From Streptomyces sp. C10-9-1 (GTDB taxonomy: Bacteria; Actinomycetota; Actinomycetes; Streptomycetales; Streptomycetaceae), in NCBI RefSeq assembly GCF_024497955.1, contig NZ_JANHKP010000016.1, positions 1-64,000 on the forward strand: a stretch of 64,000 nt of DNA. The letters run 5' to 3'. Positions 1 to 64,000 of this stretch are shown here, in pieces. A program made the translations under genes and the position numbers. The number at the start of each line of letters is the position of its first letter. Positions within the stretch are counted from its first letter, which is position 1. The notes beneath the pieces are model-generated. The model was not told where the DNA came from. It searched no databases and saw nothing but the letters and a program-made list of their open reading frames with translations.

Positions 1-71
1 CAGGGGCGGATAGACGTTTGTCGCACCCGACCTGCCCGTTCGATCATGGAAGTCTCGATCGAGGAGGCTTC

Positions 72-452
72 GTGGGACTGTGTCTGTTCCCCGGGGATGG
101 TGACCTCACCAGCCCGGACATCAGCTGGTCCTACTCGGGCTTCAGCGCCTTCCGCCAGCGCTTGGCCCAGGCCGAGGGGTTCACGCTGCCGGACATGAGG
201 GGCTTCGGCGGGGACCGGCAATGGAGTGAGATCTCATCGACGCTTGAGCCCCTGCTCGACCATCCTGACGACGCTGGCGATCTATCCGCCGCCGACTGTG
301 CCCGGGTCCTGCCCCGGCTGGCCGAGATCATCACGGAGTGGGAGGGCGAGGAAGGTGACTCCACCCTCTCGCGACACATCGAGGACGCCCGACAGCTCGT
401 GATCGTGTTGAAGACCTGCGTCGACTCGAACGTCGAACTGCTCTTTGGGTGA
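72..452 (+). CDS. Conserved small protein of unknown function, 126 aa
   Basis: I do not recognise a function. The protein is acidic and soluble, with no signal peptide or membrane segment, and ends with an aromatic/aliphatic tail (ELLFG). The reading frame is open to the left edge of the window, but the GTG at 72 is the best start: a GAGGAGG ribosome site lies at 61-67, and the product then begins VGLCLFPGDGDL. The WSYSGF and GFGGDR patches and the evenly spaced helices look like a folded single-domain protein. Base composition is somewhat lower in GC than the genes to its right. Small acidic proteins like this are sometimes immunity-type proteins, but nothing adjacent supports that here. Confidence 0.6.
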   Translation: MGLCLFPGDGDLTSPDISWSYSGFSAFRQRLAQAEGFTLPDMRGFGGDRQWSEISSTLEPLLDHPDDAGDLSAADCARVLPRLAEIITEWEGEEGDSTLSRHIEDARQLVIVLKTCVDSNVELLFG

Positions 453-781
453 CCGTGAGAAGGACCCAGCTGCCAGCCGTCGAGCCGGGACGGCTTTGAG
501 GAAATGACATGGCCGTGAGACAGCACCCATGCCAACCCGCGTGAGACACCGCCAAGACCTGCAGGTCACAGCGTCGCGATATGACACCGAAAGCGAGAAC
601 CTACAGGCTTCCTGCCGGTTCACAGAGCGCCTGTCACCGATCGCGTTGTCAACCGACCGGCCGAGTCGGCACGGGCCGTGCGACGAGGCGACCGGAGGGA
701 CCCCGGGGCACGACGGAGGCGGTCTCCGAGGCCGCCGAATATCCCCGTGCCGTGCCACCGGCTGACGGGCAGACTCGCCCC
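453..781. other. Intergenic stretch, no gene seen
   Basis: This 329-bp gap separates the first small gene from the TOPRIM-type gene. Reading frames across it lack streptomycete third-position GC bias and plausible ribosome sites. I see no tRNA, clear terminator hairpin or recognisable operator. Confidence 0.5.
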
Positions 782-1399
782 ATGGCGGACATGAGGGCGT
801 TCCGGGATGCGGTCACCGGCTGGGCGGCGGGGGGTCCCGGGGGGCCGGCGCGCGATCTGGCGGAGCGCCTGGGGGTGCGGACCGCGGTGCTTCTGGAAGG
901 GCGGAGCGACCTCGCGGCCGTCGAGGCGCTGGCCGCCCGGCACGGCCGGAGCCTGGACGCCGAGGGCGTGTGCGCCGTGCCGATGGGCGGGGCGATGAAC
1001 GTCGCCCGCTACGCCGGGCTCCTTGGACCCACCGGGCTCGGTCTGCGCCTGACAGGGCTGTGCGACGCGGGCGAGAAGGGCTTCTACGAGCGCGGGCTGG
1101 CGCGCTCCCGGGCTCCGCTCCGGGACGTCTACGTCTGCACCGCGGATCTGGAGGACGAACTCGTCCGCTCGCTCGGCACGGCAGGAGTCGAGGAGATCCT
1201 CCGCGCCGAGGGCGAATTCCGTGCGTGGCAGTCCTTCCAGCGCCAGCCCGCACAGCTCGGCCGGCCCCGGCACCAGCAGCTGCGGCGCTTCCTCGGAACG
1301 AAGAAGGGCCGCAAGATCCGCTACGGCCGGCTCCTTGTCGAGGGCCTCGCAGCGGATCGGACACCGCCCCCGCTCGACGGCCTCCTCACGAGCCTGTGA
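782..1399 (+). CDS. Stand-alone TOPRIM-type (OLD-like) nucleotidyl transferase/hydrolase domain protein
   Basis: The 205-residue protein opens with a helical segment and then AVLLEGRSDLAAVEALA (about residues 33-50), which resembles the first TOPRIM motif with its conserved Glu. A later LCDAGEKGF (about residue 93) and CTADLEDELVRSLG (about residues 118-131) fit the acidic second motif and the linker seen in OLD-family TOPRIM domains. TOPRIM domains bind Mg2+ and act in topoisomerases, primases and OLD nucleases. Here the SMC-like ATPase that OLD proteins normally carry is absent, and no ATPase gene is adjacent. The start is ATG 782; the frame stays open further upstream, but that stretch is not protein-like. 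The TOPRIM assignment is from motifs only; the substrate is unknown. Confidence 0.6.
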   Translation: MADMRAFRDAVTGWAAGGPGGPARDLAERLGVRTAVLLEGRSDLAAVEALAARHGRSLDAEGVCAVPMGGAMNVARYAGLLGPTGLGLRLTGLCDAGEKGFYERGLARSRAPLRDVYVCTADLEDELVRSLGTAGVEEILRAEGEFRAWQSFQRQPAQLGRPRHQQLRRFLGTKKGRKIRYGRLLVEGLAADRTPPPLDGLLTSL

Positions 1400-1690
1400 C
1401 GGCGTGAAGGCACGGGCCCCCTCCGCGTCCGCTCGACAGCGGACGAGCGCGGGCGGCGGACGGCCGACCCGGTGGCAACGGCCGGGCGGGCCCCGGGCAG
1501 ACGCCGCCTGTTCCCGCGGGTGACCTGCGGGCGCCGTCGCCCTCCGTGGGGTGGTCTCCGGACGCTGAGGTCGGGCAAGACCCGCTGGACCCCGGCCCGC
1601 GACAGCCGCCGAAGCGCCACCGGCGGGGGATTCGGCCGGGTCGGGCCAATCGGGTCGACGGGGTGGCCGGGCCACCGATAGACCTGGGGT

Positions 1691-3070
1691 ATGACCTCAG
1701 AATCGGAAGAGTTGCTGCCCGGCACGCGCAGGGCCCTGCTGCACCGCATCGCGGTCGCGCAGACGGAGGGGCGCACGCCCAGCTGTGTGGGAGGCGTGCT
1801 GCGGGACGGGCGAGTCGTGTGGACTGGCTCGCGCACCGGGCTCGACGAGGCCACCGCTCCCGGGACCGACGCCCAGTACCGGATCGGCTCCATCACCAAG
1901 ACCTTCACCGCCGTGCTGGTCATGCGTCTGCGTGACGAGGGGCTCCTCGACCTCGGCGACCCGCTGGAGAAGCACCTTCCCGGCACCGAGGTGGGCGAGG
2001 TGACCGTCGCCCAGCTCCTGGCGCACAGCGGGGGTCTGGGCGCCGAGGCGCCCGCTCCGTGGTGGGAGCGGACGCCGGGCTCCCTGCGTCCCTCGCTCCC
2101 CGACGTGATCGGGGAGGGCGCCCGGATGCATCCCCCCGGCCGTCTGTTCCACTACTCCAACCCCGGTTACACGCTGCTCGGTTCACTCGTCGAGGCGCTG
2201 CGAGGGATGTCCTGGGAGGAAGCCCTCCGGCGCGAGGTCCTCGAACCGCTGGGGCTGCATCGTACGAGCGCTCAGCCGCAGGAGCCGTACGCGAGGGGGT
2301 GGGCCGTTCACCCCTGGGCCGACGCCCTGCTGCCCGAGCCCGCCGAGGACCTGGGCCTGATGGCACCCGCGGGGCAGCTGTGGTCGACCGCCGCCGACCT
2401 GCTCCGCTTCGCCTGGTTCCTGGCGGAGGGTGACGACCGGGTCCTCGGCGCGGCCTCGGTCCGGGAGATGCGCACCCCCGCCGTCCCGGCGTCCGCCGGG
2501 GACTGGAGCGGCACCTACGGTCTGGGGATGCAGATCACCCGCAGCGGGGACCGCACCCTGGTGGGCCACTGCGGTTCCCTGCCGGGCTTCCTGGCCGGCC
2601 TGTGGCTGTGTGTCGAGGAGGGCGTGGCCGCCGTGGCGCTCGCCAACGCCACCTCGGGGCCGCTGCCCGGCCCGGCGGCGGCCGAGCTGGTACGGATCGT
2701 CGCCGACGCGGAGCCCCGCTTCCCGGCCCCCTGGCGCCCCGCCGGGGACGTGGACACCCGGCTCCTGGCCCTGGCGGGCCCCTGGTACTGGGGAACCCAC
2801 GCCTACGGACTCCGCCTCACCTCCGACGGCGGGCTGACGCTCGACCTGCTGCGCGGCGGAGGGCGCGGCTCCCGGTTCGTCGCGGCGGGCGAGGAGGCGT
2901 GGACCGGCCTGGACGGGTACTACGCAGGAGAGACGCTGCGGGTGGTGCGCCGCTCCGACGGGTCGGTCAGCCATCTCGACCTGGGGTCCTTCGTGTTCAC
3001 CCGGGAGCCCTATGAGCCGGGTGACGCGGTGCCGGGCGGTGTGGACGAAGGCGGTTGGCGCGGCATCTGA
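1691..3070 (+). CDS. Serine hydrolase, beta-lactamase/class C penicillin-binding-protein fold
   Basis: The 459-residue protein has the three signatures of class C beta-lactamase-type serine hydrolases: SITK (Ser67 nucleophile, Lys70), YSN at Tyr155-Asn157, and an HCG triad near residue 297 in the HxG position. It has no obvious signal peptide or membrane anchor, so it is probably cytoplasmic. Family members include esterases, D-aminopeptidases and beta-lactamase-like enzymes, so the substrate cannot be stated. The C-terminal 130 residues form a separate beta-rich region of the kind that often follows this catalytic domain. The ATG at 1691 lies just after a GATAGACCTGGGG stretch that could be a -10 region, so the message may be leaderless. 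It is followed by a 149-bp gap and a convergent gene. Confidence 0.85.
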   Translation: MTSESEELLPGTRRALLHRIAVAQTEGRTPSCVGGVLRDGRVVWTGSRTGLDEATAPGTDAQYRIGSITKTFTAVLVMRLRDEGLLDLGDPLEKHLPGTEVGEVTVAQLLAHSGGLGAEAPAPWWERTPGSLRPSLPDVIGEGARMHPPGRLFHYSNPGYTLLGSLVEALRGMSWEEALRREVLEPLGLHRTSAQPQEPYARGWAVHPWADALLPEPAEDLGLMAPAGQLWSTAADLLRFAWFLAEGDDRVLGAASVREMRTPAVPASAGDWSGTYGLGMQITRSGDRTLVGHCGSLPGFLAGLWLCVEEGVAAVALANATSGPLPGPAAAELVRIVADAEPRFPAPWRPAGDVDTRLLALAGPWYWGTHAYGLRLTSDGGLTLDLLRGGGRGSRFVAAGEEAWTGLDGYYAGETLRVVRRSDGSVSHLDLGSFVFTREPYEPGDAVPGGVDEGGWRGI

Positions 3071-3219
3071 GAGCTGCCCGGGCAGCTGCGCCGTGCGGAG
3101 GCTCTCCGGGGGGATGGTCCGGCCCGGAGCGGTCCGCGGCAGGGACGCACGGGCCGGCCGCCTCCTGGGCGGTCGGCCCGTTGCGGCGCCCGGGAGGCCG
3201 GGGTGCCTCGCGCGGGCGC

Positions 3220-3672
3220 TCAGAGGGTGAGCTTGAAGCCCAGATGGGACGGGGTGAAACCAAGGCGCTCATAGAAGCGGTGGGCATCGGTCCGCTTGGT
3301 GTCCGAGGTGAGCTGGACGAGTCCGCACCCCAGGCGGCGTGACTCCTCGACGGCCCACTCGATCAGCTGTGTTCCCAGGCCGCCGCCACGCTCGTCTTGG
3401 TGGATGCGGACGGCTTCGATGATCGCCCGGGTGGCACCGCGTCGAGACAGGCCGGGCACCACGGTGAGCTGCAGCGTGCCGACCACGCGGCCGCCCCGCA
3501 CCGCCACCGTCTGGTGCTGACGGGGGTCCGCGGCCAGCTCTTCGAACGCGGTGAGATACGGGGCGAGGTCGTCCGGCGTCTCCCGCTGCGCTCCCAGCGG
3601 GTCGTCGGCGAGCATGGCCACGATCGCCGGGATGTCCTCTGCCGTCGCGGGGCGTATCTGAAGATCGCTCAT
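3220..3672 (-). CDS. GNAT family N-acetyltransferase
   Basis: The 150-residue protein covers one complete GNAT domain. It starts MSDLQIRPATAEDIPAI. Motif A is DERGGGLGTQLIEWAVEES, which carries the R/Q-x-x-G-x-G/A acetyl-CoA loop in a glycine-rich form. The C-terminal HRFYERLGFTPSHLGFK is the usual motif B. It should acetylate an amine on a small molecule or protein using acetyl-CoA in the cytoplasm; the acceptor is unknown. The next gene on the same strand is a second, unrelated-length GNAT protein, but the 305-bp spacer argues against a tight operon. Confidence 0.9.
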   Translation of the reverse strand: MSDLQIRPATAEDIPAIVAMLADDPLGAQRETPDDLAPYLTAFEELAADPRQHQTVAVRGGRVVGTLQLTVVPGLSRRGATRAIIEAVRIHQDERGGGLGTQLIEWAVEESRRLGCGLVQLTSDTKRTDAHRFYERLGFTPSHLGFKLTL

Positions 3673-3840
3673 GCCCCGCAGACTACGCAGTCCGTCCGTG
3701 CGGTCCGTGGAGGTGCCCGACGGCCGGGAGCAGTGGGGCGAACGGCCCGAGACCGGCGGGCGATGCGGGGTCCCGCGCCCTACCGTCCCGTGCCTCCCGA
3801 GCCGTGGCCCGCTGTCCCCGGTGCGTGGTACGGCTCCGCG

Positions 3841-3888
3841 GCGAGGAGGCGAGGAGGCGAGGAGGCGAGGAGGCGAGGAGGCGAGGAG
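3841..3888. repeat. 8-bp tandem repeat (GCGAGGAG), six perfect copies
   Basis: Six uninterrupted copies of GCGAGGAG, followed by a degenerate seventh (GCGGGGAA). It lies in the 305-bp spacer (3673-3977) between two acetyltransferase genes, about 90 bp from the stop codon of the upstream one. Perfect copies suggest recent expansion or slippage. The rest of the spacer shows no gene. Confidence 0.9.
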
Positions 3889-3977
3889 GCGGGGAAGCGG
3901 GCAGCCCGGGAGCCCTCCGGAACGGGGCGCCGAGCACCCGCTCCGGGGGCGAGGGTCCTCCCGCCGGTTGGCGTGGG

Positions 3978-4832
3978 TCAGCCCGCTGCCACGGTCAGGG
4001 GGGCGAAGCGGCGGGTCCAGTCCCCGGGCAGCTCCTGCATTCCGAGGGTCATCACCGCGTTGTGGGCGATCGTCTCCAGGCCCTGGGCCCGCACCCAGCG
4101 CAGTAGTTCCTCGTGCCGGACGTCGATGTCCGTCCGCAGGGGCCGGTCGGTGCACCGCGCCAGAGAGGCGATCAGCGCCTTCGCCGTGTCCGTGTTCTCG
4201 GCGATCAGAGGGCCGACGACATGCGTGTCCATATTGGGCCAGGCGGCGGTGTAGCCCACCAGAGCGCCCGCCCTCTCCGCCACCCGCAGGTGGTCGGCGA
4301 AGGCGGGAAGACGGGCGAGGAGCGGAGTGCGGTCGGCTCCGAACACCTCGGCGTCCAGACGGAGCATCCGGGGGATGTCCTCCGCTGTCGCGGCACGGGT
4401 GGCGACCGGGGGCACCGCTTCCCCCCGGGTGAAGCGGCCCCGAAGCATCTCGGCCCGCCCCTGGACCCGGAATCCCAGCTCCTCGTAGAGGGGGCGCCCG
4501 GTGGGTGTGGCGTGGAGAGTGAGCGGAGTGTCCCCCACCTCCGCGAGAACGTGCCGCATCAGGCGCCTTCCGATCCCCTGGCGCGAGAACCGTTCGGCGA
4601 CCAGCACCATGCCGATGGCCGCGAGGCCGGGACCGTACGAGGTCACCACGCAGGCGGCGGCCAGGCCCTTGCCGTCGGGGGCGTCGATCCCGTGCCCTGT
4701 GCCGGCGCTCAGCAGGAGTCCCCACTTGTGCTCCTCGCGTGGCCATCCCCGGTCCTCGGAGAGATCGGCGCAGGCGGAGAGGTCACGGTGGGTCAGGTGC
4801 CTGATGGACAGTTCGGCAAGAAGTGTCGGCAT
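3978..4832 (-). CDS. Two-domain GNAT family N-acetyltransferase
   Basis: The 284-residue protein has an N-terminal GNAT domain (about residues 8-140) with the acetyl-CoA loop RFSRQGIGRRLMRHV and the C-terminal LYEELGFRVQ strand-loop. A second, diverged GNAT-like half follows (about 150-275), with MLRLDAEVFGADRT and AGALVGYTAAWPN. This arrangement is common in actinobacterial acetyltransferases in which the second half helps form the acceptor site. The acceptor is unknown. The ATG at 4832 is followed by a normal first strand (LSIRHLTHRDL). No partner gene is coupled to it; a 640-bp non-coding region containing parS lies upstream. Confidence 0.85.
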   Translation of the reverse strand: MPTLLAELSIRHLTHRDLSACADLSEDRGWPREEHKWGLLLSAGTGHGIDAPDGKGLAAACVVTSYGPGLAAIGMVLVAERFSRQGIGRRLMRHVLAEVGDTPLTLHATPTGRPLYEELGFRVQGRAEMLRGRFTRGEAVPPVATRAATAEDIPRMLRLDAEVFGADRTPLLARLPAFADHLRVAERAGALVGYTAAWPNMDTHVVGPLIAENTDTAKALIASLARCTDRPLRTDIDVRHEELLRWVRAQGLETIAHNAVMTLGMQELPGDWTRRFAPLTVAAG

Positions 4833-5040
4833 GGAGCCAGGCTGTACGACTCATGGATCTTCCGTCCAGTCCTTTCGGGCAATACTCGGCCGCCCACTCG
4901 GCCCCGCGGCAGGCGGTGGCCTCTTCGGTTCGGAGCCCGGGGCCGATCCCGGGACCCACCGGCACGGAGCCGTCCGAGCGTGATGGCGCTCCGTCCGACC
5001 GGGAGGAGGGCCTGGCCCGCAGGCAGGGACCGGGCACGTC

Positions 5041-5054
5041 GTTTCACGTGAAAC
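5041..5054. other. parS, ParB-binding centromere site
   Basis: GTTTCACGTGAAAC is an exact match to the 14-bp palindrome bound by Streptomyces ParB. It lies in the 640-bp non-coding stretch 4833-5474, between an acetyltransferase and a flavohaemoprotein gene. Streptomyces parS sites cluster within a few hundred kb of oriC, which fits the core gene content here. Apart from parS and the presumed promoter of the next gene, I see nothing else in this stretch. Confidence 0.92.
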
Positions 5055-5474
5055 ATCCACCGCGACGCCTTCCTCGCCGTGTCCGGCGCGAGGGCTACCG
5101 CGGGATCCCCCCGGGGGAGCGGGCGCCGACCGCGTGCTCCTGAGGGATGCCGGGGACGCGAGTGGCGTTGGTCAACCTCGGGGCCATGGCGGCCGGGGGC
5201 CGGTCGCACCGCCCTGTGCGACGGGGCATTGGGAGAGTGACACAGCCTAGAGGGAAAAGGATTCGCCCGGGCGGGACTTCCCGCTCTTGCCTCCGGCTCC
5301 GTGGGGCCTCTGCCATCCTGCGACAGCGGCCGGTGCGGACGGAGCGCGTGAGGCGCGGCCCCGCACGGCCCCCGACGCGCGGAACCGACCGAGATACGGC
5401 GGGTTCGGCCGGACGCGGCGCCCGGACCGAGATCCGGCGCACCCGATCGAGAGATGTTCGAGTGAGGCAGACAC

Positions 5475-6938
5475 ATGGATGCTCCGGCCGGTATGCCGGC
5501 AGGGAACGGCAGGCCCGGTGGCAGAGGCATACGGGCGACAGCACAGCCGTGGTCCGCACACGGCGGGCACCCGTCGGGCGGCCCCCTCCCCGGCCCCCTG
5601 CCCCCACTGTCCCCCGGCACCGCCCGGCCGAACGCGGAACAGCCGGTGGTCCCCGCCGATCCTGACTCCCCGGTGCGCCCCGCGGGCCCCTGGGCCGCCG
5701 GCCCCGGCAGACGGCCGCAGCTCTCGATCGTCCGGGAAGCCGCGGACCCCGGGGAGGCCCCCGAGGCGCGCCGGGCCCCCACCGCGCCCCCCGTACCGGA
5801 AACCGCCCCCACCGCACCCCCGTCGAGGGACGCCGTCCTCGTACGCCGCACGATGGCCGCCGTCGCACCGGTCGCGGACCAGCTCATCTCGTACTTCTAC
5901 GCCCTGCTCTTCGTCCGCCACCCCGCGCTGCGCCCGATGTTCCCCGTCGCGATGGACCTCCAGCGCGACCGGCTGGTGAAGGCCCTGCTGACCGCCGCGG
6001 AGCACATGGACGACCCTGCCGTCCTCTCGGGCTACCTGGGGGACCTGGGACGCGGCCACCGCAGGTACGGGACGCAGTCCTTCCACTACCCCGCGGTGGG
6101 CGAGGCGCTGATCGGCGCGCTCACCCGCTACGCGGCCGAGGTCTGGGACGCCGAGACGGAGGCGGCCTGGGTGCGCACGTACACCACGATCTCGCAGATC
6201 ATGATCGACGCCGCCGCGGAGGACGAGCGGCGCCACCCCGCCTGGTGGGACGCCGAGGTGGTCTCCCACGACCTGAGGACGCCCGAGGTCGCAGTGGTCA
6301 CCCTGCGGCCCGACCGTCCCTATCCGTTCCTCGCCGGCCAGTACACGGCTCTGGAGACGCCCTGGTGGCCGCGGGTCTGGCGCCACTACTCGTTCGCCGG
6401 GGCGCCGCGTGCCGACGGGCTGCTGACCTTCCACGTCAAGGCGGTGCCTGCGGGCTGGGTCTCCGGAGCCCTGGTGCACCGGGCCCGCCCCGGTGACGTC
6501 CTGAGGATCGGACCGCCCGCCGGGTCGATGACCGTGGACCACGCCTCCGACCGCGGCCTGCTCTGCCTCGGCGGGGGGACGGGGATCGCCCCGATCACGG
6601 CCCTCGTCGAGGACGTGGCCGGGCGCGGCGGACGGCGGCCCGTCGAGGTGTTCTACGGGGCCCGCTCCGACCACGACCTGTACGCCCTCGACACCCTGCG
6701 GCGCCTTGGGCGGACGTACCCCTGGCTCTCGGTGCTCCCCGTGGTCGACGCCGACGCGAGGTTACCCGCGGCCCTGCGCAGGCTGGGGAGGTACGGTCCG
6801 TGGGACGGCTTCGACGCCTGCCTGTCCGGACCCGCCGGAATGATCAGGAACGGGGTGGAGGAGTTGCGCACGCTCGGCTTCCCCGGACGGCGGATCCTGC
6901 ACGACGCGGTCGAGGACCTGGTGCCGTACGCGTACTGA
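5475..6938 (+). CDS. Flavohaemoprotein-like globin/ferredoxin-NADP reductase fusion
   Basis: The 487-residue protein has three parts. A proline/alanine-rich N-terminal extension covers about residues 1-115. A globin domain covers about 118-250, with a GHRRYG segment near residue 195 whose His aligns with the proximal haem ligand. An FAD/NAD(P)H reductase module follows, with RVWRHYSFAG (FAD-binding RxYS), CLGGGTGIAPI (NAD-binding) and a C-terminal tail. Such proteins convert NO plus O2 to nitrate with NAD(P)H, or act as oxygen reductases. The disordered extension is absent from classical Hmp, and the reductase half is closer to the variant flavohaemoproteins of streptomycetes. The start ATG has GAGGCAG just upstream. 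I saw no convincing NsrR-type operator before it. Confidence 0.88.
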   Translation: MDAPAGMPAGNGRPGGRGIRATAQPWSAHGGHPSGGPLPGPLPPLSPGTARPNAEQPVVPADPDSPVRPAGPWAAGPGRRPQLSIVREAADPGEAPEARRAPTAPPVPETAPTAPPSRDAVLVRRTMAAVAPVADQLISYFYALLFVRHPALRPMFPVAMDLQRDRLVKALLTAAEHMDDPAVLSGYLGDLGRGHRRYGTQSFHYPAVGEALIGALTRYAAEVWDAETEAAWVRTYTTISQIMIDAAAEDERRHPAWWDAEVVSHDLRTPEVAVVTLRPDRPYPFLAGQYTALETPWWPRVWRHYSFAGAPRADGLLTFHVKAVPAGWVSGALVHRARPGDVLRIGPPAGSMTVDHASDRGLLCLGGGTGIAPITALVEDVAGRGGRRPVEVFYGARSDHDLYALDTLRRLGRTYPWLSVLPVVDADARLPAALRRLGRYGPWDGFDACLSGPAGMIRNGVEELRTLGFPGRRILHDAVEDLVPYAY

Positions 6939-6958
6939 AGCCGGCCCGGCGGCCTGGC

Positions 6959-7438
6959 TCAGCCCAGGTCCGGTGCGTGCATGGCCCGCACGCCCTCGAT
7001 GTTGCCGTCCAGGTAGTGGCGCAGGGACAGCGGAACCAGGTGGACGGCGGCGATGCCGACCCTGCTGAAGGGCACCCGCACGATCTCGTACTCGCCGACC
7101 GGCTCCTCCACCTCGGGGCCGTGCCGGAGCGAGGGGTTCATCGACTCCAGGCGGCAGACGAAGAAGTGCTGCACCTTCACACCGGTCACGCCGCCGTCCG
7201 CGATGTGCTCCACCGTGTCGACGAAGCAGGGGACCACATCGGTGATCTTGGCGCCGAGTTCCTCGTGCACCTCGCGGTGCAGGGCGTCGACCACGGTGGC
7301 GTCCCCCGGCTCCACGCCTCCGCCGGGGGTGAGCCAGTAGGGGTCCATCCCGGGCTTGGTGCGCTTGATCAGGACGAGGTCGCCGCCGTCGAGCAGGACG
7401 GCGCGTGCGGTGCGCTTGACCACGGGTCGTTCGGTCAT
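6959..7438 (-). CDS. Nudix hydrolase
   Basis: The 159-residue protein is a single Nudix domain. The Nudix helix reads GGVEPGDATVVDALHREVHE with the catalytic REVHEEL core; the first Glu of the consensus (Gx5E) is replaced, but the metal-binding RExxEE residues are intact. It should hydrolyse a nucleoside-diphosphate-linked substrate; which one cannot be told. The chosen ATG at 7438 gives MTERPVVKRTARAVLL, the normal first strand. There is no clear ribosome site. It ends 20 bp from the convergent flavohaemoprotein gene and is preceded, on the same strand, by a LysR regulator 67 bp upstream. Confidence 0.85.
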   Translation of the reverse strand: MTERPVVKRTARAVLLDGGDLVLIKRTKPGMDPYWLTPGGGVEPGDATVVDALHREVHEELGAKITDVVPCFVDTVEHIADGGVTGVKVQHFFVCRLESMNPSLRHGPEVEEPVGEYEIVRVPFSRVGIAAVHLVPLSLRHYLDGNIEGVRAMHAPDLG

Positions 7439-7505
7439 GGCAAGAGAGTGGCCCACATCGGGCCCTCTGAAACGCGTGCCCGGTCCGGATGCGCTGCGAA
7501 GGCGG

Positions 7506-8396
7506 TCACCAGTCGGCGGCCGCACGGAGCAGGTGGTCGTGGGCGCGGGCGATGTGCGGATGGGCCAGTGTGCCGGTGCGGACCACGAGGAAGTACGTCC
7601 GCAGCGGAGGGACGGGGGGCTCCAGGAGGGGGATCAGCCGCCCCTCTCTCAGCGCCCCCTCGCACAGATAGCGCGGCAGCACGGCGAGCCCCGCTCCCGC
7701 GGTGGTCGCCGCGAGGACCGCGTGCAGGTCGGGCGCGACCACGGCAGCCGCGGCCGCAGGACGCGACTCGAACACCGCGTGCCAGTAGCGCGAGACGAGC
7801 GGCAGCGACTCGTGCACCTCCACGACGGGCAGCTGCGCGAGGACCACGTGTCCCTTGCGGAGGTCCTCCGGCGGGAGGTGGTGCGCCCAGCGCGGGGCGG
7901 CGACGAGGACGTGCTCCTCGTCGCAGAGGGCGGTCGACGCCAGGAGGCGTCCGCGCGGGCGGGCGGTGGTGATCGCCAGGTCGTGGTGGCCCGCGGACAG
8001 CCCGTCCAGCGAACTCTCCGCCGTGCCGAAGGACGTCCGCAGGGCCAGCCCCTGGGACACCAGGGGGGTGAGTGCGGGCAGGGCACGGACCGCGGTGAAC
8101 TCGGGCGGACCCGCGAGATGCAGTGTGCGGACCGCGGAGTCGTCCCGCAGCCCCCCTTCGGCGATCTCCACCAGTGCGTCCAGGTGCGGGGCGGCCCGGT
8201 GGGCGAGTTCGTCGCCGATGGTGGTCGGAGTGACACCGCGGGCCTTGCGCAGGAAGAGCGGACGGCCGAGCTGGCGCTCCAGTGTCCGTATCTGGCCGGT
8301 CACCGCCGGTTGGGAGAGCCCCAGCAGTGCCGCGGCCCGTGTGAAGGACCCGGCCCGGTGCACCGTGACGAACGTGCGCAGCAGGGCCAGATCCAT
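7506..8396 (-). CDS. LysR family transcriptional regulator
   Basis: The 296-residue protein has an N-terminal winged helix-turn-helix (residues 1-60: FTRAAALLGLSQPAVTGQIR, then LERQLGRPLFLR). An effector-binding domain of the PBP2 type fills the rest (about 85-290). The ATG at 8396 is set by GGGAGG seven bases upstream; an earlier start would put the ribosome site inside the gene. It lies downstream of, and on the same strand as, the PLP-dependent lyase gene, with a hairpin between them, so it has its own promoter. LysR proteins usually bind T-N11-A sites near their own start; the AT-rich stretch around 8440-8455 is the likeliest location. Ligand unknown. Confidence 0.9.
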   Translation of the reverse strand: MDLALLRTFVTVHRAGSFTRAAALLGLSQPAVTGQIRTLERQLGRPLFLRKARGVTPTTIGDELAHRAAPHLDALVEIAEGGLRDDSAVRTLHLAGPPEFTAVRALPALTPLVSQGLALRTSFGTAESSLDGLSAGHHDLAITTARPRGRLLASTALCDEEHVLVAAPRWAHHLPPEDLRKGHVVLAQLPVVEVHESLPLVSRYWHAVFESRPAAAAAVVAPDLHAVLAATTAGAGLAVLPRYLCEGALREGRLIPLLEPPVPPLRTYFLVVRTGTLAHPHIARAHDHLLRAAADW

Positions 8397-8535
8397 GCCA
8401 TGACCTCCCGATCCGGCGATGCTCTCGAACCCGGCCAACTATAAATATGTCGATAGGGCGCTGTCGCTAGGGTGATTGGACACTGACGCTGAGTCAATTA
8501 GCCTTGTCCGCACGGTTCTTCGCAGGGGGAACCGG

Positions 8536-8572
8536 AACGGTCCGAGCCACGAGGGGGGAGGCTCGGACCGTT
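8536..8572 (-). terminator. Rho-independent-type hairpin after the PLP-dependent lyase gene
   Basis: A perfect 13-bp stem (8536-8548 pairing with 8560-8572) with an 11-nt loop lies 17 bp past the stop codon of the lyase gene and before the LysR promoter region. There is no U tract, as is usual in streptomycetes. Confidence 0.75.
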
Positions 8573-8588
8573 CGCCGGGGGGCCGGGG

Positions 8589-9719
8589 TCAGCGCGCCGC
8601 CGCGTCCAGCGCCCGGGCCACGTCGGCCAGCAGGTCCCCGGGGTCCTCGGCGCCGACCGAGAAGCGGATGAAGCCTTCCGGGACGTCGTCCCCTCCCCAG
8701 CGGCGGCGCCGCTCGGCGGTGGAGCGCACCCCGCCGAAACTGGTCGCGTCGTCGACCAGCGTCAGGGCGCTCAGGAAGCGCTCCGCATGGTCGCGGTCGG
8801 GCAGCACGAAGGAGACCACGCAGCCGAAGCGCCGCATCTGGCGGGAGGCCACCGGATGCGAGGGGTCGCCGGGCAGGCCCGGGTAGCGCAGGCCCGTGAC
8901 CTCCGTCCGCCGCTGAAGGGACTCCGCAAGCGCCAGCGCGGTGGCCGACTGGCGGTCGGAGCGCAGGTGCAGGGTGGCGAGGGACCGGTGCGCCAGCCAT
9001 GCCTCCATCGGGCCCGGGATGGCGCCGACGATCTTGCGCCAGTGCCGCACTTCGGCGGCCCTCTCGGCATCGTGGCAGCTCACATGGCCGAGCAGCACGT
9101 CCCCGTGACCGGTCAGGCCCTTGGTCCCGCTGGCCACCGAGAAGTCCGCGCCCAGGGCGAGCGGACGCTGCCCGAGCGGGGTGGCGAGGGTGTTGTCCAC
9201 CGCGACGAGGGCCCCGGCGGCGTGTGCCGCCCCGGTCAGCCGCCGGATGTCGCACACGTCCAGCCCGGGGTTGGAGGGCGTCTCGATCCACAGCAGCCGT
9301 GCCCCGTCCAGCACGGCCAGTTGCGCGTCGCCACCGGTCGGAGCCGTGCGCACGGTGATCCCCCAGGCGCGTAGCTGCTCGTGCACCAGCGGGAGTGCCT
9401 GGTAGCCGTCGGAGGGGAGCACCACGGTGTCGCCGGAGCGCAGCTGGGACATGAGCACGGCCGAGATCGCCGCCATGCCGGAGGCGAACGCGACGCTCTC
9501 CACGCGCTCCCCGGGGGCTTCCAGCTCACCGATGGCCCGCTCCAGGTGCGTCCAGGTGGGGTTGGAGTCCCGGCCGTACGCGTAGGGCCCCGTCGGGTCG
9601 CCCGAGAGGTGGAAGTGGGCGGCGAACACGGGCCCGGGCAGGGTGGGTTCGTGGTTCACCGGGTCGGGCAGCCCCGCCCTGACCGCTCGGGTGCCCTCTC
9701 CCGCGGGTGTACCGGTCAT
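8589..9719 (-). CDS. PLP-dependent cystathionine gamma-lyase/synthase family enzyme
   Basis: The 376-residue protein belongs to the Cys/Met metabolism PLP enzyme family. It has AYGRDSNPTW (substrate/cofactor loop), FASGMAAISAVL (phosphate-binding), VAVDNTLATP (PLP-ring Asp) and SGTKGLTGHGDVLLG, in which Lys forms the Schiff base. Family members make or break C-S bonds in cystathionine, homocysteine or methionine metabolism. The exact reaction cannot be read from the sequence, although the VPEGFIRFSVGAE C-terminus is typical of gamma-lyases. The start at 9719 (MTGTPAGEGTRAVRAG) matches the usual N-terminus; upstream codons are low complexity. It is bounded by hairpins on both sides, so it is monocistronic. 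Confidence 0.85.
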   Translation of the reverse strand: MTGTPAGEGTRAVRAGLPDPVNHEPTLPGPVFAAHFHLSGDPTGPYAYGRDSNPTWTHLERAIGELEAPGERVESVAFASGMAAISAVLMSQLRSGDTVVLPSDGYQALPLVHEQLRAWGITVRTAPTGGDAQLAVLDGARLLWIETPSNPGLDVCDIRRLTGAAHAAGALVAVDNTLATPLGQRPLALGADFSVASGTKGLTGHGDVLLGHVSCHDAERAAEVRHWRKIVGAIPGPMEAWLAHRSLATLHLRSDRQSATALALAESLQRRTEVTGLRYPGLPGDPSHPVASRQMRRFGCVVSFVLPDRDHAERFLSALTLVDDATSFGGVRSTAERRRRWGGDDVPEGFIRFSVGAEDPGDLLADVARALDAAAR

Positions 9720-9812
9720 GCCGCGACGCTCCTCCGCCTGTGCTGGTCGCGCCGGGCGGGTGCCCCGCCCGGCGCCTCGCCCATTGTCGGCCACGGGCGG
9801 CGGAGGGGCGGC

Positions 9813-9844
9813 GGCCCCGGCGGGGCGTGGTCCCCGCCGGGGCC
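9813..9844 (-). terminator. Hairpin after the phage-holin-like membrane protein gene
   Basis: A perfect 13-bp GC stem (9813-9825 with 9832-9844) with a 6-nt loop lies just past the stop codon at 9868 of the membrane protein gene on the minus strand. Confidence 0.75.
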
Positions 9845-9867
9845 GGGAGGCGCCGGTGGGGCGGGGT

Positions 9868-10245
9868 TCAGTCGCCGTCGGGCAGCACCACGTTGAGGGC
9901 CCAGGAGACGATGGAGATGATCAGGCCGCCGAGGACGGCCGTCCAGAAGCCCTCGACATGGAAGTTCAGGTCGAACTGGTCGGCGAGCCAGGACGTCAGC
10001 ATCAGCATCAGCGCGTTGACGACGAGCGTGATCAACCCGAGCGTGAGGATGAACAGCGGCAGGGTGAGGACCTGGACCACGGGCTTCACGAAGAAGTTGA
10101 CCAGTCCGAAGATCAGCGCGACCAGGATCAGGCTGAGCGCCTTCCTGCCGTTGCTGTCGCCGGTCAGGGTGATGTCCTGCACGAGCCAGATGGCGACCAG
10201 CAGGGCCCCGGCGTTGGCTAGCGTCTTGACTGCAAAATTCATCAT
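9868..10245 (-). CDS. Phage-holin-4-like (PF04020-type) membrane protein
   Basis: The protein of about 125 residues has four hydrophobic segments: AGALLVAIWLV, ALSLILVALIFGLVNFFV, LPLFILTLGLITLVVNALML and GGLIISIVSWAL. A GDSNGRKA loop lies between the first two. The layout matches the YvlD/Phage_holin_4_2 family of small inner-membrane proteins, whose role is unknown and which is not linked to phage lysis. Two adjacent ATGs (10245, 10242) could serve as start; neither has a strong ribosome site. It is divergent from a cupin gene, with only 50 bp between the two starts. Confidence 0.8.
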   Translation of the reverse strand: MMNFAVKTLANAGALLVAIWLVQDITLTGDSNGRKALSLILVALIFGLVNFFVKPVVQVLTLPLFILTLGLITLVVNALMLMLTSWLADQFDLNFHVEGFWTAVLGGLIISIVSWALNVVLPDGD

Positions 10246-10295
10246 GTGTCTGATCGTGGCAGACACGATCGGGCGAAGGGCAGGGGCGGACGGGC

Positions 10296-10613
10296 ATGAA
10301 GGCATTCCGGCTGGACGAACTGGAGGCGGAGCGCGCCGCCAACGAGGGGGCGTATCTGCAGTTCCTCCGCGAGCGGAACATGTCGGTCGGGCTGTACGCG
10401 CTGGACGCCGGGCAGACGGACCCGCAGCAGCCGCACGGGCAGGACGAGGTGTACTTCGTCGTCAGCGGTCGCGCCGCGATCACCGTCGGTACCGAGACGA
10501 CGCAGGTCGGACGGGGCAGCGTGGTCTATGTGCCGGCCGGGGTGCCGCACCGTTTCCACCACATCAGCGAGGACCTGCGGGTCATGGTCGTCTTCTCGCC
10601 GCCCGAGGGCTGA
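10296..10613 (+). CDS. Small cupin-domain protein
   Basis: This 105-residue protein is one cupin barrel. The first cupin motif appears as PHGQDEVYFVVSGRA (His and Glu as likely metal ligands) and the second as YVPAGVPHRFHHI. It ends directly after the barrel. Cupins of this size are often sugar isomerase-like or small-molecule binding proteins; there is no neighbour that fixes the role. Its start has GGGGCGG upstream. It is divergently transcribed from the holin-like gene. Confidence 0.85.
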   Translation: MKAFRLDELEAERAANEGAYLQFLRERNMSVGLYALDAGQTDPQQPHGQDEVYFVVSGRAAITVGTETTQVGRGSVVYVPAGVPHRFHHISEDLRVMVVFSPPEG

Positions 10614-10761
10614 CGGGGCCGCCGTGCCGGGGCGGCGTCCGGGACGGGGGCCCCGGGTTCCCTAGGGGGTGGCTCAGGGGAGTTCGGGGGATCGAGGGCG
10701 CCGCTCGATGTCCGCTGCCGCCTAGCATCGAAGGCACGGACTCGGAGAAAGAGGTGGCGCG

Positions 10762-10983
10762 ATGGCTGTGCGGGAGATTTTCGCGGGGATGCCGTGGTGG
10801 GTGAAGTGGATCGCCGTACCCGTCATCGCCCTGGTCGTGTTCGGCGGGCTGATCACGAGCATCGTCGCCTTCGTCGTCGGCCTGCTCTTCAAGGTGCTGC
10901 TGTTCGTGGCCCTGGTCGGTGTGCTCGTCTTCGTCGTCAGGAAGTTCACGGCGTCCTCCGGCTCCTCGCGGAGCGACTGGTGA
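10762..10983 (+). CDS. Small membrane protein, DUF5326 type
   Basis: The 73-residue protein has a short polar start (MAVREIFAGMPWWVKW), two closely spaced hydrophobic segments (about residues 17-36 and 38-62) and a serine-rich polar end. This matches the DUF5326 family that I recall from streptomycetes; no function is known. Ribosome site AAAGAGG lies before the ATG. A terminator hairpin follows seven bases after the stop. Confidence 0.75.
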   Translation: MAVREIFAGMPWWVKWIAVPVIALVVFGGLITSIVAFVVGLLFKVLLFVALVGVLVFVVRKFTASSGSSRSDW

Positions 10984-10989
10984 GGATCG

Positions 10990-11014
10990 GCGAGGGGCCG
11001 GTCGGGCCCCTCGC
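10990..11014 (+). terminator. Hairpin after the DUF5326-type gene
   Basis: A 10-bp perfect stem (10990-10999 with 11005-11014) with a 5-nt loop begins 7 bp past the stop codon. The rest of the 359-bp gap (10984-11342) must hold the ssgR promoter; the TTAGAGT near 11125 could be a -10 element, but this is weak. Confidence 0.75.
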
Positions 11015-11342
11015 ACGGAGCGGGCGGAGCGGCCCGCGCGGCGCCGGGTGACTGCCCGGCGCCACCGCATTAGCCCGCCCGGGGGAACGGAACGGCGTAC
11101 GCCCGTGCCGTCCCCCGGCTGCCGTTAGAGTGACAGCCTTCTGCCGCCCCCTCGGCCCATCTCCACAGGTGACGGCTCCGCCCCGAGCCCCTGCCGTCCC
11201 GGGCAGGTGCCCGCGTCCCGGCCGGTCGGCCCGGAACGGCGGTCCCGGATCTGTGGTCCCCAGGACCGCGGGCTGCGGCGGCCGCGCGGGGGCGGCCCCC
11301 GCGGGCGGGCACGCAGCCCGTCACCACGCCTGGGGGTGACCT

Positions 11343-12113
11343 ATGGCCAGGGCTACGTCCGCTGCCGTCCCTACCCTGATCGGCTCGGTGCAGAGGGCCT
11401 TGAGGCTGCTGGAGGCGGCCGGGGCGCATCGCGACGGCGCGCCCGCCAAGCAGCTGGCGCGGGAGGCCGGCATCCCGCTGGCCACCGCCTACCATCTGCT
11501 GCGCACCCTCACGCACGAGGACTACCTGCGGCGGGACAAGGGCGTCTTCACCCTCGGCCCCGCGGTCGACCGGCTGGCCCTCGACCGCTCCCAGCAGAAT
11601 CGTCGCGTCAGGCTTCAGGACTCGCTGACCCAGTGGCGGGACGCGATCGGCGTCGCCGTCTACTTCGCGGTGTACCGCGAGGGTGAGGTCGACGTCCTGG
11701 CGGTCTCCGACACGCCCTACGCCCCGGCCGTCCCCGAGTGGGCCGACTTCCGCGAGACCGCCCACGCCCATGCGATCGGGCAGTGCCTGCTCGGTCAGCT
11801 CGACGCGGAGGCGCGGCGCGACCACCTCGACCGCCACCCGGTCCAGCAGGTCACGCCCTACTCCGTGCGCAACCGGGAGGCGCTGCTGGAGCGCATGGCC
11901 GCAAACGCCCGCCCGGGAACGGTGGTCGAGCGCCAGGAGTACGCGCTCGGAACCGTCTGCGCCGCCATTCCCGTCACCGTCGGTGACATGATCGGGACGA
12001 TGGCTCTTTCTCTGCCCCTGGAGCAAGAAGCCCGTCTCCGTCCCGCAGTTGAACAGCTGCGGAGAGGAGTCAGGGAGCTCATGGAGTCTCTTGCGTTCTC
12101 TATCAGTATCTGA
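11343..12113 (+). CDS. ssgR: SsgR, IclR-type activator of ssgA
   Basis: The 256-residue protein has an N-terminal winged helix-turn-helix (about residues 12-70, with AKQLAREAGIPLATAYHLLR) and a C-terminal IclR effector domain (about 85-250, with HAIGQCLLGQL and GTVCAAIPVTVGDMIG). Its position directly upstream of ssgA identifies it as SsgR, the developmental IclR-family regulator that activates ssgA in S. coelicolor. It has the expected length. ssgA starts 150 bp downstream, so ssgA can have its own promoter, with SsgR binding in that spacer as the established model predicts. ATG 11343 is preceded by GGGGGTGA. Confidence 0.92.
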   Translation: MARATSAAVPTLIGSVQRALRLLEAAGAHRDGAPAKQLAREAGIPLATAYHLLRTLTHEDYLRRDKGVFTLGPAVDRLALDRSQQNRRVRLQDSLTQWRDAIGVAVYFAVYREGEVDVLAVSDTPYAPAVPEWADFRETAHAHAIGQCLLGQLDAEARRDHLDRHPVQQVTPYSVRNREALLERMAANARPGTVVERQEYALGTVCAAIPVTVGDMIGTMALSLPLEQEARLRPAVEQLRRGVRELMESLAFSISI

Positions 12114-12263
12114 AATATCACTCCTTGTGATCTGCTAGCGGTTCCAGCACCATGGCGTCAAGAGGGACCGGGGGATCGTTCCCGGCCAACTCTTCTTCGT
12201 CGGTATGCCAGAACGCCGGTACGTCAGCACGGTTCAATCAGCTCCATCTCTGCGAGGTATGTG

Positions 12264-12698
12264 ATGCGCGAGTCGGTTCAGGCCGAGGTCCTGATGAGCT
12301 TCCTGGTCTCCGAGGAGCTCTCCTTCCGGATCCCGGTGGAGCTGCGCTACGAGACAGGCGATCCGTACGCGGTGCGGATGACCTTCCACCTCCCCGGCGA
12401 CGCTCCCGTGACCTGGGCCTTCGGGAGGGAGCTGCTGCTCGACGGGATCAACGCGCCCAGCGGTGACGGCGACGTGCACATCGCGCCGACCGGCCACGAG
12501 CCCCTGTCGGACGTGCACATCCGCCTGCGGGTCGGGGACGATTCGGCTCTCTTCCGGGTGGGTGCCCCGCCGCTCGTCGCCTTCCTGGACCGCACGGACA
12601 AGCTGGTTCCGCTCGGACAGGAGCTCGCGCTCGGTGACTTCGAGCTGAGCCTGGAGGAGGCACTGGGGCGCATCCTGGCCGAGGAGAACGCGGGCTGA
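12264..12698 (+). CDS. ssgA: SsgA, sporulation-specific septum-control protein
   Basis: The 144-residue protein is an SsgA-like protein (SALP). It has RIPVELRYETGDPYAVRMTF, then VTWAFGRELLLDGINAPSGD and VAFLDRTDKLVPLGQE, all hallmarks of SsgA itself. SALPs occur only in morphologically complex actinomycetes. SsgA marks future growth and septation sites and helps SsgB recruit FtsZ at sporulation septa. GAGG six bases upstream favours ATG 12264. A GTG at 12261 sits too close, and an internal ATG at 12294 would remove the conserved MRESVQAEV start. It is downstream of ssgR and convergent with a YibE/F gene. Confidence 0.95.
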   Translation: MRESVQAEVLMSFLVSEELSFRIPVELRYETGDPYAVRMTFHLPGDAPVTWAFGRELLLDGINAPSGDGDVHIAPTGHEPLSDVHIRLRVGDDSALFRVGAPPLVAFLDRTDKLVPLGQELALGDFELSLEEALGRILAEENAG

Positions 12699-12809
12699 GG
12701 GCGGCGGGACCGGGGAAGCCGGCCGCTGGGAGCCCCGGCCGAGGTCCGGGCGGTGGAGGCGCCCGGCCCGCACGCCCCGTCGCGGCGCGCTCCGCCACCG
12801 CCCGACCGG

Positions 12810-14180
12810 CTACCGCTTCCTGCGCCGTCCGCGGCCGCCGGTCCGCCCCGCCCCCGCCGCGGTCCGCTTCTCCCCGGCGGCGGGCCGGTCCGCGGAGACC
12901 ACCAGGGCGGCGAGCGCCGTGGTGACGGGCACCGAGGCGACCAGGCCGATCGAGCCGACCAGGGTCCGCACGATCTCCTGCGCCACGAGCTCGCTGTTGG
13001 CGACCGTGCCCACACTGGACTGGGCGATGCTGAAGAGCAGGAGCAGCGGAAGTGCCGCGCCCGCGTAGGCGAGCACCAGGGTGTTGACGACCGAGGCGAT
13101 GTGGTCGCGGCCGATCCGGATGGCCGCGCGGTACAGGGCGCGCGGCCCCATCCCCGGGTCCGCGTGGTGCAGTTCCCAGACGGCGGAGGTCTGGGTCACG
13201 GTGACGTCGTCGAGCACGCCCAGCGAGCCGATGATGACCCCGGCCAGCAGCAGGCCGCTCATGTCCAGCTCCGGGTAGAGGCCCTTGATCAGACCGGTGT
13301 TGTCGTCGGTGTTGCCGCTGAGGCTGGCCCAGCCGATGAACAGCGAGCCGAGCAGACCGATGAGGAGCAGCGAGATCAGGGTGCCGAGCACCGCCACCGA
13401 GGTGCGGGCCGTGATGCCGTGGCACAGGTACAGCGCCATCAGCATGATCGCGCTGGAGCCCACGACGGCCACGATCAGCGGGTTCGACCCCTGGAGGATC
13501 GCCGGGAGGATGAACAGCGTCAGCACGGCGAAGGACACGGCCAGGGCGATCAGCGCCATGAGGCCGCGCATCCGCCCGACCAGCACCACCGCCAGGGCGA
13601 AGATGCCGGCCAGCACGGCGATCGGCACCTTGCGGTTCACGTCGGTGACCGAGTACTGGAGGTCCCGGGGGGCGTCGGGGGCGTAGGCCACCACGACCCC
13701 CTGGCCCTCCCTCAACTGCCTCGGGGCGTCGGGCTGGACGATCTCGACGAACCGCCGCCCCTTCTCCGGACCGGTGGTCACCTCCACGGTCGCCCGGGCG
13801 CAGTCGCCCTGCCGGCGGTCCACCGCCTCCCGTCCCTCCGGGGTGGAGGTGTCGCCGGTCGGCGGTACCTGGGCCGCGTTGACCTCCTCGCAGGACACCC
13901 TTTCGAACTCGACGACGGTGCCCTGCTCGGTCTGGCGGTCGAAGCCCACCCCGGTGCGCTCGTGGCCGGGGGCCCCGCCGGGCCAGAGCACGGCCAGGCC
14001 CACCAGCACGGCGGTGGCGAAGGGGATGAGCACCGCGGCGATGACCCTGCGGAGGTGCCGGGACACCGGCTCGGCGGGGCCGTGCGCGTGGGAGTGGACA
14101 TGCCCGGAGGCCGCGACATCGTCGGGGGCGGCTCCGTGGCCGTGGGAGTGCGGTTCGGGAGTCTGCTGCGAGGAGGTCAC
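12810..14180 (-). CDS. YibE/F-like polytopic membrane protein
   Basis: The protein of about 456 residues has a His-rich N-terminal cytoplasmic segment (HSHGHG, HVHSHAHG), one transmembrane helix and an extracytoplasmic domain with paired cysteines (VSCEEV, QGDCARA). At least seven more membrane helices follow, among them ILAGIFALAVVLVG-like and ALIALAVSFAVLTLFILP segments. This matches the YibE/F family, whose biochemical role is not established; the His clusters suggest metal contact, but that is inference. The C-terminus is strongly basic. The start is uncertain: GTG 14180 gives a sensible N-terminus, and another GTG lies at 14213. It is divergent from thiC. Confidence 0.75.
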   Translation of the reverse strand: MTSSQQTPEPHSHGHGAAPDDVAASGHVHSHAHGPAEPVSRHLRRVIAAVLIPFATAVLVGLAVLWPGGAPGHERTGVGFDRQTEQGTVVEFERVSCEEVNAAQVPPTGDTSTPEGREAVDRRQGDCARATVEVTTGPEKGRRFVEIVQPDAPRQLREGQGVVVAYAPDAPRDLQYSVTDVNRKVPIAVLAGIFALAVVLVGRMRGLMALIALAVSFAVLTLFILPAILQGSNPLIVAVVGSSAIMLMALYLCHGITARTSVAVLGTLISLLLIGLLGSLFIGWASLSGNTDDNTGLIKGLYPELDMSGLLLAGVIIGSLGVLDDVTVTQTSAVWELHHADPGMGPRALYRAAIRIGRDHIASVVNTLVLAYAGAALPLLLLFSIAQSSVGTVANSELVAQEIVRTLVGSIGLVASVPVTTALAALVVSADRPAAGEKRTAAGAGRTGGRGRRRKR

Positions 14181-14215
14181 CGACAGATCATCGCAAGAAC
14201 GCGAGGGGCCCACTG

Positions 14216-14243
14216 TTCAGCACGCCCGGCGGGACGCTAGCGT
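14216..14243 (+). promoter_or_regulatory. Putative thiC promoter
   Basis: TTCAGC at 14216-14221 and TAGCGT at 14238-14243 are separated by 16 bp, a common streptomycete housekeeping arrangement. Transcription would begin near 14250, just before the TPP aptamer. Predicted from sequence only. Confidence 0.4.
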
Positions 14244-14262
14244 GGTGGCACGTTTTGCACAC

Positions 14263-16168
<1,906 letters not shown>

Positions 16169-16181
16169 GGCCCCGAGGCCG

Positions 16182-16213
16182 CGATGTCCCCCGGCAGCTG
16201 CCGGGGGACATCG
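16182..16213 (+). terminator. thiC terminator, 16-bp perfect palindrome
   Basis: 16182-16197 is the exact reverse complement of 16198-16213, 14 bp past the thiC stop codon. It can form a hairpin of 14 bp with a four-base loop; no U tract follows. Confidence 0.85.
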
Positions 16214-16569
16214 TCGTGTGCGGGGGCTTCCTCGGCGGACGGGCTCCCCGTGCGGGCCCGCTGCCGCCGCCGGGCCCGGGACCGTCGGAATCCGGCCCGA
16301 GCGGTGGGGCCGCCCGCCCTCCGCCCCGGCTCACGGGTGCCCCAAGGAGGGGTGGCCGGAGTGCGCTGTCCCCGGGGCCCTTGTCGGGCCTCGCGGTGCC
16401 GCGCCGCCGCCCGCGGGGCGGGCTGCGCTCGGACACGGTTGGGACGCAGGTCGGTGACGTTTCGGCCGTGACCGGTCCGCGCCTTGCCCGGCGACCACCC
16501 CATGGATAAGTTTCAGCCGCTTGTCCGAAATTCGATCTGCCCTGACATGGGCATGGGGAGGGGACCGCA
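16214..16569. other. Intergenic stretch, no gene seen
   Basis: This 356-bp gap lies between the thiC terminator and the DUF805 gene. It is GC-rich with no supported reading frame, RNA gene or clear operator. Its right end, which includes AAGTTTCAGC and a GGGGAGGGGACC ribosome site, presumably holds the promoter and leader of the next gene. Confidence 0.5.
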
Positions 16570-16923
16570 GTGAACTGGTACCTGGCAGTGCTGAAGAACT
16601 ACGTGGGATTCAGCGGCCGTGCGCGCCGTACGGAATTCTGGATGTACACGCTCTTCAACTTCCTTGCGGCGCTCGTGCTGTACGTCGTGGGCATGGCGAT
16701 CGACACGATGGTCCCGTACTTCCTCTACGCCGTCGCGACCTTCCTGCCGTCCCTCGCCGTGTCCTTCCGGCGGCTGCACGACACCGGCCGCCCCGCGTGG
16801 TGGCTCCTGCTGGGCTTCGTCCCGCTCGTCGGCGGCATCATCCTGATCGTCTTCATGGCCGCCGAAGGCCAGGAGGAGGAGAACCGGTACGGCGCCAGCC
16901 CCAAGGCCGTGCCCGCCGCCTGA
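16570..16923 (+). CDS. DUF805 family small membrane protein
   Basis: The 117-residue protein opens MNWYLAVLKNYVGFSGRARR, the standard DUF805 start. Three to four hydrophobic helices follow, and LSFRRLHDTGRPAWW-type sequence (here AVSFRRLHDTGRPAWW) precedes the last pair. DUF805 proteins are inner-membrane proteins of unknown function. GTG at 16570 is preceded by GGGGAGGGG. It converges on the next gene across a shared hairpin. Confidence 0.88.
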   Translation: MNWYLAVLKNYVGFSGRARRTEFWMYTLFNFLAALVLYVVGMAIDTMVPYFLYAVATFLPSLAVSFRRLHDTGRPAWWLLLGFVPLVGGIILIVFMAAEGQEEENRYGASPKAVPAA

Positions 16924-16954
16924 TCTCCACGCCGGCCCCCGTTGCCGTCCCGTC

Positions 16955-17009
16955 CCCGTCCACCGCACACCCCGGTCCGGCCACCGGCTGCCGGGGGGCG
17001 GTGGACGGG
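16955..17009. terminator. Bidirectional hairpin between convergent genes
   Basis: An outer 12-bp stem (16955-16966 with 16998-17009) encloses an inner CCCCGG/CCGGGG stem. It lies between the stop codons of the DUF805 gene (plus strand) and the 17014-17817 gene (minus strand), so it can serve both. Confidence 0.7.
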
Positions 17010-17013
17010 CCGG

Positions 17014-17817
17014 TCACTCCGGCCGGTGCTCCGGGCCGCCGAACTCCGGCCCGGAGAAGTCGGGGCTGGAGAACGTCGGCCGCCGCTTGCCGGTCCGCCC
17101 CTCCGAGGGGCTGGTGAAGTCCGGCCCGCTGTAGCCGACCTTGGGTATGCGGCCCACCCGCGGCGGCGGGTCCAGCCGGGCCCGGGGGGCGGTGTCGTCG
17201 AGGGCCGCCCTGAGGAAGGGCAGCATCCCCCGTTCCAGCAGTGCCGCACCCCAGGCGTCCTTGGCGCTGCGCACCTCGTCGGGCAGCGCGTCGAAGGGTC
17301 TGCCGTCGGCGACATGGCTGGCGTCGTTGCGCAGGGCCGTCAGCAGCAGGGCCACCGCCGCGGCCAGGATCGCGGCGGCGGTCAGGGCGGCGAAGGCCCA
17401 GCCGGTCGAGACCAGGGCGCCGGCCAGGGACGGCGGCGGGCTGAGCACCTTCAGCAGGTAGCCGACGGCGAGCAGGATCACCGCGGCCGTGCCCGCGAGC
17501 ATCGGCGCCAGGACGGTGACCACCGCGGCCAGCCCCGCTCCGGTCCGGGTCGTCTCCCCCGCACCCGACGGGGGGACCGTGCCGGCCGCCGCGGCGCGGA
17601 CCTCGGCGCGGACCTTCACGTAGTGCTCGTACTCGGCGGCCGCGGCGGCGGTGATCAGGGCCGTCGCGTCCAGTGCGGTGGCGCGCAGCTGCTCGGTCGT
17701 CAGTCCGGTGCCCGCGATGGCGGGATCCCGTCCCTCGCGTGCGGTGCGCAGTGCTGCGTCGAGGATCCGCTCGTAGTCGGTGCGGTCCTCGGCCAGCAGG
17801 TGCGGAGCGCTTCTCAT
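17014..17817 (-). CDS. Membrane protein of unknown function with repeated C-terminal tail
   Basis: The 267-residue protein has a helical N-terminal region (about residues 1-85, with alanine-rich ALDATALITAAAAAEYEHY) and two close transmembrane helices (about 105-130 and 142-168). A cytoplasmic C-terminal region ends in short degenerate repeats containing SGPDF/SSPDF/SGPEF. I do not recognise a named family. The paired membrane helices and long coil-forming ends are reminiscent of small integral membrane scaffold proteins. GGGGGA five bases ahead of ATG 17817 sets the start. Confidence 0.65.
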   Translation of the reverse strand: MRSAPHLLAEDRTDYERILDAALRTAREGRDPAIAGTGLTTEQLRATALDATALITAAAAAEYEHYVKVRAEVRAAAAGTVPPSGAGETTRTGAGLAAVVTVLAPMLAGTAAVILLAVGYLLKVLSPPPSLAGALVSTGWAFAALTAAAILAAAVALLLTALRNDASHVADGRPFDALPDEVRSAKDAWGAALLERGMLPFLRAALDDTAPRARLDPPPRVGRIPKVGYSGPDFTSPSEGRTGKRRPTFSSPDFSGPEFGGPEHRPE

Positions 17818-17982
17818 GTGCATCCCCCGAAGCTCCGTAGGGCCGGATCGCACGTGGTGGCCGGGCGGTCGGGCGGAAACGGAGGAGAGCCTGCTACGGA
17901 TACGCCGATGGTAGAGCGGTCACGGCACACGGTGACAGAGGGTTTCCGTAATTCGCCGGATGCCCGGGAGGCGGGTGGTCGG

Positions 17983-19062
17983 TCAGCGAGCAAGCGGCAG
18001 CTGCTGGACAAGCAGCTTTCCGGCCATGGTCACGCCGCCGTCCATGGCGATGGCCAGGTCGTCCGCGTAGACGTGCGGGCCCTCGACCCGTGGGCGCTCG
18101 CCCTCCCCGCCGTCCTCGGTGCCGACCTCGCCCAGGAGGTAGGGGATGGGGCTGTGCCCGTGGACCACGCGCTGCCCTCCGTAGGCGTCGAGCAGCTCGC
18201 GCACGGCCGTCGGGCCGGCCTCGTCGCGGAAGGCGAAGCGCTTGGTGAACTTGCGGAAGAGGTCCCAGCACTGGTCGGGGTCGTTGCGGGTGAGGACCTC
18301 GTGCACGGCGTCGTTGACGTCCGCGATGGTGGAGCCGTACTCCAGGTACGCGGTCGTGTCGGAGTGCAGCAGCAGATGGCCGTCCTCCTCGACGACGGCG
18401 TCGAGCCGGGCCATCCACTGGAGGTGGACCTCCTCCAGGCGGTCCATGTCCTGCTTCTGGCCCCCGTTGAGCAGCCAGGCGGCCTGGAAGGTGGCGGTGC
18501 CGGCACCGGAGTTGACGGGCGTGTCGCCGAACCGCTTGGCGCCGAGCAGCAGCAGCTCGTGGTTGCCCATCAGGGCCTTGCAGTAGCCTCCGGCGGCGGC
18601 AGCCTCGGCGGACAGTCTCATGACCAGGTCGATCACGCCGATGCCGTCGGGGCCGCGGTCGGTGAAGTCACCGAGGAACCACAGCCGCGCGTTGCCGGCG
18701 GCCCAGTGGAGGTCGGTGTCGATCAGCCCCTTCTCGGCCAGGGCGGCGACGAGTTCCTCCAGGTAGCCGTGGACGTCTCCGACGACGTAGAGCGGTCCGA
18801 GGCCGGCGGTCGACGGCTCCTCGGGCGCGACGGCCACCTCCAGCGTGTCGCCGGGCCCCCCCCGGCCGATCACCGGGAGGTTGCGTTCGGTGGGGGTGTA
18901 CCCCTCGGGCACCTCGCCCTCGGGGAAGGCGCCCCCGGGGCGGGCGTCGTGCCCGGCTGCGGCGGACTGCGACTGCACGGGCACCTGGGCGTACGGCGGT
19001 ACCCGGAAGTCACGCAGTGTCGCCGTCCGCACCGCGGGTCCCTGACCGGCCCCCTGAGTCAT
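17983..19062 (-). CDS. Calcineurin-like metallophosphoesterase
   Basis: The 359-residue protein has all motifs of PPP-type metallophosphoesterases: GDVHG (about residue 95), GDFTDRG (about 131), GNHE (about 166), HSD in LLLHSDT and GHSP in RVVHGHSPIP. The dinuclear metal site is therefore complete. It has a disordered N-terminal extension of about 85 residues before the catalytic domain. Family members are Ser/Thr phosphatases or Ap4A hydrolases; its order of motifs fits the PrpA/ApaH-like group, but the substrate is unknown. GGAGGGG before ATG 19062 sets the start. Confidence 0.88.
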   Translation of the reverse strand: MTQGAGQGPAVRTATLRDFRVPPYAQVPVQSQSAAAGHDARPGGAFPEGEVPEGYTPTERNLPVIGRGGPGDTLEVAVAPEEPSTAGLGPLYVVGDVHGYLEELVAALAEKGLIDTDLHWAAGNARLWFLGDFTDRGPDGIGVIDLVMRLSAEAAAAGGYCKALMGNHELLLLGAKRFGDTPVNSGAGTATFQAAWLLNGGQKQDMDRLEEVHLQWMARLDAVVEEDGHLLLHSDTTAYLEYGSTIADVNDAVHEVLTRNDPDQCWDLFRKFTKRFAFRDEAGPTAVRELLDAYGGQRVVHGHSPIPYLLGEVGTEDGGEGERPRVEGPHVYADDLAIAMDGGVTMAGKLLVQQLPLAR

Positions 19063-19139
19063 CGACCCCTCCACCACCGTCGCGCGCCGTTCACCACTCG
19101 GCCCAACCTGGTCGGGGTGGTCCGCGGTGTCGTTCGCCC

Positions 19140-19169
19140 ATCATAGGAACGCCCCAGGCGGTGTGTGAC
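19140..19169 (-). promoter_or_regulatory. Putative promoter of the metallophosphoesterase gene
   Basis: On the minus strand GTCACA (19169-19164) and TATGAT (19145-19140) are 18 bp apart, a good match to the housekeeping promoter pattern, about 80 bp upstream of ATG 19062. Confidence 0.45.
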
Positions 19170-19235
19170 GCACCAGGGGCGACGAATCCCGCCGCTCTCC
19201 TGGTTCACCTGATGTTTCGTCCCAATTGAGAAGCT

Positions 19236-20348
19236 CTAGTCCTGGGCGGGGGACCGCGGTGCGCTCACGGTGGTGCGCGGGGAGCGGCGCTGCGAGGACG
19301 TCCTGACGATCAGTTCGGTCGGTATCACCTGCTCGACCGGCCGGTCCTCGTCGATTCCCTCGATCGCGTCGATCAGCAACTGGACGACCGCGGTCCCGAT
19401 GCGCCGGGGCTTCAGCGAGAGGGTCGTGATGGGCGGCTCCGTGCTGGCGTACACGGTGGACTCGCTGCAGCAGACGAGCAGCAGGTCCTCCGGGACGCGC
19501 AGACCGTAGCGCCGGGCGGCGGCGAGGAGGTCCGTGCCGTTGGGGTCGAAGAGGCCGTAGACCGCGTCGGGCCGGTCGGGCCTGGCGAGCAGCCGGTCTG
19601 CGGCGACCGCGCCGGCGCAGGGGTCGTGGGCCGGGTAGGACTCGTACACCGGGTCCTGGCCGACGCGCTCGCACCAGCTGAGGTACGCGGTGGTGGACAG
19701 GCGGGTGTAGGTGTCCGTGGTGGTGCCGGTCAGCAGGCCGATGCGCCGGGCCCCGGCGTCCGCGAGGTGGTCCAGCAGGCCCAGCACGGCGGCCTCGTGG
19801 TCGTTGTCGACCCAGGCCGTGACGGGCAGGGTGCCCGCGGGGCGGCCGTCGGAGACGACCGGGAGCCCCTGGCGGACGAGCTCGGCGACCACGGGGTCGT
19901 GGTCGGAGGGGTCGATGACCACGGTGCCGTCGAGTGCCACGTTGGACCAGACGTCGTGGCGGGAGGTGGCCGGAAGGATCACCAGGGCGTAGCCGCGGTC
20001 CAGGGCGGCCGAGGTGGCGGCCCGGGCCATCTCCGCGAAGTAGGCGAACTCGGTGAAGGTGAAAGGTTCATCCCCGTAAGTGGTCACCGTCAGGCCGATT
20101 AAGCCGGACTTCCCGGTGCGGAGCGTGCGGGCCGCTGCGGAGGGGCGGTAGCCCAGCCGGTCGGCGACCTCGCGGACGTGCCGACGGGTGGCGTCGGGGA
20201 GTCTGCCCTTCCCGTTGAGCGCGTCGGAGACGGTAGTGATCGAGACCCCGGCTGCGGCGGCGACGTCCCGGATGCCCGCCCGCCCCTGCCTGCCGCCCCG
20301 GCGGGATGTTTCCGTCCGGCTCACCTGGTGCTTCCCTGCTGCTGTCAT
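19236..20348 (-). CDS. LacI family transcriptional regulator
   Basis: The 370-residue protein has a LacI helix-turn-helix (about residues 23-70: IRDVAAAAGVSITTVSDALN, hinge GYRPSAAARTLRTG) and a periplasmic-binding-protein effector domain (about 80-345). The usual ARTLRTGKS hinge-to-core boundary is present, as are LLDHLADAGARRIGLLTG and TTLSLKPRRIG. The effector is unknown. It lies divergent to hisC across a 489-bp spacer. In S. coelicolor, from memory, a LacI-type gene occupies the same place next to the hisC-like gene. The chosen ATG 20348 gives MTAAGKHQVSR; the extra upstream codons look non-coding. Confidence 0.88.
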   Translation of the reverse strand: MTAAGKHQVSRTETSRRGGRQGRAGIRDVAAAAGVSITTVSDALNGKGRLPDATRRHVREVADRLGYRPSAAARTLRTGKSGLIGLTVTTYGDEPFTFTEFAYFAEMARAATSAALDRGYALVILPATSRHDVWSNVALDGTVVIDPSDHDPVVAELVRQGLPVVSDGRPAGTLPVTAWVDNDHEAAVLGLLDHLADAGARRIGLLTGTTTDTYTRLSTTAYLSWCERVGQDPVYESYPAHDPCAGAVAADRLLARPDRPDAVYGLFDPNGTDLLAAARRYGLRVPEDLLLVCCSESTVYASTEPPITTLSLKPRRIGTAVVQLLIDAIEGIDEDRPVEQVIPTELIVRTSSQRRSPRTTVSAPRSPAQD

Positions 20349-20638
20349 GGCGAGCCGATAGTAGGGCTCACGCGGTTGGTCTGGCCGGTCGCATATGCGC
20401 GCGTTGACAGTCACGATTCTGCATGATCACAGCAGGCTAACTGCCTTCGAAGATAAGGCTGTTGGCCGATTCAGGCTGCATGCCGTGGGTAGGGAGCGGT
20501 GTGCACCTGTCAGGCGGGTCAGGTTGCGAACCGGTCTCAACTCACCTCTACGAGGGATGCGCGCCACGGAGTGAGCCACCGGCGCGCGACGTGCTCGTGC
20601 GCTCCCCAGGCCCTGCCCGAGCGGGATCCGGCGGCGCC

Positions 20639-20676
20639 CGCGGAGCCCGCCGGGAGACCGCCCGGCGGGCTCCGCG
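20639..20676 (+). terminator. 16-bp perfect hairpin in the LacI-hisC divergent spacer
   Basis: 20639-20654 pairs perfectly with 20661-20676 around a 6-nt loop. It looks like a terminator, but both flanking genes read away from it. The spacer 20349-20837 therefore may hold a small transcript: a TTGACA lies at 20404-20409. Alternatively the hairpin may act as an attenuator in the hisC leader. I see no tRNA or convincing protein gene there. Confidence 0.5.
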
Positions 20677-20837
20677 CGGTCGGTGGGCCTCCGGCGGCCC
20701 GCAGGGGATTTCCGGCTCCGGCCATTCGCAGGAGACGCGAATCCTCATAAGGTGAGCAGTATTGGTGAGCGGTACACGGTGGCCGGCCCGGCGTGCGCGC
20801 GGGGAACGGCCGGCAGGACGGTCGAGGAGGACCTGCG

Positions 20838-21917
20838 GTGAGCGAGACGACGCCCAAGCTGCGCGCGGCGCTGGACGACATCCCCACGTACAAGCCGGGC
20901 AAGCCCGCGGCGGCCGGCGGGCCCGTGGCCTTCAAGCTGTCCTCCAACGAGAACCCCTACCCTCCGCTGCCCGGGGTGATGGAGAGTGCCCTGGCGGCGG
21001 CGGCGAGCTTCAACCGCTACCCGGACATGGCCTGCACCGGGCTGATGAACGAGCTCGCGGAGCGCTTCGGCGTCCCGGTCTCCCACCTCGCGACGGGCAC
21101 CGGCTCGGTGGGTGTCGCCCAGTCGCTGCTCCAGTCCACCTCGGGCCCCGGTGACGAGGTGATCTACGGCTGGCGTTCCTTCGAGGCGTACCCGATCATC
21201 ACCCGGATCAGCGGCGCCACGGCCGTTCCCGTGCCGCTCACCCCGGGCGAGGTGCACGACCTCGACGCGATGGCCGAGGCGGTGACCGACCGCACCAGGC
21301 TGATCTTCGTCTGCAACCCCAACAACCCGACCGGCACGGTCGTCCGCCGGGCCGAGCTGGAGCGCTTCCTCGACCGTGTGCCCTCGGACGTGCTGGTCGT
21401 CCTGGACGAGGCCTACCGCGAGTTCATCCGCGACGCGGAGGTGCCGGACGGCCTGGAGATCTACCGGGACCGCCCCAACGTCGCCGTGCTGCGGACCTTC
21501 TCCAAGGCGTACGGGCTGGCGGGCCTGCGGGTCGGCTTCGCCGTCGCGCACGAGCCGGTCGCGGCGGCGCTGCGCAAGACGGCCGTGCCCTTCGGTGTCT
21601 CGCAGCTGGCCCAGGACGCGGCGGTCGCCTCGCTGCGTGCCGAGGACGAGCTGCTGGGGCGTGTCGGCTCCCTGGTGTCCGAGCGGACCCGGGTGTACGA
21701 GGGGCTCGTCGGCCAGGGCTGGACCGTGCCGGAGACCCAGGCGAACTTCGTCTGGCTGCGGCTCGGCGAGCGGACCGTCGACTTCGCGGCCGCCTGTGAG
21801 GAGGCCGGCGTCGTGGTGCGGCCCTTCCCGGGGGAGGGCGTGCGGGTGACCATCGGCGAGACCGAGGCCAACGACCTCTTCCTCCAGACGGCGGAGGCCT
21901 TCCGCAAGGCCCTCTGA
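20838..21917 (+). CDS. hisC: Histidinol-phosphate/aromatic aminotransferase
   Basis: The 359-residue PLP enzyme has [10 protein letters not shown] near the start and [19 protein letters not shown] (PLP-ring Asp) and [15 protein letters not shown], which includes the Schiff-base Lys and the phosphate-binding Arg. All are hallmarks of HisC/Pat aminotransferases. It transfers amino groups between glutamate and imidazole-acetol phosphate, or aromatic 2-oxo acids such as phenylpyruvate. It stands apart from any his operon, so it may be the aromatic-type paralogue rather than the histidine-pathway enzyme. GTG 20838 has GGAGG eight bases upstream. A strong terminator follows 148 bp after the stop. 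Confidence 0.85.
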
Positions 21918-22064
21918 TCCGCCTGCGCGTGTCCGCCCCGGCGTCCCGGCGCCCGTTCGCGCCGGGGTGACGCGCCGCCGCACCCGCCACGGCTCGCTCG
22001 GCCCGCCTTTCGGTGCCGTCCCGGAGGCGGCGGGCGGTCGCGGGGCTCCCCCGATCCGTCCTGG

Positions 22065-22095
22065 CACCCCCGTGAGCACCCTGCTCACGGGGGTG
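22065..22095 (+). terminator. hisC terminator
   Basis: A 14-bp perfect stem (22065-22078 with 22082-22095) with a 3-nt loop, downstream of hisC and upstream of the cydA promoter region. Confidence 0.85.
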
Positions 22096-22247
22096 TTCCC
22101 GGTGGCCGGGCGCCGGTCCTGCCGACCGGCCGGGAGGCGCGGCCCGTGTGGCCGGCGCCACACTCCGGCGGCGCCCGGGGTGGAGGGGCGGTTTTCGGAC
22201 CCCCCGGTGAAAGGTGCGGATCGTGAATGAGCCATAATGCTTGTGAA

Positions 22248-22263
22248 TGTGAACGCGTTCACA
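22248..22263. promoter_or_regulatory. Rex operator (ROP) of the cyd operon
   Basis: TGTGAACGCGTTCACA is a perfect palindrome matching the Rex operator. Rex is the NAD+/NADH-responsive repressor first defined on S. coelicolor cydABCD. The site lies 82 bp upstream of the cydA start. A CATAAT at 22233-22238 could be the -10 element, so Rex would sit over the transcription start and block initiation until NADH rises, for example under oxygen limitation. Confidence 0.93.
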
Positions 22264-22344
22264 AGCTCCCCTGTTTCTCCCCGGATGCGGGGGTTTGGCA
22301 GGCGGGCGGTTCGCGGTGACCACGGCGACGTAAGGAGAACCGAC

Positions 22345-23859
22345 GTGGACCTGAACCTCGCACTCGCGCCCGAGACACTGGCGCGCTGGCAGTTCGGCAT
22401 CACCACCGTCTACCACTTCCTCTTCGTCCCCCTGACCATCTCGCTCGCCGCGCTCACGGCCGGACTCCAGACGGCCTGGGTGCGGACGAACAAGGAGAAG
22501 TACCTCCGGGCGACCAAGTTCTGGGGCAAGCTGTTCCTGATCAACATCGCGATGGGCGTGGTCACGGGCATCGTGCAGGAGTTCCAGTTCGGGATGAACT
22601 GGTCCGACTACTCCCGCTTCGTGGGAGACATCTTCGGGGCTCCGCTCGCCTTCGAGGCCCTGATCGCCTTCTTCTTCGAGTCGACCTTCATCGGCCTGTG
22701 GATCTTCGGCTGGGACAAGCTGCCCCAGAAGATCCACCTGGCCTGCATATGGATGGTCGCCCTCGGGACCACCCTCTCCGCCTACTTCATCCTGGCGGCC
22801 AACTCCTGGATGCAGCACCCGGTCGGCTACCGGATCGACGAGGAGCGGGGCCGGGCCGAACTCACCGACTTCTGGCTGGTGCTGACCCAGGACACCGCGG
22901 TCACCCAGTTCTTCCACACCATCACCGCGGCCTTCCTGGTCGGCGGTGCCTTCATGGTGGGGATCTCCGCCTTCCACCTCGCCCGCAGGAAGCACGTCCC
23001 GGTGATGAGGAGCTCGCTCCGGGTCGGCCTGGTGACCCTCACCGTGGCCGGTCTGCTGACCGCGGTCAGCGGCGACCTGCTCGGCAAGGTGATGTTCAAG
23101 CAGCAGCCGATGAAGATGGCCGCTGCCGAGGCGCTGTGGGACGGCGAGGCCCCCGCACCCTTCTCGGTCTTCGCCTACGGCGACGTCGACGCGGGGCACA
23201 ACAAGGTCGCCATCGAGATCCCCGGCCTGCTGTCCTTCCTGGCCAACGACGACTTCGACTCCTATGTGCCGGGGATCAACGACGTCAACAAGGCGGAGCA
23301 GGAGAAGTTCGGCCCCGGGGACTACCGGCCGAACATCCCCGTCGCCTACTGGGGCTTCCGCTGGATGATCGGCTTCGGTATGACGTCCTTCGGGATCGGC
23401 CTGCTCGGCCTCTGGCTCACCCGCAGGCGGTTCCTGCTGCCGCCCGCGCTGCGGACCGGGGAGGAGGAGGTGCCCCGCCTGGTGCTCTTCAGGACCAAGG
23501 CGCTCAGCCCCCGCCTCACCGGGTGGTACTGGCGCATCGCCCTGTGGACCACCGGCTTCCCGCTGATCGCCAGCTCCTGGGGGTGGATCTTCACCGAGAT
23601 GGGCCGCCAGCCCTGGGTGGTCTACGGCGTGCTCCGGACCAGCGACGCGGTCTCCCCCGGTGTCTCGCAGGCCGAGGTGATCACCTCCATGACGGTGTTC
23701 ACGCTGCTCTACGCCGTGCTCGCCGTCATCGAGGTCAAGCTCCTGGTCACGTACGTCAAGGCCGGCCCGCCGGAGCTGACCGAGGCCGACCTCGACCCGC
23801 CCACCCGGATCGGCGGACACGACCACGACGCCGACCGGCCGATGGCCTTCTCGTACTGA
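22345..23859 (+). CDS. cydA: CydA, cytochrome bd oxidase subunit I
   Basis: The 504-residue membrane subunit carries the haem ligands and the quinol site. An early TVYHFLFVPLTI contains the His ligand of haem b595, and later segments include FFESTFIGLWIFGWDKLP and PIAYWGFRWMIGFG-type sequence (here PVAYWGFRWMIGFG) typical of CydA. About nine transmembrane helices are visible. It oxidises menaquinol and reduces O2 with high affinity at low oxygen. The GTG start at 22345 is set by AAGGAG eight bases upstream and gives VDLNLALAPETLARWQFG, the normal N-terminus. It is first gene of cydA-cydB-cydCD, with a Rex operator upstream. Confidence 0.97.
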   Translation: MDLNLALAPETLARWQFGITTVYHFLFVPLTISLAALTAGLQTAWVRTNKEKYLRATKFWGKLFLINIAMGVVTGIVQEFQFGMNWSDYSRFVGDIFGAPLAFEALIAFFFESTFIGLWIFGWDKLPQKIHLACIWMVALGTTLSAYFILAANSWMQHPVGYRIDEERGRAELTDFWLVLTQDTAVTQFFHTITAAFLVGGAFMVGISAFHLARRKHVPVMRSSLRVGLVTLTVAGLLTAVSGDLLGKVMFKQQPMKMAAAEALWDGEAPAPFSVFAYGDVDAGHNKVAIEIPGLLSFLANDDFDSYVPGINDVNKAEQEKFGPGDYRPNIPVAYWGFRWMIGFGMTSFGIGLLGLWLTRRRFLLPPALRTGEEEVPRLVLFRTKALSPRLTGWYWRIALWTTGFPLIASSWGWIFTEMGRQPWVVYGVLRTSDAVSPGVSQAEVITSMTVFTLLYAVLAVIEVKLLVTYVKAGPPELTEADLDPPTRIGGHDHDADRPMAFSY

Positions 23860-23882
23860 GACCGCAGAGGAGCTGTTGACGC

Positions 23883-24884
23883 ATGGAACTCCACAACGTC
23901 TGGTTCGTCCTGATCGCGGTCCTCTGGATCGGCTACTTCTTCCTGGAGGGCTTCGACTTCGGCGTCGGTGTCCTGACCAAGCTGCTCGCCCGCGACCGCG
24001 CGGAGCGGCGGGTGCTCATCAACACGATCGGGCCGGTCTGGGACGGCAACGAAGTGTGGCTGCTCACCGCGGGCGGGGCGACCTTCGCCGCCTTCCCCGA
24101 CTGGTACGCCACCCTCTTCTCCGGTTTCTACCTGCCGCTGCTGCTGATCCTCGTCTGCCTGATCGTGCGCGGGGTGGCCTTCGAGTACCGGCACAAGCGT
24201 GAGGAGGAGCGCTGGCAGGCCAACTGGGAGCGGGCGATCTTCTGGACCTCGCTGCTGCCCGCCTTCCTCTGGGGCGTGGCCTTCGCCAACATCGTCCGCG
24301 GTGTCGCCATCGACGCGGACAAGGAGTACGTCGGAGGCCTGCTCGACCTGCTCAACCCCTATGCCCTGCTGGGCGGGCTGGTGACGCTGACCCTGTTCAC
24401 CTTCCACGGCGCCGTCTTCGCGGCCCTCAAGACCGTGGGGGAGATCAGGGTGCGGGCCAGGGCGCTGTCGCTGAGGCTGGGTGCGGTGGCCGCCGTTCCG
24501 GCGGTCGCCTTCCTGCTGTGGACCCAGGCCCTGCGGGGCGACGGGGCCAGCCTGGTGGCGCTCGCCGTCGCCGGGGCGGCGCTCCTCGCGGCGATCGCCG
24601 CGATCCGGGCCGGTCGTGAGGGCTGGTCCTTCGCCCTGTCCGGCGTCGCCATCGCCGCGGCCGTCGCCATGCTCTTCCTGGCGCTCTTCCCGCGGGTGAT
24701 GCCCTCGACCCTCGACGACGCCTGGAGCCTGACCGTCACCAACGCCTCGTCGAGCCCCTACACGCTCACGATCATGACCTGGCTCGCCGTGATCGCCACT
24801 CCGGTGGTCCTGCTCTACCAGGGCTGGACCTACTGGGTGTTCCGCAAGCGCATCGGCACCCAGCACCTCGCCGACACCCACTAG
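23883..24884 (+). CDS. cydB: CydB, cytochrome bd oxidase subunit II
   Basis: The 333-residue membrane protein begins MELHNVWFVLIAVLWIGYFF followed by LEGFDFGVG, the CydB signature, and has about eight transmembrane helices. It pairs with CydA to form the oxidase. It lies 23 bp downstream of cydA with GGAGCTG before the ATG, and six bases before cydCD, so the three genes form one operon. Confidence 0.97.
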   Translation: MELHNVWFVLIAVLWIGYFFLEGFDFGVGVLTKLLARDRAERRVLINTIGPVWDGNEVWLLTAGGATFAAFPDWYATLFSGFYLPLLLILVCLIVRGVAFEYRHKREEERWQANWERAIFWTSLLPAFLWGVAFANIVRGVAIDADKEYVGGLLDLLNPYALLGGLVTLTLFTFHGAVFAALKTVGEIRVRARALSLRLGAVAAVPAVAFLLWTQALRGDGASLVALAVAGAALLAAIAAIRAGREGWSFALSGVAIAAAVAMLFLALFPRVMPSTLDDAWSLTVTNASSSPYTLTIMTWLAVIATPVVLLYQGWTYWVFRKRIGTQHLADTH

Positions 24885-24890
24885 CGGGGG

Positions 24891-27800
24891 ATGTTTCACG
24901 TGAAACCGATCGATCCGCGTCTGCTGCACTACGCCCGCGCCACCCGCCTCTTCCTGGCGGCGGTGGTCGCGCTCGGCCTGGCCGGGGCCGCGCTCGTCGT
25001 CGCCCAGGCGATGCTCATCGCCGAGATCGTCGTCGGCGGCTTCCAGCAGGACCTGGCGGTGGCGGAGCTGGCGACGCCGCTGCTGCTGCTCGGGGCCGTC
25101 GCGGTGGGCCGGGCCGTCGTCTCCTGGCTCACCGAGCTGGCTGCGCACCGGGCCAGCGCCGCGGTCAAGTCGGAGCTGCGCGGTCGGCTGCTGGACCATG
25201 CCTCGGGGCTGGGTCCCGGTTGGCTGAGCGGGCAGCGCAGCGGCTCCCTCGCCGCCCTGGCCACCCGCGGGATCGACGCCCTGGACGACTACTTCGCGCG
25301 CTATCTGCCGCAGTTGGGCCTCGCGGTCGTGGTCCCGGTGGCGGTCCTGGCGCGGATCGTCACCGAGGACTGGGTCTCCGCGGCGATCATCGTCGGCACC
25401 CTGCCGTTGATCCCTCTCTTCATGGTGCTCATCGGCTGGGTGACGCAGGCCCGGATGGACCGGCAGTGGGGCCTGCTGTCGCGGCTCTCGGGGCACTTCC
25501 TCGACGTGGTGGCGGGCCTGCCCACGCTCAAGGTGTTCGGCCGGGCGAAGGCGCAGGCGGAGTCGATCCGGGAGATCACCTCCGAGTACCGCCGGGCGAC
25601 GATGCGCACCCTGCGCATCGCCTTCCTCTCCTCCTTCGCCCTGGAACTGCTCTCCACCCTCTCGGTGGCCCTGGTGGCCGTGACCATCGGCATGCGCCTG
25701 GTCCACGGCGACCTGGACCTCTACACCGGTCTGGTGATCCTCGTCCTGGCGCCCGAGGCGTATCTGCCGCTGCGGGCGGTCGGCGCCCAGTACCACGCGG
25801 CGGCGGAGGGACTCTCGGCCGCCGAGGAAGTCTTCGAGGTGCTGGAGACCGGGCAGCGGCCCCCCGGCACCGCGGCCGTCCCCGAGGTGCTCCGCCTGGA
25901 GATCGAGGAGGTCTCCGTCCACCACGAGGGCCGGCGCGGGGCGGCGCCGGAGCGCGCCTCGCTGGTGGTCGAGCCGGGTGAGACGGTGGCCCTGGTCGGG
26001 GAGAGCGGCAGCGGGAAGTCCACCCTGCTGAACGTCCTGCTGGGCTTCACGGAGCCGACGAGCGGAACAGTGCGGGTGGGCGGTGCCGACCTCCGGGAGA
26101 TCGACACCGAGGAGTGGTGGCAGCAGGTCGCCTGGGTCCCCCAGCGCCCCTACCTCTTCGCCGGGACGATCGCCGACAACGTGCGCCTGGCCCGTCCCGG
26201 GGCCGATGACGCGGCGGTGCGCGAGGCGCTGCGGGACGCGGGCGCGCAGGAGTTCGTCGATGCCCTCCCCCACGGCGCCCGGACGCCGCTGGGTGAGGAC
26301 GGGGCCGGCCTCTCCGCAGGGCAGCGCCAACGGCTCGCGCTCGCCCGGGCGTTCCTCGCCGACCGTCCGGTGCTGCTTCTGGACGAGCCGACCGCCGCCC
26401 TGGACGGTGAGACCGAGACGGCCGTCGTCGAGGCGGTCGGGCGTCTCGCCCGGGGCCGCACGGTGCTGCTGGTCGTCCACCGCCCCGCCCTGCTGTCCGT
26501 CGCCGACCGGGTGGTCTCCCTCGCCTCCGCCTCCGTCGAGGAGACCCCGGACGCCGTTCCCTCGGCCGAGGCTGCCGGCGGTCGCCGCGAGCGTCCCGCG
26601 CCCGGCCCCGGCGAGGTGCGGACCGGTGACCCGACGGAGTCCCGCCCCGGCGGCGGTGCCCCGGATACCGGGCGCTCCCGGGGAGGCCCGGTCCTGGCCC
26701 GGGTGCGGGCGGCCGCGGGCGGCCTCCACGGCAGGCTGCTGCTGGCGCTGCTGCTCGGCACCCTGGCCCTGGCCTCGGCGGTCGGCCTGATGGCCGTGTC
26801 CGGATGGCTGATCTCCCGCGCCTCCGAGCAGCCCCCTGTGCTCCATCTGATGATCGCGGTCACCGCCACCCGCGCCTTCGGCATCGGGCGCGCCGTGTTC
26901 CGCTACGCGGAGCGGGTCGTCGCGCACGATGCCGTGTTGCGGATGCTCGCCGAGACGCGGGTGGCCGTCTACCGGGGGCTGGAGGCCATCGCCCCCGCCG
27001 GGCTGGGTGGACGGCGGCGGGGAGACCTGCTCTCGCGACTGGTCGCGGACGTGGACGGCCTCCAGGACTACTGGCTGCGCTGGCTGCTCCCCGCGGGAGC
27101 GGCCGCCCTGGTCGGCGCCGGGACCGTCGGGTTCACCGGCTGGCTGCTTCCCGAGGCGGGCGCCGTGCTGGCCGTCGGCCTGCTGGTGGCGGGCGTGGCG
27201 GTCCCGCTGCTGAGCGGCGCCGTCGCGCGGCGCGCCGAGCGGCAGCTGGCCCCGGCCCGCGGCCGCCTCACCGACACGGTGGTCGACCTGCTGCGCGGTG
27301 CCGCGGAGTCCACCGTGGCCGGGGCACGCGCCCGCAAGCTCGCCGCCGTGCGGGAGGCGGACGGCCGGCTCACCCGGATCGCCGCCCGGGGCGCGGCCGC
27401 CACGGCGCTGGGCGGCGGGCTGTCCGCGCTGGTCTGCGGGCTGACCGTGCTGGGCGCCGCGGCCGTCGGGCTCCGGGCGGTGCAGGAGGGCCGGCTCTCG
27501 GGCGTGGCGCTCGCCGTCGTCGTGCTGACCCCGCTCGCCGCCTTCGAGGCGGTCGCCGGTCTGCCGCTCGCCGTGCAGTACCGCAAGCGGGTGGAGCGCA
27601 GCGCGGAGCGTGTGTACGAGGTCCTCGACGCCCCCGTCCCCGTGCGGGAGCCCTCGTCCCCCGCCGAGCCGCCCGCCACGCCCTTCCCGCTGGTACTGCG
27701 CGGAGTCGGGGCACGGTATGGGACGGATGCGCCCCGGGCGCTGTGCGACGTCGACCTCACGCTCACCCCCGGCCGTCGCGTCGCGGTGGTGGGCACCTCC

Positions 27801-28469
27801 GGAGCGGGCAAGACCACCCTTGCCCAGGTGCTGCTGCGCTTCCTGGACACCGACTCCGGCCGCTACACGCTCGGCGGCACCGACGCCGGGACCCTGGACG
27901 GTGACAGCCTGCGTCGCTTCGTGGGCCTGTGCGCCCAGGACGCCCATCTCTTCGACAGCTCGGTGCGGGAGAACCTGCGCCTGGCGCGCCCCGGCGCGAG
28001 CGAGGAGGAACTGCGCCGCGCCCTGGCCGCCGCCCGTCTGCTGGACTGGGCCGACGCCCTGCCCGACGGCATGGACACCCTGGTGGGCGAGCACGGTGCC
28101 CGCCTCTCGGGCGGCCAGCGGCAGCGACTGGCCCTGGCCCGGGCCCTGCTGGCCGACTTCCCCGTGCTGGTGCTGGACGAACCGGCCGAGCACCTCGACC
28201 TGGTGACCGCCGACGCGCTCACCGCGGACCTGCTGGCCGCGACCCGCACCCGCAGCGGCGCGGGGCGTGCCACGGTGCTGATCACCCATCGGCTGCGCGG
28301 GCTGGAGGCCGTCGACGAGGTGGTCGTCCTCGAGGAGGGGCGGGTCGTGCAGCAGGGGCCCTACGAGGACCTGCTCCTCGTCGACGGACCGCTCCGGGCG
28401 ATGCTGGAGAGGGAAACCGCGGCCGAAGAGGGAGGAATCCGACTTTCCGCCTCCGTCGGTGCTCACTAG
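24891..28469 (+). CDS. cydCD: CydCD, fused ABC transporter for cytochrome bd assembly
   Basis: The 1192-residue protein joins CydD- and CydC-type half-transporters in one chain. The first half has membrane helices (about residues 20-300) and an ATPase with Walker A GESGSGKST near residue 370, signature LSAGQRQRLALARA and VLLLDEPTAAL. The second half repeats this, with Walker A GTSGAGKTT near 965, signature LSGGQRQRLALARA and VLVLDEPAEHL. A proline/glycine-rich linker joins them (about 550-600). CydCD exports thiols (cysteine, glutathione in E. coli), which is needed for cytochrome bd assembly. The first codons (ATGTTTCACGTG) overlap a parS site. It lies six bases after cydB. Confidence 0.96.
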   Translation: MFHVKPIDPRLLHYARATRLFLAAVVALGLAGAALVVAQAMLIAEIVVGGFQQDLAVAELATPLLLLGAVAVGRAVVSWLTELAAHRASAAVKSELRGRLLDHASGLGPGWLSGQRSGSLAALATRGIDALDDYFARYLPQLGLAVVVPVAVLARIVTEDWVSAAIIVGTLPLIPLFMVLIGWVTQARMDRQWGLLSRLSGHFLDVVAGLPTLKVFGRAKAQAESIREITSEYRRATMRTLRIAFLSSFALELLSTLSVALVAVTIGMRLVHGDLDLYTGLVILVLAPEAYLPLRAVGAQYHAAAEGLSAAEEVFEVLETGQRPPGTAAVPEVLRLEIEEVSVHHEGRRGAAPERASLVVEPGETVALVGESGSGKSTLLNVLLGFTEPTSGTVRVGGADLREIDTEEWWQQVAWVPQRPYLFAGTIADNVRLARPGADDAAVREALRDAGAQEFVDALPHGARTPLGEDGAGLSAGQRQRLALARAFLADRPVLLLDEPTAALDGETETAVVEAVGRLARGRTVLLVVHRPALLSVADRVVSLASASVEETPDAVPSAEAAGGRRERPAPGPGEVRTGDPTESRPGGGAPDTGRSRGGPVLARVRAAAGGLHGRLLLALLLGTLALASAVGLMAVSGWLISRASEQPPVLHLMIAVTATRAFGIGRAVFRYAERVVAHDAVLRMLAETRVAVYRGLEAIAPAGLGGRRRGDLLSRLVADVDGLQDYWLRWLLPAGAAALVGAGTVGFTGWLLPEAGAVLAVGLLVAGVAVPLLSGAVARRAERQLAPARGRLTDTVVDLLRGAAESTVAGARARKLAAVREADGRLTRIAARGAAATALGGGLSALVCGLTVLGAAAVGLRAVQEGRLSGVALAVVVLTPLAAFEAVAGLPLAVQYRKRVERSAERVYEVLDAPVPVREPSSPAEPPATPFPLVLRGVGARYGTDAPRALCDVDLTLTPGRRVAVVGTSGAGKTTLAQVLLRFLDTDSGRYTLGGTDAGTLDGDSLRRFVGLCAQDAHLFDSSVRENLRLARPGASEEELRRALAAARLLDWADALPDGMDTLVGEHGARLSGGQRQRLALARALLADFPVLVLDEPAEHLDLVTADALTADLLAATRTRSGAGRATVLITHRLRGLEAVDEVVVLEEGRVVQQGPYEDLLLVDGPLRAMLERETAAEEGGIRLSASVGAH
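24893..24906. other. parS, ParB-binding site inside the cydCD start region
   Basis: GTTTCACGTGAAAC occurs exactly, covering the third base of the cydCD start codon and the following codons, so the protein begins MFHVKPID. A perfect 14-bp match by chance in a 64-kb window is very unlikely. The site forces the residues FHVK at the N-terminus. Confidence 0.92.
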
Positions 28470-28479
28470 GCTCGGAGGC

Positions 28480-30276
28480 ATGACCGCCTCCGCACGCTGG
28501 GCCACGCATGGTCCGGCGGAGCCGCCCGGCGGGCCGGAGGACCGGGTGCCCGGGCTGCTGCGGGCCCTGCGGTCCATCGGCGCCGGGGCGGAACTCCGCT
28601 CGGCCCTGGACCGCATCTGCCGCACGGCGGCCGAGCTGACGGGGGCACGGTACGCGGCGATCGGGGTGCTCGACCCCGAGGGCGGGGAACTCGGCGACTT
28701 CGTCGCCCACGGGGTCCCCCCGGAGACCGAGGAGGCGATCGGGCGCCGGCCGGACGGTCGCAGCGGTCTCCTCGGCGCGCTGATCCACGATCCCGGCCCG
28801 CTGCTCCTGGACGACCTCACGGCCGACCCCCGGTCCCTCGGCGTCCCTCCGGGCCACCCGCCGATGCGCACCTTCCTGGGGGTCCCGATCCGGGAGCGGG
28901 GCGAGGTCTTCGGCAACCTCTACCTCGCCGAGAAGCACGGCGGGCAGGGGTTCACCGAGGAGGACCTCCATCTGGCGCACGTCCTCGCGACGGAGGCGGG
29001 GATCGCGGTCGGCACCGCGCGGCTGTACACACGGGCCCGCCGGCGTGAGCGGTGGATCGACGGCGCGGTGGCCGTCACCACCCAGCTGCTCGCGGGGGAG
29101 GACGCGGACGAGGCGCTGGCCGTGGTCGCCGAGCAGGCGATGAGCCTGGCCGAAGCGGCGGCCGGCGTGGTGCTGCTTCCGGAGGAGGGCGGTGGACTGG
29201 AGATCGTGGCCGTCTCCACGCCGCCGGTCCCGTCGTCCGAGGGGACCGGCGCGCCGTCCGGGGCAGGGGACCGGTCCTCCGGTGCGGCCGGGACGCCGGG
29301 CACCGCGCGGGGGGCCGCCACCCGTGCCGAACTGCTGGGTGTGGTCGTCCCCGCCCGTACCCCGGCGGTGCGGATGCTGCTGGCGGGGGAGACCGTGCTG
29401 GTGGCCGACTCGGCGACCGATCCGCGTCTGGCGGGGTCCCGCCTCGCCGGGCGGTTCGGCCCCGGCCTGCTGCTGCCCCTGAGCAGCGGCGGCCGGGTGC
29501 TCGGTGCCCTGGCCCTGCCACGGGCGGGCGGCGCGCGGCGCTTCACCCCGGAGGACCTCACGCTGGCGACCCGGTTCGCCGCCCAGGCCGCCCTGGCCCT
29601 GATGACGGCCGAGGCGCAGCGGGCACGGGAGCGCCTTGCGGTGCTGGAGGACCGCGACCGCATCGCACGGGACCTCCACGACCTCGTGATCCAGCGGCTG
29701 TTCACCACCGGGATGCTGCTGGAGAGCGCCCAGCTCCACAGCGCCGCGGCCGGAGTCCGCGAGGGGGTCGAGCGGGCGGTGGGCGAGCTGGACGTGACCA
29801 TCCAGGAGATCCGCAGCGCCGTCTTCGCGCTGCGCCAGGGCCCCGCCGACGAACCCGCGGCTCTGGGCACCCGGGTGCTCCGGGAGATCGCCATGGCCGC
29901 CGTCCCGCTGGGCTTCGCCCCCAACCACCGCTTCACCGGCCCGGTGGACGAAGGGGTCGGTGAACTCACGGGCAAGAACCTGATCGCCGCGTTGCGGGAG
30001 GCACTCTCCAACGCCTTCCGGCACGCCCGGGCGAGCAGGATCGAGGTGGAGGTGGACGCCGCGGCGCAGCTCCCGGACGGCACCCCCGCGGTGCTGCTGT
30101 CGGTCGGGGACGACGGCATCGGTCTGCCGGACGGCGGACGGCGCAGCGGCCTGGGGAACCTTGCGCGGCGTGCCCAGTCGCTCGGCGGCTCCAGCTGGAC
30201 GGGTCCGGGCATCGGCACCGAGGGCAGGGGGACCACGGTGTTCTGGCGGGCGCCGCTGGAGGTGCCCGGCACCTGA
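28480..30276 (+). CDS. GAF-domain sensor histidine kinase, DevS/DosS-like
   Basis: The 598-residue protein has two GAF domains (about residues 45-185 and 195-375), then a HisKA_3 dimerisation helix with RDRIARDLHDLVIQRLFTTG, in which the His is the phosphate acceptor. A HATPase domain ends the protein, with LREALSNAFRHARASR (N box) and VGDDGIGLPDG plus SGLGNLARRAQSLGG (G boxes). This order matches DevS/DosS-type redox or oxygen sensors. No response regulator is adjacent. It starts 10 bp after cydCD, so it may be cotranscribed with cydABCD and sense the same condition. ATG 28480 has a GGAGG very close; a GTG at 28459 is an alternative. Confidence 0.88.
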   Translation: MTASARWATHGPAEPPGGPEDRVPGLLRALRSIGAGAELRSALDRICRTAAELTGARYAAIGVLDPEGGELGDFVAHGVPPETEEAIGRRPDGRSGLLGALIHDPGPLLLDDLTADPRSLGVPPGHPPMRTFLGVPIRERGEVFGNLYLAEKHGGQGFTEEDLHLAHVLATEAGIAVGTARLYTRARRRERWIDGAVAVTTQLLAGEDADEALAVVAEQAMSLAEAAAGVVLLPEEGGGLEIVAVSTPPVPSSEGTGAPSGAGDRSSGAAGTPGTARGAATRAELLGVVVPARTPAVRMLLAGETVLVADSATDPRLAGSRLAGRFGPGLLLPLSSGGRVLGALALPRAGGARRFTPEDLTLATRFAAQAALALMTAEAQRARERLAVLEDRDRIARDLHDLVIQRLFTTGMLLESAQLHSAAAGVREGVERAVGELDVTIQEIRSAVFALRQGPADEPAALGTRVLREIAMAAVPLGFAPNHRFTGPVDEGVGELTGKNLIAALREALSNAFRHARASRIEVEVDAAAQLPDGTPAVLLSVGDDGIGLPDGGRRSGLGNLARRAQSLGGSSWTGPGIGTEGRGTTVFWRAPLEVPGT

Positions 30277-30486
30277 TCCCGGAGACCGGTGCCTCGGGCG
30301 GCGGGGAGCGGGGGCGGGTGAACGGCGTTGCGGGCCCGGGCCGTCCGCGGCCGGGGCGCGCGGCGGACGGCGGTGCGGACCGGCCGGTGCGCGGGGTCGC
30401 CCGGGAAGCGGTGGCTGCTGGGCCAGGTGGCCCTACGGCGCCCCGGGCTGACGGTTTCGGCCGGAGGGGCGGGTCACGATCCGTGC

Positions 30487-31755
30487 ATGGCCTGGAGACA
30501 CGGTGACCGGTTGTGTGTGCTGACGGTGGTGCTGTGCGCGCTGCTGGGGGCTCCCTCCTCCACGGCGACCGCCGTCCCCGCGCATGCGACGCCCTCCCCG
30601 GTGCCGCAGCTGCTCTCCTCGGTGGTGCCGCACCCCCTGCTCCCCGCGGCACCGCACGGGCCTCCGGGGCGGCTCCCCGGCATGCCCGTCGGGCGGCCGC
30701 AGCCGGCCCCGCAGCCGACCCCTCCTGCGGACGGGCCGGCGGGGCGGGCGACCCCACCGGGTGCGGCGGCCGGCTCCGGGCGGGAGCGGGAGCCGTCCGA
30801 CCGGCCGCCGCGGCCCTTGGCGCAGAAGGTCCTCCGGCTCTACGAGGACGCGGCCCGCGCGACCGCGGCGTACGAGCGCGGCCGCCGCGCCTCGGTGCGC
30901 CAGCGCGCCGAGGCGGACCGCCTCCGGGCGCGGGTCGTCCGGGAGCGCCGCAGTCTGGACGACCTCCGCGAGAAGCTCGGCGCGGTCGCCCGCGAGCAGT
31001 ACCGGAGCGGGGGCCCCCTCGCGGACGCGGCGCGTCTGCTGCTGGCCGAGGATCCGGACACCCTGCTGCGCGGCTACCGGATCGCCGCCCAGACCCAGCG
31101 CGCGGTCAACCGGCTGCTGGACCGTACGGACCGGGCCCGGGCGCGCTTCGCCCGCCAGGAGCGCAGGGCACGGGCGGCCTGGCGGGAGCTGGCCGAGCGC
31201 GAGGCGCGCCTTGAGGCCGTGAAGCGCGGTGTCGAGACGACCCTGGAGGCCGCGCAGTGGATGCTGCAGAGCGAGGCCGACCGGCGTGTGGCTGCCGGTT
31301 CCTGCGCGGGTGCGGTGCGGCTGGACCAGCCGCCGCTGCCGGACGGCGGGCCCGCGTGGGTGGCGCCCGTGGAGGACTACTGGCTCTCCGCGGGGTTCGC
31401 CCGCTCGGGCGGCCGGTGGGCCCACCGCCACACGGGGCAGGACTTCGCCGTGGGCATCGGGGCCCCGGTGAGGTCGGTGGGTGCCGGGCGGGTGGTGAAG
31501 GTGTCCTGCGGCGGCGCCTTCGGCATCGAGGTCGTCGTCCGCCACGGTGACGGCTCCTACACCCAGTACGCGCATCTGGCGGGGCTGGCGGTGGACCAGG
31601 GGGAGCGGGTGCGCACGGGGCAGTGGATCGGCCAGGTGGGCACCACCGGCAACTCCACCGGACCGCATCTGCACTTCGAGGCGCGGATCACGCCGCACCT
31701 CGGGTCGGGGGTGGATCCGGTGGCCTGGCTGCGGGAGCGCGGCGTGCACCTGTGA
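30487..31755 (+). CDS. Secreted M23 family metallopeptidase with coiled-coil region
   Basis: The 422-residue protein has a short signal-type hydrophobic segment (about residues 10-30, LCVLTVVLCALLGAPSS), then a long proline-rich stretch. A charged coiled coil follows (about 115-265, rich in Arg, Glu and Ala). A C-terminal LytM/M23 domain (about 290-420) has HTGQDFAVG (HxxxD zinc ligands) and HLHFEARI (HxH). M23 enzymes cut glycine-containing or other cross-bridges in peptidoglycan, and coiled-coil versions resemble EnvC/NlpD activators and streptomycete cell-wall hydrolases. All zinc ligands are present, so it is probably active. It stands alone, between the kinase gene and a convergent HAD gene. 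Confidence 0.88.
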   Translation: MAWRHGDRLCVLTVVLCALLGAPSSTATAVPAHATPSPVPQLLSSVVPHPLLPAAPHGPPGRLPGMPVGRPQPAPQPTPPADGPAGRATPPGAAAGSGREREPSDRPPRPLAQKVLRLYEDAARATAAYERGRRASVRQRAEADRLRARVVRERRSLDDLREKLGAVAREQYRSGGPLADAARLLLAEDPDTLLRGYRIAAQTQRAVNRLLDRTDRARARFARQERRARAAWRELAEREARLEAVKRGVETTLEAAQWMLQSEADRRVAAGSCAGAVRLDQPPLPDGGPAWVAPVEDYWLSAGFARSGGRWAHRHTGQDFAVGIGAPVRSVGAGRVVKVSCGGAFGIEVVVRHGDGSYTQYAHLAGLAVDQGERVRTGQWIGQVGTTGNSTGPHLHFEARITPHLGSGVDPVAWLRERGVHL

Positions 31756-31843
31756 GCGCCGGTCCCCCGCCCGGCGGAGGCCGGGGACGCGGTCGGCCGA
31801 CGGCGCCCTCGCCCCGCCCCGGCCGGCCCGTCGGTGGGAGGAC

Positions 31844-32704
31844 TCAGGTGCGCCCGTCGAGCCGGGTGAGGATCCGCTCGATGACGGCGGCGACGCCGTC
31901 CTCGTTGTTGTCGACGGTCCGGCCGGAGGCCGCCGCGGTGACATCGGGGTGGGCGTTGCCCATGGCGTAGGAGGTGCCGGCCCAGCTCAGCATCTCGATG
32001 TCGTTCGGCATGTCGCCGAAGGCCACGACCTCGTCCGCGGAGATGCCGCGCTCCGCGCAGCACAGGGCCAGGGTGCTGGCCTTGCTCACGCCCAGGCCGC
32101 TGACCTCCAGCAGCGCCGTGGGGCTGGAGCGGGTGATCGAGGCGTGCCCGCCCGCTGCCGTGCGGGCGAGCGCGAGGAAGCCGTCCGGGGTGAGGCCGGT
32201 GTGGTGGGCGAGGAGCTTGAGCACCGGGGCTCCCTCGCCGGGCCGCCCCTCGTGGAGCAGCTTCTCCGCCGTGGCCACCGTGGCGCCCGGGTCGAGGTGG
32301 AAGGGCGGGTAGGCGGGCTCGTAGTGGATACCGGTGGCCAGCTCGACGGCGAACGAGGTCCCGGGCGCGGCGTCCCGCAGGGCGCGCACCACGTCCAGTG
32401 CGGTGAGCCGGGCCAGGTCGCGGACCTGGACGAGCTCGCCCCCGGCGTGGAGGTCGACGACGGCCGCGCCGTTGGCGCAGATGGCCAGGCCGTGGCCGTG
32501 GACGTGCTCGCTGACCACGTCCATCCAGCGGGCCGGGCGGCCGGTGACGAAGAAGACCTCGATCCCGGCGTCCTCGGCGGCCGCCAGGGCCGCCACCGTC
32601 CGGTCGGAGACGGACTTGTCGTCGCGCAGCAGTGTGCCGTCCAGGTCCGTGGCGATGAGCCGCGGCATCGTGGACTGGGGCAGGGGGTCGGTCGCTGAGG
32701 TCAC
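31844..32704 (-). CDS. HAD superfamily (Cof-type) sugar-phosphatase-like hydrolase
   Basis: The 286-residue protein has the four HAD motifs: [11 protein letters not shown] (nucleophile DxD), FVTGR (motif II), a conserved Lys in LGVSKAST (motif III) and [13 protein letters not shown] (motif IV). A C2-type cap sits between motifs II and III, as in Cof/YidA sugar-phosphate phosphatases. GTG 32704 has GGGAGA nine bases upstream; an ATG at 32668 also starts a full domain but has no ribosome site. A paralogue of the same class lies at 41656-42468. Substrate unknown. Confidence 0.88.
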   Translation of the reverse strand: MTSATDPLPQSTMPRLIATDLDGTLLRDDKSVSDRTVAALAAAEDAGIEVFFVTGRPARWMDVVSEHVHGHGLAICANGAAVVDLHAGGELVQVRDLARLTALDVVRALRDAAPGTSFAVELATGIHYEPAYPPFHLDPGATVATAEKLLHEGRPGEGAPVLKLLAHHTGLTPDGFLALARTAAGGHASITRSSPTALLEVSGLGVSKASTLALCCAERGISADEVVAFGDMPNDIEMLSWAGTSYAMGNAHPDVTAAASGRTVDNNEDGVAAVIERILTRLDGRT

Positions 32705-32785
32705 CCGATCATTCTCCCGCACCGCGTGCACGTGCGTGCGAGGGGGCGCACATGTGAGTGAGCACACGGTGACGCAGAGGCCCGG

Positions 32786-32831
32786 GCCGCTCCGTGCCCG
32801 GTCCTGCCGGCCGGCACGGGCCCGGAGCGGC
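32786..32831 (-). terminator. Hairpin after the LLM oxidoreductase gene
   Basis: A 9-bp outer stem (32786-32794 with 32823-32831) with an interrupted GC inner stem lies 10 bp past the stop codon at 32841 on the minus strand. Confidence 0.6.
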
Positions 32832-32840
32832 GCGGTGCGC

Positions 32841-33737
32841 TCAGCGCAGCTGGGCGGGGGCCTCGGTGGCGATCTTCTCGAAGACGGCCTGGTCGGCGGC
32901 GAAGTCGGACCCGGGGATCGGCCAGTGGACGGCGAGCTCCGTGAAACCGAGCTCCCGGTGGCGGCCCGCGAAGTCGACGAAGGCGTCGAGGGACTCCAGG
33001 GGGCGTCCGCGGTCCGGGGTGAAGCCGGTCAGCAGGATCCTGTCCAGCTCGCCCGCGTCCCGCCCGATCTCCGCGCAGGCCGCGTCGAGCCGCTCGGCCT
33101 GTCCGCGCAGGGCTGCCACCGACTGCTCCGGGGTGCCCGTCTCGTACAGCTTCGGGTCGCCCGTCGTCACCCAGGCCCGGCCGTGCCGGGCGGCCAGCCT
33201 CAGCCCGCGCGGTCCGGTCGCCGCCACGGCGAACGGCAGCCGCGGCCGCTGCACGCAGCCCGGTATGTTGCGGGCCTCCTCCGCGGTGTAGAAGGCCCCC
33301 TGCTGCGAGACGGCGCCCTCGGTGAGGAGCCGGTCCAGCAGCGGCACGAACTCGGCGAAGCGGTCGGCCCGCTCGCGGGGCGTCCACGCCTCCTGGCCGA
33401 GCGCGGTGGCGTCGAAGCCGTTGCCGCCCGCGCCGATGCCCAGGGTGATCCGGCCGCCCGAGACGTCGTCCAGCGAGATCAGCTCCTTGGCGAGCGTCAC
33501 CGGGTGCCGGAAGTTGGGGGAGGTGACGAGGGTGCCCAGGCGGATGTGCTCCGTCACCGCCGCCGCGGCCGTGAGCGTCGGAACGGCGCCGAACCAGGGC
33601 CCTTCCCGGAAGGACCGCCAGGAGAGGTGGTCGTAGGTGTACGCGGCGTGGAAGCCCAGCTCCTCGGCGTGCCGCCACTTCGCGCGGCCGCCCTCGTGCC
33701 AGCGGTCGACGGGCAGGATCACAGTACTCAGACGCAT
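32841..33737 (-). CDS. LLM class (luciferase-like) F420-dependent oxidoreductase
   Basis: The 298-residue protein has a luciferase-like TIM-barrel: RWHEGGRAKWRHAEELGFHA near the start, AYTYDHLSWRSF and TLVTSPNFRHPVTLAKEL, IGAGGNGFD and RADRFAEFVPLLDRLL. Actinobacterial members usually use coenzyme F420 for hydride transfer. The substrate is unknown. ATG 33737 gives MRLSTVILPVDRW, the usual beta-1 start; the ribosome site is weak. Confidence 0.85.
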   Translation of the reverse strand: MRLSTVILPVDRWHEGGRAKWRHAEELGFHAAYTYDHLSWRSFREGPWFGAVPTLTAAAAVTEHIRLGTLVTSPNFRHPVTLAKELISLDDVSGGRITLGIGAGGNGFDATALGQEAWTPRERADRFAEFVPLLDRLLTEGAVSQQGAFYTAEEARNIPGCVQRPRLPFAVAATGPRGLRLAARHGRAWVTTGDPKLYETGTPEQSVAALRGQAERLDAACAEIGRDAGELDRILLTGFTPDRGRPLESLDAFVDFAGRHRELGFTELAVHWPIPGSDFAADQAVFEKIATEAPAQLR

Positions 33738-33796
33738 GGGGGCGACCCTACGCCCGGGTGAACCGGGCGGTGTCCGCCCGTGCGTGCCGCGGGCCC

Positions 33797-34372
33797 TCAG
33801 CGCTCCGGGAAGGCGAGGCGCCCGGCCGGGACGGAGGCCGTGAGCCACACGCCGTTGGTGCTCACGCGGAAGACATGGCCGTCCCGGTGCAGCGCCCCGG
33901 CCCGCACCGTGAGGACGATCGGGCGCCCCCGGCGCGCTCCCACGCGCAGCGCGGTCTCACGGTCCGGGGAGAGGTGGACGTCGTGCCGGGCCATCGGCCG
34001 AAGCCCCTCCGCCCGGATCGCGGCGAGCCGGGCGGCGACCGTACCGTGGTAGAGGTACTCGGGCGGCTCGGCGGGCGGGAGGTCCAGATCGACGCGGACC
34101 GTGTGCCCCTGGGCGGCGCGGATGCGGTCGCCGTCCACGGTGAAGCGCCGCTTGTCGTTGACGGCCACCACATGGTCGAGTTCGGCACGGGAGAGGGGGA
34201 AGCCGTGCGCGGCGGCCGCGCGGAGCAGGGCGTCGACGGGCACCCAGCCGTGCGGATCCAGGGAGAGGCCGATGCGCTCCGGCCGGTGGCGCAGGTGCTT
34301 GGCGAGGTACTTCGAAACCCGCACGGTGCGAGGGGTGCCGATCTCCGGCGGGGGTTCCGTCTCCGCTTCCAT
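33797..34372 (-). CDS. kptA: KptA/Tpt1 family RNA 2'-phosphotransferase
   Basis: The 191-residue protein matches KptA throughout: SKYLAKHLRHRPERIGLSLD, GWVPVDALLRAA, RFTVDGDRIRAAQGHTV, YLYHGTVAARLAAI and HDVHLSPDRETALRVGAR. These contain the Arg-His-Arg-Arg set used in NAD+-dependent transfer of an RNA 2'-phosphate. In yeast the enzyme ends tRNA splicing. Bacteria lack that pathway, so its bacterial substrate remains unclear; ADP-ribosylation of RNA ends has been reported for the family. It lies just downstream of a DnaA-box cluster and the MerR gene, with a 123-bp gap. Confidence 0.93.
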   Translation of the reverse strand: MEAETEPPPEIGTPRTVRVSKYLAKHLRHRPERIGLSLDPHGWVPVDALLRAAAAHGFPLSRAELDHVVAVNDKRRFTVDGDRIRAAQGHTVRVDLDLPPAEPPEYLYHGTVAARLAAIRAEGLRPMARHDVHLSPDRETALRVGARRGRPIVLTVRAGALHRDGHVFRVSTNGVWLTASVPAGRLAFPER

Positions 34373-34454
34373 GCCGACAGGATGCCCGGTCGGCCGACGG
34401 CTCCGCCATCAAAAATCGCAGCCCACAAGAGGTTTGATCCACAGTCAATGAGGG

Positions 34455-34534
34455 TTGTCCACAGGGTTCTTGGGTTGCCTGTGGACAACCGCCCTCTACT
34501 TTGCGCCCGATTGGCCAACATCATCTGTGGACAA
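34455..34534. other. DnaA-box cluster (three consensus boxes)
   Basis: TTGTCCACA at 34455-34463 (plus), and its complement TGTGGACAA at 34480-34488 and 34526-34534 (minus), match the Streptomyces DnaA-box consensus exactly. The first two sit in a 12-bp perfect inverted repeat (34454-34465 with 34478-34489). Weaker boxes lie at 34435 and 34555. The third box is inside the 3' end of the MerR gene. Clusters outside oriC in Streptomyces are known to titrate DnaA. Confidence 0.75.
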
Positions 34535-35515
34535 GGGGTGTTGATCAACAGCCCTTGTCCCACCGGCGGAAGGGAGCAGGGCGTCCAGCACCCGTGCGCG
34601 CAGCTCCCGTTCGGCGGAGACGGCGATGAACTCCGCCGCCCCCTGCCTCCCAACCGCCCGCTCCACGGCCGCGACCGTCTCCGCCGGAAGGGCGACGGCC
34701 CGGTTCGCCGGAGGCCCCGCCCCGGGACCCTCGGCGGTCTCCCCGGCCAGATGCCGCGGAAGGTCGCGGGTGGCCAGCATCCGCATGGCCCGGGCCAGTT
34801 CGGCGTCCACGGTCCGGCGGGCGAGCGGCCTGAGGCGCCGCACCAGCCCGGCCGCCTCGGCGGCCTGCTCGTCCGTCGGCGGACCGTCCGCCAGGAAGCG
34901 CCCGAAGACGTGCTCCGTGGTGAACTCCAGCAGGCGCGCGGCCAGGTGCTCGACCAGCTCCCGAACCTCCGCCAGCTGCACGGCGATCGCCGCCAGGGGG
35001 ACCCCCGCGGCATGCAACTCGACGGCCACGGAAAGCTCCTGGGGGCTCGGCACCCGGAAGGCGTCCGGCTCGCCCGGGATGCTCTCCAGCACGCCGAGCC
35101 GCAGGGCCTGCGCGATCAGCGCCCCGTGCGACCCGCTGCCGAAGGACTCGGCCAACTCGGCCCGGGTGACGCGCCCTTCCTCCTCCTCGCTCCAGGGGCC
35201 AGCCACCTCCGCGGCGAGCCCCAGCACACCGCCCAGGCCCCGGCCCTCGTCCCAGGCGTCGAGCAGCTCCTTGATCGACGCCAGGGTGTAGCCGCGGTCG
35301 AGGAGGTCGGCGATGCGCCCCAGGCGGTCGAGGTGCACGGGCCCGTACACGTTGGACCGGCCCCTGCGCTCCGGCCGGGGCAGCAGCCCGCGGTCCTGGT
35401 AGCCGCGGATCGTGCGGGTCGTGGCCCCGCTCAGCCGCGCCAGGTCGTCGATCCGGTAACCGGGTCCGTCCCCGGCGCCCGGAGCCGACCCGGGCGGATG
35501 CCCGCCGCCGCTCAC
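34496..35515 (-). CDS. MerR family transcriptional regulator
   Basis: The 339-residue protein has a MerR winged-helix domain (about residues 16-85: YRIDDLARLSGATTRTIRGY, QDRGLLPRPERRGRSNVYGP, YTLASIKELLDAW). A long helical C-terminal region follows, with no cysteine cluster of the metal-sensing MerR type, so it more likely senses a small molecule or hydrophobic compound. GTG 35515 overlaps the stop of the upstream hydrolase/reductase gene by four bases, so the two are translated together and the regulator probably controls that enzyme. The last codons cover a DnaA box. Confidence 0.88.
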   Translation of the reverse strand: MSGGGHPPGSAPGAGDGPGYRIDDLARLSGATTRTIRGYQDRGLLPRPERRGRSNVYGPVHLDRLGRIADLLDRGYTLASIKELLDAWDEGRGLGGVLGLAAEVAGPWSEEEEGRVTRAELAESFGSGSHGALIAQALRLGVLESIPGEPDAFRVPSPQELSVAVELHAAGVPLAAIAVQLAEVRELVEHLAARLLEFTTEHVFGRFLADGPPTDEQAAEAAGLVRRLRPLARRTVDAELARAMRMLATRDLPRHLAGETAEGPGAGPPANRAVALPAETVAAVERAVGRQGAAEFIAVSAERELRARVLDALLPSAGGTRAVDQHPLSTDDVGQSGAK

Positions 35516-37314
35516 AGCGGAGGCCGCAGGCGGGCGAGCCCGCGCAGTGCCTTGGGCGCGAGGCGGGACAGCAGCCGGGCACCGTGCGCCTCCGGCGTCA
35601 CCGGGACCACGGCCCGGTCGCGCAGGACGGCGTCGAGCACGGCCTCCGCCACCTTCTCCGGTGGGTAGTTGCGCCTCCCGTACCACTGCGCCGACTTCCG
35701 CTGCCGCCGCCGCTGCTCCTCCTCGTCCGCACCCGCGAAGCGCGTGGTCGAGGTGATGCCGGTGTTCACGATCCCCGGGCAGATCGCGGAGACGCCGATG
35801 CCCCGGCCCGCGAACTCGGCGCGCAGGCACTCGCTGAGCATCAGCACCGCCGCCTTGGAGGTGCTGTAGGCGGGCAGCGTCCGCGAGGGCAGGAAGGCGG
35901 CGGCCGAGGCGGTGTTGACGATATGGCCGCCCTGCCCGCGCTCCACCATCCTGCGCCCGAAGAGCCTGCATCCGTGGACGACGCCCCAGAGGTTGACGTC
36001 CAGCACCCGCCGCCACTCCTCGGGGCTGGTGTCCAGGAAGGAGCCGGCGAGGCCGATGCCGGCGTTGTTGACGAGCACGTCCACGACTCCGTGCTCGGAG
36101 GTGACCCGCTCGGCGAGCTTCTCCATGGCCTGCTCGTCGCTCACGTCCGCGGTCTCGGCCCACGCCCCGGCCGCTCCCGCGGCCCGCGCCTCGTCCGCCG
36201 TGCGGACGGCGCCGTCCGCGTCGCGGTCCACCGCCACCACGCGGGCCCCCGCGGCGGCGAAGGCGAGCGCCGTGGCCCGCCCGATGCCGCTCGCCGCACC
36301 GGTCACCAGGACCAGCTGCCCGCCGAAGCGCCGACCGTACGCGCCCCGGGGCGGGGCGGCGGGCTCCCGCCCGGCGTCGCGCTCCCCTCCGCTCCCGCCC
36401 GGGCCGCCCGGTTCGTGCGCCTCCGCGAAGTCGCCGATCCAGCGGGCCAGTAGGTCGGGCCGGGTACGGGGCGCCCAGTGGCCCGCGGCCAGCGTGCGCC
36501 GCGTCAGCCGGGGCACCCAGCGGTCGAGGTCGTCGTACAGCCGCTCGGACAGGAAGGCGTCACCGGCCGGGGTGATCAGCTGCACCGGTGCGTGGGCGTG
36601 GGCGTCGGGCCGCGGACGGCGCAGCCGCGCCCGTACGTTGTCCCGGTACAGCCAGGCGCCGTGGGCGGCGTCCTGCGGGAGGGAGGCGGTCGGGTAGGAG
36701 CCGGCGGGAACGCCCTCCAGCCGCTCCAGCACCCCCGGCCAGCGCCGGCCCAGCGGGCCGCGCCAGGCGAGCTCCGGGAGCACCGGGGTGTGCAGCAGGT
36801 ACACGTACCAGGACTTGGCCCCCTGGCTGAGGAGCTGGCCCACCGCACGGGGGGTGGGGCGGCGCGTCCGCCGCCGGATCCAGTGGCCGAAGTGGTCCAG
36901 CGAGGGCCCGGAGACGGAGGAGAAGGAGGCGATGCGGCCCTCGGCGCGCGCGGAGGTGGCGAACTCCCACCCCTGCACCGAGCCCCAGTCGTGGCCGACC
37001 AGGTGCACCGGCCGCCCGGGGCTCACCGCGTCGGCGACGGCCAGGAAGTCGTCGGTCAGCTTCTCCAGCGTGAAGCCGCCGCGCAGCGGGCTCGGCGCGG
37101 TGGAGCGGCCGTGTCCCCGCACGTCGTAGAGCACGACGTGGAACCTCCCGGAGAGCCGGGAGGCCACCTCGGACCAGACCTCCTTGCTGTCCGGGTAGCC
37201 GTGCACCAGGACCACCGTGGGCCGCGAGGGCTCGCCCAGTTCGGCGACGCGGAGTTCGACGCCCCCGCTGCGTATCCGGCGCTCCCGCGCCCCCTGAAGA
37301 CCGCTGCCGCCCAC
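35512..37314 (-). CDS. EphD-like alpha/beta hydrolase fused to short-chain dehydrogenase/reductase
   Basis: The 600-residue protein has an N-terminal epoxide-hydrolase-type alpha/beta hydrolase (about residues 15-290), with VLVHGYPDSKEVW and LVGHDWGSVQG, whose Asp sits in the nucleophile position. A C-terminal SDR domain follows (about 315-595) with LVTGAASGIGRATALAFA (NAD(P) binding), VLVNNAGIG and YSTSKAAVLML (Tyr-x3-Lys). This is the layout of mycobacterial EphD. It probably hydrolyses an epoxide or ester on a lipid-like substrate and oxidises or reduces it, but the substrate is not visible. GTG 37314 is set by GGAGGAGGA; the residues upstream are low complexity. It overlaps the MerR gene by four bases. 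Confidence 0.9.
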   Translation of the reverse strand: MGGSGLQGARERRIRSGGVELRVAELGEPSRPTVVLVHGYPDSKEVWSEVASRLSGRFHVVLYDVRGHGRSTAPSPLRGGFTLEKLTDDFLAVADAVSPGRPVHLVGHDWGSVQGWEFATSARAEGRIASFSSVSGPSLDHFGHWIRRRTRRPTPRAVGQLLSQGAKSWYVYLLHTPVLPELAWRGPLGRRWPGVLERLEGVPAGSYPTASLPQDAAHGAWLYRDNVRARLRRPRPDAHAHAPVQLITPAGDAFLSERLYDDLDRWVPRLTRRTLAAGHWAPRTRPDLLARWIGDFAEAHEPGGPGGSGGERDAGREPAAPPRGAYGRRFGGQLVLVTGAASGIGRATALAFAAAGARVVAVDRDADGAVRTADEARAAGAAGAWAETADVSDEQAMEKLAERVTSEHGVVDVLVNNAGIGLAGSFLDTSPEEWRRVLDVNLWGVVHGCRLFGRRMVERGQGGHIVNTASAAAFLPSRTLPAYSTSKAAVLMLSECLRAEFAGRGIGVSAICPGIVNTGITSTTRFAGADEEEQRRRQRKSAQWYGRRNYPPEKVAEAVLDAVLRDRAVVPVTPEAHGARLLSRLAPKALRGLARLRPPL

Positions 37315-37638
37315 CCGTCCGTCCTCCTCCTGCCGGACGCCCCGCGGGGACCGGCGGTTCGGCGCCCCGGTCCGGGCGCCCCCCGTGCGGAAGGGCGCGG
37401 GCGACCGGCGCGGGTGGCGCAGGGGGACGGCCGTCCGTCTCCGCCGGGCCACGATCCGTGATCTGCCACCGATGAATGTGACAATGTACGGCGGCCGCGT
37501 CAAGGGTGCCGCCCGGACCTCCCGGCGGGCACCGGGCACCGGCCGGGGCGCCGCGCCCCGGAGGCCGCCGCCCCTCTCAGGTCGCACGGCCCCTACGGGG
37601 CCCTACCCCTGGAGTCGGACACGGGTCGGTCCACGAGG

Positions 37639-37670
37639 CTGACGTCAGGTGTGGCACGCGCCACTAGCGT
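37639..37670 (+). promoter_or_regulatory. Putative promoter of the ABC exporter operon
   Basis: CTGACG (37639-37644) and TAGCGT (37665-37670) precede GTG 37678 by seven bases from the -10 end. No ribosome site lies between, so the transcript may be leaderless. The 20-bp spacing is long. This is the right end of the 363-bp divergent spacer 37315-37677; the rest shows no gene. Confidence 0.35.
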
Positions 37671-37677
37671 CGACCCC

Positions 37678-38658
37678 GTGACTGTGATCGCGACCGAAAG
37701 CCTGAGCAAGCGGTTCCCCCGGGTGACCGCGCTTGACCGGCTCTCCTTGGACATCGGCCCCGGTGTGACCGGCCTGGTGGGCGCCAACGGAGCCGGCAAG
37801 TCCACGTTGATCAAGATCCTGCTGGGCCTGTCCCCGGCGACCGAGGGCACCGCCGCCGTGCTCGGCCTCGACGTCGCCACCCGCGGCGCCGAGATCCGCG
37901 AGCGGGTCGGGTACATGCCGGAGCACGACTGCCTGCCGCCCGACGTCTCGGCCACCGAGTTCGTCGTCCACATGGCGCGCATGTCGGGCCTGCCGCCGAC
38001 GGCCGCCCGGGAGCGGACGGCCGACACCCTGCGGCACGTCGGCCTCTACGAGGAGCGGTACCGCCCCATCGGCGGCTACTCCACGGGCATGAAGCAGCGG
38101 GTGAAGCTGGCGCAGGCGCTCGTCCACGACCCGCGGCTCGTGCTGCTGGACGAGCCGACCAACGGCCTCGACCCGGTCGGCCGCGACGACATGCTGGGCC
38201 TGATCCGCCGTATCCACACGGAGTTCGGCATCTCGGTCCTCGTCACCTCCCACCTCCTGGGCGAGCTGGAGCGGACCTGCGACCACGTGGTCGTGATCGA
38301 CGGCGGCGCCCTGCTGCGCTCCAGCTCCACCCGGGACTTCACCCGCACCACGACCACCCTCGCGGTGGAGGTCACCGACTCCGACGCCCACCCCGACGGC
38401 ACGGCCGCCCTGCGCGGGGCGCTCCTCGCGGCCGGAGTGCGGCCGCACGAGGGCGAGGAGCAGGGACTGCCCGGAGCCGGCCACATCCTGCTGCTGGAGG
38501 CCACCGGCGAGGAGACCTACGACCTCGTCCGCGACACCGTCGCCGAACTCGGCCTCGGACTCGTCCGGATGGAGCAGCGACGCCACCACATCGCCGAGGT
38601 GTTCCGGCCCGGGACGCCGGACGCGGAGGCACGGACCATGGAGGTGCAGACCCCGTGA
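37678..38658 (+). CDS. ABC transporter ATP-binding protein
   Basis: The 326-residue ATPase has Walker A GANGAGKST (about residue 39), Q-loop region YMPEHDCLPP, signature YSTGMKQRVKLAQAL and Walker B LVLLDEPTNGLD, then the switch HLLGELE region. It resembles the ATPases of DrrA/NatA-type exporters. It is first of a four-gene operon in which ATPase and permease genes alternate and overlap by four bases (GTGA). The exporter's substrate is unknown. Confidence 0.92.
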   Translation: MTVIATESLSKRFPRVTALDRLSLDIGPGVTGLVGANGAGKSTLIKILLGLSPATEGTAAVLGLDVATRGAEIRERVGYMPEHDCLPPDVSATEFVVHMARMSGLPPTAARERTADTLRHVGLYEERYRPIGGYSTGMKQRVKLAQALVHDPRLVLLDEPTNGLDPVGRDDMLGLIRRIHTEFGISVLVTSHLLGELERTCDHVVVIDGGALLRSSSTRDFTRTTTTLAVEVTDSDAHPDGTAALRGALLAAGVRPHEGEEQGLPGAGHILLLEATGEETYDLVRDTVAELGLGLVRMEQRRHHIAEVFRPGTPDAEARTMEVQTP

Positions 38659-39620
38659 CCCCCCAGACCCCCGGGCCCGCCCGGACGACCGGGGCACCCC
38701 TGCCCTCCGGGGCCGCGCACTCCCCCGGGAGTGCGCAGCCCCCCGGCAGCACCCGGATCCACGACATCGGCTACCGCCACTACGACGGCCCGCGGCTCGG
38801 CCGCTCCTACGCCCGCCGGTCGCTCTACACGCAGTCGCTGCGCGGCGCCTTCGGGCTGGGGCGCTCGGCGAAGTCCAAGGTGCTGCCGATGATCCTCACG
38901 GGGATCATGTGCCTGGTCGCGGCGATCACGGTGGCCGTGGCCCTCGCCGTGCCCGGCAGCACCGAACTGCCCATGGAGTACACCCGCTTCGCGATCGTCA
39001 TGCAGGCGCTGATCGGGCTGTTCCTGGCGGCGCAGGCGCCCCAGTCGGTCTCCCGGGACCTGCGCTTCAAGACGGTGCCGCTCTACTTCTCCCGGCCCAT
39101 CGAGCGCTCGGACTACGTGCTCGCGAAGTTCGCCGCGATGGCCTCCGCGCTGTTCGTGCTCACCGGGGCGCCCCTGGTGATCCTCTACGCGGGTGCGCTG
39201 CTCGCGAAGTTCGACGTCGCGGACCAGACGAAGGGATTCGCCCAGGCCGTGGTCTCCGTGGCGCTGCTCTCCCTGCTCTTCGGCGGGATCGGACTCGTGC
39301 TGGCCGCCTTCACCCCGCGCCGCGGCTTCGGAGTCGCCGCGGTCATCGCCGCGATGACCATCACCTACGGTGCCGTGACCACCGTGCAGGCCATCGCCTT
39401 CGAGTCGGGCTCGCCCGGCGCGGTGGAGTGGCTGGGACTGTTCTCGCCCGCCACGCTCGTCGACGGCGTGCAGACCGCGTTCCTCGGCGCCACCTCCGCC
39501 TTCCCCGGCGGGCAGGGGCCCGGCGCGGGCGTCGGGGCGGTGTACCTGGCCGTCCTCCTCGCCCTGGTCGCCGGCAGCTACGCCGTCCTGATGCGCCGCT
39601 ACCGAAAGGTCGGACTGTGA
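38655..39620 (+). CDS. ABC transporter permease
   Basis: The 321-residue protein has a proline-rich cytoplasmic N-terminus (about residues 1-45) and six hydrophobic helices, among them VLPMILTGIMCLVAAITVAV, YTRFAIVMQALIGLFL and AVYLAVLLALVAG-like segments. RDLRFKTVPLYFSRPIERSDY is the cytoplasmic loop that contacts the ATPase in ABC-2-type permeases. It overlaps both neighbouring ATPase genes by four bases, so all are translationally coupled. Confidence 0.88.
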   Translation: MTPQTPGPARTTGAPLPSGAAHSPGSAQPPGSTRIHDIGYRHYDGPRLGRSYARRSLYTQSLRGAFGLGRSAKSKVLPMILTGIMCLVAAITVAVALAVPGSTELPMEYTRFAIVMQALIGLFLAAQAPQSVSRDLRFKTVPLYFSRPIERSDYVLAKFAAMASALFVLTGAPLVILYAGALLAKFDVADQTKGFAQAVVSVALLSLLFGGIGLVLAAFTPRRGFGVAAVIAAMTITYGAVTTVQAIAFESGSPGAVEWLGLFSPATLVDGVQTAFLGATSAFPGGQGPGAGVGAVYLAVLLALVAGSYAVLMRRYRKVGL

Positions 39621-40528
39621 CCACCATCGACATCGCCAACGCCTCGCGGTGGTTCGGCAACGTCGTCGCCGTGAACGACGTGAGCATGAGCATCGGACCG
39701 GGTGTCACCGGTCTTCTCGGCCCCAACGGCGCGGGAAAGTCCACCCTGATCAACATGATGGGCGGCTTCCTCGCCCCCTCCACCGGCGCCGTGACCCTGG
39801 ACGGGCAGCCGATCTGGCGGAACGAGGGCGTCTACCGCCACATCGGCGTGGTGCCCGAGCGGGAGGCCATGTACGACTTCCTCACGGGCCGGGAGTTCGT
39901 CGTCGCCAACGCCGAACTGCACGGGCTGGACGGCCGGGCGGCCGGGCGGGCCCTCGCCACGGTGGAGATGGAGTACGCGCAGGACCGCAAGATCGCGACC
40001 TACAGCAAGGGCATGCGCCAGCGGGTCAAGATGGCCTCCGCCCTGGTCCACGAGCCCTCCGTGCTGCTGCTCGACGAGCCGTTCAACGGCATGGACCCGC
40101 GCCAGCGGATGCAGCTGATGGACCTGCTGCGCCGGATGGGAGCCGACGGCAGGACGGTGCTGTTCTCCTCGCACATCCTGGAGGAGGTCGAGCAGCTCGC
40201 CTCGCACATCGAGGTGATCGTGGCCGGGCGGCACGCCGCGAGCGGCGACTTCCGCCGCATCCGGCGCCTGATGACCGACCGGCCGCACCGCTACCTGGTG
40301 CGCTCGAGCGACGACCGGGCGCTCGCCGCCGCCCTGATCGCCGACCCCTCCACGGCCGGCATCGAGGTGGACGCGGCGGAGGGCGCCCTGCGCATCCAGG
40401 CCGTCGACTTCGGCCGGTTCACCGGGCTGCTCCCCCGGGTCGCCCGCGAGCACGGCATCAGGCTGCTGTCCGTCTCGCCGTCCGACGAGTCGCTCGAATC
40501 GGTCTTCTCGTACCTCGTAGCGGCCTGA
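39617..40528 (+). CDS. ABC transporter ATP-binding protein (second ATPase of the operon)
   Basis: The 303-residue ATPase has Walker A GPNGAGKSTLINMMGG (about residue 37), the switch-proximal VVPEREAMYDFL, signature YSKGMRQRVKMASAL and Walker B LLLDEPFNGMD. A C-terminal region of about 90 residues follows the nucleotide-binding domain. GTG 39617 overlaps the upstream permease stop by four bases. A second permease starts nine bases after its stop. Confidence 0.92.
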   Translation: MTTIDIANASRWFGNVVAVNDVSMSIGPGVTGLLGPNGAGKSTLINMMGGFLAPSTGAVTLDGQPIWRNEGVYRHIGVVPEREAMYDFLTGREFVVANAELHGLDGRAAGRALATVEMEYAQDRKIATYSKGMRQRVKMASALVHEPSVLLLDEPFNGMDPRQRMQLMDLLRRMGADGRTVLFSSHILEEVEQLASHIEVIVAGRHAASGDFRRIRRLMTDRPHRYLVRSSDDRALAAALIADPSTAGIEVDAAEGALRIQAVDFGRFTGLLPRVAREHGIRLLSVSPSDESLESVFSYLVAA

Positions 40529-40536
40529 AAGGACCT

Positions 40537-41265
40537 GTGACCACGATGTACAACCCCACGGTCGCCCGGCTCACCTACCGGGCCGTCCTCGGGCGGCGCC
40601 GGGCCGCCATCCTCTTCGTGCTCCCGGCGCTGCTGCTGCTCCTCGCCGCCGCGGTGCGCGGCTTCCACGGCGCCGACGACCAGGTCGCCGCCGACCTGCT
40701 GGGCGGCTTCGCCCTGGCCACGATGGTGCCCCTGATCGGAGTCATCGCGGGAACGGGCGCGATCGGTCCGGAGATCGACGACGGCTCGATCGTCTACCTC
40801 CTCTCCAAGCCGGTGAAGCGCTCCGAGATCATCGCCACCAAGTTCACGGTGGCCCTCGCCGTCACGATGGCCTTCTCGGCGCTGCCGACGCTCCTCGCGG
40901 GCTTCATCCTGAACGGGAACGGCCAGCAGGTCGCGGTCGCCTGCGCGGTGGCCGCGCTGGTCGCCTCCTTCGCCTACAGCGCGCTGTTCCTGCTGCTGGG
41001 CACGGTGAGCCGGCACGCGGTGGTCATCGGCCTCGTCTACGCCCTGGTCTGGGAGTCGCTCTTCGGCAGCCTGGTACCCGGCGCACGGACGCTGAGCGTC
41101 CAGCAGTGGTCGCTGGCGCTGGCCGAACGCATCGCCGGGGAGGGCCTGTTCGGCTCCGACGTCGGCATGGCGGCGGCCGTGTCCCTGCTCGTGGGCGTGA
41201 CGGTCGCGGCGATCTGGTATGCGGGCAGCAAGCTCCGCGGCCTGACCCTGGCCGGGGAGGAGTAG
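40537..41265 (+). CDS. ABC transporter permease (second of the operon)
   Basis: The 242-residue protein has six hydrophobic helices (RAAILFVLPALLLLLAAAV, FALATMVPLIGVIAGTGAI and others). The coupling segment GPEIDDGSIVYLLSKPVKRSE, typical of ABC-2 permeases, mirrors SRPIERSDY in the first permease. GTG 40537 sits three bases after AAGGA; ATG 40546 is an alternative. It ends the operon; an 18-bp perfect terminator hairpin follows 22 bp after the stop. Confidence 0.88.
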   Translation: MTTMYNPTVARLTYRAVLGRRRAAILFVLPALLLLLAAAVRGFHGADDQVAADLLGGFALATMVPLIGVIAGTGAIGPEIDDGSIVYLLSKPVKRSEIIATKFTVALAVTMAFSALPTLLAGFILNGNGQQVAVACAVAALVASFAYSALFLLLGTVSRHAVVIGLVYALVWESLFGSLVPGARTLSVQQWSLALAERIAGEGLFGSDVGMAAAVSLLVGVTVAAIWYAGSKLRGLTLAGEE

Positions 41266-41287
41266 CCCCGGCCGACCGGGACCAGCC

Positions 41288-41326
41288 CGCCCGGCGCCGC
41301 CCCGCACCGCGGGGCGGCGCCGGGCG
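41288..41326 (+). terminator. Operon terminator, 18-bp perfect hairpin
   Basis: 41288-41305 pairs with 41309-41326 around a 3-nt loop, after the exporter operon. The rest of the 390-bp convergent gap (41266-41655) contains nothing I can support. Confidence 0.9.
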
Positions 41327-41655
41327 CGTTGGTGTCCCCGGACCCGCCGCGGGACCGGGGACGGGGAGGTGTGCCCGGAACCCCGGCCGGATATTCGGTG
41401 GAGCGCGGACGGCCGCCCGCGGCACAGTGGTCCCACCGGTGGAACGGCCCGTGCCGTGCCCGCCGGAGGGACCGGGAGCGGAGCACGTCGGCGGCACGGA
41501 GTTCGAGTCCCCGCCCACCGCGCTCCCGTCGGGGCGGGCCGGGCGGGCCGCGGCGGGGCAGGAGCCACCGGCCGCGTGCCGCTCGGCGCTCCGCCCGGGG
41601 GCGGCCGCTTCGAGCGCGCATCCGCGCGGGCCGCCCCCTCCCGGAGCCCTGCCGC

Positions 41656-42468
41656 TCAGCCGGTGAGCAGCTCCTCCAGCACCACCGCGATGCCGTCGTC
41701 GTCGTTCGACGCGGTGACCCGGTGCGCCACGGCCTTGAGGGTGTCGTGCGCGTTGGCCATCGCGACCCCGTGCGCGGCCCAGCCGAACATCGGGATGTCG
41801 TTGGGCATGTCGCCGAAGGCGATGGTGTCCGCCGCGCGGAGGCCGAGGCGGCGGGCGGCGAGCGAGAGCCCCGTGGCCTTGCTCAGCCCGAGCGGCAGGA
41901 TCTCCACCGTGCCGGGGCCGGCCATGACGATGTCCACCAGGCTCCCCACCGTCGCCCGGGCGGCCTCCGTGAGTTCGTCGTCCCCGAGCGTGGGGTGCTG
42001 GATGTAGAGCTTGTTGAGCGGGGCCGCCCACAGCTCGGAGGGCTCCCGCAGCGGCACGTAGGGCAGCGGCCCCTCCTGGGCCCGGTAGCCCTCGCCGATC
42101 AGGACGTCCCCGTCCAGCCCGTCGCGGCCGGCGGCCAGCAGCAGGGGGCCGACCTCGGCCTCGATCTTGGCCAGGGCGAGCCCTGCCAGCTGGCGGTCGA
42201 GCGTCACGGAGGTCAGCAGGCGGTGCTCGCCCGCGTGGTACACCTGCGCGCCCTGGCCGCAGACCGCGAGGCCCCGGTAGCCGAGGTCGTCCAGGATGTG
42301 GCGTGTCCAGGGCACCGCGCGGCCGGTGACGACGATGTGTGCCGCGCCCGCCGCGGTGGCCGCGGCGAGCGCCTCGCGGGTGCGCTGCGAGACGGTGTCG
42401 TCGCCCCGCAGCAGGGTGCCGTCGAGGTCGGTGGCGACGAGCCGGTAGGGGAAGCTGCCGCTGCTCAC
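41656..42468 (-). CDS. HAD superfamily (Cof-type) hydrolase, translationally coupled to serS
   Basis: The 270-residue protein has the HAD motifs [21 protein letters not shown], a Lys in LGLSKATG and [14 protein letters not shown], plus a C2 cap as in the Cof family. It is a paralogue of the hydrolase at 31844-32704 (the shared GDMPNDI block is identical). GTG 42468 overlaps the serS stop by four bases, so it is expressed with seryl-tRNA synthetase. The substrate is unknown. Confidence 0.88.
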
Positions 42469-43742
42469 CGGGAGATCGGCTCCAGCACCTCGCGGCCGCC
42501 GAGGTAGGGGCGCAGCACCTCCGGCACCCGCACGGACCCGTCGGCCTGCTGGTGGTTCTCCAGGATCGCCACGATGGTGCGCGGGACGGCGCACAGGGTG
42601 CCGTTGAGCGTGGCCAGCGGCTGGACCTTCCGGCCCTCGCGCATGCGGACGGAGAGGCGGCGGGCCTGGAAGCTGTCGCAGTTCGAGGCGGAGGTCAGCT
42701 CGCGGTACCTGCCCTGGGTGGGGATCCACGCCTCGCAGTCGTACTTGCGGGAGGCGGACGCCCCGAGGTCGCCGGTGGCGACGTCGATCACCTGGAAGGG
42801 CAGCTCCAGGGAGGTGAGCCACTGCTTCTCCCACTCCAGCAGCCGCTTGTGCTCGGCCTCGGCCTCCTCGGGGGCGACGTAGGAGAACATCTCCACCTTG
42901 TCGAACTGGTGGACGCGGAAGATGCCCCGGGTGTCCTTGCCGTAGGTGCCGGCCTCGCGGCGGTAGCAGGGCGAGAAGCCCGCGTAGCGCAGCGGGAGCG
43001 CGTCCGCGTCGAGGATCTCGTCCATGTGGTAGGCGGCGAGCGGGACCTCGGAGGTGCCGACGAGGTAGTAGTCGTCCTTCTCCAGGTGGTACACGTTCTC
43101 CGCGGCCTGGCCGAGGAAGCCGGTGCCCTCCATGGCGCGCGGGCGGACCAGCGCCGGGGTCAGCATCGGGGTGAAGCCGGCCTCGGTGGCCTGGGCGATC
43201 GACGCGTTGACGAGGGCGAGCTCCAGCAGGGCGCCCACGCCGGTCAGGTAGTAGAAGCGCGAGCCGGAGACCTTCGCGCCGCGTTCGACGTCGATGGCGC
43301 CGAGGGCCTCGCCGAGCTCCAGGTGGTCCCTGGGCTCGAAGCCCTCCGCTCCGAAGTCGCGGACGGTGCCGTGCGTCTCCAGGACGACGAAGTCCTCCTC
43401 GCCGCCGACCGGGACGTCCTCGTGGACCAGGTTGCCCAGCCGGAGCAGGAGGCGGCGGGTCTCGTCGTCCGCCTCGTTCTGCGCTGCCTCGGCGGCCTTC
43501 ACGTCGCTCTTGAGCTGCTCCGCCTTGCCGAGCAGCTCGGCGCGCTCCTCGGGGGAGGCCTTGGGGATCAGCTTGCCGAGCGACTTCTGCTCGGCACGCA
43601 GCTCGTCGAAGCGGACGCCGGAGGACCGCCGCCGCTCGTCGGCGAGGAGCAGGGCGTCGACGAGGTCGACGTCCTCTCCACGGGCGCGCTGGGACGCGCG
43701 GACTCGGTCGGGGTCCTCACGGAGCAGGCGAAGGTCAATCAC
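42465..43742 (-). CDS. serS: Seryl-tRNA synthetase
   Basis: The 425-residue class II synthetase charges tRNA-Ser. The N-terminal region (about residues 1-110, with [20 protein letters not shown] and [20 protein letters not shown]) forms the long antiparallel coiled-coil arm that grips the tRNA-Ser variable arm. Motif 2 is [20 protein letters not shown], and motif 3 lies in the [17 protein letters not shown] to [12 protein letters not shown] stretch. Length is normal for SerRS. The start is GTG 43742. It is followed by a coupled HAD hydrolase gene, and its upstream region carries a DnaA-box cluster. Confidence 0.97.
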
Positions 43743-43937
43743 CCCACCAGGCTACCGGTGCCGACTCGGGCCCCCGCACCGGATATTGCCGTGCGTGTCG
43801 TTATGTCCTTATTGATCCCCTTGATAAAAAGCCGCGGGGAAAACCGGCCGGCGAATGGCACGCTGCCGCGCCCCGGGAAGGCGGCGCCGGGGGCGGTCGG
43901 GCCGCCCCCGGCGCCCTCCGCCCGGATGGCGGGCGCG

Positions 43938-44259
43938 CTGTCCACAGGAATGGCAAGGGCGGCACAGGTTATCCACAGGCTGTGTGAAGACCCTGTGGAT
44001 TCTGGAATTGATCATTCCGAAGCTGTCGGGATTGCCATCGGATTCGCGGTTCAAACCCCATTCGCCCACTCATTCGGGTGGGAGATTCTCCCCTTGCGGG
44101 GGTGATCGGTGGAATTGGGCCGACGGGGGCGCCCCGCACCCCCGGGGCGCCCCAGGCGCCGAAGGCGGTCCACCGAGCCGATTTGTCGACCCTCCGACGG
44201 TTCACTGTCGACTTGTCCCCAGGTCGAGAAGCGAGCCTGTGGATAAGTTCTGTGGACAA
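43938..44259. other. DnaA-box cluster in the serS-pheA spacer
   Basis: Exact boxes lie at 43969-43977 (TTATCCACA, plus), 44238-44246 (TGTGGATAA, minus) and 44251-44259 (TGTGGACAA, minus). One-mismatch boxes lie at 43938-43946 and 44213-44221. They occupy the 601-bp non-coding spacer 43743-44343, which also has an AT-rich stretch (43801-43830) unusual in this DNA. The spacer must also contain the serS promoter. No gene is supported inside it. Confidence 0.75.
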
Positions 44260-44343
44260 GAAAAGTCAGCCCGTAGGACCGGGGCGCCGCCCGCCGCGGG
44301 ATGCCGCGAGCCGGAAACCGCCGCCCGCCGCGGCCCGCGCGGC

Positions 44344-45285
44344 TCAGTCCTCCGCGCGGCCGTCCTGGCAGCGTGCCAGCCAGTCCGACGCGGCCGTGAA
44401 CTCCGCGTCCGAGGTCCCGGCGCGCAGCGGCCGCACATCCTGCCGGGCCACCCCCGCCCGCGGGTACGACCCGAGGAAGCGCACCTTCGGGCAGATCCGC
44501 TTCAGCCCCATCAGCGCCTCGCCCACCCGCCGGTCCGCGATGTGCCCCTCCGCGTCCACGGCGAAGCAGTAGTTGCCGATGCCCGCGCCCGTGGGCCGGG
44601 ACTGGATCAGCATCAGGTTGACCCCGCGCACGGCGAACTCCTGCAGCAGCTCCAGCAGCGCGCCGGGATGGTCGTCGCCCAGCCAGATCACCACGGAGGT
44701 CTTGTCCGCCCCGGTGGGCGCCGACGGCCGGGCCGGGCGCCCCACGAGCACGAAGCGGGTCTCCGCGTTGTCCGCGTCGTGGATCTGGGTGACCAGCGGC
44801 TCCAGGCCGTAGGTGGCCGCCGCGAACTCGCCCGCGAACGCCGCGTCGTAGCGGCCCTCCTGCACCAGCCGGGCGCCGTCCGCGTTGGACGCCGCCGACT
44901 CCCACAGCGCGTCCGGCAGATGGCCGCGCAGCCAGTTGCGCACCTGGGGCTGGGCGACCGGGTGGCCCGTGACGGTCTTGATCTGCGACAGCTCGGTGCC
45001 CGGACGCACCAGCAGCGCGAACGCGATCGGCAGCAGCACCTCGCGGTAGATCATCAGGGGTTCGCCGGCGGCCAGCTCGTCCAGGGTGGCCGTCACCCCG
45101 CCCTCCACCGAGTTCTCGATGGGCACCAGCGCGGCCGCGGCCTCGCCCGCACGGACGGCGTCCAGGGCCGCCGGCACGGACAGCATGGGGACGAGTTCGC
45201 GCGTGGCGGCCTCGGGAAGCGTGCGCAGGGCAGCCTCGGTGAAGGTCCCCTCGGGGCCCAGGTACGTGAAGCGCGTGGCGGACAT
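44344..45285 (-). CDS. pheA: Prephenate dehydratase
   Basis: The 313-residue enzyme converts prephenate to phenylpyruvate in phenylalanine biosynthesis. It has a catalytic domain (about residues 1-185), opening with FTYLGPEGTFTEAAL and containing LVPIENSVEGGV and ETRFVLVGR (the conserved Thr-Arg-Phe). A C-terminal ACT domain (about 200-280) has ELLQEFAVRGVNLMLIQSRP, the site for feedback control by phenylalanine. There is no chorismate mutase domain. The ATG at 45285 lies directly before the first strand. The gene stands alone between the DnaA-box spacer and the copper operon. Confidence 0.96.
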   Translation of the reverse strand: MSATRFTYLGPEGTFTEAALRTLPEAATRELVPMLSVPAALDAVRAGEAAAALVPIENSVEGGVTATLDELAAGEPLMIYREVLLPIAFALLVRPGTELSQIKTVTGHPVAQPQVRNWLRGHLPDALWESAASNADGARLVQEGRYDAAFAGEFAAATYGLEPLVTQIHDADNAETRFVLVGRPARPSAPTGADKTSVVIWLGDDHPGALLELLQEFAVRGVNLMLIQSRPTGAGIGNYCFAVDAEGHIADRRVGEALMGLKRICPKVRFLGSYPRAGVARQDVRPLRAGTSDAEFTAASDWLARCQDGRAED

Positions 45286-45445
45286 ACCGTCACCCTAAGG
45301 CCTGTCCCGAGGTCCCCGGCGGGCGTACGGCGACGGCCGCGGCACCCCGCCGCGTCCCCGCGGCCCCCCTCCGCACACCCGGTACGGCGGGGCGGACAGC
45401 CTGCGGCCCCCGGCCGGCCCCCCGGCGCCCGTCCGCGGGCCGTCC

Positions 45446-46675
45446 TCAGCCCTCCAGCAGCCGCTGCCCCACGTACTCGCCCTCCGCCGGGCCGGGCGGC
45501 ACGGCGAACAGCCCGCTGGCCTCGTGCCGGATGAACGCCGAGAGCGCGTCGCCCCGGTCCAGCTTGCGCTGCACCGGGACGAAACCCCGGAGCGGATCGG
45601 CCTGCCAGCACACGAACAGCAGCCCCGCGTCCGGGGCACCGTCCTCCCCGGGCCCGTCGTGGTACGAGAAGGGCCGCCGCAGCATCGCCGCACCGCCGTT
45701 CTGCTCCGGCGCGGAGATCCGGGCGTGGGCGTTGGCGGGGATGACGAGGGAGCCGTCCGGGCCCACCGCCTCCAGGTCGGGCTCGGTCGCCTCGGTGCCG
45801 CCGGTCAGCGGAGCGCCGTCCGACTTGCGCCGCCCGATGACCTTCTCCTGCGCGTTCAGGGCGAGCCGCTCCCAGTCGTCGAGGAGCATCCGGATCCTGC
45901 GGACCACGGCGTACGAACCGCCCGCCATCCAGGCGTGCTCGGTGTCCCGCGGGACGAAGACCCGCTGCCGGAAGTCGGGTTCGGAGGGCTTCGGGTTGCC
46001 CGTGCCGTCGATCTGGCCCATCAGGTTGCGCGCCGTCATCGGCTTCCCGGTGGCCCCCGGGGAGCGGTTGAACCCGCCCATCTCCCAGCGCGGCACCGCC
46101 GCCCGCCCGGCCGCCCTGCGGATCGCGTGCAGGGCGTGGAAGGCGACCAGGGCGTCGTCCGCGCCGATCTGGACCCACAGGTCGCCCTCCGACCGCTTGG
46201 GGTCGATGCGGTCCGCGGAGAACACCGGCAGCGGGTCGAGCTGCTCGGGGCGGGCAGCCGTGAGCCCGGTGCGGTCGAAGAAGCTGCGGCCGAACCCGAA
46301 GGTGACGGTGAGCGAGCACGGGCCGGCGTCCAGCGCGACACCCGTGTCGCCGTCCCCGGCGGGCCGGCCGGCCATCAGCTCGGCGGCCAGCGCCGACCAC
46401 CGCCGCATCAGTGCCGCCGCCTCCCTGCGCCCCGCCCCGGGGGCGAGATCGAAGGCGGCGAGATGGCCGTGGGACTGCTGCCGGTCGGTGATGCCCGCCT
46501 GGTGCTCGCCGTGGAAGGCCACCGAGGTGGAGCCCACGGTGCTCAGCGCCGTCGGGGAGTCGGCGGTCGCGGAACGGCCCAGGGCGCCGCCCCCGGCGCC
46601 GAGGACGAGTCCGGCCGCACCGGCGGCGCCCGCGGTGCCGAGCAGCCGCCGCCTGGAGATGTCTGTGTCGCTCAC
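45446..46675 (-). CDS. dtpA: DtpA, Tat-exported dye-decolourising peroxidase
   Basis: The 409-residue haem peroxidase begins with a twin-arginine signal peptide (ISRRRLLGTAGAAGAAGLVLG). The DyP signature GQIDGTGNP (GxxDG; Asp is catalytic) is present, with haem-contact segments HAWMAGGSYAVVRRIR and LLFVCWQADP. It lies seven bases after the CopC/CopD fusion and is the last gene of the copper operon. In S. lividans DtpA belongs to this same gene set and works with Sco and ECuC in the copper pathway that leads to the radical oxidase GlxA at hyphal tips. That role is inferred here from identical context. Confidence 0.93.
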   Translation of the reverse strand: MSDTDISRRRLLGTAGAAGAAGLVLGAGGGALGRSATADSPTALSTVGSTSVAFHGEHQAGITDRQQSHGHLAAFDLAPGAGRREAAALMRRWSALAAELMAGRPAGDGDTGVALDAGPCSLTVTFGFGRSFFDRTGLTAARPEQLDPLPVFSADRIDPKRSEGDLWVQIGADDALVAFHALHAIRRAAGRAAVPRWEMGGFNRSPGATGKPMTARNLMGQIDGTGNPKPSEPDFRQRVFVPRDTEHAWMAGGSYAVVRRIRMLLDDWERLALNAQEKVIGRRKSDGAPLTGGTEATEPDLEAVGPDGSLVIPANAHARISAPEQNGGAAMLRRPFSYHDGPGEDGAPDAGLLFVCWQADPLRGFVPVQRKLDRGDALSAFIRHEASGLFAVPPGPAEGEYVGQRLLEG

Positions 46676-46682
46676 GGGTGGT

Positions 46683-48680
46683 TCAACCGATCTCGATGGT
46701 CTCGTCGACGGTGGTCTGGTCGATGTCGGAGGTCCGCACGGTGACCTTGATCTGCCAGTCGCCCGGCATGGGGATCTGCACGCTGCCCGCGCTCCAGTGC
46801 CCGGCCGAGACCCGGTCCGGCGTGATCGGCAGCGGGCCGATCTCCTTGGCCTTCAGCGTGAAGGACACCTTCAGCTCGGGGGCGTCCAGCGGCTTCCCGC
46901 CGGGGGTCACGGCCCAGACGTGCATCTCGTTGGAGCCCGCCCGGGCGGGGCCCAGGGTGAGGCGGACCGTTCCCTCGCCCCCCTCGCCGCCGGTGTCGAA
47001 GGGGAGCTCGACCTCGGTCGGCCCGGCCGGTGCGGCGGGGGCGGCCTGGACACCGGAGGCCGCGGCGGCCTCCTGGGCCCGGCCCGGCTCGGTGGAGGTG
47101 AGCGCCGTGGTCACGGCCAGCAGGACCGCCGCGACCCCGGCCTCGACGAGCACGGAGCGGCGCAGACCGCTGCGCTCCGCGTCCGCGTCGCGGGCGCGCT
47201 TGCGGGCGGCGTCCGCGACGACGGCCCGCTGGCGCTCCAGCTGCGCCGCGCGCCGGGCCCGGGCCGGGTCGGCGCCGTCCCCGGCGGCCGCGACACCGGC
47301 GCTTCCGCCCGTGCCGGTGCCCTTGCCCGGGGCGCCTGTACCGGTGCCCTCCGTGCCCGTGCCCGTGCCCGGCTCGGGGTCGGTGAGCTGCCGCGTCCAG
47401 CGCCGGGAGAACCAGGCGACGGCCACCAGGAGAGCCACCAGGGCCAGCTTCACGAGCAGCAGCTGTCCGTAGCGCGTCCCGGTGAGGGCGGACCAGGAGC
47501 CGACCTGCCGCCACGACTGGTAGAGCCCGGTGGCGGCGAGCACCGCCACCGAGGCGAAGGCCACCGTGGAGAAGCGCCGCACCGCCTCCCGCTCGATCGA
47601 GGGGGTGCGGTACAGCGCGGTGAGCAGCGTGGCCAGGCCGCCCAGCCACGCCGCGACGGCCAGCAGGTGCAGGACGTCCACCGGCATGGCCACGCCCGGC
47701 TGGATTCCCGTCGAGGCGTGCTCGGACAGCGCCCACGTGGCCGCGATCCCGGCGGCGAGGACACCGCCGCCCATGGCGAGGCCGAAGGTCAGGTCCCGGC
47801 GGGTGCCGGTGCCCGGCCCGTCCTGCGCCGGGCCCTCCGCGGCGTCGGCGCCGGCCGCCGGCATCCGGGCGTACGCGCCGAAGAGCACGGCGACGAACAG
47901 CGCCGCAGCCCCGAGCAGCAGCAGCCGGGAGACGAGCGCCGCACCGGTCTTGGTGTCCAGCACGTCGCCGAGGGCGGCGAGGTCGAGGACGTCCGCGAGG
48001 CCGCCGCCGCCCGTGTAGGGGGCGCGCAGCAGCAGCATCACGAGGGTGGCCGCGGTCGCGGTGATCCACCCGCGGACGACGAGCCGCCGGACGGGCCGCT
48101 CCGCCGCCCCGCGCGGCCAGCACAGCAGCACGAACGCGCCGCCGCCGGCGAGCACCGTGAAGCCCGCGTAGGCCGCGTACCGGGCGAGGTCGTACAGCGT
48201 CCCGACGAGCCCGCCGCCGGCCTCCTGGTCGGGAAGGGCGACGGTGGTCTGCGAGGGCGCGCCGATGGAGAAGGTGAAGGCCCCGGCGACGGGGTGGCTG
48301 TCCGCCGACACGCCCTGCCAGGCCACCGTGTAGGTGCCGTCCGGCAGACCGGGGTGCAGCGTCACCCCGTACACCACGCCGCCGTCGGTGCCGAGTTCGC
48401 GGATCTCGTCGGTGTCGGCGCGCTTGCCGCTCGGTTCGAGGACGCGGATGGAGTCGTCGCCCACGGCGATCTTCTCGGAGAAGGTGAGCGTGACCTCCGC
48501 GGGCGCGGTGGCCACCACCGCCCCGTCCGCCGGGTCGCTCGCCAGCAGGACCGCGTGCGCGGCCGCCGGGGCGGCGCCCGCGAGCAGGCCCCCGAGGGCC
48601 GCGGACAGCAGCACGGCCGCCGCGAGCAGCAGGCGTACGGCCCGCCGCACGGGACGCGGGGCGGTGGTGGTGGTCGTCAT
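46683..48680 (-). CDS. CopC-CopD fusion copper protein
   Basis: The 665-residue protein has a signal peptide (about residues 1-42, cut before AHAVLLASDPADGA). A CopC domain follows (about 42-135), with the N-terminal His and a later HPVAGAFTF that serve as copper ligands. A CopD membrane domain of about eight helices comes next (about 165-450), with HASTGIQPGVAMPVDVLHLL. After a glycine-rich loop and one more helix, an extracytoplasmic YtkA/FixH-like domain ends the chain (about 560-665). It probably binds copper outside and moves it across the membrane. It is the fourth gene of the operon, 23 bp after ecuC. Confidence 0.9.
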   Translation of the reverse strand: MTTTTTAPRPVRRAVRLLLAAAVLLSAALGGLLAGAAPAAAHAVLLASDPADGAVVATAPAEVTLTFSEKIAVGDDSIRVLEPSGKRADTDEIRELGTDGGVVYGVTLHPGLPDGTYTVAWQGVSADSHPVAGAFTFSIGAPSQTTVALPDQEAGGGLVGTLYDLARYAAYAGFTVLAGGGAFVLLCWPRGAAERPVRRLVVRGWITATAATLVMLLLRAPYTGGGGLADVLDLAALGDVLDTKTGAALVSRLLLLGAAALFVAVLFGAYARMPAAGADAAEGPAQDGPGTGTRRDLTFGLAMGGGVLAAGIAATWALSEHASTGIQPGVAMPVDVLHLLAVAAWLGGLATLLTALYRTPSIEREAVRRFSTVAFASVAVLAATGLYQSWRQVGSWSALTGTRYGQLLLVKLALVALLVAVAWFSRRWTRQLTDPEPGTGTGTEGTGTGAPGKGTGTGGSAGVAAAGDGADPARARRAAQLERQRAVVADAARKRARDADAERSGLRRSVLVEAGVAAVLLAVTTALTSTEPGRAQEAAAASGVQAAPAAPAGPTEVELPFDTGGEGGEGTVRLTLGPARAGSNEMHVWAVTPGGKPLDAPELKVSFTLKAKEIGPLPITPDRVSAGHWSAGSVQIPMPGDWQIKVTVRTSDIDQTTVDETIEIG

Positions 48681-48703
48681 GCGATCAGTCCCTCACTCAC
48701 GTC

Positions 48704-49156
48704 TCAGTGCTCCGGGTTGTGGGTCGCCGCCTTGACGGGGACGTCCACGGTGATCGGGTCCGACGTCTCGAAGTGCAGCTCCACGGAGACCGTGTCGCCC
48801 TCCTCGGGCCGCTCCTTCAGTGCCGTGAACATGATGTGGTTGCCGCCGCGTTCGAGGTCCAGGGAGCCCTCGGCCGGGATGTCGAAGGAGTCCACCTCCG
48901 TCATCCGCCCGTCCTCGGTGCGGTGGATGGACACCTCGTCCGAGATGCCGCTGGTGACCGAGGTGAGCCGGTCCCCGGCACCGCCGGTGTTCTCGACGGT
49001 GAGGAAGCCGGCGGCCATGTCCGAGACGGGCTGCGGCATGAAGGCGCCGCTCACCGTGAGTTCGGGGGCCGCGGAGGAGCCGCAGCCCGCGAGGAGGAGC
49101 GGGGCCGCGACCGCGGCGGCCAGTGCGGCGGCGGTGCGGCGAGGTATGCGCCTCAC
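48704..49156 (-). CDS. ecuC: ECuC, extracytoplasmic PCuAC-type copper chaperone lipoprotein
   Basis: The 150-residue protein has a lipoprotein signal (ALAAAVAAPLLLAGC; Cys is the lipid site). The PCuAC domain follows, with FMPQPVSDMAAGFLTVEN, EVSIHRTEDGRM (first His and Met) and GGNHIMFTAL (second His and Met), the copper-binding H-M-H-M set. It delivers Cu(I) to Sco in the S. lividans pathway. GTG 49156 overlaps the sco stop by four bases, so the two are translationally coupled. Confidence 0.93.
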   Translation of the reverse strand: MRRIPRRTAAALAAAVAAPLLLAGCGSSAAPELTVSGAFMPQPVSDMAAGFLTVENTGGAGDRLTSVTSGISDEVSIHRTEDGRMTEVDSFDIPAEGSLDLERGGNHIMFTALKERPEEGDTVSVELHFETSDPITVDVPVKAATHNPEH

Positions 49157-49815
49157 GGCTTCTCCCCCTTCACCAGCTTGGGCAGGTCCTTCGCCCAGGT
49201 GTCCGCGTCGGTGTCCTCGCCGTAGAAGACGTAGCCCTGGTCGGTCTTCGGGGAGAAGGCGATGACCTGGGCGCCGTGCATCGACTCGACGGTGCCGTCG
49301 GGGTTCTTCTTCGGCGGGTCGATGCCGATGTGCAGCTCCCGCGCCCCGGCCTGGATGGTCTCGAAGTCGCCGGTGAGGCCGATGAAGGACGGGTCGCCCG
49401 CGCTCGGCAGCCACGAGGCGAGCTCCTCGGCGGTGTCCCGCTCGGGGTCGGTGGTCACGAAGACGACCTGGAGCCGGTCGCGGTCGGCCTCGGGGAGCTG
49501 CTTCACGGCGATGGCGAGGTTGCTCATCGTCAGCGGGCAGACGTCGGGGCAGTGGGTGTAGCCGAAGTAGATCAGGGTCGGCCTGCCCTTGGTCCGCTCC
49601 CGCAGGTCGAAGCTCTCGCCGCGGGTGTCGGTGAGGACGAGGTCGGGCTTGGTGTACGGAGCGTCCAGCACGGTCGCCGCCTTGGTCTTCGGCTGCGCCG
49701 AGACCTCGAAGGCGGAGCCCGTACCGGAGGCGTCGGTACCGCCCGTCGAGCAGGCGGTCAGGGCCAGCGCGGCGGCCGCGAGGAACGCGGCCGCCGGCAG
49801 GTGCTTCTTGCGCAT
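49153..49815 (-). CDS. sco: Sco (SCO1/SenC) copper chaperone lipoprotein
   Basis: The 220-residue protein has a lipoprotein signal ending LALTACSTGG, then a thioredoxin-fold Sco domain with FGYTHCPDVCPLTMSNLAI (CxxxC copper site) and a later His in MHGAQVIAFSP. Sco proteins hand copper to cytochrome oxidase, or in S. lividans also to the development pathway. It lies 33 bp downstream of the YcnI gene and overlaps ecuC by four bases. Confidence 0.94.
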   Translation of the reverse strand: MRKKHLPAAAFLAAAALALTACSTGGTDASGTGSAFEVSAQPKTKAATVLDAPYTKPDLVLTDTRGESFDLRERTKGRPTLIYFGYTHCPDVCPLTMSNLAIAVKQLPEADRDRLQVVFVTTDPERDTAEELASWLPSAGDPSFIGLTGDFETIQAGARELHIGIDPPKKNPDGTVESMHGAQVIAFSPKTDQGYVFYGEDTDADTWAKDLPKLVKGEKP

Positions 49816-49848
49816 GGTGCGAGTGTCCCGTCGTGGGTGAGGGGGGCT

Positions 49849-50592
49849 TCAGGCGCGGCGGCGGCCGGCGAGGACGCCGAAGGCCACGCCCGCGGCGCCG
49901 ACGGCGATGCCGACGCCGCCGAGGATCCGGGCGGTCGGGTCGCTGCCGTCGGCGGAGGCGGCGGCCTGCTCCGCCTCGGCGCCGTGCGAGCCGTCCTCCC
50001 CGTCCTTCTCGTCCTGCGCGGCGGTGTCCGCGGACCCGCCGCCGTGGTGGTCGCCGGTGGCGGCGGACAGGGCCAGGACCGGGGCGGGGGCCTCGGGCTC
50101 CTCGCCGCCCTCGACCGGGGCCTCGATCCAGCGGACGACCTCCTTGTTGTCGTAGGTCTGGACGGCCTTGAAGACCAGCTGGTCGGCGTCCTCGGGGAGG
50201 CGGCCCAGGGACACCGGGAACTGCTGGAAGTAGCCGGGCTCGATCTTCGAGCCGTCGGAGGTCCAGGTGACCTTGGTGACGGCCTCGGTGATCTGCTTGC
50301 CGTGCACCTCCAGCGGCTTGTCGAGGGTCTCCTTGGTGATCTCGACCTTCCAGCCGGGCACGGCCTGCGGCGTCACCGAGGACAGCGGGTGCTCGGCGGG
50401 CATGGAGACCTCGAGCTTGACGGTCGAGGCGTTGTCCCGCTCGTTGGGGACCTTGAAGTTGACGGTGGCGTAGCCGCCCTTGGCGGCCTCGCCCTGCGGC
50501 TGGACGGTGACGTGCGCGAAGGCCGTGCCGGAGAGGGCGAGGACGGAGACGGCGGCCGCGGTGGCGGTGGCGGCGACACGGGAAACGTTCAT
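49849..50592 (-). CDS. YcnI family copper-binding membrane-anchored protein
   Basis: The 247-residue protein has a signal peptide ending in ALSGTAFAHVTVQPQGEA; the mature N-terminal His begins the YcnI/DUF1775 domain (about residues 27-150). In YcnI proteins this His, with a conserved Glu and Trp, binds copper. An Asp/Gly/His-rich linker (GDHHGGGSAD) leads to a C-terminal transmembrane helix (about 222-242) and an Arg-rich end. It is first of the five-gene copper operon YcnI-sco-ecuC-copC/D-dtpA. Confidence 0.92.
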   Translation of the reverse strand: MNVSRVAATATAAAVSVLALSGTAFAHVTVQPQGEAAKGGYATVNFKVPNERDNASTVKLEVSMPAEHPLSSVTPQAVPGWKVEITKETLDKPLEVHGKQITEAVTKVTWTSDGSKIEPGYFQQFPVSLGRLPEDADQLVFKAVQTYDNKEVVRWIEAPVEGGEEPEAPAPVLALSAATGDHHGGGSADTAAQDEKDGEDGSHGAEAEQAAASADGSDPTARILGGVGIAVGAAGVAFGVLAGRRRA

Positions 50593-50684
50593 GGGAAAGC
50601 ACTCCACGGTGGGAAGAAGGCGGGATGTGCCGTGCGCGGACGCGCGGGGGCACGGCGGCTCCGCTCCCGTCGAGCGAGCCGCGT

Positions 50685-51473
50685 TCAGGCGACGAGTGCG
50701 AAGGCGGGCGGGGGCCCGCGCCTGATCACCGTGTGCTGGAGTACCGCGCCGCGGGCCGCGGGCGGAGGGCCCTGCGCGGGGGGCGCCAGAGAGGGGGCCG
50801 GAGCCGCGCCGGTGGCACCCGCGCACAGGGCCGCGACGAGCGTCAGCGCGGCCCGCAGCGAGCGCAGCCGGGCCGTCTCGGCCAGTTCCTGCGCCGAGTC
50901 GGCGGAGAGCAGCATCAGACGGACCAGCGCCCGGTCGCCGCGCCGCATGAGCAGCCCCGTGGCCACGGCGGCCAGCAGATGGGCGAGCAGCATGGCGAGC
51001 GAGGGCAGCTGCCCGTCCGCGGCGGCCGTTCCGGCGGCGTGGGCGCCGTGCACGGCGTCCGCCGGGTCGAAGCCGGCCGTGGTCACGATGCGCCGCGCGT
51101 CGGCCGGGGTGAGGGAGGCGGGAGTGCCCCCGCACACCAGCTTGGCGGCGACCCTGACCAGGGCGTCGTCCGCCGTCGGGGCGAGGTGCAACCGGGTCTG
51201 GGCGGCCCCGAACAGGCCGTGCAGGCTCAGCTGCCCGCCGGTGAGCACCAGGGCGATGGCGGGCAGCGAGCGCTGCCGCCCCGCGAAGGGCAGGACCAGC
51301 GCGAAGACGCCCGCGAAGCCCCCGGCCAGGGCCCAGGCCGGCACGCCCTCGCAGGCGGCCAGCGCATGTCCCGTCCCGGACAGCACGACGCAGACCGCGG
51401 CGAAGACCGCGGCCCTCAGCAGCCGGAGACCGACCCCGGTGCGTGCGCGGTGCACGACGGACGTGGAGGACAT
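50685..51473 (-). CDS. Membrane protein of unknown function upstream of the copper operon
   Basis: The 262-residue protein has about five transmembrane helices: LRAAVFAAVCVVLSGTGHAL, WALAGGFAGVFALVLPF, LPAIALVLTGGQLSLHGLFG, LAMLLAHLLAAVATGLL and ALTLVAALCAGATGA. I do not recognise a characterised family. It is 92 bp ahead of the YcnI gene on the same strand, so it may be part of the copper operon. The ATG at 51473 is preceded by GGACGTGGAGGAC. Confidence 0.75.
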   Translation of the reverse strand: MSSTSVVHRARTGVGLRLLRAAVFAAVCVVLSGTGHALAACEGVPAWALAGGFAGVFALVLPFAGRQRSLPAIALVLTGGQLSLHGLFGAAQTRLHLAPTADDALVRVAAKLVCGGTPASLTPADARRIVTTAGFDPADAVHGAHAAGTAAADGQLPSLAMLLAHLLAAVATGLLMRRGDRALVRLMLLSADSAQELAETARLRSLRAALTLVAALCAGATGAAPAPSLAPPAQGPPPAARGAVLQHTVIRRGPPPAFALVA

Positions 51474-51737
51474 GGCCGGGTCATCATCCCACTGGCCCCG
51501 CGGGCCCCGTACGGCAGGTCCCAAAGATCCGGTTTGCCGAGTCCGGGCCGTTGCCCGGTCCGTCCCGCCGGCCCCGGGCACGGCCCCGGGGAACTCGGGC
51601 AGGGTGGGCGCCCGGACCGGTCCGCACCCCTGCCGCCCGCCCGCCGAACGGGCGCCGCCGCCGTCTTCGCGGGCGTACCGGCGGGGGGTTCGGGCAATAC
51701 GTATCGGTATGTCGAGCCGCGATCGGGAGGCTGGAGC

Positions 51738-52217
51738 ATGAGCATCTGGTGGTCGCTGTGCCTGCGGCGCGATGCCGCCAGCGTCCCGCTGGCCCGCCGG
51801 CTGTTCCTGGGCACCATGGAGACCGCAGGCGTCGACCCCGAGGTCTGCCACGACCTGTCCGTCGCGCTCACCGAGGCCTGTGCCAACGCGGTCGAGCACG
51901 GCGGCGGGACGCCCGGTGCGCACGGCCCGGAGGAGTTCCGGGTGACGGCCTACCTGGACGGCGAGAGGTGCCGCATCGAGGTGGCGGACTCGGGGCCCGG
52001 CTTCGCACCGCGGAGCGCGTCCGCCCACGGCCCCCACGGCCCCCACGGCCCCCTCGGGCGCCGGGCGCCGGCCGACGCGGAGAGCGGCCGGGGCCTCGGC
52101 CTCATCGCGCACCTGGCCGACCACGTCCAGGTGCGCACCGGCCCGGGGCGGGGGTCCGTGGTCAGCTTCGACAGGCTCCTCACCTGGCGGGATGGCGCCC
52201 CGCTGGCGGCGGTCTGA
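51738..52217 (+). CDS. RsbW/SpoIIAB-like ATP-binding protein (possible anti-sigma factor)
   Basis: The 159-residue protein is one histidine-kinase-like ATPase domain: ALTEACANAVEHGG (N box), IEVADSGPGF (G1) and SGRGLGLIAHLADHVQV (G2), with a GPHGPHGPLG repeat in the flexible ATP lid. Streptomycetes encode many such proteins, which bind sigma factors or anti-anti-sigma factors and may phosphorylate the latter. No sigma gene is adjacent, so the target is unknown. ATG 51738 has GGGAGG upstream. Confidence 0.82.
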   Translation: MSIWWSLCLRRDAASVPLARRLFLGTMETAGVDPEVCHDLSVALTEACANAVEHGGGTPGAHGPEEFRVTAYLDGERCRIEVADSGPGFAPRSASAHGPHGPHGPLGRRAPADAESGRGLGLIAHLADHVQVRTGPGRGSVVSFDRLLTWRDGAPLAAV

Positions 52218-52220
52218 GCC

Positions 52221-52264
52221 GCGGGGGCGCGCCACCGGGACCGTCCCCGGTGGCGCGCCCCCGC
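52221..52264. terminator. Bidirectional terminator, 19-bp perfect hairpin
   Basis: 52221-52239 pairs with 52246-52264 around a 6-nt loop, between the stops of the ATP-binding gene and the convergent aminopeptidase gene. Confidence 0.9.
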
Positions 52265-52286
52265 CGCCTCGTGCGCTCTCCGGCGG

Positions 52287-53741
52287 TCAGCCCTGGAGCG
52301 CGGCCATCCACGCCTCGACCTCGCCGGAGCGGCGGGGCAGCGCCGCCGAGAGGTTCCGGTTGCCGTCCTCGGTCACCAGGATGTCGTCCTCGATGCGGAC
52401 GCCGATGCCCCGGTACTCCTCGGGCACGGTCAGGTCGTCCGCCTGGAAGTACAGGCCGGGCTCGACGGTCAGGCACATGCCGGGCTCCAGCGTGCTGTCC
52501 ACATAGGACTCGGTGCGGGCCGCGGCGCAGTCGTGGACGTCCATGCCGAGCATGTGACCGGTGCCGTGCAGCGTCCAGCGGCGCTGGAGGCCGAGCTCCA
52601 GGACCCGCTCGACCGGGCCCTCGACCAGGCCCCACTCGACGAGCTTCGCGGCCAGCACCCGCTGGGCGGCGTCGTGGAAGTCGCGGTACTTGGCGCCGGG
52701 CCGCACGGCGGCGATCCCGGCCTCCTGGGCCTCGTAGACCGCGTCGTAGATCTTCCGCTGGAGGTCGCTGTAGCGGCCGTTGACCGGCAGCGTGCGGGTG
52801 ACGTCCGCCGTGTAGAGCGTCGTGGTCTCCACGCCCGCGTCGAGCAGCAGCAGGTCGCCGGAGCGGACCGGGCCGTCGTTGCGCACCCAGTGCAGCGTGG
52901 TGGCGTGCGGGCCGGAGGCGCAGATCGAGCCGTAGCCGACGTCGTTGCCCTCGACGCGGGCGCGCAGGAAGAAGGTGCCCTCGATGTAGCGCTCGCTGGT
53001 GGCCTGGGCCTTGTCGAGCACCCTGACGACGTCCTCGAAGCCGCGGGTCGTCGAGTCGCAGGCCCTCTGCAGCTCGCCGATCTCGAAGTCGTCCTTCACC
53101 AGCCGGGCCTCGGAGAGGACGACGCGCAGCTCCTCGTCGCGCTCGGCGGTCACCTTGTCGGTCAGGGCGGCCTCGATCCCGGCGTCGTGGCCGCGGACCA
53201 CGCGGACCGGGCCGGTCGCCTCCCGCAGGGCCTCCGGCAGCTCGCGGACGTCCCGCGCGGGCAGGCCGAGCAACTGCTCGGCCTCGGCCAGCGAGTGGCG
53301 GCGGCCCACCCACAGCTCGCCCTGGCCGGACAGCCAGAACTCGCCGTTCTCCCGTTCGGACCGGGGCAGCAGGTGCACCGTCGCCTCGTGGCCGTCCGCG
53401 GTGGGCTCCAGGACGAGCACGCCGTCCTCGGTCTGGTCGCCGGTGAGGTAGGCGTACTCGGTGGAGGCGCGGAAGCTGTACTCGGTGTCGTTGGAGCGGG
53501 TCTTCAGATTGCCCGCGGGGACCACCAGGCGCTCACCGGGGAAGCGTGCGGAGAGCGCCGCGCGCCGGGCCGCCGCGTGGCCGGCCTGGGGGACGGGCTC
53601 CAGGTCGCGCAGCTCGGTGTCGGCCCAGCCCTGGGTCATGTTCTCGGCCAGCTCGTCGGACACGCCCGGGTACAGGCCGTTCTTGCGCTGCTTGATCGGC
53701 TGCTCTTCTTCCGGGGTCTCCGGGGTGAGCTCCTCCGCCAC
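52287..53741 (-). CDS. pepP: Xaa-Pro aminopeptidase (aminopeptidase P)
   Basis: The 484-residue protein has an N-terminal aminopeptidase-P domain (about residues 55-195) and a pita-bread catalytic domain (about 235-470). The dinuclear metal ligands are visible: LLLLDAGVETTTLYTADVTR (two Asp), LHGTGHMLGMDVHD (His), LEPGMCLTVEPGLYF (Glu) and VRIEDDILV (Glu). It removes an N-terminal residue that precedes proline. Length is a little over that of E. coli PepP, because of a 50-residue acidic/basic start. Confidence 0.93.
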   Translation of the reverse strand: MAEELTPETPEEEQPIKQRKNGLYPGVSDELAENMTQGWADTELRDLEPVPQAGHAAARRAALSARFPGERLVVPAGNLKTRSNDTEYSFRASTEYAYLTGDQTEDGVLVLEPTADGHEATVHLLPRSERENGEFWLSGQGELWVGRRHSLAEAEQLLGLPARDVRELPEALREATGPVRVVRGHDAGIEAALTDKVTAERDEELRVVLSEARLVKDDFEIGELQRACDSTTRGFEDVVRVLDKAQATSERYIEGTFFLRARVEGNDVGYGSICASGPHATTLHWVRNDGPVRSGDLLLLDAGVETTTLYTADVTRTLPVNGRYSDLQRKIYDAVYEAQEAGIAAVRPGAKYRDFHDAAQRVLAAKLVEWGLVEGPVERVLELGLQRRWTLHGTGHMLGMDVHDCAAARTESYVDSTLEPGMCLTVEPGLYFQADDLTVPEEYRGIGVRIEDDILVTEDGNRNLSAALPRRSGEVEAWMAALQG

Positions 53742-53879
53742 GTCTGCCTCCTCGGCCTTGGGGCCGCTCGCGATACGACTCGGGGCCTCCCGGTGGCGGG
53801 GTTCCGCTCACCGGGGGGACGGTTCCATCGTATGTGCGGGGGGAAGACGGCCTCGCCCGGTCCGGGCGACTGTGAGGAA

Positions 53880-55352
53880 TCAGTCGAAACGGGCGGCGAG
53901 CAGTACGGCCTCCTGTGCTCCGCCGCTCCCTCCGCCCCCTTCCGGGAGGACCGCGTCCATCACATGGCCGACGAGGGCCGACGGGTCCTCCCGCACCGGC
54001 CTCGGGGCGCCCGCCGCCGCCGCGTGGAGCCGCGCGAAGGCCCGGTCCATGGGCTCCCCGGTGCGCCGCAGCAGCCCGTCCGTGTAGAGCAGCACCGTTT
54101 CTCCGGGGGCCGGGGACAGCTCCACGCTGGGAGCCTCCCAGCAGGCCAGCATCCCCAGCGGGGCCGAGAGGGAGGTCTCGACGAACTCGGCCCGCCGGTC
54201 GCCGACGACCAGCGGCGGGGTGTGGCCCGCGCTCGCCAGAACGATCCTGCGTGCCGCGGGCTCCGCGTAGGCGAACAGCGCGGTCGCCGTGCGGGCGGGC
54301 TCCGTCAGCCGCAGCAGCAGCTCCAGGTCGGACAGGACGGCGACCGGGTCCTCCCCCTCCATCACGGCGTAGGCCCGCAGCGAGGCGCGGAGGCGGCCCA
54401 TCGCGGCGAGCGCGCCCGGACCGGAGCCGCCGACCGAGCCGACGGCGAGGCCCAGCGCCCCGTCGGGCAGCGGCAGGGCGTCGTACCAGTCGCCGCCGCC
54501 CCGCTCGCCCGCCCGGTGCCGGACGGCGAGGGACACCCCCGGCACCCGGGGCAGCCGGCCGGGCAGCAGCCCGTCGGCGACCGCGGCCACGGTGGCGCGC
54601 GCCCGCTCCAGTTCGAGCAGGCGGGCCAGGTGCCCGGTGGCGAACCTCATGTAGAGGCCGATGAGGTGAACCTGCCGCTCGACGGGCTCGGCGGGCTCGT
54701 CGTAGAGCCACACGGCCGCGCCGAGCGTGCCCGACTCCTCGCCGGCCAGGGGGGCCGTGTAGCTGGCCGCGTAGCCGAGGCGCCGTGCCACCTCGCGCTG
54801 CCGGGGGTGGAGGTCCTCGGAGAGCAGGTCCGGGTGGGCCACCGGCTCCGGGACCGGGCGGGCCGTGCGGCCCCGGTCCAGCATCGCGCCGTACGCGGTG
54901 GCCTCGCGCGGCACCGTCTCGATGTGTCCGAGGTCGGCGCGGCTGAGCCCGAGGCCCCTGGTCAGGGTGCGGCTCGTCTCGGGAGGGAGCGAGCCGTCGA
55001 GTGCGGGGTCCCGGGGCGGCTCCAGGACGACCAGCCCGCGGCGGGCGCCGGCCAGGGCCGCTCCCGCGTTCAGCAGCTCCTCCAGCGCGCCGTCCACCGT
55101 GCCCGTCCGCGCCAGCCGCTCGGTGAGCTCGTGGAGCGTCGTCAGGTCGGAGACCCAGCCGGCCAGACGGTCCTGGATCAGGGCGCCCGGGGGAGGGTCG
55201 GGGGGGAGCGGGGGGAGGGGTGCGGAAGTCTGAGAGGGGGAGGGCACCATGGAGCTGATTCCGGCCACATTCGGTCGGTGTGGGGCGTTCATCGCCGCCG
55301 GCTTTCCGGCAGGAGCGTTTCGCTGAATAGCATCGCAAACCCCTAGGTCCAT
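53880..55352 (-). CDS. GAF plus PP2C/SpoIIE-like phosphatase-fold protein, probably inactive
   Basis: The 490-residue protein has a proline-rich N-terminus, a GAF domain (about residues 65-235) and a SpoIIE-type PP2C domain (about 265-485). GGDWYDALPLPDG and LLYTDGLLRRTGE keep two metal-site segments. The central GDVxGHG motif is replaced by VGSVGGSGPGAL, losing the metal-binding Asp and the His. It is therefore probably a weak phosphatase or a pseudophosphatase that binds a partner. The start is uncertain: ATGs also lie at 55292 and 55250. It precedes aminopeptidase P on the same strand by 138 bp. Confidence 0.8.
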   Translation of the reverse strand: MDLGVCDAIQRNAPAGKPAAMNAPHRPNVAGISSMVPSPSQTSAPLPPLPPDPPPGALIQDRLAGWVSDLTTLHELTERLARTGTVDGALEELLNAGAALAGARRGLVVLEPPRDPALDGSLPPETSRTLTRGLGLSRADLGHIETVPREATAYGAMLDRGRTARPVPEPVAHPDLLSEDLHPRQREVARRLGYAASYTAPLAGEESGTLGAAVWLYDEPAEPVERQVHLIGLYMRFATGHLARLLELERARATVAAVADGLLPGRLPRVPGVSLAVRHRAGERGGGDWYDALPLPDGALGLAVGSVGGSGPGALAAMGRLRASLRAYAVMEGEDPVAVLSDLELLLRLTEPARTATALFAYAEPAARRIVLASAGHTPPLVVGDRRAEFVETSLSAPLGMLACWEAPSVELSPAPGETVLLYTDGLLRRTGEPMDRAFARLHAAAAGAPRPVREDPSALVGHVMDAVLPEGGGGSGGAQEAVLLAARFD

Positions 55353-55895
55353 CTGCGCCGCTACCTATGCATCCACATCTACACGCAGTCGCAAGGTGAT
55401 GTCCAGCATTGCCCCGGTGGGTTTGATGGTGTTCGTGAGGCTGCTAACTTGGCTGAAAAATGCACCTGATGGGCGATGTCTGCGGTCGACTGAGGGCGTT
55501 CGACAGGGGGATCCCGGGGCTCTCATCCCGGGGAAGCGTCATGGCAAGCGGGCTGGGTACGTGTACGTAGACGGTGACGGCGAGGGGCAGTTGGTCCGCC
55601 CCGGAACCTGACGGCGGGCACAGGCGTCCTCGACGGTCGAGGGCCGTGCCCCATCCTCGACCCGACGGGAGCGTTCCGTTCCGGACGCACACGCCGGGAG
55701 CCATCCCTCACCGCGCGTTCCATGGACCTCAGCCGACGTTCGGCCCGGGCGGCACCCCCGCCGCCGGTGGACCGGGTGGCCCGAGCCCCGCGGTACCGGG
55801 GGCGGCACGCCGATCAGTGCGCATGTGTACGCACAGTGAACTCATGCACGTGTAGTGATGTGGACCCGGCGTTCAACGGAAAGGAACGAGCGCAC
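55353..55895. other. 543-bp intergenic stretch between divergent genes
   Basis: The stretch lies between the PP2C-like gene (minus) and the prim-pol-like gene (plus), so it holds both promoters. A short frame at 55396-55611 starts ATGATG but has no coding bias. The GTGCG/CGCAC inverted repeat at 55817-55834 could be an operator. Its base composition is lower in GC near 55390-55480. Confidence 0.5.
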
Positions 55896-56654
55896 ATGCG
55901 CGAGATCCTCGGAAGGCGACGCAGGCTTCGGCACCGCCCGCAGAAGGGGCCCGACCAGCTCGACGCGGCGCTCACCAGCGCCGTCGCCTGGGGCTGGCCC
56001 GTCCTGCCGGGTGCGGAACGGAGCACCGCGGCGGACCCGGACGACGACTTCGTCGGGGACGGCGGGCGCGACTGCTCCTGCCCCGACCCCGAGTGCGCCG
56101 TACCCGGCGCACATCCCTTCGACCCCGGACTCCTCGCGGCCACCACCGACGAGCGCATGGTCCGCTGGTGGTGGGGCAACCGGCCGACCGCCCCGGTCAT
56201 CCTGGCCACCGGAGGCCGCGCCCCCTGCGCGGTCAGCCTGCCCGCGGTCGCCGCGGCCCGCGCACTGGCCGCGCTGGACGACCGCGACCTGCGCCTGGGG
56301 CCGGTCGTGGCCGCACCCGAGCGGTGGTCGCTGCTGGTCGCCCCCTACGGCCTGGAGCGTCTCGGGGAACTGCTCTACGCCAAGGACCACGTACCCGGCT
56401 CGCTGCGCTTCCACGGCGAGGGCGGCTACCTCGCCCTCCCGCCGTCGCTCACGGGTTCGGGAACCGTGCGCTGGGAGCGTGCGCCCCTGCCGGGCTCGGC
56501 CGCACCCTGGCTGCCCGACGTGGAGGCCGTCATCGACGCCCTGGTCGAGGCCAGCGTGGAGGAGGGGGAACCCGGCGCGGGGGACACCCTCCGGCCGCCG
56601 GGCGGTCAGGTCTTCCCGCCGGAGCCGGGCGAGGGCAGCCGGCTCGCCCACTGA
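55896..56654 (+). CDS. Orphan protein resembling the bifunctional primase/polymerase N-terminal domain
   Basis: The 252-residue protein starts MREILGRRRRLRHRPQKG and contains DCSCPDPECAVPGAHPFDPG, a Cys-rich patch typical of prim-pol-type (PF09250) proteins. WWWGNRPTAPVILATG and LRFHGEGGYLALPPS follow. Stand-alone versions are conserved in streptomycetes and are routinely named primase/polymerase. However, the Asp-x-Asp dyad that follows the IGIATG-type strand in active prim-pols is not visible: the segment here reads APCAVSLPAV. It may therefore bind nucleic acid or nucleotide without synthesis. AAAGGAACG before ATG 55896 sets the start. Confidence 0.75.
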   Translation: MREILGRRRRLRHRPQKGPDQLDAALTSAVAWGWPVLPGAERSTAADPDDDFVGDGGRDCSCPDPECAVPGAHPFDPGLLAATTDERMVRWWWGNRPTAPVILATGGRAPCAVSLPAVAAARALAALDDRDLRLGPVVAAPERWSLLVAPYGLERLGELLYAKDHVPGSLRFHGEGGYLALPPSLTGSGTVRWERAPLPGSAAPWLPDVEAVIDALVEASVEEGEPGAGDTLRPPGGQVFPPEPGEGSRLAH

Positions 56655-57343
56655 GCGGGGCGGCCCGGCGCCGCCTCCCGCGGGTCCCCCGGGCACGCGG
56701 CCCGGGGGCGGCCCTCCGGTAGCCCGGGCCCCGGGGCGGGGCCCCCGTGTGGGCCCGGTGGGTCCGCGCGTGCGCACCGCCGGTCGGCCCGGCGGGGAAG
56801 GACGGCGGATGGTACCCGAGGCCGGACGGTCTCCCCGGCCCGCGCGGTGGGGGCGATGTGGGCCGGAACTCGCTCCCGGGAGCGGGCCGGGACTCCGCGT
56901 CGACCACGGCACCGCGGCGGCGCCGGCGGACCGCGCGGGTACCACCCGTACGGCGGCGGCCCGCAGGCGTGCGGGTGACCGCGTCGACCGGAGTGTGTCG
57001 ACCGGAGTGTGCGGAACCTCCACCGCGGAATACGGGGCGTCTCCTGCCCGGCCCTTACCGACTGCTTGCGGAGTTCACCGCCCCGGAGTTCGACGGGGCC
57101 GGCTGCTGCGACGCGTGGAGAGCAACTCCCCCCAGGGCAACGGGTGTTGGGACGGCCGTTGCTCCCGGGAAATGGAAACGCCCGGTCGCTGGCGACGGGG
57201 GATGCACCAGCGACCGGGCTTCCAGAACGGTAACAAGAGATCTGCGTTCCGCAAATTCGATCTCTCGTATTCGGACAGGGATTTACCTTCCCGGAGAGCG
57301 AGTTGTGACTGGCATCACCCGCGGCTCCCGGGCCGTGCCGCGC
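56655..57343. other. 689-bp intergenic stretch with two hairpins
   Basis: No supported gene. 57180-57192 pairs perfectly with 57207-57219 (13 bp, 14-nt loop), and 57236-57242 pairs with 57259-57265. They may terminate the SEC-C protein gene, which ends at 57344 on the minus strand. They lie in a stretch of unusually low GC (about 57220-57300), and the region from about 56700 to 57170 is featureless. Confidence 0.5.
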
Positions 57344-58336
57344 TCAGCTCAGGGTGACCTGGCGGTTGGTGAGACCGCCGCGGGCACGGCGCTCCTCGGC
57401 CGTGAGCGGGGTGCCGTCGGCCAGGGCCGACGCCAGCCGCTCGGCGAACTCCGCCGCGGGCTTCTCGCAGTCCTCGGCGCCCATCCCGGTCGGCAGGTCC
57501 CACACGGGGACGACCAGGCCGTGCGCACGGAAGGAGCCGACCAGGCGGGTGCCCTCCCCGAGCGAGGACGCACCGGCGGCGTGCAGCCGCGCCAGGGCGT
57601 CGAGCAGGCGCTCCTCCGGGTGCGGCATGACCCAGCGCAGGTGGTTCTTCTCCGGCGTCTCGCACCAGTAGGCGGAGTCCACCCCGGCGAGCTTCACGGT
57701 CGGGATCGCCGCGGCGTTCGCCCGCTCCAGGGAGGCGGCCACCTCGGAGGAGGCCTGCTCGGCGGAGTCCGGCACCCAGAACTCGAAGCCGGAGTGCACC
57801 GTCGGCTCGAAGGGCGCCTCGGGGTCCAGCAGGTCCTGCAGCCGCGCCGCGCCCTCCTCGGCACGGCCACCGGTCACCGGAGTCCCCGGCTCGGCCGCCA
57901 GCGCCCTGGTCAGGGTGGAGGCGAGGTCGCGGCTGAGGTCGCCGGACGGCGTGTCGTTCTGGAGGCCGACCAGCACGGAGCCGTCGTCCCGGCGCAGCGC
58001 GGGCCAGGCCATCGGCAGGACCGTCGCCAGGGTCACGGACGGCACTCCCTCGGGCAGGCCGTCCTTGAGCGACAGCTCCACGGTCGCGGCGGGCACCAGT
58101 TCGCGCAGTGCCACCCAGTCGCACTCCCCGGCCAGGCCCTCGAACGGGCGCTGGACCAGCTCGGTCACGGAGTGGCTCGCGGCGCGCCCGTGGCACGCCT
58201 TGTAGCGGCGGCCCGAGCCGCAGGGGCAGGGCTCGCGGGCGCCCACGACGGGCACGGGCTCGTTCGCTCCTGCGGAGCGTGCCCCGGCCGTGGTCCGAGG
58301 CTTCGTCGCCTTCGTCTGGGGGCGCTTCTTGGCCAT
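57344..58336 (-). CDS. SEC-C motif protein, DUF5926 type
   Basis: The 330-residue protein has a Lys/Arg-rich N-terminus (MAKKRPQTKATKPRTT) and then EPCPCGSGRRYKACHG (about residues 35-50), a SEC-C zinc motif (CxCGSGxxxKxCH) like the one at the SecA C-terminus. The remaining 270 residues are a conserved actinobacterial region without a known function. SEC-C motifs bind zinc and contact SecB or ribosomes, so a role at the ribosome or in export is possible but unproven. Confidence 0.85.
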   Translation of the reverse strand: MAKKRPQTKATKPRTTAGARSAGANEPVPVVGAREPCPCGSGRRYKACHGRAASHSVTELVQRPFEGLAGECDWVALRELVPAATVELSLKDGLPEGVPSVTLATVLPMAWPALRRDDGSVLVGLQNDTPSGDLSRDLASTLTRALAAEPGTPVTGGRAEEGAARLQDLLDPEAPFEPTVHSGFEFWVPDSAEQASSEVAASLERANAAAIPTVKLAGVDSAYWCETPEKNHLRWVMPHPEERLLDALARLHAAGASSLGEGTRLVGSFRAHGLVVPVWDLPTGMGAEDCEKPAAEFAERLASALADGTPLTAEERRARGGLTNRQVTLS

Positions 58337-58547
58337 GGTGTGGCTATCTCCCGATTGCGGCGGTGCGGTGTCGGCGCGAGCCTAGCCGCATGCCGCCGCG
58401 CCCGGGGCGCACTGCCGGGCATCGCGCGCGGGAGCACCCCGCGGGCTGCTCCCCGGACGGCCGCACGCGTGTCCGCGAGCCCCTCCCCGGGCGCATCGCG
58501 ATCGGCGCGCCGGGCGCGTCCCGCCCCGGGACCGGCGCCGCACGCGC

Positions 58548-59057
58548 TCAGAGGTCGTCGAAGGCGTCCGCGAAGCCGAAGGACGGACCGCCCACCCGCG
58601 TCGCGAAGTCCTCCCGGCGGTGACCCGCCGCCAGGACCACCCAGACGGTGACCTCGCCCCCCAGGCCGTCCCGCACGCCCCACTCCCGGGCCAGTGCCGA
58701 GATGATGTTCAACCCGCGGCCGCCGCGTGCCGTCACCGAGGGCGTCGACGGGACGGGTCGGGTCGGCCCGCCCCCGTCCGTCACCTCCACCGTGAGCCCG
58801 CCCGTCCCGTCGACGCGCCAGGCCGCCACCACATCGCCCTCGCCCGCGTCCGCGGCCCCGAGCGGCCTGCCGTGCCGGCAGGCATTGCTCAAGAGCTCCG
58901 ACAGGACGAGAACCGCATCGTCGACGACCGAGTCGGATACACCGCCGAGGAGCAACTGCTCACGCATCCGGCGCCGTGCCCGCCCTACGCCGGCAGGGCC
59001 GTGGGGCACGGCCATGCTCGACGACGTGGGCACCTCCTGTGCCACCACCAACGCCAC
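58548..59057 (-). CDS. RsbW-like ATP-binding protein (possible anti-sigma factor)
   Basis: The 169-residue protein has a histidine-kinase-like ATPase domain: VLSELLSNACRHGRPL (N box), VEVTDGGGPTRP (G1) and GGRGLNIISALAREWGV (G2). It belongs to the same broad family as the protein at 51738-52217 but differs in sequence. GTG 59057 has AAGGAGG seven bases upstream, which sets the start. No sigma factor is adjacent. Confidence 0.82.
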   Translation of the reverse strand: MALVVAQEVPTSSSMAVPHGPAGVGRARRRMREQLLLGGVSDSVVDDAVLVLSELLSNACRHGRPLGAADAGEGDVVAAWRVDGTGGLTVEVTDGGGPTRPVPSTPSVTARGGRGLNIISALAREWGVRDGLGGEVTVWVVLAAGHRREDFATRVGGPSFGFADAFDDL

Positions 59058-59196
59058 CCCCGAGACCTCCTTTGCCCCACGCCACGGTGTGGATGCCCTC
59101 CCGGACCGTGCCGGAAACCGGCCAAGCGCGCAGGCGTGACGCATTCGACATGTGTGGCCACGCAGTGAATGCGCCGGTGCACTCCCCGTGATCGGC

Positions 59197-60012
59197 TCAG
59201 CCGCGGCCCAGCTGGGACAGGACCGGCCCCGGGCGGTTGGTGATGATCGCCTCGACGCCGAGGCCGACGCACAGCTCCACGTCCTCGGGCTCGTTCACCG
59301 TCCACACGTGCACGGAGTGCCCCGCAGCCCGCAGCCGCTCCACCACGCCCGGGTGGCTGCGGACCATGCGGATCCCCGGGCCGGCGATACGGGAGCCCGC
59401 GGGGAGCCGGCCGTCGCGCACCCGGGGCGTGGCGAACTGCATCAGGTAGACGGTGGGCACGGTCGGCGCCGCGGCAGCCACCCGGTGCAGCGACCGCGCG
59501 GAGAAGCTCATGATCCGCACCGGGGACTCCTCCGGTGAGGGCGGCGCCGCCAGCCCGAAGCGGCCCAGCAGCGTCAGCAGGCGCTCCTCCACCTGACCGG
59601 CCCAGCGGGTCGGATGCTTCGTCTCGATCGCGAGCTCCACCCGCCGCCCCGCGTCGGAGACCAGCTCCAGCAGCCGCTCCAGGGTCAGCACCGAGGTGAG
59701 CGAGGGGTCCTTCCAGTCGGGGCTCTCCGGGGCGTCCTTCCAGGAGCCGAAGTCCAGGGTCGCGAGGTCGGCGAGTTCCAGCGCCGAGACGGCGCCGCGG
59801 CCGTTGGAGGTCCGGTCGACCCGGCGGTCGTGCACGCAGACGAGATGCCCGTCCGCGGTGAGCCGCACATCGCACTCGAGGGCGTCCGCCCCGTCCTCGA
59901 TCGCCTTGCGGTACGCGGCGAGGGTGTGCTCCGGGGCGTCCTCGGACGCGCCCCGGTGGGCGACGACCTGGATCCCGGACTGGCTCCGGCGGGGCTGAGG
60001 TGCTGAGGTCAC
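59197..60012 (-). CDS. Glycerophosphodiester phosphodiesterase
   Basis: The 271-residue protein has the GDPD TIM-barrel signatures VVAHRGASEDAPEHTLAAY (catalytic His and Arg), LECDVRLTADGHLVCVHD (metal-binding Glu and Asp, second His) and VHVWTVNEPEDVELC near the end. It hydrolyses glycerophosphodiesters from lipid turnover to glycerol-3-phosphate and an alcohol. No signal peptide is seen, so it is cytoplasmic. GTG 60012 is the start. Confidence 0.94.
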   Translation of the reverse strand: MTSAPQPRRSQSGIQVVAHRGASEDAPEHTLAAYRKAIEDGADALECDVRLTADGHLVCVHDRRVDRTSNGRGAVSALELADLATLDFGSWKDAPESPDWKDPSLTSVLTLERLLELVSDAGRRVELAIETKHPTRWAGQVEERLLTLLGRFGLAAPPSPEESPVRIMSFSARSLHRVAAAAPTVPTVYLMQFATPRVRDGRLPAGSRIAGPGIRMVRSHPGVVERLRAAGHSVHVWTVNEPEDVELCVGLGVEAIITNRPGPVLSQLGRG

Positions 60013-60280
60013 CGCGTCATGGTGTCACCGGAACGGGGCAGACGGAGCAGGGGATCCGCCAGCCGCCCCGCCCCGGCCTCCGGCCCTCCCGGAGATGCGG
60101 GCGTTTTGCCGGAAGTAAAGGATTGCCGCGATACACACAGGTCCTGCTTACAGTGGCCTGACGTGCGGTGGGAAAGGCTGGTCGGCGGACATGTGCTCAA
60201 CGTGCCCCGTCCGGCACCGGAGCCCGTCCGCCGGCGCGGGCCGAGCCGTATACCGATGTGGAATCTGAGGAGACACAGCT

Positions 60281-61768
60281 GTGAGCACCGAGAACGAGGG
60301 CAACACGGAACCGGCAGCCCCGTCCGTACCGCCTCGGCCGGAGAATGCTCCCGCGACGCCCCCCGCCCCCGGCTCCCCGGAGGGACGGGCCCCCGCGGGC
60401 CCGGCCGCCCCCGGCCCGGAGCCCGTGCCCGGGGCCTACGGGGACGACGCCGCACCCGGGCCCCGGCCCGACGGCGCGGCGACGCCGCCTCCCCACCCCG
60501 CGTCCCCGTCGGGCACCCCCGCACCGGCTCCGACCGGTGCCCCGCACCAGGCGGGCGGCGCCGGCTGGCCGCCGCCCCCGTCCGGACTCCCCTCCCACGG
60601 CGGGGGCGACGGCGGGCCCGTGTGGGGCGCGCCCGCCGCCGCCCCCGCGCCCCGCCGCCGCCCGGGCGGCCTGGTCGCCGCCGTCCTGGTGGCCGCGCTC
60701 GTCGCGGGCGGTGTCGGCGGCGGCATCGGCTACTGGGCCGCCGAACGCAGCGACGGCGGCTCCACCACCGTCTCCGCCGCCGCCCCCCGCTCCCTGGAAC
60801 GGGAGCCCGGCAGCGTCGCCGCCGTGGCGGGCAAGGCCCTGCCCAGCGTGGTGACCATCGAGGCCGCGGCGGGCGGCGGTCCCGGGGGCGAGGCCGGCAC
60901 CGGAACCGGCTTCGTCTACGACAAGGAAGGCCACATCCTCACCAACAACCACGTGGTGGAGTCCGCGGCCGACGGCGGCACGCTCTCCGCGACCTTCTCC
61001 GACGGCAAGACCTACGACGCCGAGGTCGTCGGCCGGGCCCAGGGCTACGACGTGGCGGTGCTCAAGCTCAAGAACGCGCCCGCCGGGCTGGTCCCGCTGC
61101 CGCTGGGCGACTCGGACAAGGTCGCCGTCGGCGACTCCACCATCGCGATCGGCGCGCCCTTCGGGCTGTCGAACACCGTCACCACCGGCATCATCAGCGC
61201 CAAGAACCGCCCGGTCGCCTCCGGCGACGGCTCCAGCGGCAAGAACTCCTACATGAGCGCGTTGCAGACCGACGCGTCCATCAACCCCGGCAACTCCGGC
61301 GGCCCGCTCCTCGACTCCGGCGGGGCGGTCATCGGCATCAACTCGGCCATCCAGTCGGCGGGCAACGGCTTCGGCCAGTCCCAGGCGGGCTCCATCGGCC
61401 TCGGCTTCGCCATCCCCGTCAACCAGGCGACGACCGTCGCCCAGCAGCTCATCAGGACCGGCACACCCGTCTACCCCGTGATCGGCGCCACCGTCGACAT
61501 GTCGGGCCAGGGCGACGGGGCCCGCATCGCGCAGGAGGGCGCGGGCGGCACCGAGCCGGTCACCCCCGACGGCCCCGCGGCGCAGGCGGGTCTCCGGCCC
61601 GGTGACGTCATCACCGGCTTCGACGGCGAGCCCGTGGACAGCGGTCCGACGCTCATCAGCGAGATCTGGACCCACAAGCCGGGTGACCGGGTGACCCTCA
61701 CCTACGAGCGCGACGGCCAGGAGCGCACGGCCGAGCTGACCCTCGGCGAACGCAAGGGCGACCGCTGA
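60281..61768 (+). CDS. HtrA/DegP-type membrane-anchored serine protease
   Basis: The 495-residue protein has a long Pro/Ala-rich cytoplasmic N-terminus (about residues 1-125), one transmembrane helix (about 128-150, LVAAVLVAALVAGGVGGG), a trypsin-like domain and a PDZ domain (about 400-490). The catalytic triad is in place: His about 223 in TNNHVVES, Asp about 256 in GYDVAVLKL, Ser about 339 in NPGNSGGPLLD. It degrades or senses misfolded proteins outside the membrane. GTG 60281 has GAGGAGACAC upstream. It is the last core gene before tRNA-Ser. Confidence 0.93.
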   Translation: MSTENEGNTEPAAPSVPPRPENAPATPPAPGSPEGRAPAGPAAPGPEPVPGAYGDDAAPGPRPDGAATPPPHPASPSGTPAPAPTGAPHQAGGAGWPPPPSGLPSHGGGDGGPVWGAPAAAPAPRRRPGGLVAAVLVAALVAGGVGGGIGYWAAERSDGGSTTVSAAAPRSLEREPGSVAAVAGKALPSVVTIEAAAGGGPGGEAGTGTGFVYDKEGHILTNNHVVESAADGGTLSATFSDGKTYDAEVVGRAQGYDVAVLKLKNAPAGLVPLPLGDSDKVAVGDSTIAIGAPFGLSNTVTTGIISAKNRPVASGDGSSGKNSYMSALQTDASINPGNSGGPLLDSGGAVIGINSAIQSAGNGFGQSQAGSIGLGFAIPVNQATTVAQQLIRTGTPVYPVIGATVDMSGQGDGARIAQEGAGGTEPVTPDGPAAQAGLRPGDVITGFDGEPVDSGPTLISEIWTHKPGDRVTLTYERDGQERTAELTLGERKGDR

Positions 61769-61845
61769 CCCCTTCGGCCGCCCCACGCGGCCGGGCGGCG
61801 CCGGGTAGTCTGTAGCCCGCTCCGGCCCGTCGGGCCCGGGGCGCG

Positions 61846-61930
61846 GGTGGGTTGCCCGAGCGGCCTAAGGGAACGGTCTTGAAAACCGTCGTGGCGCAAG
61901 TCACCGTGGGTTCAAATCCCACACCCACCG
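61846..61930 (+). tRNA. tRNA-Ser(UGA)
   Basis: An 85-nt tRNA with acceptor stem GGTGGGT/ACCCACC, discriminator G and anticodon loop CTTGAAA (anticodon TGA). It has the long variable arm of a class II tRNA and the T arm GTGGGTTCAAATCCCAC. The 3' CCA is not encoded. A TAGTCT at 61806-61811 could be its -10 element. An integrase gene begins to its right, so the tRNA 3' end is the probable attachment site. Confidence 0.95.
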
Positions 61931-62044
61931 CTTGCAGGTCAGAGAACTGGCTGGTCAGAGGGCGGGTCCCGGATTCCGGGGCCCGCCCTCGGTGTTCACC
62001 CTGTCTCACCCCATGCCGCCCGATTCCCGGTGTTGACCAGGGCG

Positions 62045-62072
62045 TGTGGCCAACCTGTGGCCAGGCTGGCCA
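62045..62072. repeat. Short direct repeats between tRNA-Ser and the integrase
   Basis: TGTGGCCA occurs at 62045-62052 and 62056-62063 (11-bp spacing), with a related CTGGCCA at 62066-62072. They lie in the spacer 61931-62078 between the tRNA and the integrase stop, where arm-type integrase or Xis sites are often found. Confidence 0.35.
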
Positions 62073-62078
62073 CGGCCG

Positions 62079-63101
62079 TCATGCGTCCCGGCGGGCTTCC
62101 AGAGCGGCATCGATCATGCGGTTCGATGCGTCCTGGTGGCCCCGGAGCAGCTTCGCGTAGAACTTCCACAGGACGGCCGGACTGTGGCCGGCCCGACGGG
62201 CCACCTCCACGGGATCCACGCCAGCCTTGATCCACAGTGAGACGCAGGCATGCCGCAGGGAGTACGGCACGTCCGCGAGGGGCGTCCCGGCCTCCTCGGC
62301 GGACAGGGCCTTTCCCCGGGCCGCCTGCCACAGCTCCGTGTACTCCGTGGACCGGACGCGTCCTCCGCGTACCGCACGGAAGAGCAGCCCGTCCGGGGCC
62401 GTTCCGTGTTCGTCCAGGTGCGCGCGCAGCATCGCGACCAGCACGGGTGGAATCGGGACCGGACGGGTGGCCCTGCGCGCCCTGCGCTTCAACCCGCGCT
62501 CCTCGTAGGACTTCCCGTCGTCCGTCCATCCGGACCCGACCTCCGGGCGGCTCCTGGACAGCACCAGCTCGCCCCAGCCCTGCGCTGGCAGCTTGCAGTT
62601 GCTCCGCTTCAGACCGGCGACCTCGGCGGGCCGGAGAGCGGCGTAGTACATGCACCCGAAGAAGGCGTGCAGATGCCGTCCCCTGGAGCTGACGTCCGCC
62701 ACGGCCGCCAGCAGGTCACGCGCCTGCTCAGGCCCGGGGACGAACTGGAAATCGACCTCGTCCGTCGTCTCCGGGGGCGACCAGTCGATGCGGTCCAACG
62801 GGTTCGCCGCCAGCAGGTCGCGCTCGATGGCATAGCGGAAGGCGTTGCTGAGGACGGCCCGCTTCCTACGGACCGTGTTGTCCGCGGCCTGCTTCCCGGC
62901 GAGCGTCCTGGACAGCGCCCGAAGGGCGCCCCGCACGTTGTCCGACTCGGCTATGTCCACCACCTTCAGCGAGTGGTCCGACACCCACGCCAGAGCCCGA
63001 CGAACCTCGACGGGTGGTTCCACCGCGTCCTTGCGGCAGATGTGGTCACCGGTCTCAGGGTCCAGCACCATGCGGAACGCCCCATGGAGCAGGTGCCGCA
63101 C
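62079..63101 (-). pseudogene. Tyrosine recombinase (integrase), N-terminally truncated
   Basis: The 340 residues include a core-binding segment (about 30-120) and the catalytic domain, with ALRPAEVAGL (first Arg), YSLRHACVSLWI (second Arg; the usual box-II His is Tyr), RRAGHSPAVLWKFY (His and nucleophile Tyr). Streptomyces integrases of this group normally have about 100 or more residues before the APPEVRRALAWV-type segment (here PPVEVRRALAWV), containing the arm-binding domain. Those are missing: the frame runs into an unrelated sequence near 63060-63100. Candidate starts (GTG 63101, ATG 63071) are improvised. It points towards tRNA-Ser, 149 bp away. The catalytic half might still fold, but integration ability is doubtful. 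Confidence 0.75.
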
Positions 63102-63395
63102 GAGTACAAGCGAGGCAAGGCGCTGTTCCGTCAGCGGATCAGGCGGGCGGGACTGCCGGAGTCGGTGGCGGCGCCGGCCGAGCCGGACTTCCTGGCCGTC
63201 CTGGAGAAGGGGCTGCGCTCCTACGGCCTGCCCGTACTGGACGACATGCTGAGGGAATCCGTCCTGGTCGATCTCGGCTACGTTGACGGCAAGGCACTCG
63301 CTCAGGCCCGCAAGGACGCCGACGCCGCCCCAACCGTCCCCGATCTGCTGTGCGATGTCCTCGCCCTTGAGGTCGGACTGCGGAGCCTCATGTGA
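63084..63395 (+). pseudogene. C-terminal remnant resembling an asparagine-synthetase-like protein
   Basis: The frame gives MEQVPHEYKRGKALFRQRIR and then YGLPVLDDMLRESVLVDLGYVDGKAL. It resembles the C-terminal end of asparagine-synthetase-type amidotransferases, a family that also supplies lasso-peptide cyclases. The N-terminal nucleophile and PPi-synthase domains are absent, so it is a remnant or a mis-joined gene. It starts inside the truncated integrase on the opposite strand, which puts the breakpoint near 63060-63100. The family match is tentative, from short motifs. Its stop overlaps the methyltransferase start by four bases (GTGA). Confidence 0.45.
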
Positions 63396-64000
63396 CCAGC
63401 CACGACACGGAAGCGGAACCAGTGGAAGCGACGAACCTCCTCTACCGGGACCCGGCCCTGTACGACGTGATTCAGTCCGACAGCACCGGTGCTGGGATGT
63501 GTCAGACCCTGATCGAGACGCACTGGCCGGACGCCCGGACGCTGCTCGACTTCGGATGCGGCACCGGCAGGGACCTGGAGATCCTGGCCAAGCGCTTCGA
63601 GTGCATCGGCTTGGACCTCCAGCCCGGCATGGTCGACTACGCCCGTCACGTCCGCCCGGAGCTGGACATCCGCATCGGAGACATGCGCACCGCGCGACTC
63701 CGGCGGCGCATGGACGTGGTGACCTGCATGGGCAACAGCCTCACCTACGTCCACGACAACAACGAGATCACCCAGGTCTTCGCCACGTTCGCGGCCCACG
63801 CCCACAGGGGCAGCCTGCTCATCCTGTGCTCCCCCGTCGCACCCATCACGAGGACCGAACCGATGACCGCCACGGTCGACACCCCGAGCGGCCCGGCGAC
63901 CGTCACGATCCGCCACGAGTGGGACCTGCGAACGCAGATCAACACCATGCGCCGGCACTGGGCACTCCCCTCAGGAGACGAGGCCCAGGACGAGATCCGC
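63392..64000 (+). CDS. Class I SAM-dependent methyltransferase (continues past the window)
   Basis: The frame is open from GTG 63392 to the right edge (203 codons). LLDFGCGTGRDLEILAKRF (about residues 49-67) is SAM motif I, CIGLDLQPGMVDYAR holds the motif-II acid, and DVVTCMGNSLTYV is the post-motif strand. The N-terminus ALYDVIQSDS is typical of small-molecule methyltransferases. GTGA overlap with the upstream remnant shows that the two were once, or still are, translated together, as in a biosynthetic operon. The substrate is unknown, and the C-terminus is not visible. Confidence 0.8.
   Translation, partial: MTSHDTEAEPVEATNLLYRDPALYDVIQSDSTGAGMCQTLIETHWPDARTLLDFGCGTGRDLEILAKRFECIGLDLQPGMVDYARHVRPELDIRIGDMRTARLRRRMDVVTCMGNSLTYVHDNNEITQVFATFAAHAHRGSLLILCSPVAPITRTEPMTATVDTPSGPATVTIRHEWDLRTQINTMRRHWALPSGDEAQDEIR

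What the first reader, a model, noticed from the sequence alone, without database searches (positions are those of the whole stretch)
43801..44259. Second DnaA-box cluster, in an AT-rich serS-pheA spacer
Three exact and two near boxes lie in a 600-bp non-coding spacer that also has an unusually AT-rich stretch at 43801-43830. It is 9.5 kb from the first cluster. Two clusters plus two parS sites inside 40 kb suggest a replication-control zone near oriC.
Basis: partly seen in the sequence, partly recalled or inferred. Interest (0 to 1): 0.6.

Follow-up and report, generated by a model that had tools for sequence, protein, structure and literature searches.

The report
Conserved DnaA-binding cluster beside serS
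A stretch of DNA near the Streptomyces replication origin carries two matching sets of likely binding sites for the replication starter DnaA, kept in the same place and geometry across the genus, which suggests a built-in brake on chromosome replication rather than chance sites.

Summary
The 601-bp serS-pheA spacer has three exact and two one-mismatch DnaA boxes. The genome has 37 exact boxes in 6.43 Mb, and its only five clusters of two or more lie on contig C2 (which has dnaA) and on C16, the window's contig.

A two-module box array sits here in 153 of 154 same-genus genomes. It was not seen upstream of serS in 15 of 15 genomes of other families of the order. It lies 78-133 kb from dnaA in 38 of 38 genomes.

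The array is more ordered than described: two convergent box pairs, each with about 25 bp between starts, lie about 235 bp apart, with a conserved non-box block between. Larger length changes come mostly in steps near 10 bp, which suggests a looped DnaA complex.

The AT-rich stretch goes with serS, not with the boxes. Most likely this is a datA-like negative regulator of initiation, of the kind reported for S. coelicolor in 2006. That paper was not available, so identity with its cluster D78 is unproved. The phased layout was not found in nine paper searches.

The parts
42465..43742 (-). serS, serine--tRNA ligase (the spacer lies upstream of it)
   Evidence: NCBIfam TIGR00414 equivalog, 445 bits, above cut-off
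44344..45285 (-). pheA, prephenate dehydratase
   Evidence: NCBIfam NF008865, 296 bits, above cut-off
43938..43946 (+). box B1 CTGTCCACA
   Evidence: a box with up to 1 mismatch 29-32 bp before B2 in 142 of 153 genomes
43969..43977 (+). box B2 TTATCCACA, first half of module I
   Evidence: TTATCCACA in 139 of 153 genomes; mean information 1.92 bits
43994..44002 (-). weak box B3 (GAATCCACA), second half of module I, 25 bp after B2
   Evidence: the finder required a TCCACA core and allowed offsets 24-26; 25 in 150 and 24 in 3 of 153
44052..44104 (.). conserved central block without DnaA boxes (consensus AAACC..C.C.C.TTCG.GTGG..TC.C..AAAG..TT)
   Evidence: many columns at or above 90% in 153 genomes; the window itself departs from the consensus in the last part; what binds it, if anything, is unknown
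44183..44191 (+). box-like B4 TTGTCGACC, 30 bp before B5
   Evidence: box-like word at -30 in 105 of 153 genomes
44213..44221 (+). box B5 TTGTCCCCA, first half of module II
   Evidence: TTGTCCCCA in 125 of 153
44238..44246 (-). box B6 TTATCCACA, second half of module II, 25 bp after B5
   Evidence: TTATCCACA in 146 of 153; the finder allowed offsets 23-26: 25 in 138, 24 in 11, 23 in 4
44251..44259 (-). box B7 TTGTCCACA, 13 bp after B6
   Evidence: a box with up to 1 mismatch at +12/+13 in 110 of 153
43801..43830 (.). AT-rich stretch, serS-proximal, not judged part of the element
   Evidence: 30% GC; dip 40-100 bp upstream of serS in the mean of 153 genomes
34435..34534 (.). first DnaA-box cluster: TGATCCACA(+) -20- TTGTCCACA(+) -25- TTGTCCACA(-), then a further minus box
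   Evidence: a close box pair outside the spacer in 47 of 65 loci of 20 kb or less, with 38 convergent pairs at exactly 25 bp

Best explanation
The spacer holds a DnaA-binding element that restrains replication initiation. DnaA binds two similar modules cooperatively. Each module is a convergent pair of boxes with starts about 25 bp apart and, in most genomes, a further same-strand box or box-like word about 30 bp upstream; module II often has one more minus box 12-13 bp downstream. DnaA on the two modules, held on the same face of the helix about 235 bp apart, bridges them into a loop, perhaps helped by a protein on the central conserved block. Because the element lies about 84 kb from dnaA and oriC, it doubles soon after initiation and takes up (or helps inactivate) DnaA when re-initiation must be prevented. 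Shown here: the sites, their conservation, their geometry, their place near dnaA. Inferred: DnaA binding, looping, the accessory protein, and the effect on initiation.
For: Conservation: two modules in 153 of 154 same-genus genomes; the exception has B5 and B6 35 bp apart and not 25. In the draw made by SerS protein and not by this DNA, 128 of 132 same-genus spacers were read and 127 have it. Named loci: 77 of 80 pass, including a Streptomyces violaceoruber strain. All five genome clusters of two or more exact boxes are on C2, which has dnaA, or on C16. Distance from dnaA to serS 78-133 kb, median 84 kb, in 38 of 38 genomes that I chose for long contigs. Spacing between modules: 107 of 153 at 232-238, 21 at 243-246, 12 at 253-256, none at 239-242 or 247-252. 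A second, partly overlapping draw of 392 genomes, searched for spacings 237-267 only, gives 63: 242-246 (41), 252-257 (18), 259, 263 twice and 265. On a tree, 22-23 of 27 changes of 4-50 bp are in phase (binomial p 0.0002-0.0008 for periods 10.0-10.5), with inserts near 10 or 20 bp at several places. Print, as passages: S. coelicolor DnaA complexes on both sides of the oriC spacer join into a hairpin (PMC5448010); a DnaA-box cluster or clusters of S. coelicolor outside oriC repress untimely initiation (PMC5742627, PMC4585315, PMC10950094).
Against: No binding data. Against an empirical control, the B6-to-pheA interval, the excess of in-phase changes is p 0.001 at period 10.0 but 0.03 at 10.3, 0.07 at 10.5 and 0.34 at 11.0. 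At period 11.0 the module interval itself is only 18 of 27 (p 0.06). The steps fit 10.0 bp better than 10.5. Nine spacings of 265-283 scatter in phase and one is 169; among the 77 named loci one is 248. One named genome has the modules about 1750 bp apart through an insert, so the geometry can be lost. The serS-to-B2 interval also shows steps near 11 bp, and B6-to-pheA a weak signal, which the model does not need. In 2 of 153 genomes the second module reaches past the computed pheA end.
Confidence: 0.62

Rival explanations
1. Passive DnaA titration: the boxes only soak up DnaA, and geometry does not matter beyond cooperative pairs.
For: Exact boxes are rare in the genome (37) and the array beside dnaA has none exact, so exact-box clusters could be strong sinks. 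From recall only: the abstract of the 2006 S. coelicolor paper reports higher DnaA affinity for cluster D78 than for oriC and slower growth with extra copies.
Against: Does not predict a narrow spacing between modules, steps near 10 bp, or a conserved block without boxes between them.
Confidence: 0.22
2. DnaA-dependent control of serS (or pheA) transcription: the array is an upstream regulatory region.
For: The array stays next to serS in the same-genus genomes read; the serS-to-B2 distance shows steps near 11 bp (jitter test at 10.5 bp p 0.007).
Against: The distance from serS to B2 varies from 120 to 524 bp while the spacing inside the array is narrow; a second cluster with the same 25-bp pair stands 9.4 kb away.
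Confidence: 0.1
3. DnaA-activating element (DARS-like) that regenerates ATP-DnaA, or a dormant secondary origin.
For: DARS and oriC are also ordered box arrays with accessory-protein sites (established knowledge, recalled); the spacers have lower GC than their surroundings.
Against: The S. coelicolor cluster in print is said to repress initiation (passages). No AT-rich tract tied to the boxes was seen; the AT-rich stretch goes with serS.
Confidence: 0.05
4. RNA element (leader or small RNA) that only looks like DnaA boxes.
For: Convergent boxes are inverted repeats and can fold, and the consensus fold beats shuffled columns on both strands; the middle block is conserved.
Against: No Rfam family at gathering score in the spacer, and one match far below its cut-off at E 0.87. 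B3 varies in its first three letters (29 forms) while B2 stays TTATCCACA in 139 of 153, so pairing is not kept. Consensus folding of 25 sequences is about as strong on either strand (-26.9 and -24.6), as DNA inverted repeats give.
Confidence: 0.01

Closest known systems
Streptomyces coelicolor extra-oriC DnaA-box clusters (H69, H24, D78; Smulczyk-Krawczyszyn et al. 2006, J Bacteriol 188:6184)
   Same: [quoted passage not shown] cited in three papers (passages) as repressing untimely initiation. The cluster names and their cosmid origin are recalled.
   Different: The paper is not held. By recalled gene numbers both clusters of this window could fall in the D78 cosmid, so which one is D78 is unsettled. 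Two-module phasing across the genus was not found in print in the searches.
Escherichia coli datA
   Same: Non-coding box cluster away from oriC; boxes around a middle site (IHF site in datA, recalled).
   Different: No sequence relation was looked for or shown; no IHF site or ATP-hydrolysis assay; lies between serS and pheA.
Bacillus subtilis DnaA-box clusters (Okumura et al. 2012)
   Same: Clusters outside oriC said to repress untimely initiation (cited in passages).
   Different: Different phylum; the paper itself was not read.
Streptomyces oriC (19 boxes; between dnaA and dnaN, recalled)
   Same: DnaA boxes in two groups whose complexes join into a hairpin (PMC5448010, passages).
   Different: The array beside dnaA here has only near boxes (C2:38869-39431) and stands elsewhere.

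Membership tests
Streptomyces extra-oriC DnaA-box cluster | Several high-affinity (exact) boxes clustered outside oriC | tested here: met
   Three exact plus two near boxes in 322 bp; affinity itself not measured
Streptomyces extra-oriC DnaA-box cluster | Location in a short segment around oriC | tested here: met
   78-133 kb from dnaA in 38 of 38 genomes chosen for long contigs
Streptomyces extra-oriC DnaA-box cluster | High-affinity DnaA binding in vitro | not testable with these tools
   No binding assay
Streptomyces extra-oriC DnaA-box cluster | Deletion raises, extra copies lower, initiation | not testable with these tools
   Reported for S. coelicolor D78 (recalled); identity of D78 with this locus not shown
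E. coli datA | Box cluster in non-coding DNA, conserved in position among relatives | tested here: met
   153 of 154 same-genus genomes, beside serS and pheA
E. coli datA | Accessory (IHF) site between boxes | tested here: inconclusive
   A conserved block lies between the modules; nothing shows what binds it
E. coli datA | Promotes hydrolysis of DnaA-bound ATP | not testable with these tools
   Needs biochemistry
Replication origin (oriC) | Lies beside dnaA (between dnaA and dnaN in Streptomyces) | tested here: not met
   Lies between serS and pheA on another contig; the array beside dnaA is at C2:38869-39431
Replication origin (oriC) | AT-rich unwinding tract linked to the boxes | tested here: inconclusive
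   The 30% GC tract goes with serS and not with the boxes; unwinding not tested

The most novel reading that the evidence does not exclude
The element is a looped DnaA-inactivating machine, the Streptomyces counterpart of datA: two DnaA-box modules bridged in helical phase around a dedicated binding site for a still unknown architectural protein, so that it switches DnaA off and does not merely titrate it.
Probability: 0.2. Interest if true: 0.75.

Novelty: new member of a known kind. Interest (0 to 1): 0.5.

Why it matters
A 2017 review says that no protein partner of S. coelicolor DnaA is known (PMC5448010, passages). A genus-wide element with ordered geometry turns an old question, passive sink or active brake, into a simple test: insert 5 or 10 bp between the modules, or change the central block with all boxes kept. 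The conserved block is also a bait for a possible DnaA co-factor in this group.

Tried and rejected
Chance or drift: rejected, because box letters, strands and offsets are kept in genomes whose spacers differ. Coding: rejected, because the spacer takes many length changes that are not multiples of three; the ORFs listed across it are mechanical. RNA element: see rivals. The column-shuffle control for consensus folding favours a fold on both strands, but it is weak, because shuffling destroys any inverted repeat; I rest on the similar result for both strands and on B3 variation. AT-rich stretch as unwinding element: not supported. Search for the central block elsewhere (12 genomes): my pattern was one base too long, so true copies needed two mismatches. 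It met the serS copy in 9 of 12 genomes; besides these there were 46 hits against 30 for the reversed control, so a second copy is neither shown nor excluded. Phages: no match in 'near' mode. D78 in the paper library: 0 papers and two unrelated listings.

Limits of counts: of the 154 genomes, 28 came in through DNA similarity (two of them are also in the draw); one duplicate genome (L016) was dropped before. Of the 132 same-genus genomes, four (G064, G094, G165, G181) were not read. The module finder allowed B2-B3 offsets of 24-26, B5-B6 offsets of 23-26 and module spacings of 120-400, so other offsets would count as misses; it read up to 400 bp past the computed pheA end. In the 15 other-family genomes, the stretch scanned was at most 1200 bp upstream of serS (or to pheA in L103), and several contigs end soon; pheA was not found upstream next to serS in 14 of them. 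In one search, two of 65 rows were dropped because the first box matched was B1, read by eye, and the spacings were worked out by hand and typed into. The in-phase counts use event sizes copied and cover changes of 4-50 bp; one change of 66 bp is outside. The tree is a quick one from parts of serS and pheA. In one search boxes within 1200 bp upstream of serS were left out, and loci may end before the first cluster, so 47 of 65 may be too low. The 38 genomes were picked by me for long contigs; places were typed into.

Full report
What is there. The window lies on a 181,670-base contig (C16) of a 6.43-Mb genome. The genus Streptomyces is inferred from the named relatives and from the Rfam hit Scr3920. 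Between serS (42465-43742, minus) and pheA (44344-45285, minus; both identified) is a 601-base spacer. The genome has 37 exact TTRTCCACA sites and 5 reversed-control sites. Groups of at least two exact sites within 500 bp occur at five places: C2:3142-3230, C2:60235-60436, C2:88910-88958, C16:34455-34534 and C16:43969-44259. dnaA is at about C2:37.5 kb, and the array beside it (C2:38869-39431), taken as oriC from its place after dnaA, has only near boxes. That the left ends of C2 and C16 face each other is inference, from the 78-133 kb between dnaA and serS in 38 of 38 genomes chosen for long contigs.

Conservation. A DNA search of 61 genomes (relatives and own) found matches in 47, many of the strongest over the box array. 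In the 30 loci returned, all kept the array between serS and pheA, though some lack single boxes. A draw made by SerS protein and not by this DNA covered 147 genomes of the order. Of its 132 same-genus genomes 128 were read, and 127 carry two modules. All 15 genomes of the other two families in the order have no box with up to one mismatch in the stretch upstream of serS that was scanned, and in 14 of them pheA was not found upstream next to serS. Among 80 named loci, 77 pass the finder. Of the three that fail, L205 has B2 and B5 255 bp apart with no standard B3, L241 has B5 and B6 35 bp apart, and L190 has the two modules about 1750 bp apart. The insert of L190 encodes what looks by eye like an ISL3-type transposase (recalled, no family search).

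Anatomy. Module I is B1(+), then after 30-31 bp in most genomes B2(+), then after 25 bp a weak B3(-). Module II is a box-like B4(+) in most genomes, then after 30 bp B5(+), then after 25 bp B6(-), then in 110 of 153 after 12-13 bp B7(-) (distances run from start to start). Information content is highest in B6 (1.97 bits per base), B2 (1.92) and B5 (1.80), and 0.75 on average over the middle 44022-44180. Inside that middle part, however, 44052-44104 has many columns kept in 90% or more of 153 genomes, and it contains no DnaA box in the window. The window's own copy departs from the consensus towards its end. The 25-bp convergent pair recurs in the first cluster (38 pairs at 25 bp and 4 at 26 in 65 loci) and at several sites of genus g38 in another family of the class (offsets 25 and 23). 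Other genera of the class show other offsets (10-12, 14-16, 19-20 and more), so 25 is not a general rule.

Spacing. The distance from B2 to B5 is 232-238 bp in 107 of 153 genomes. Of the other 46, 21 are at 243-246, 12 at 253-256, nine at 265-283, and one each at 169, 223, 230 and 231; none is at 239-242 or 247-252. A pattern search of 392 genomes of the genus, limited to spacings 237-267, gave 65 rows; after two were dropped, 63 fall at 242-246 (41), 252-257 (18), 259 (1), 263 (2) and 265 (1). Some genomes are in both sets. Among the 77 named loci one spacing is 248 and one 263. On a tree of serS and pheA parts, parsimony gives 62 changes of this spacing, 34 of them of 1-3 bp. Of 27 changes of 4-50 bp, 23 are in phase at period 10.0 and 22 at 10.3 or 10.5 (binomial p 0.00016 and 0.00076), and 18 at 11.0 (p 0.06). 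A jitter test at 10.5 gives p 0.0006. Two flanking intervals serve as controls. B6 to pheA has 125 changes and a weak phase signal (jitter p 0.015). serS to B2 has 102 changes and a signal nearer 11 bp (p 0.007). Compared with B6-pheA directly, the excess in the module interval is p 0.0014, 0.03, 0.07 and 0.34 at periods 10.0, 10.3, 10.5 and 11.0. I therefore call helical phasing supported but not proved. Inserts near 10 or 20 bp lie at several different places in the interval, which speaks against one old insertion that was inherited.

How it most likely works. DnaA of this genome sits in an open frame of 657 codons, close to the 656 residues given for S. coelicolor DnaA with its long domain II (PMC5448010, passages). 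Passages of print say that S. [quoted passage not shown] Two box modules on one face of the helix about 235 bp apart fit such a bridge. Near oriC, the element doubles early in each round. A DnaA sink or inactivator there would lower free or active DnaA just after initiation. That a DnaA-box cluster or clusters of S. coelicolor restrain initiation is stated in PMC4585315, PMC10950094 and PMC5742627 (passages), all citing Smulczyk-Krawczyszyn et al. 2006, which is not held. From recall, that paper named clusters H69, H24 and D78, found high affinity for D78, and saw more frequent initiation when D78 was deleted. By recalled gene numbers both clusters of this window could come from cosmid D78, so I do not claim that this spacer is D78.

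Verdict. The AT-rich stretch is not part of it. As a kind it is known. The two-module phased layout with a central block, kept through the genus, was not found in print in the nine searches made (listings, and passages of nine papers), in a library that lacks most subscription papers.

Noticed in passing
window 34435-34534: The first DnaA-box cluster has its own geometry, TGATCCACA -20- TTRTCCACA -25- TTGTCCACA (minus), seen again in many relatives about 8-11 kb from serS.
   Followed up: partly
G000 contig C2:38869-39431 (L033): The oriC-like array beside dnaA has no exact DnaA box in this genome, while outlying clusters do.
   Followed up: partly
G000 contig C2:60235-60436 (L035): The cluster with most exact boxes (4), about 21 kb from the oriC-like array; its convergent pair has offset 33, and pairs that look alike by eye in other Streptomyces genomes have offsets 29, 33 and 35.
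   Followed up: no
window 43743-43976: The distance from the serS start to box B2 changes in steps near 11 bp, perhaps phasing with a serS promoter; unexplained.
   Followed up: partly
L190, between module I and module II: In Streptomyces sp. H27-H5 about 1.5 kb, with a transposase-like frame, is inserted between the two modules: a natural disruption.
   Followed up: partly
   Followed up: partly
window 5041-5054 and 24893-24906: Two exact parS 14-mers; 0.03 expected by chance at up to 2 mismatches.
   Followed up: no
window 8452-8576: Rfam match to the Streptomyces small RNA Scr3920 (118 bits).
   Followed up: no
genomes G549 and G563 (another family of the class, genus g54): Repeated convergent DnaA-box pairs with offset 19-20, at two places in G549 and six in G563: another pair geometry in the class.
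   Followed up: no
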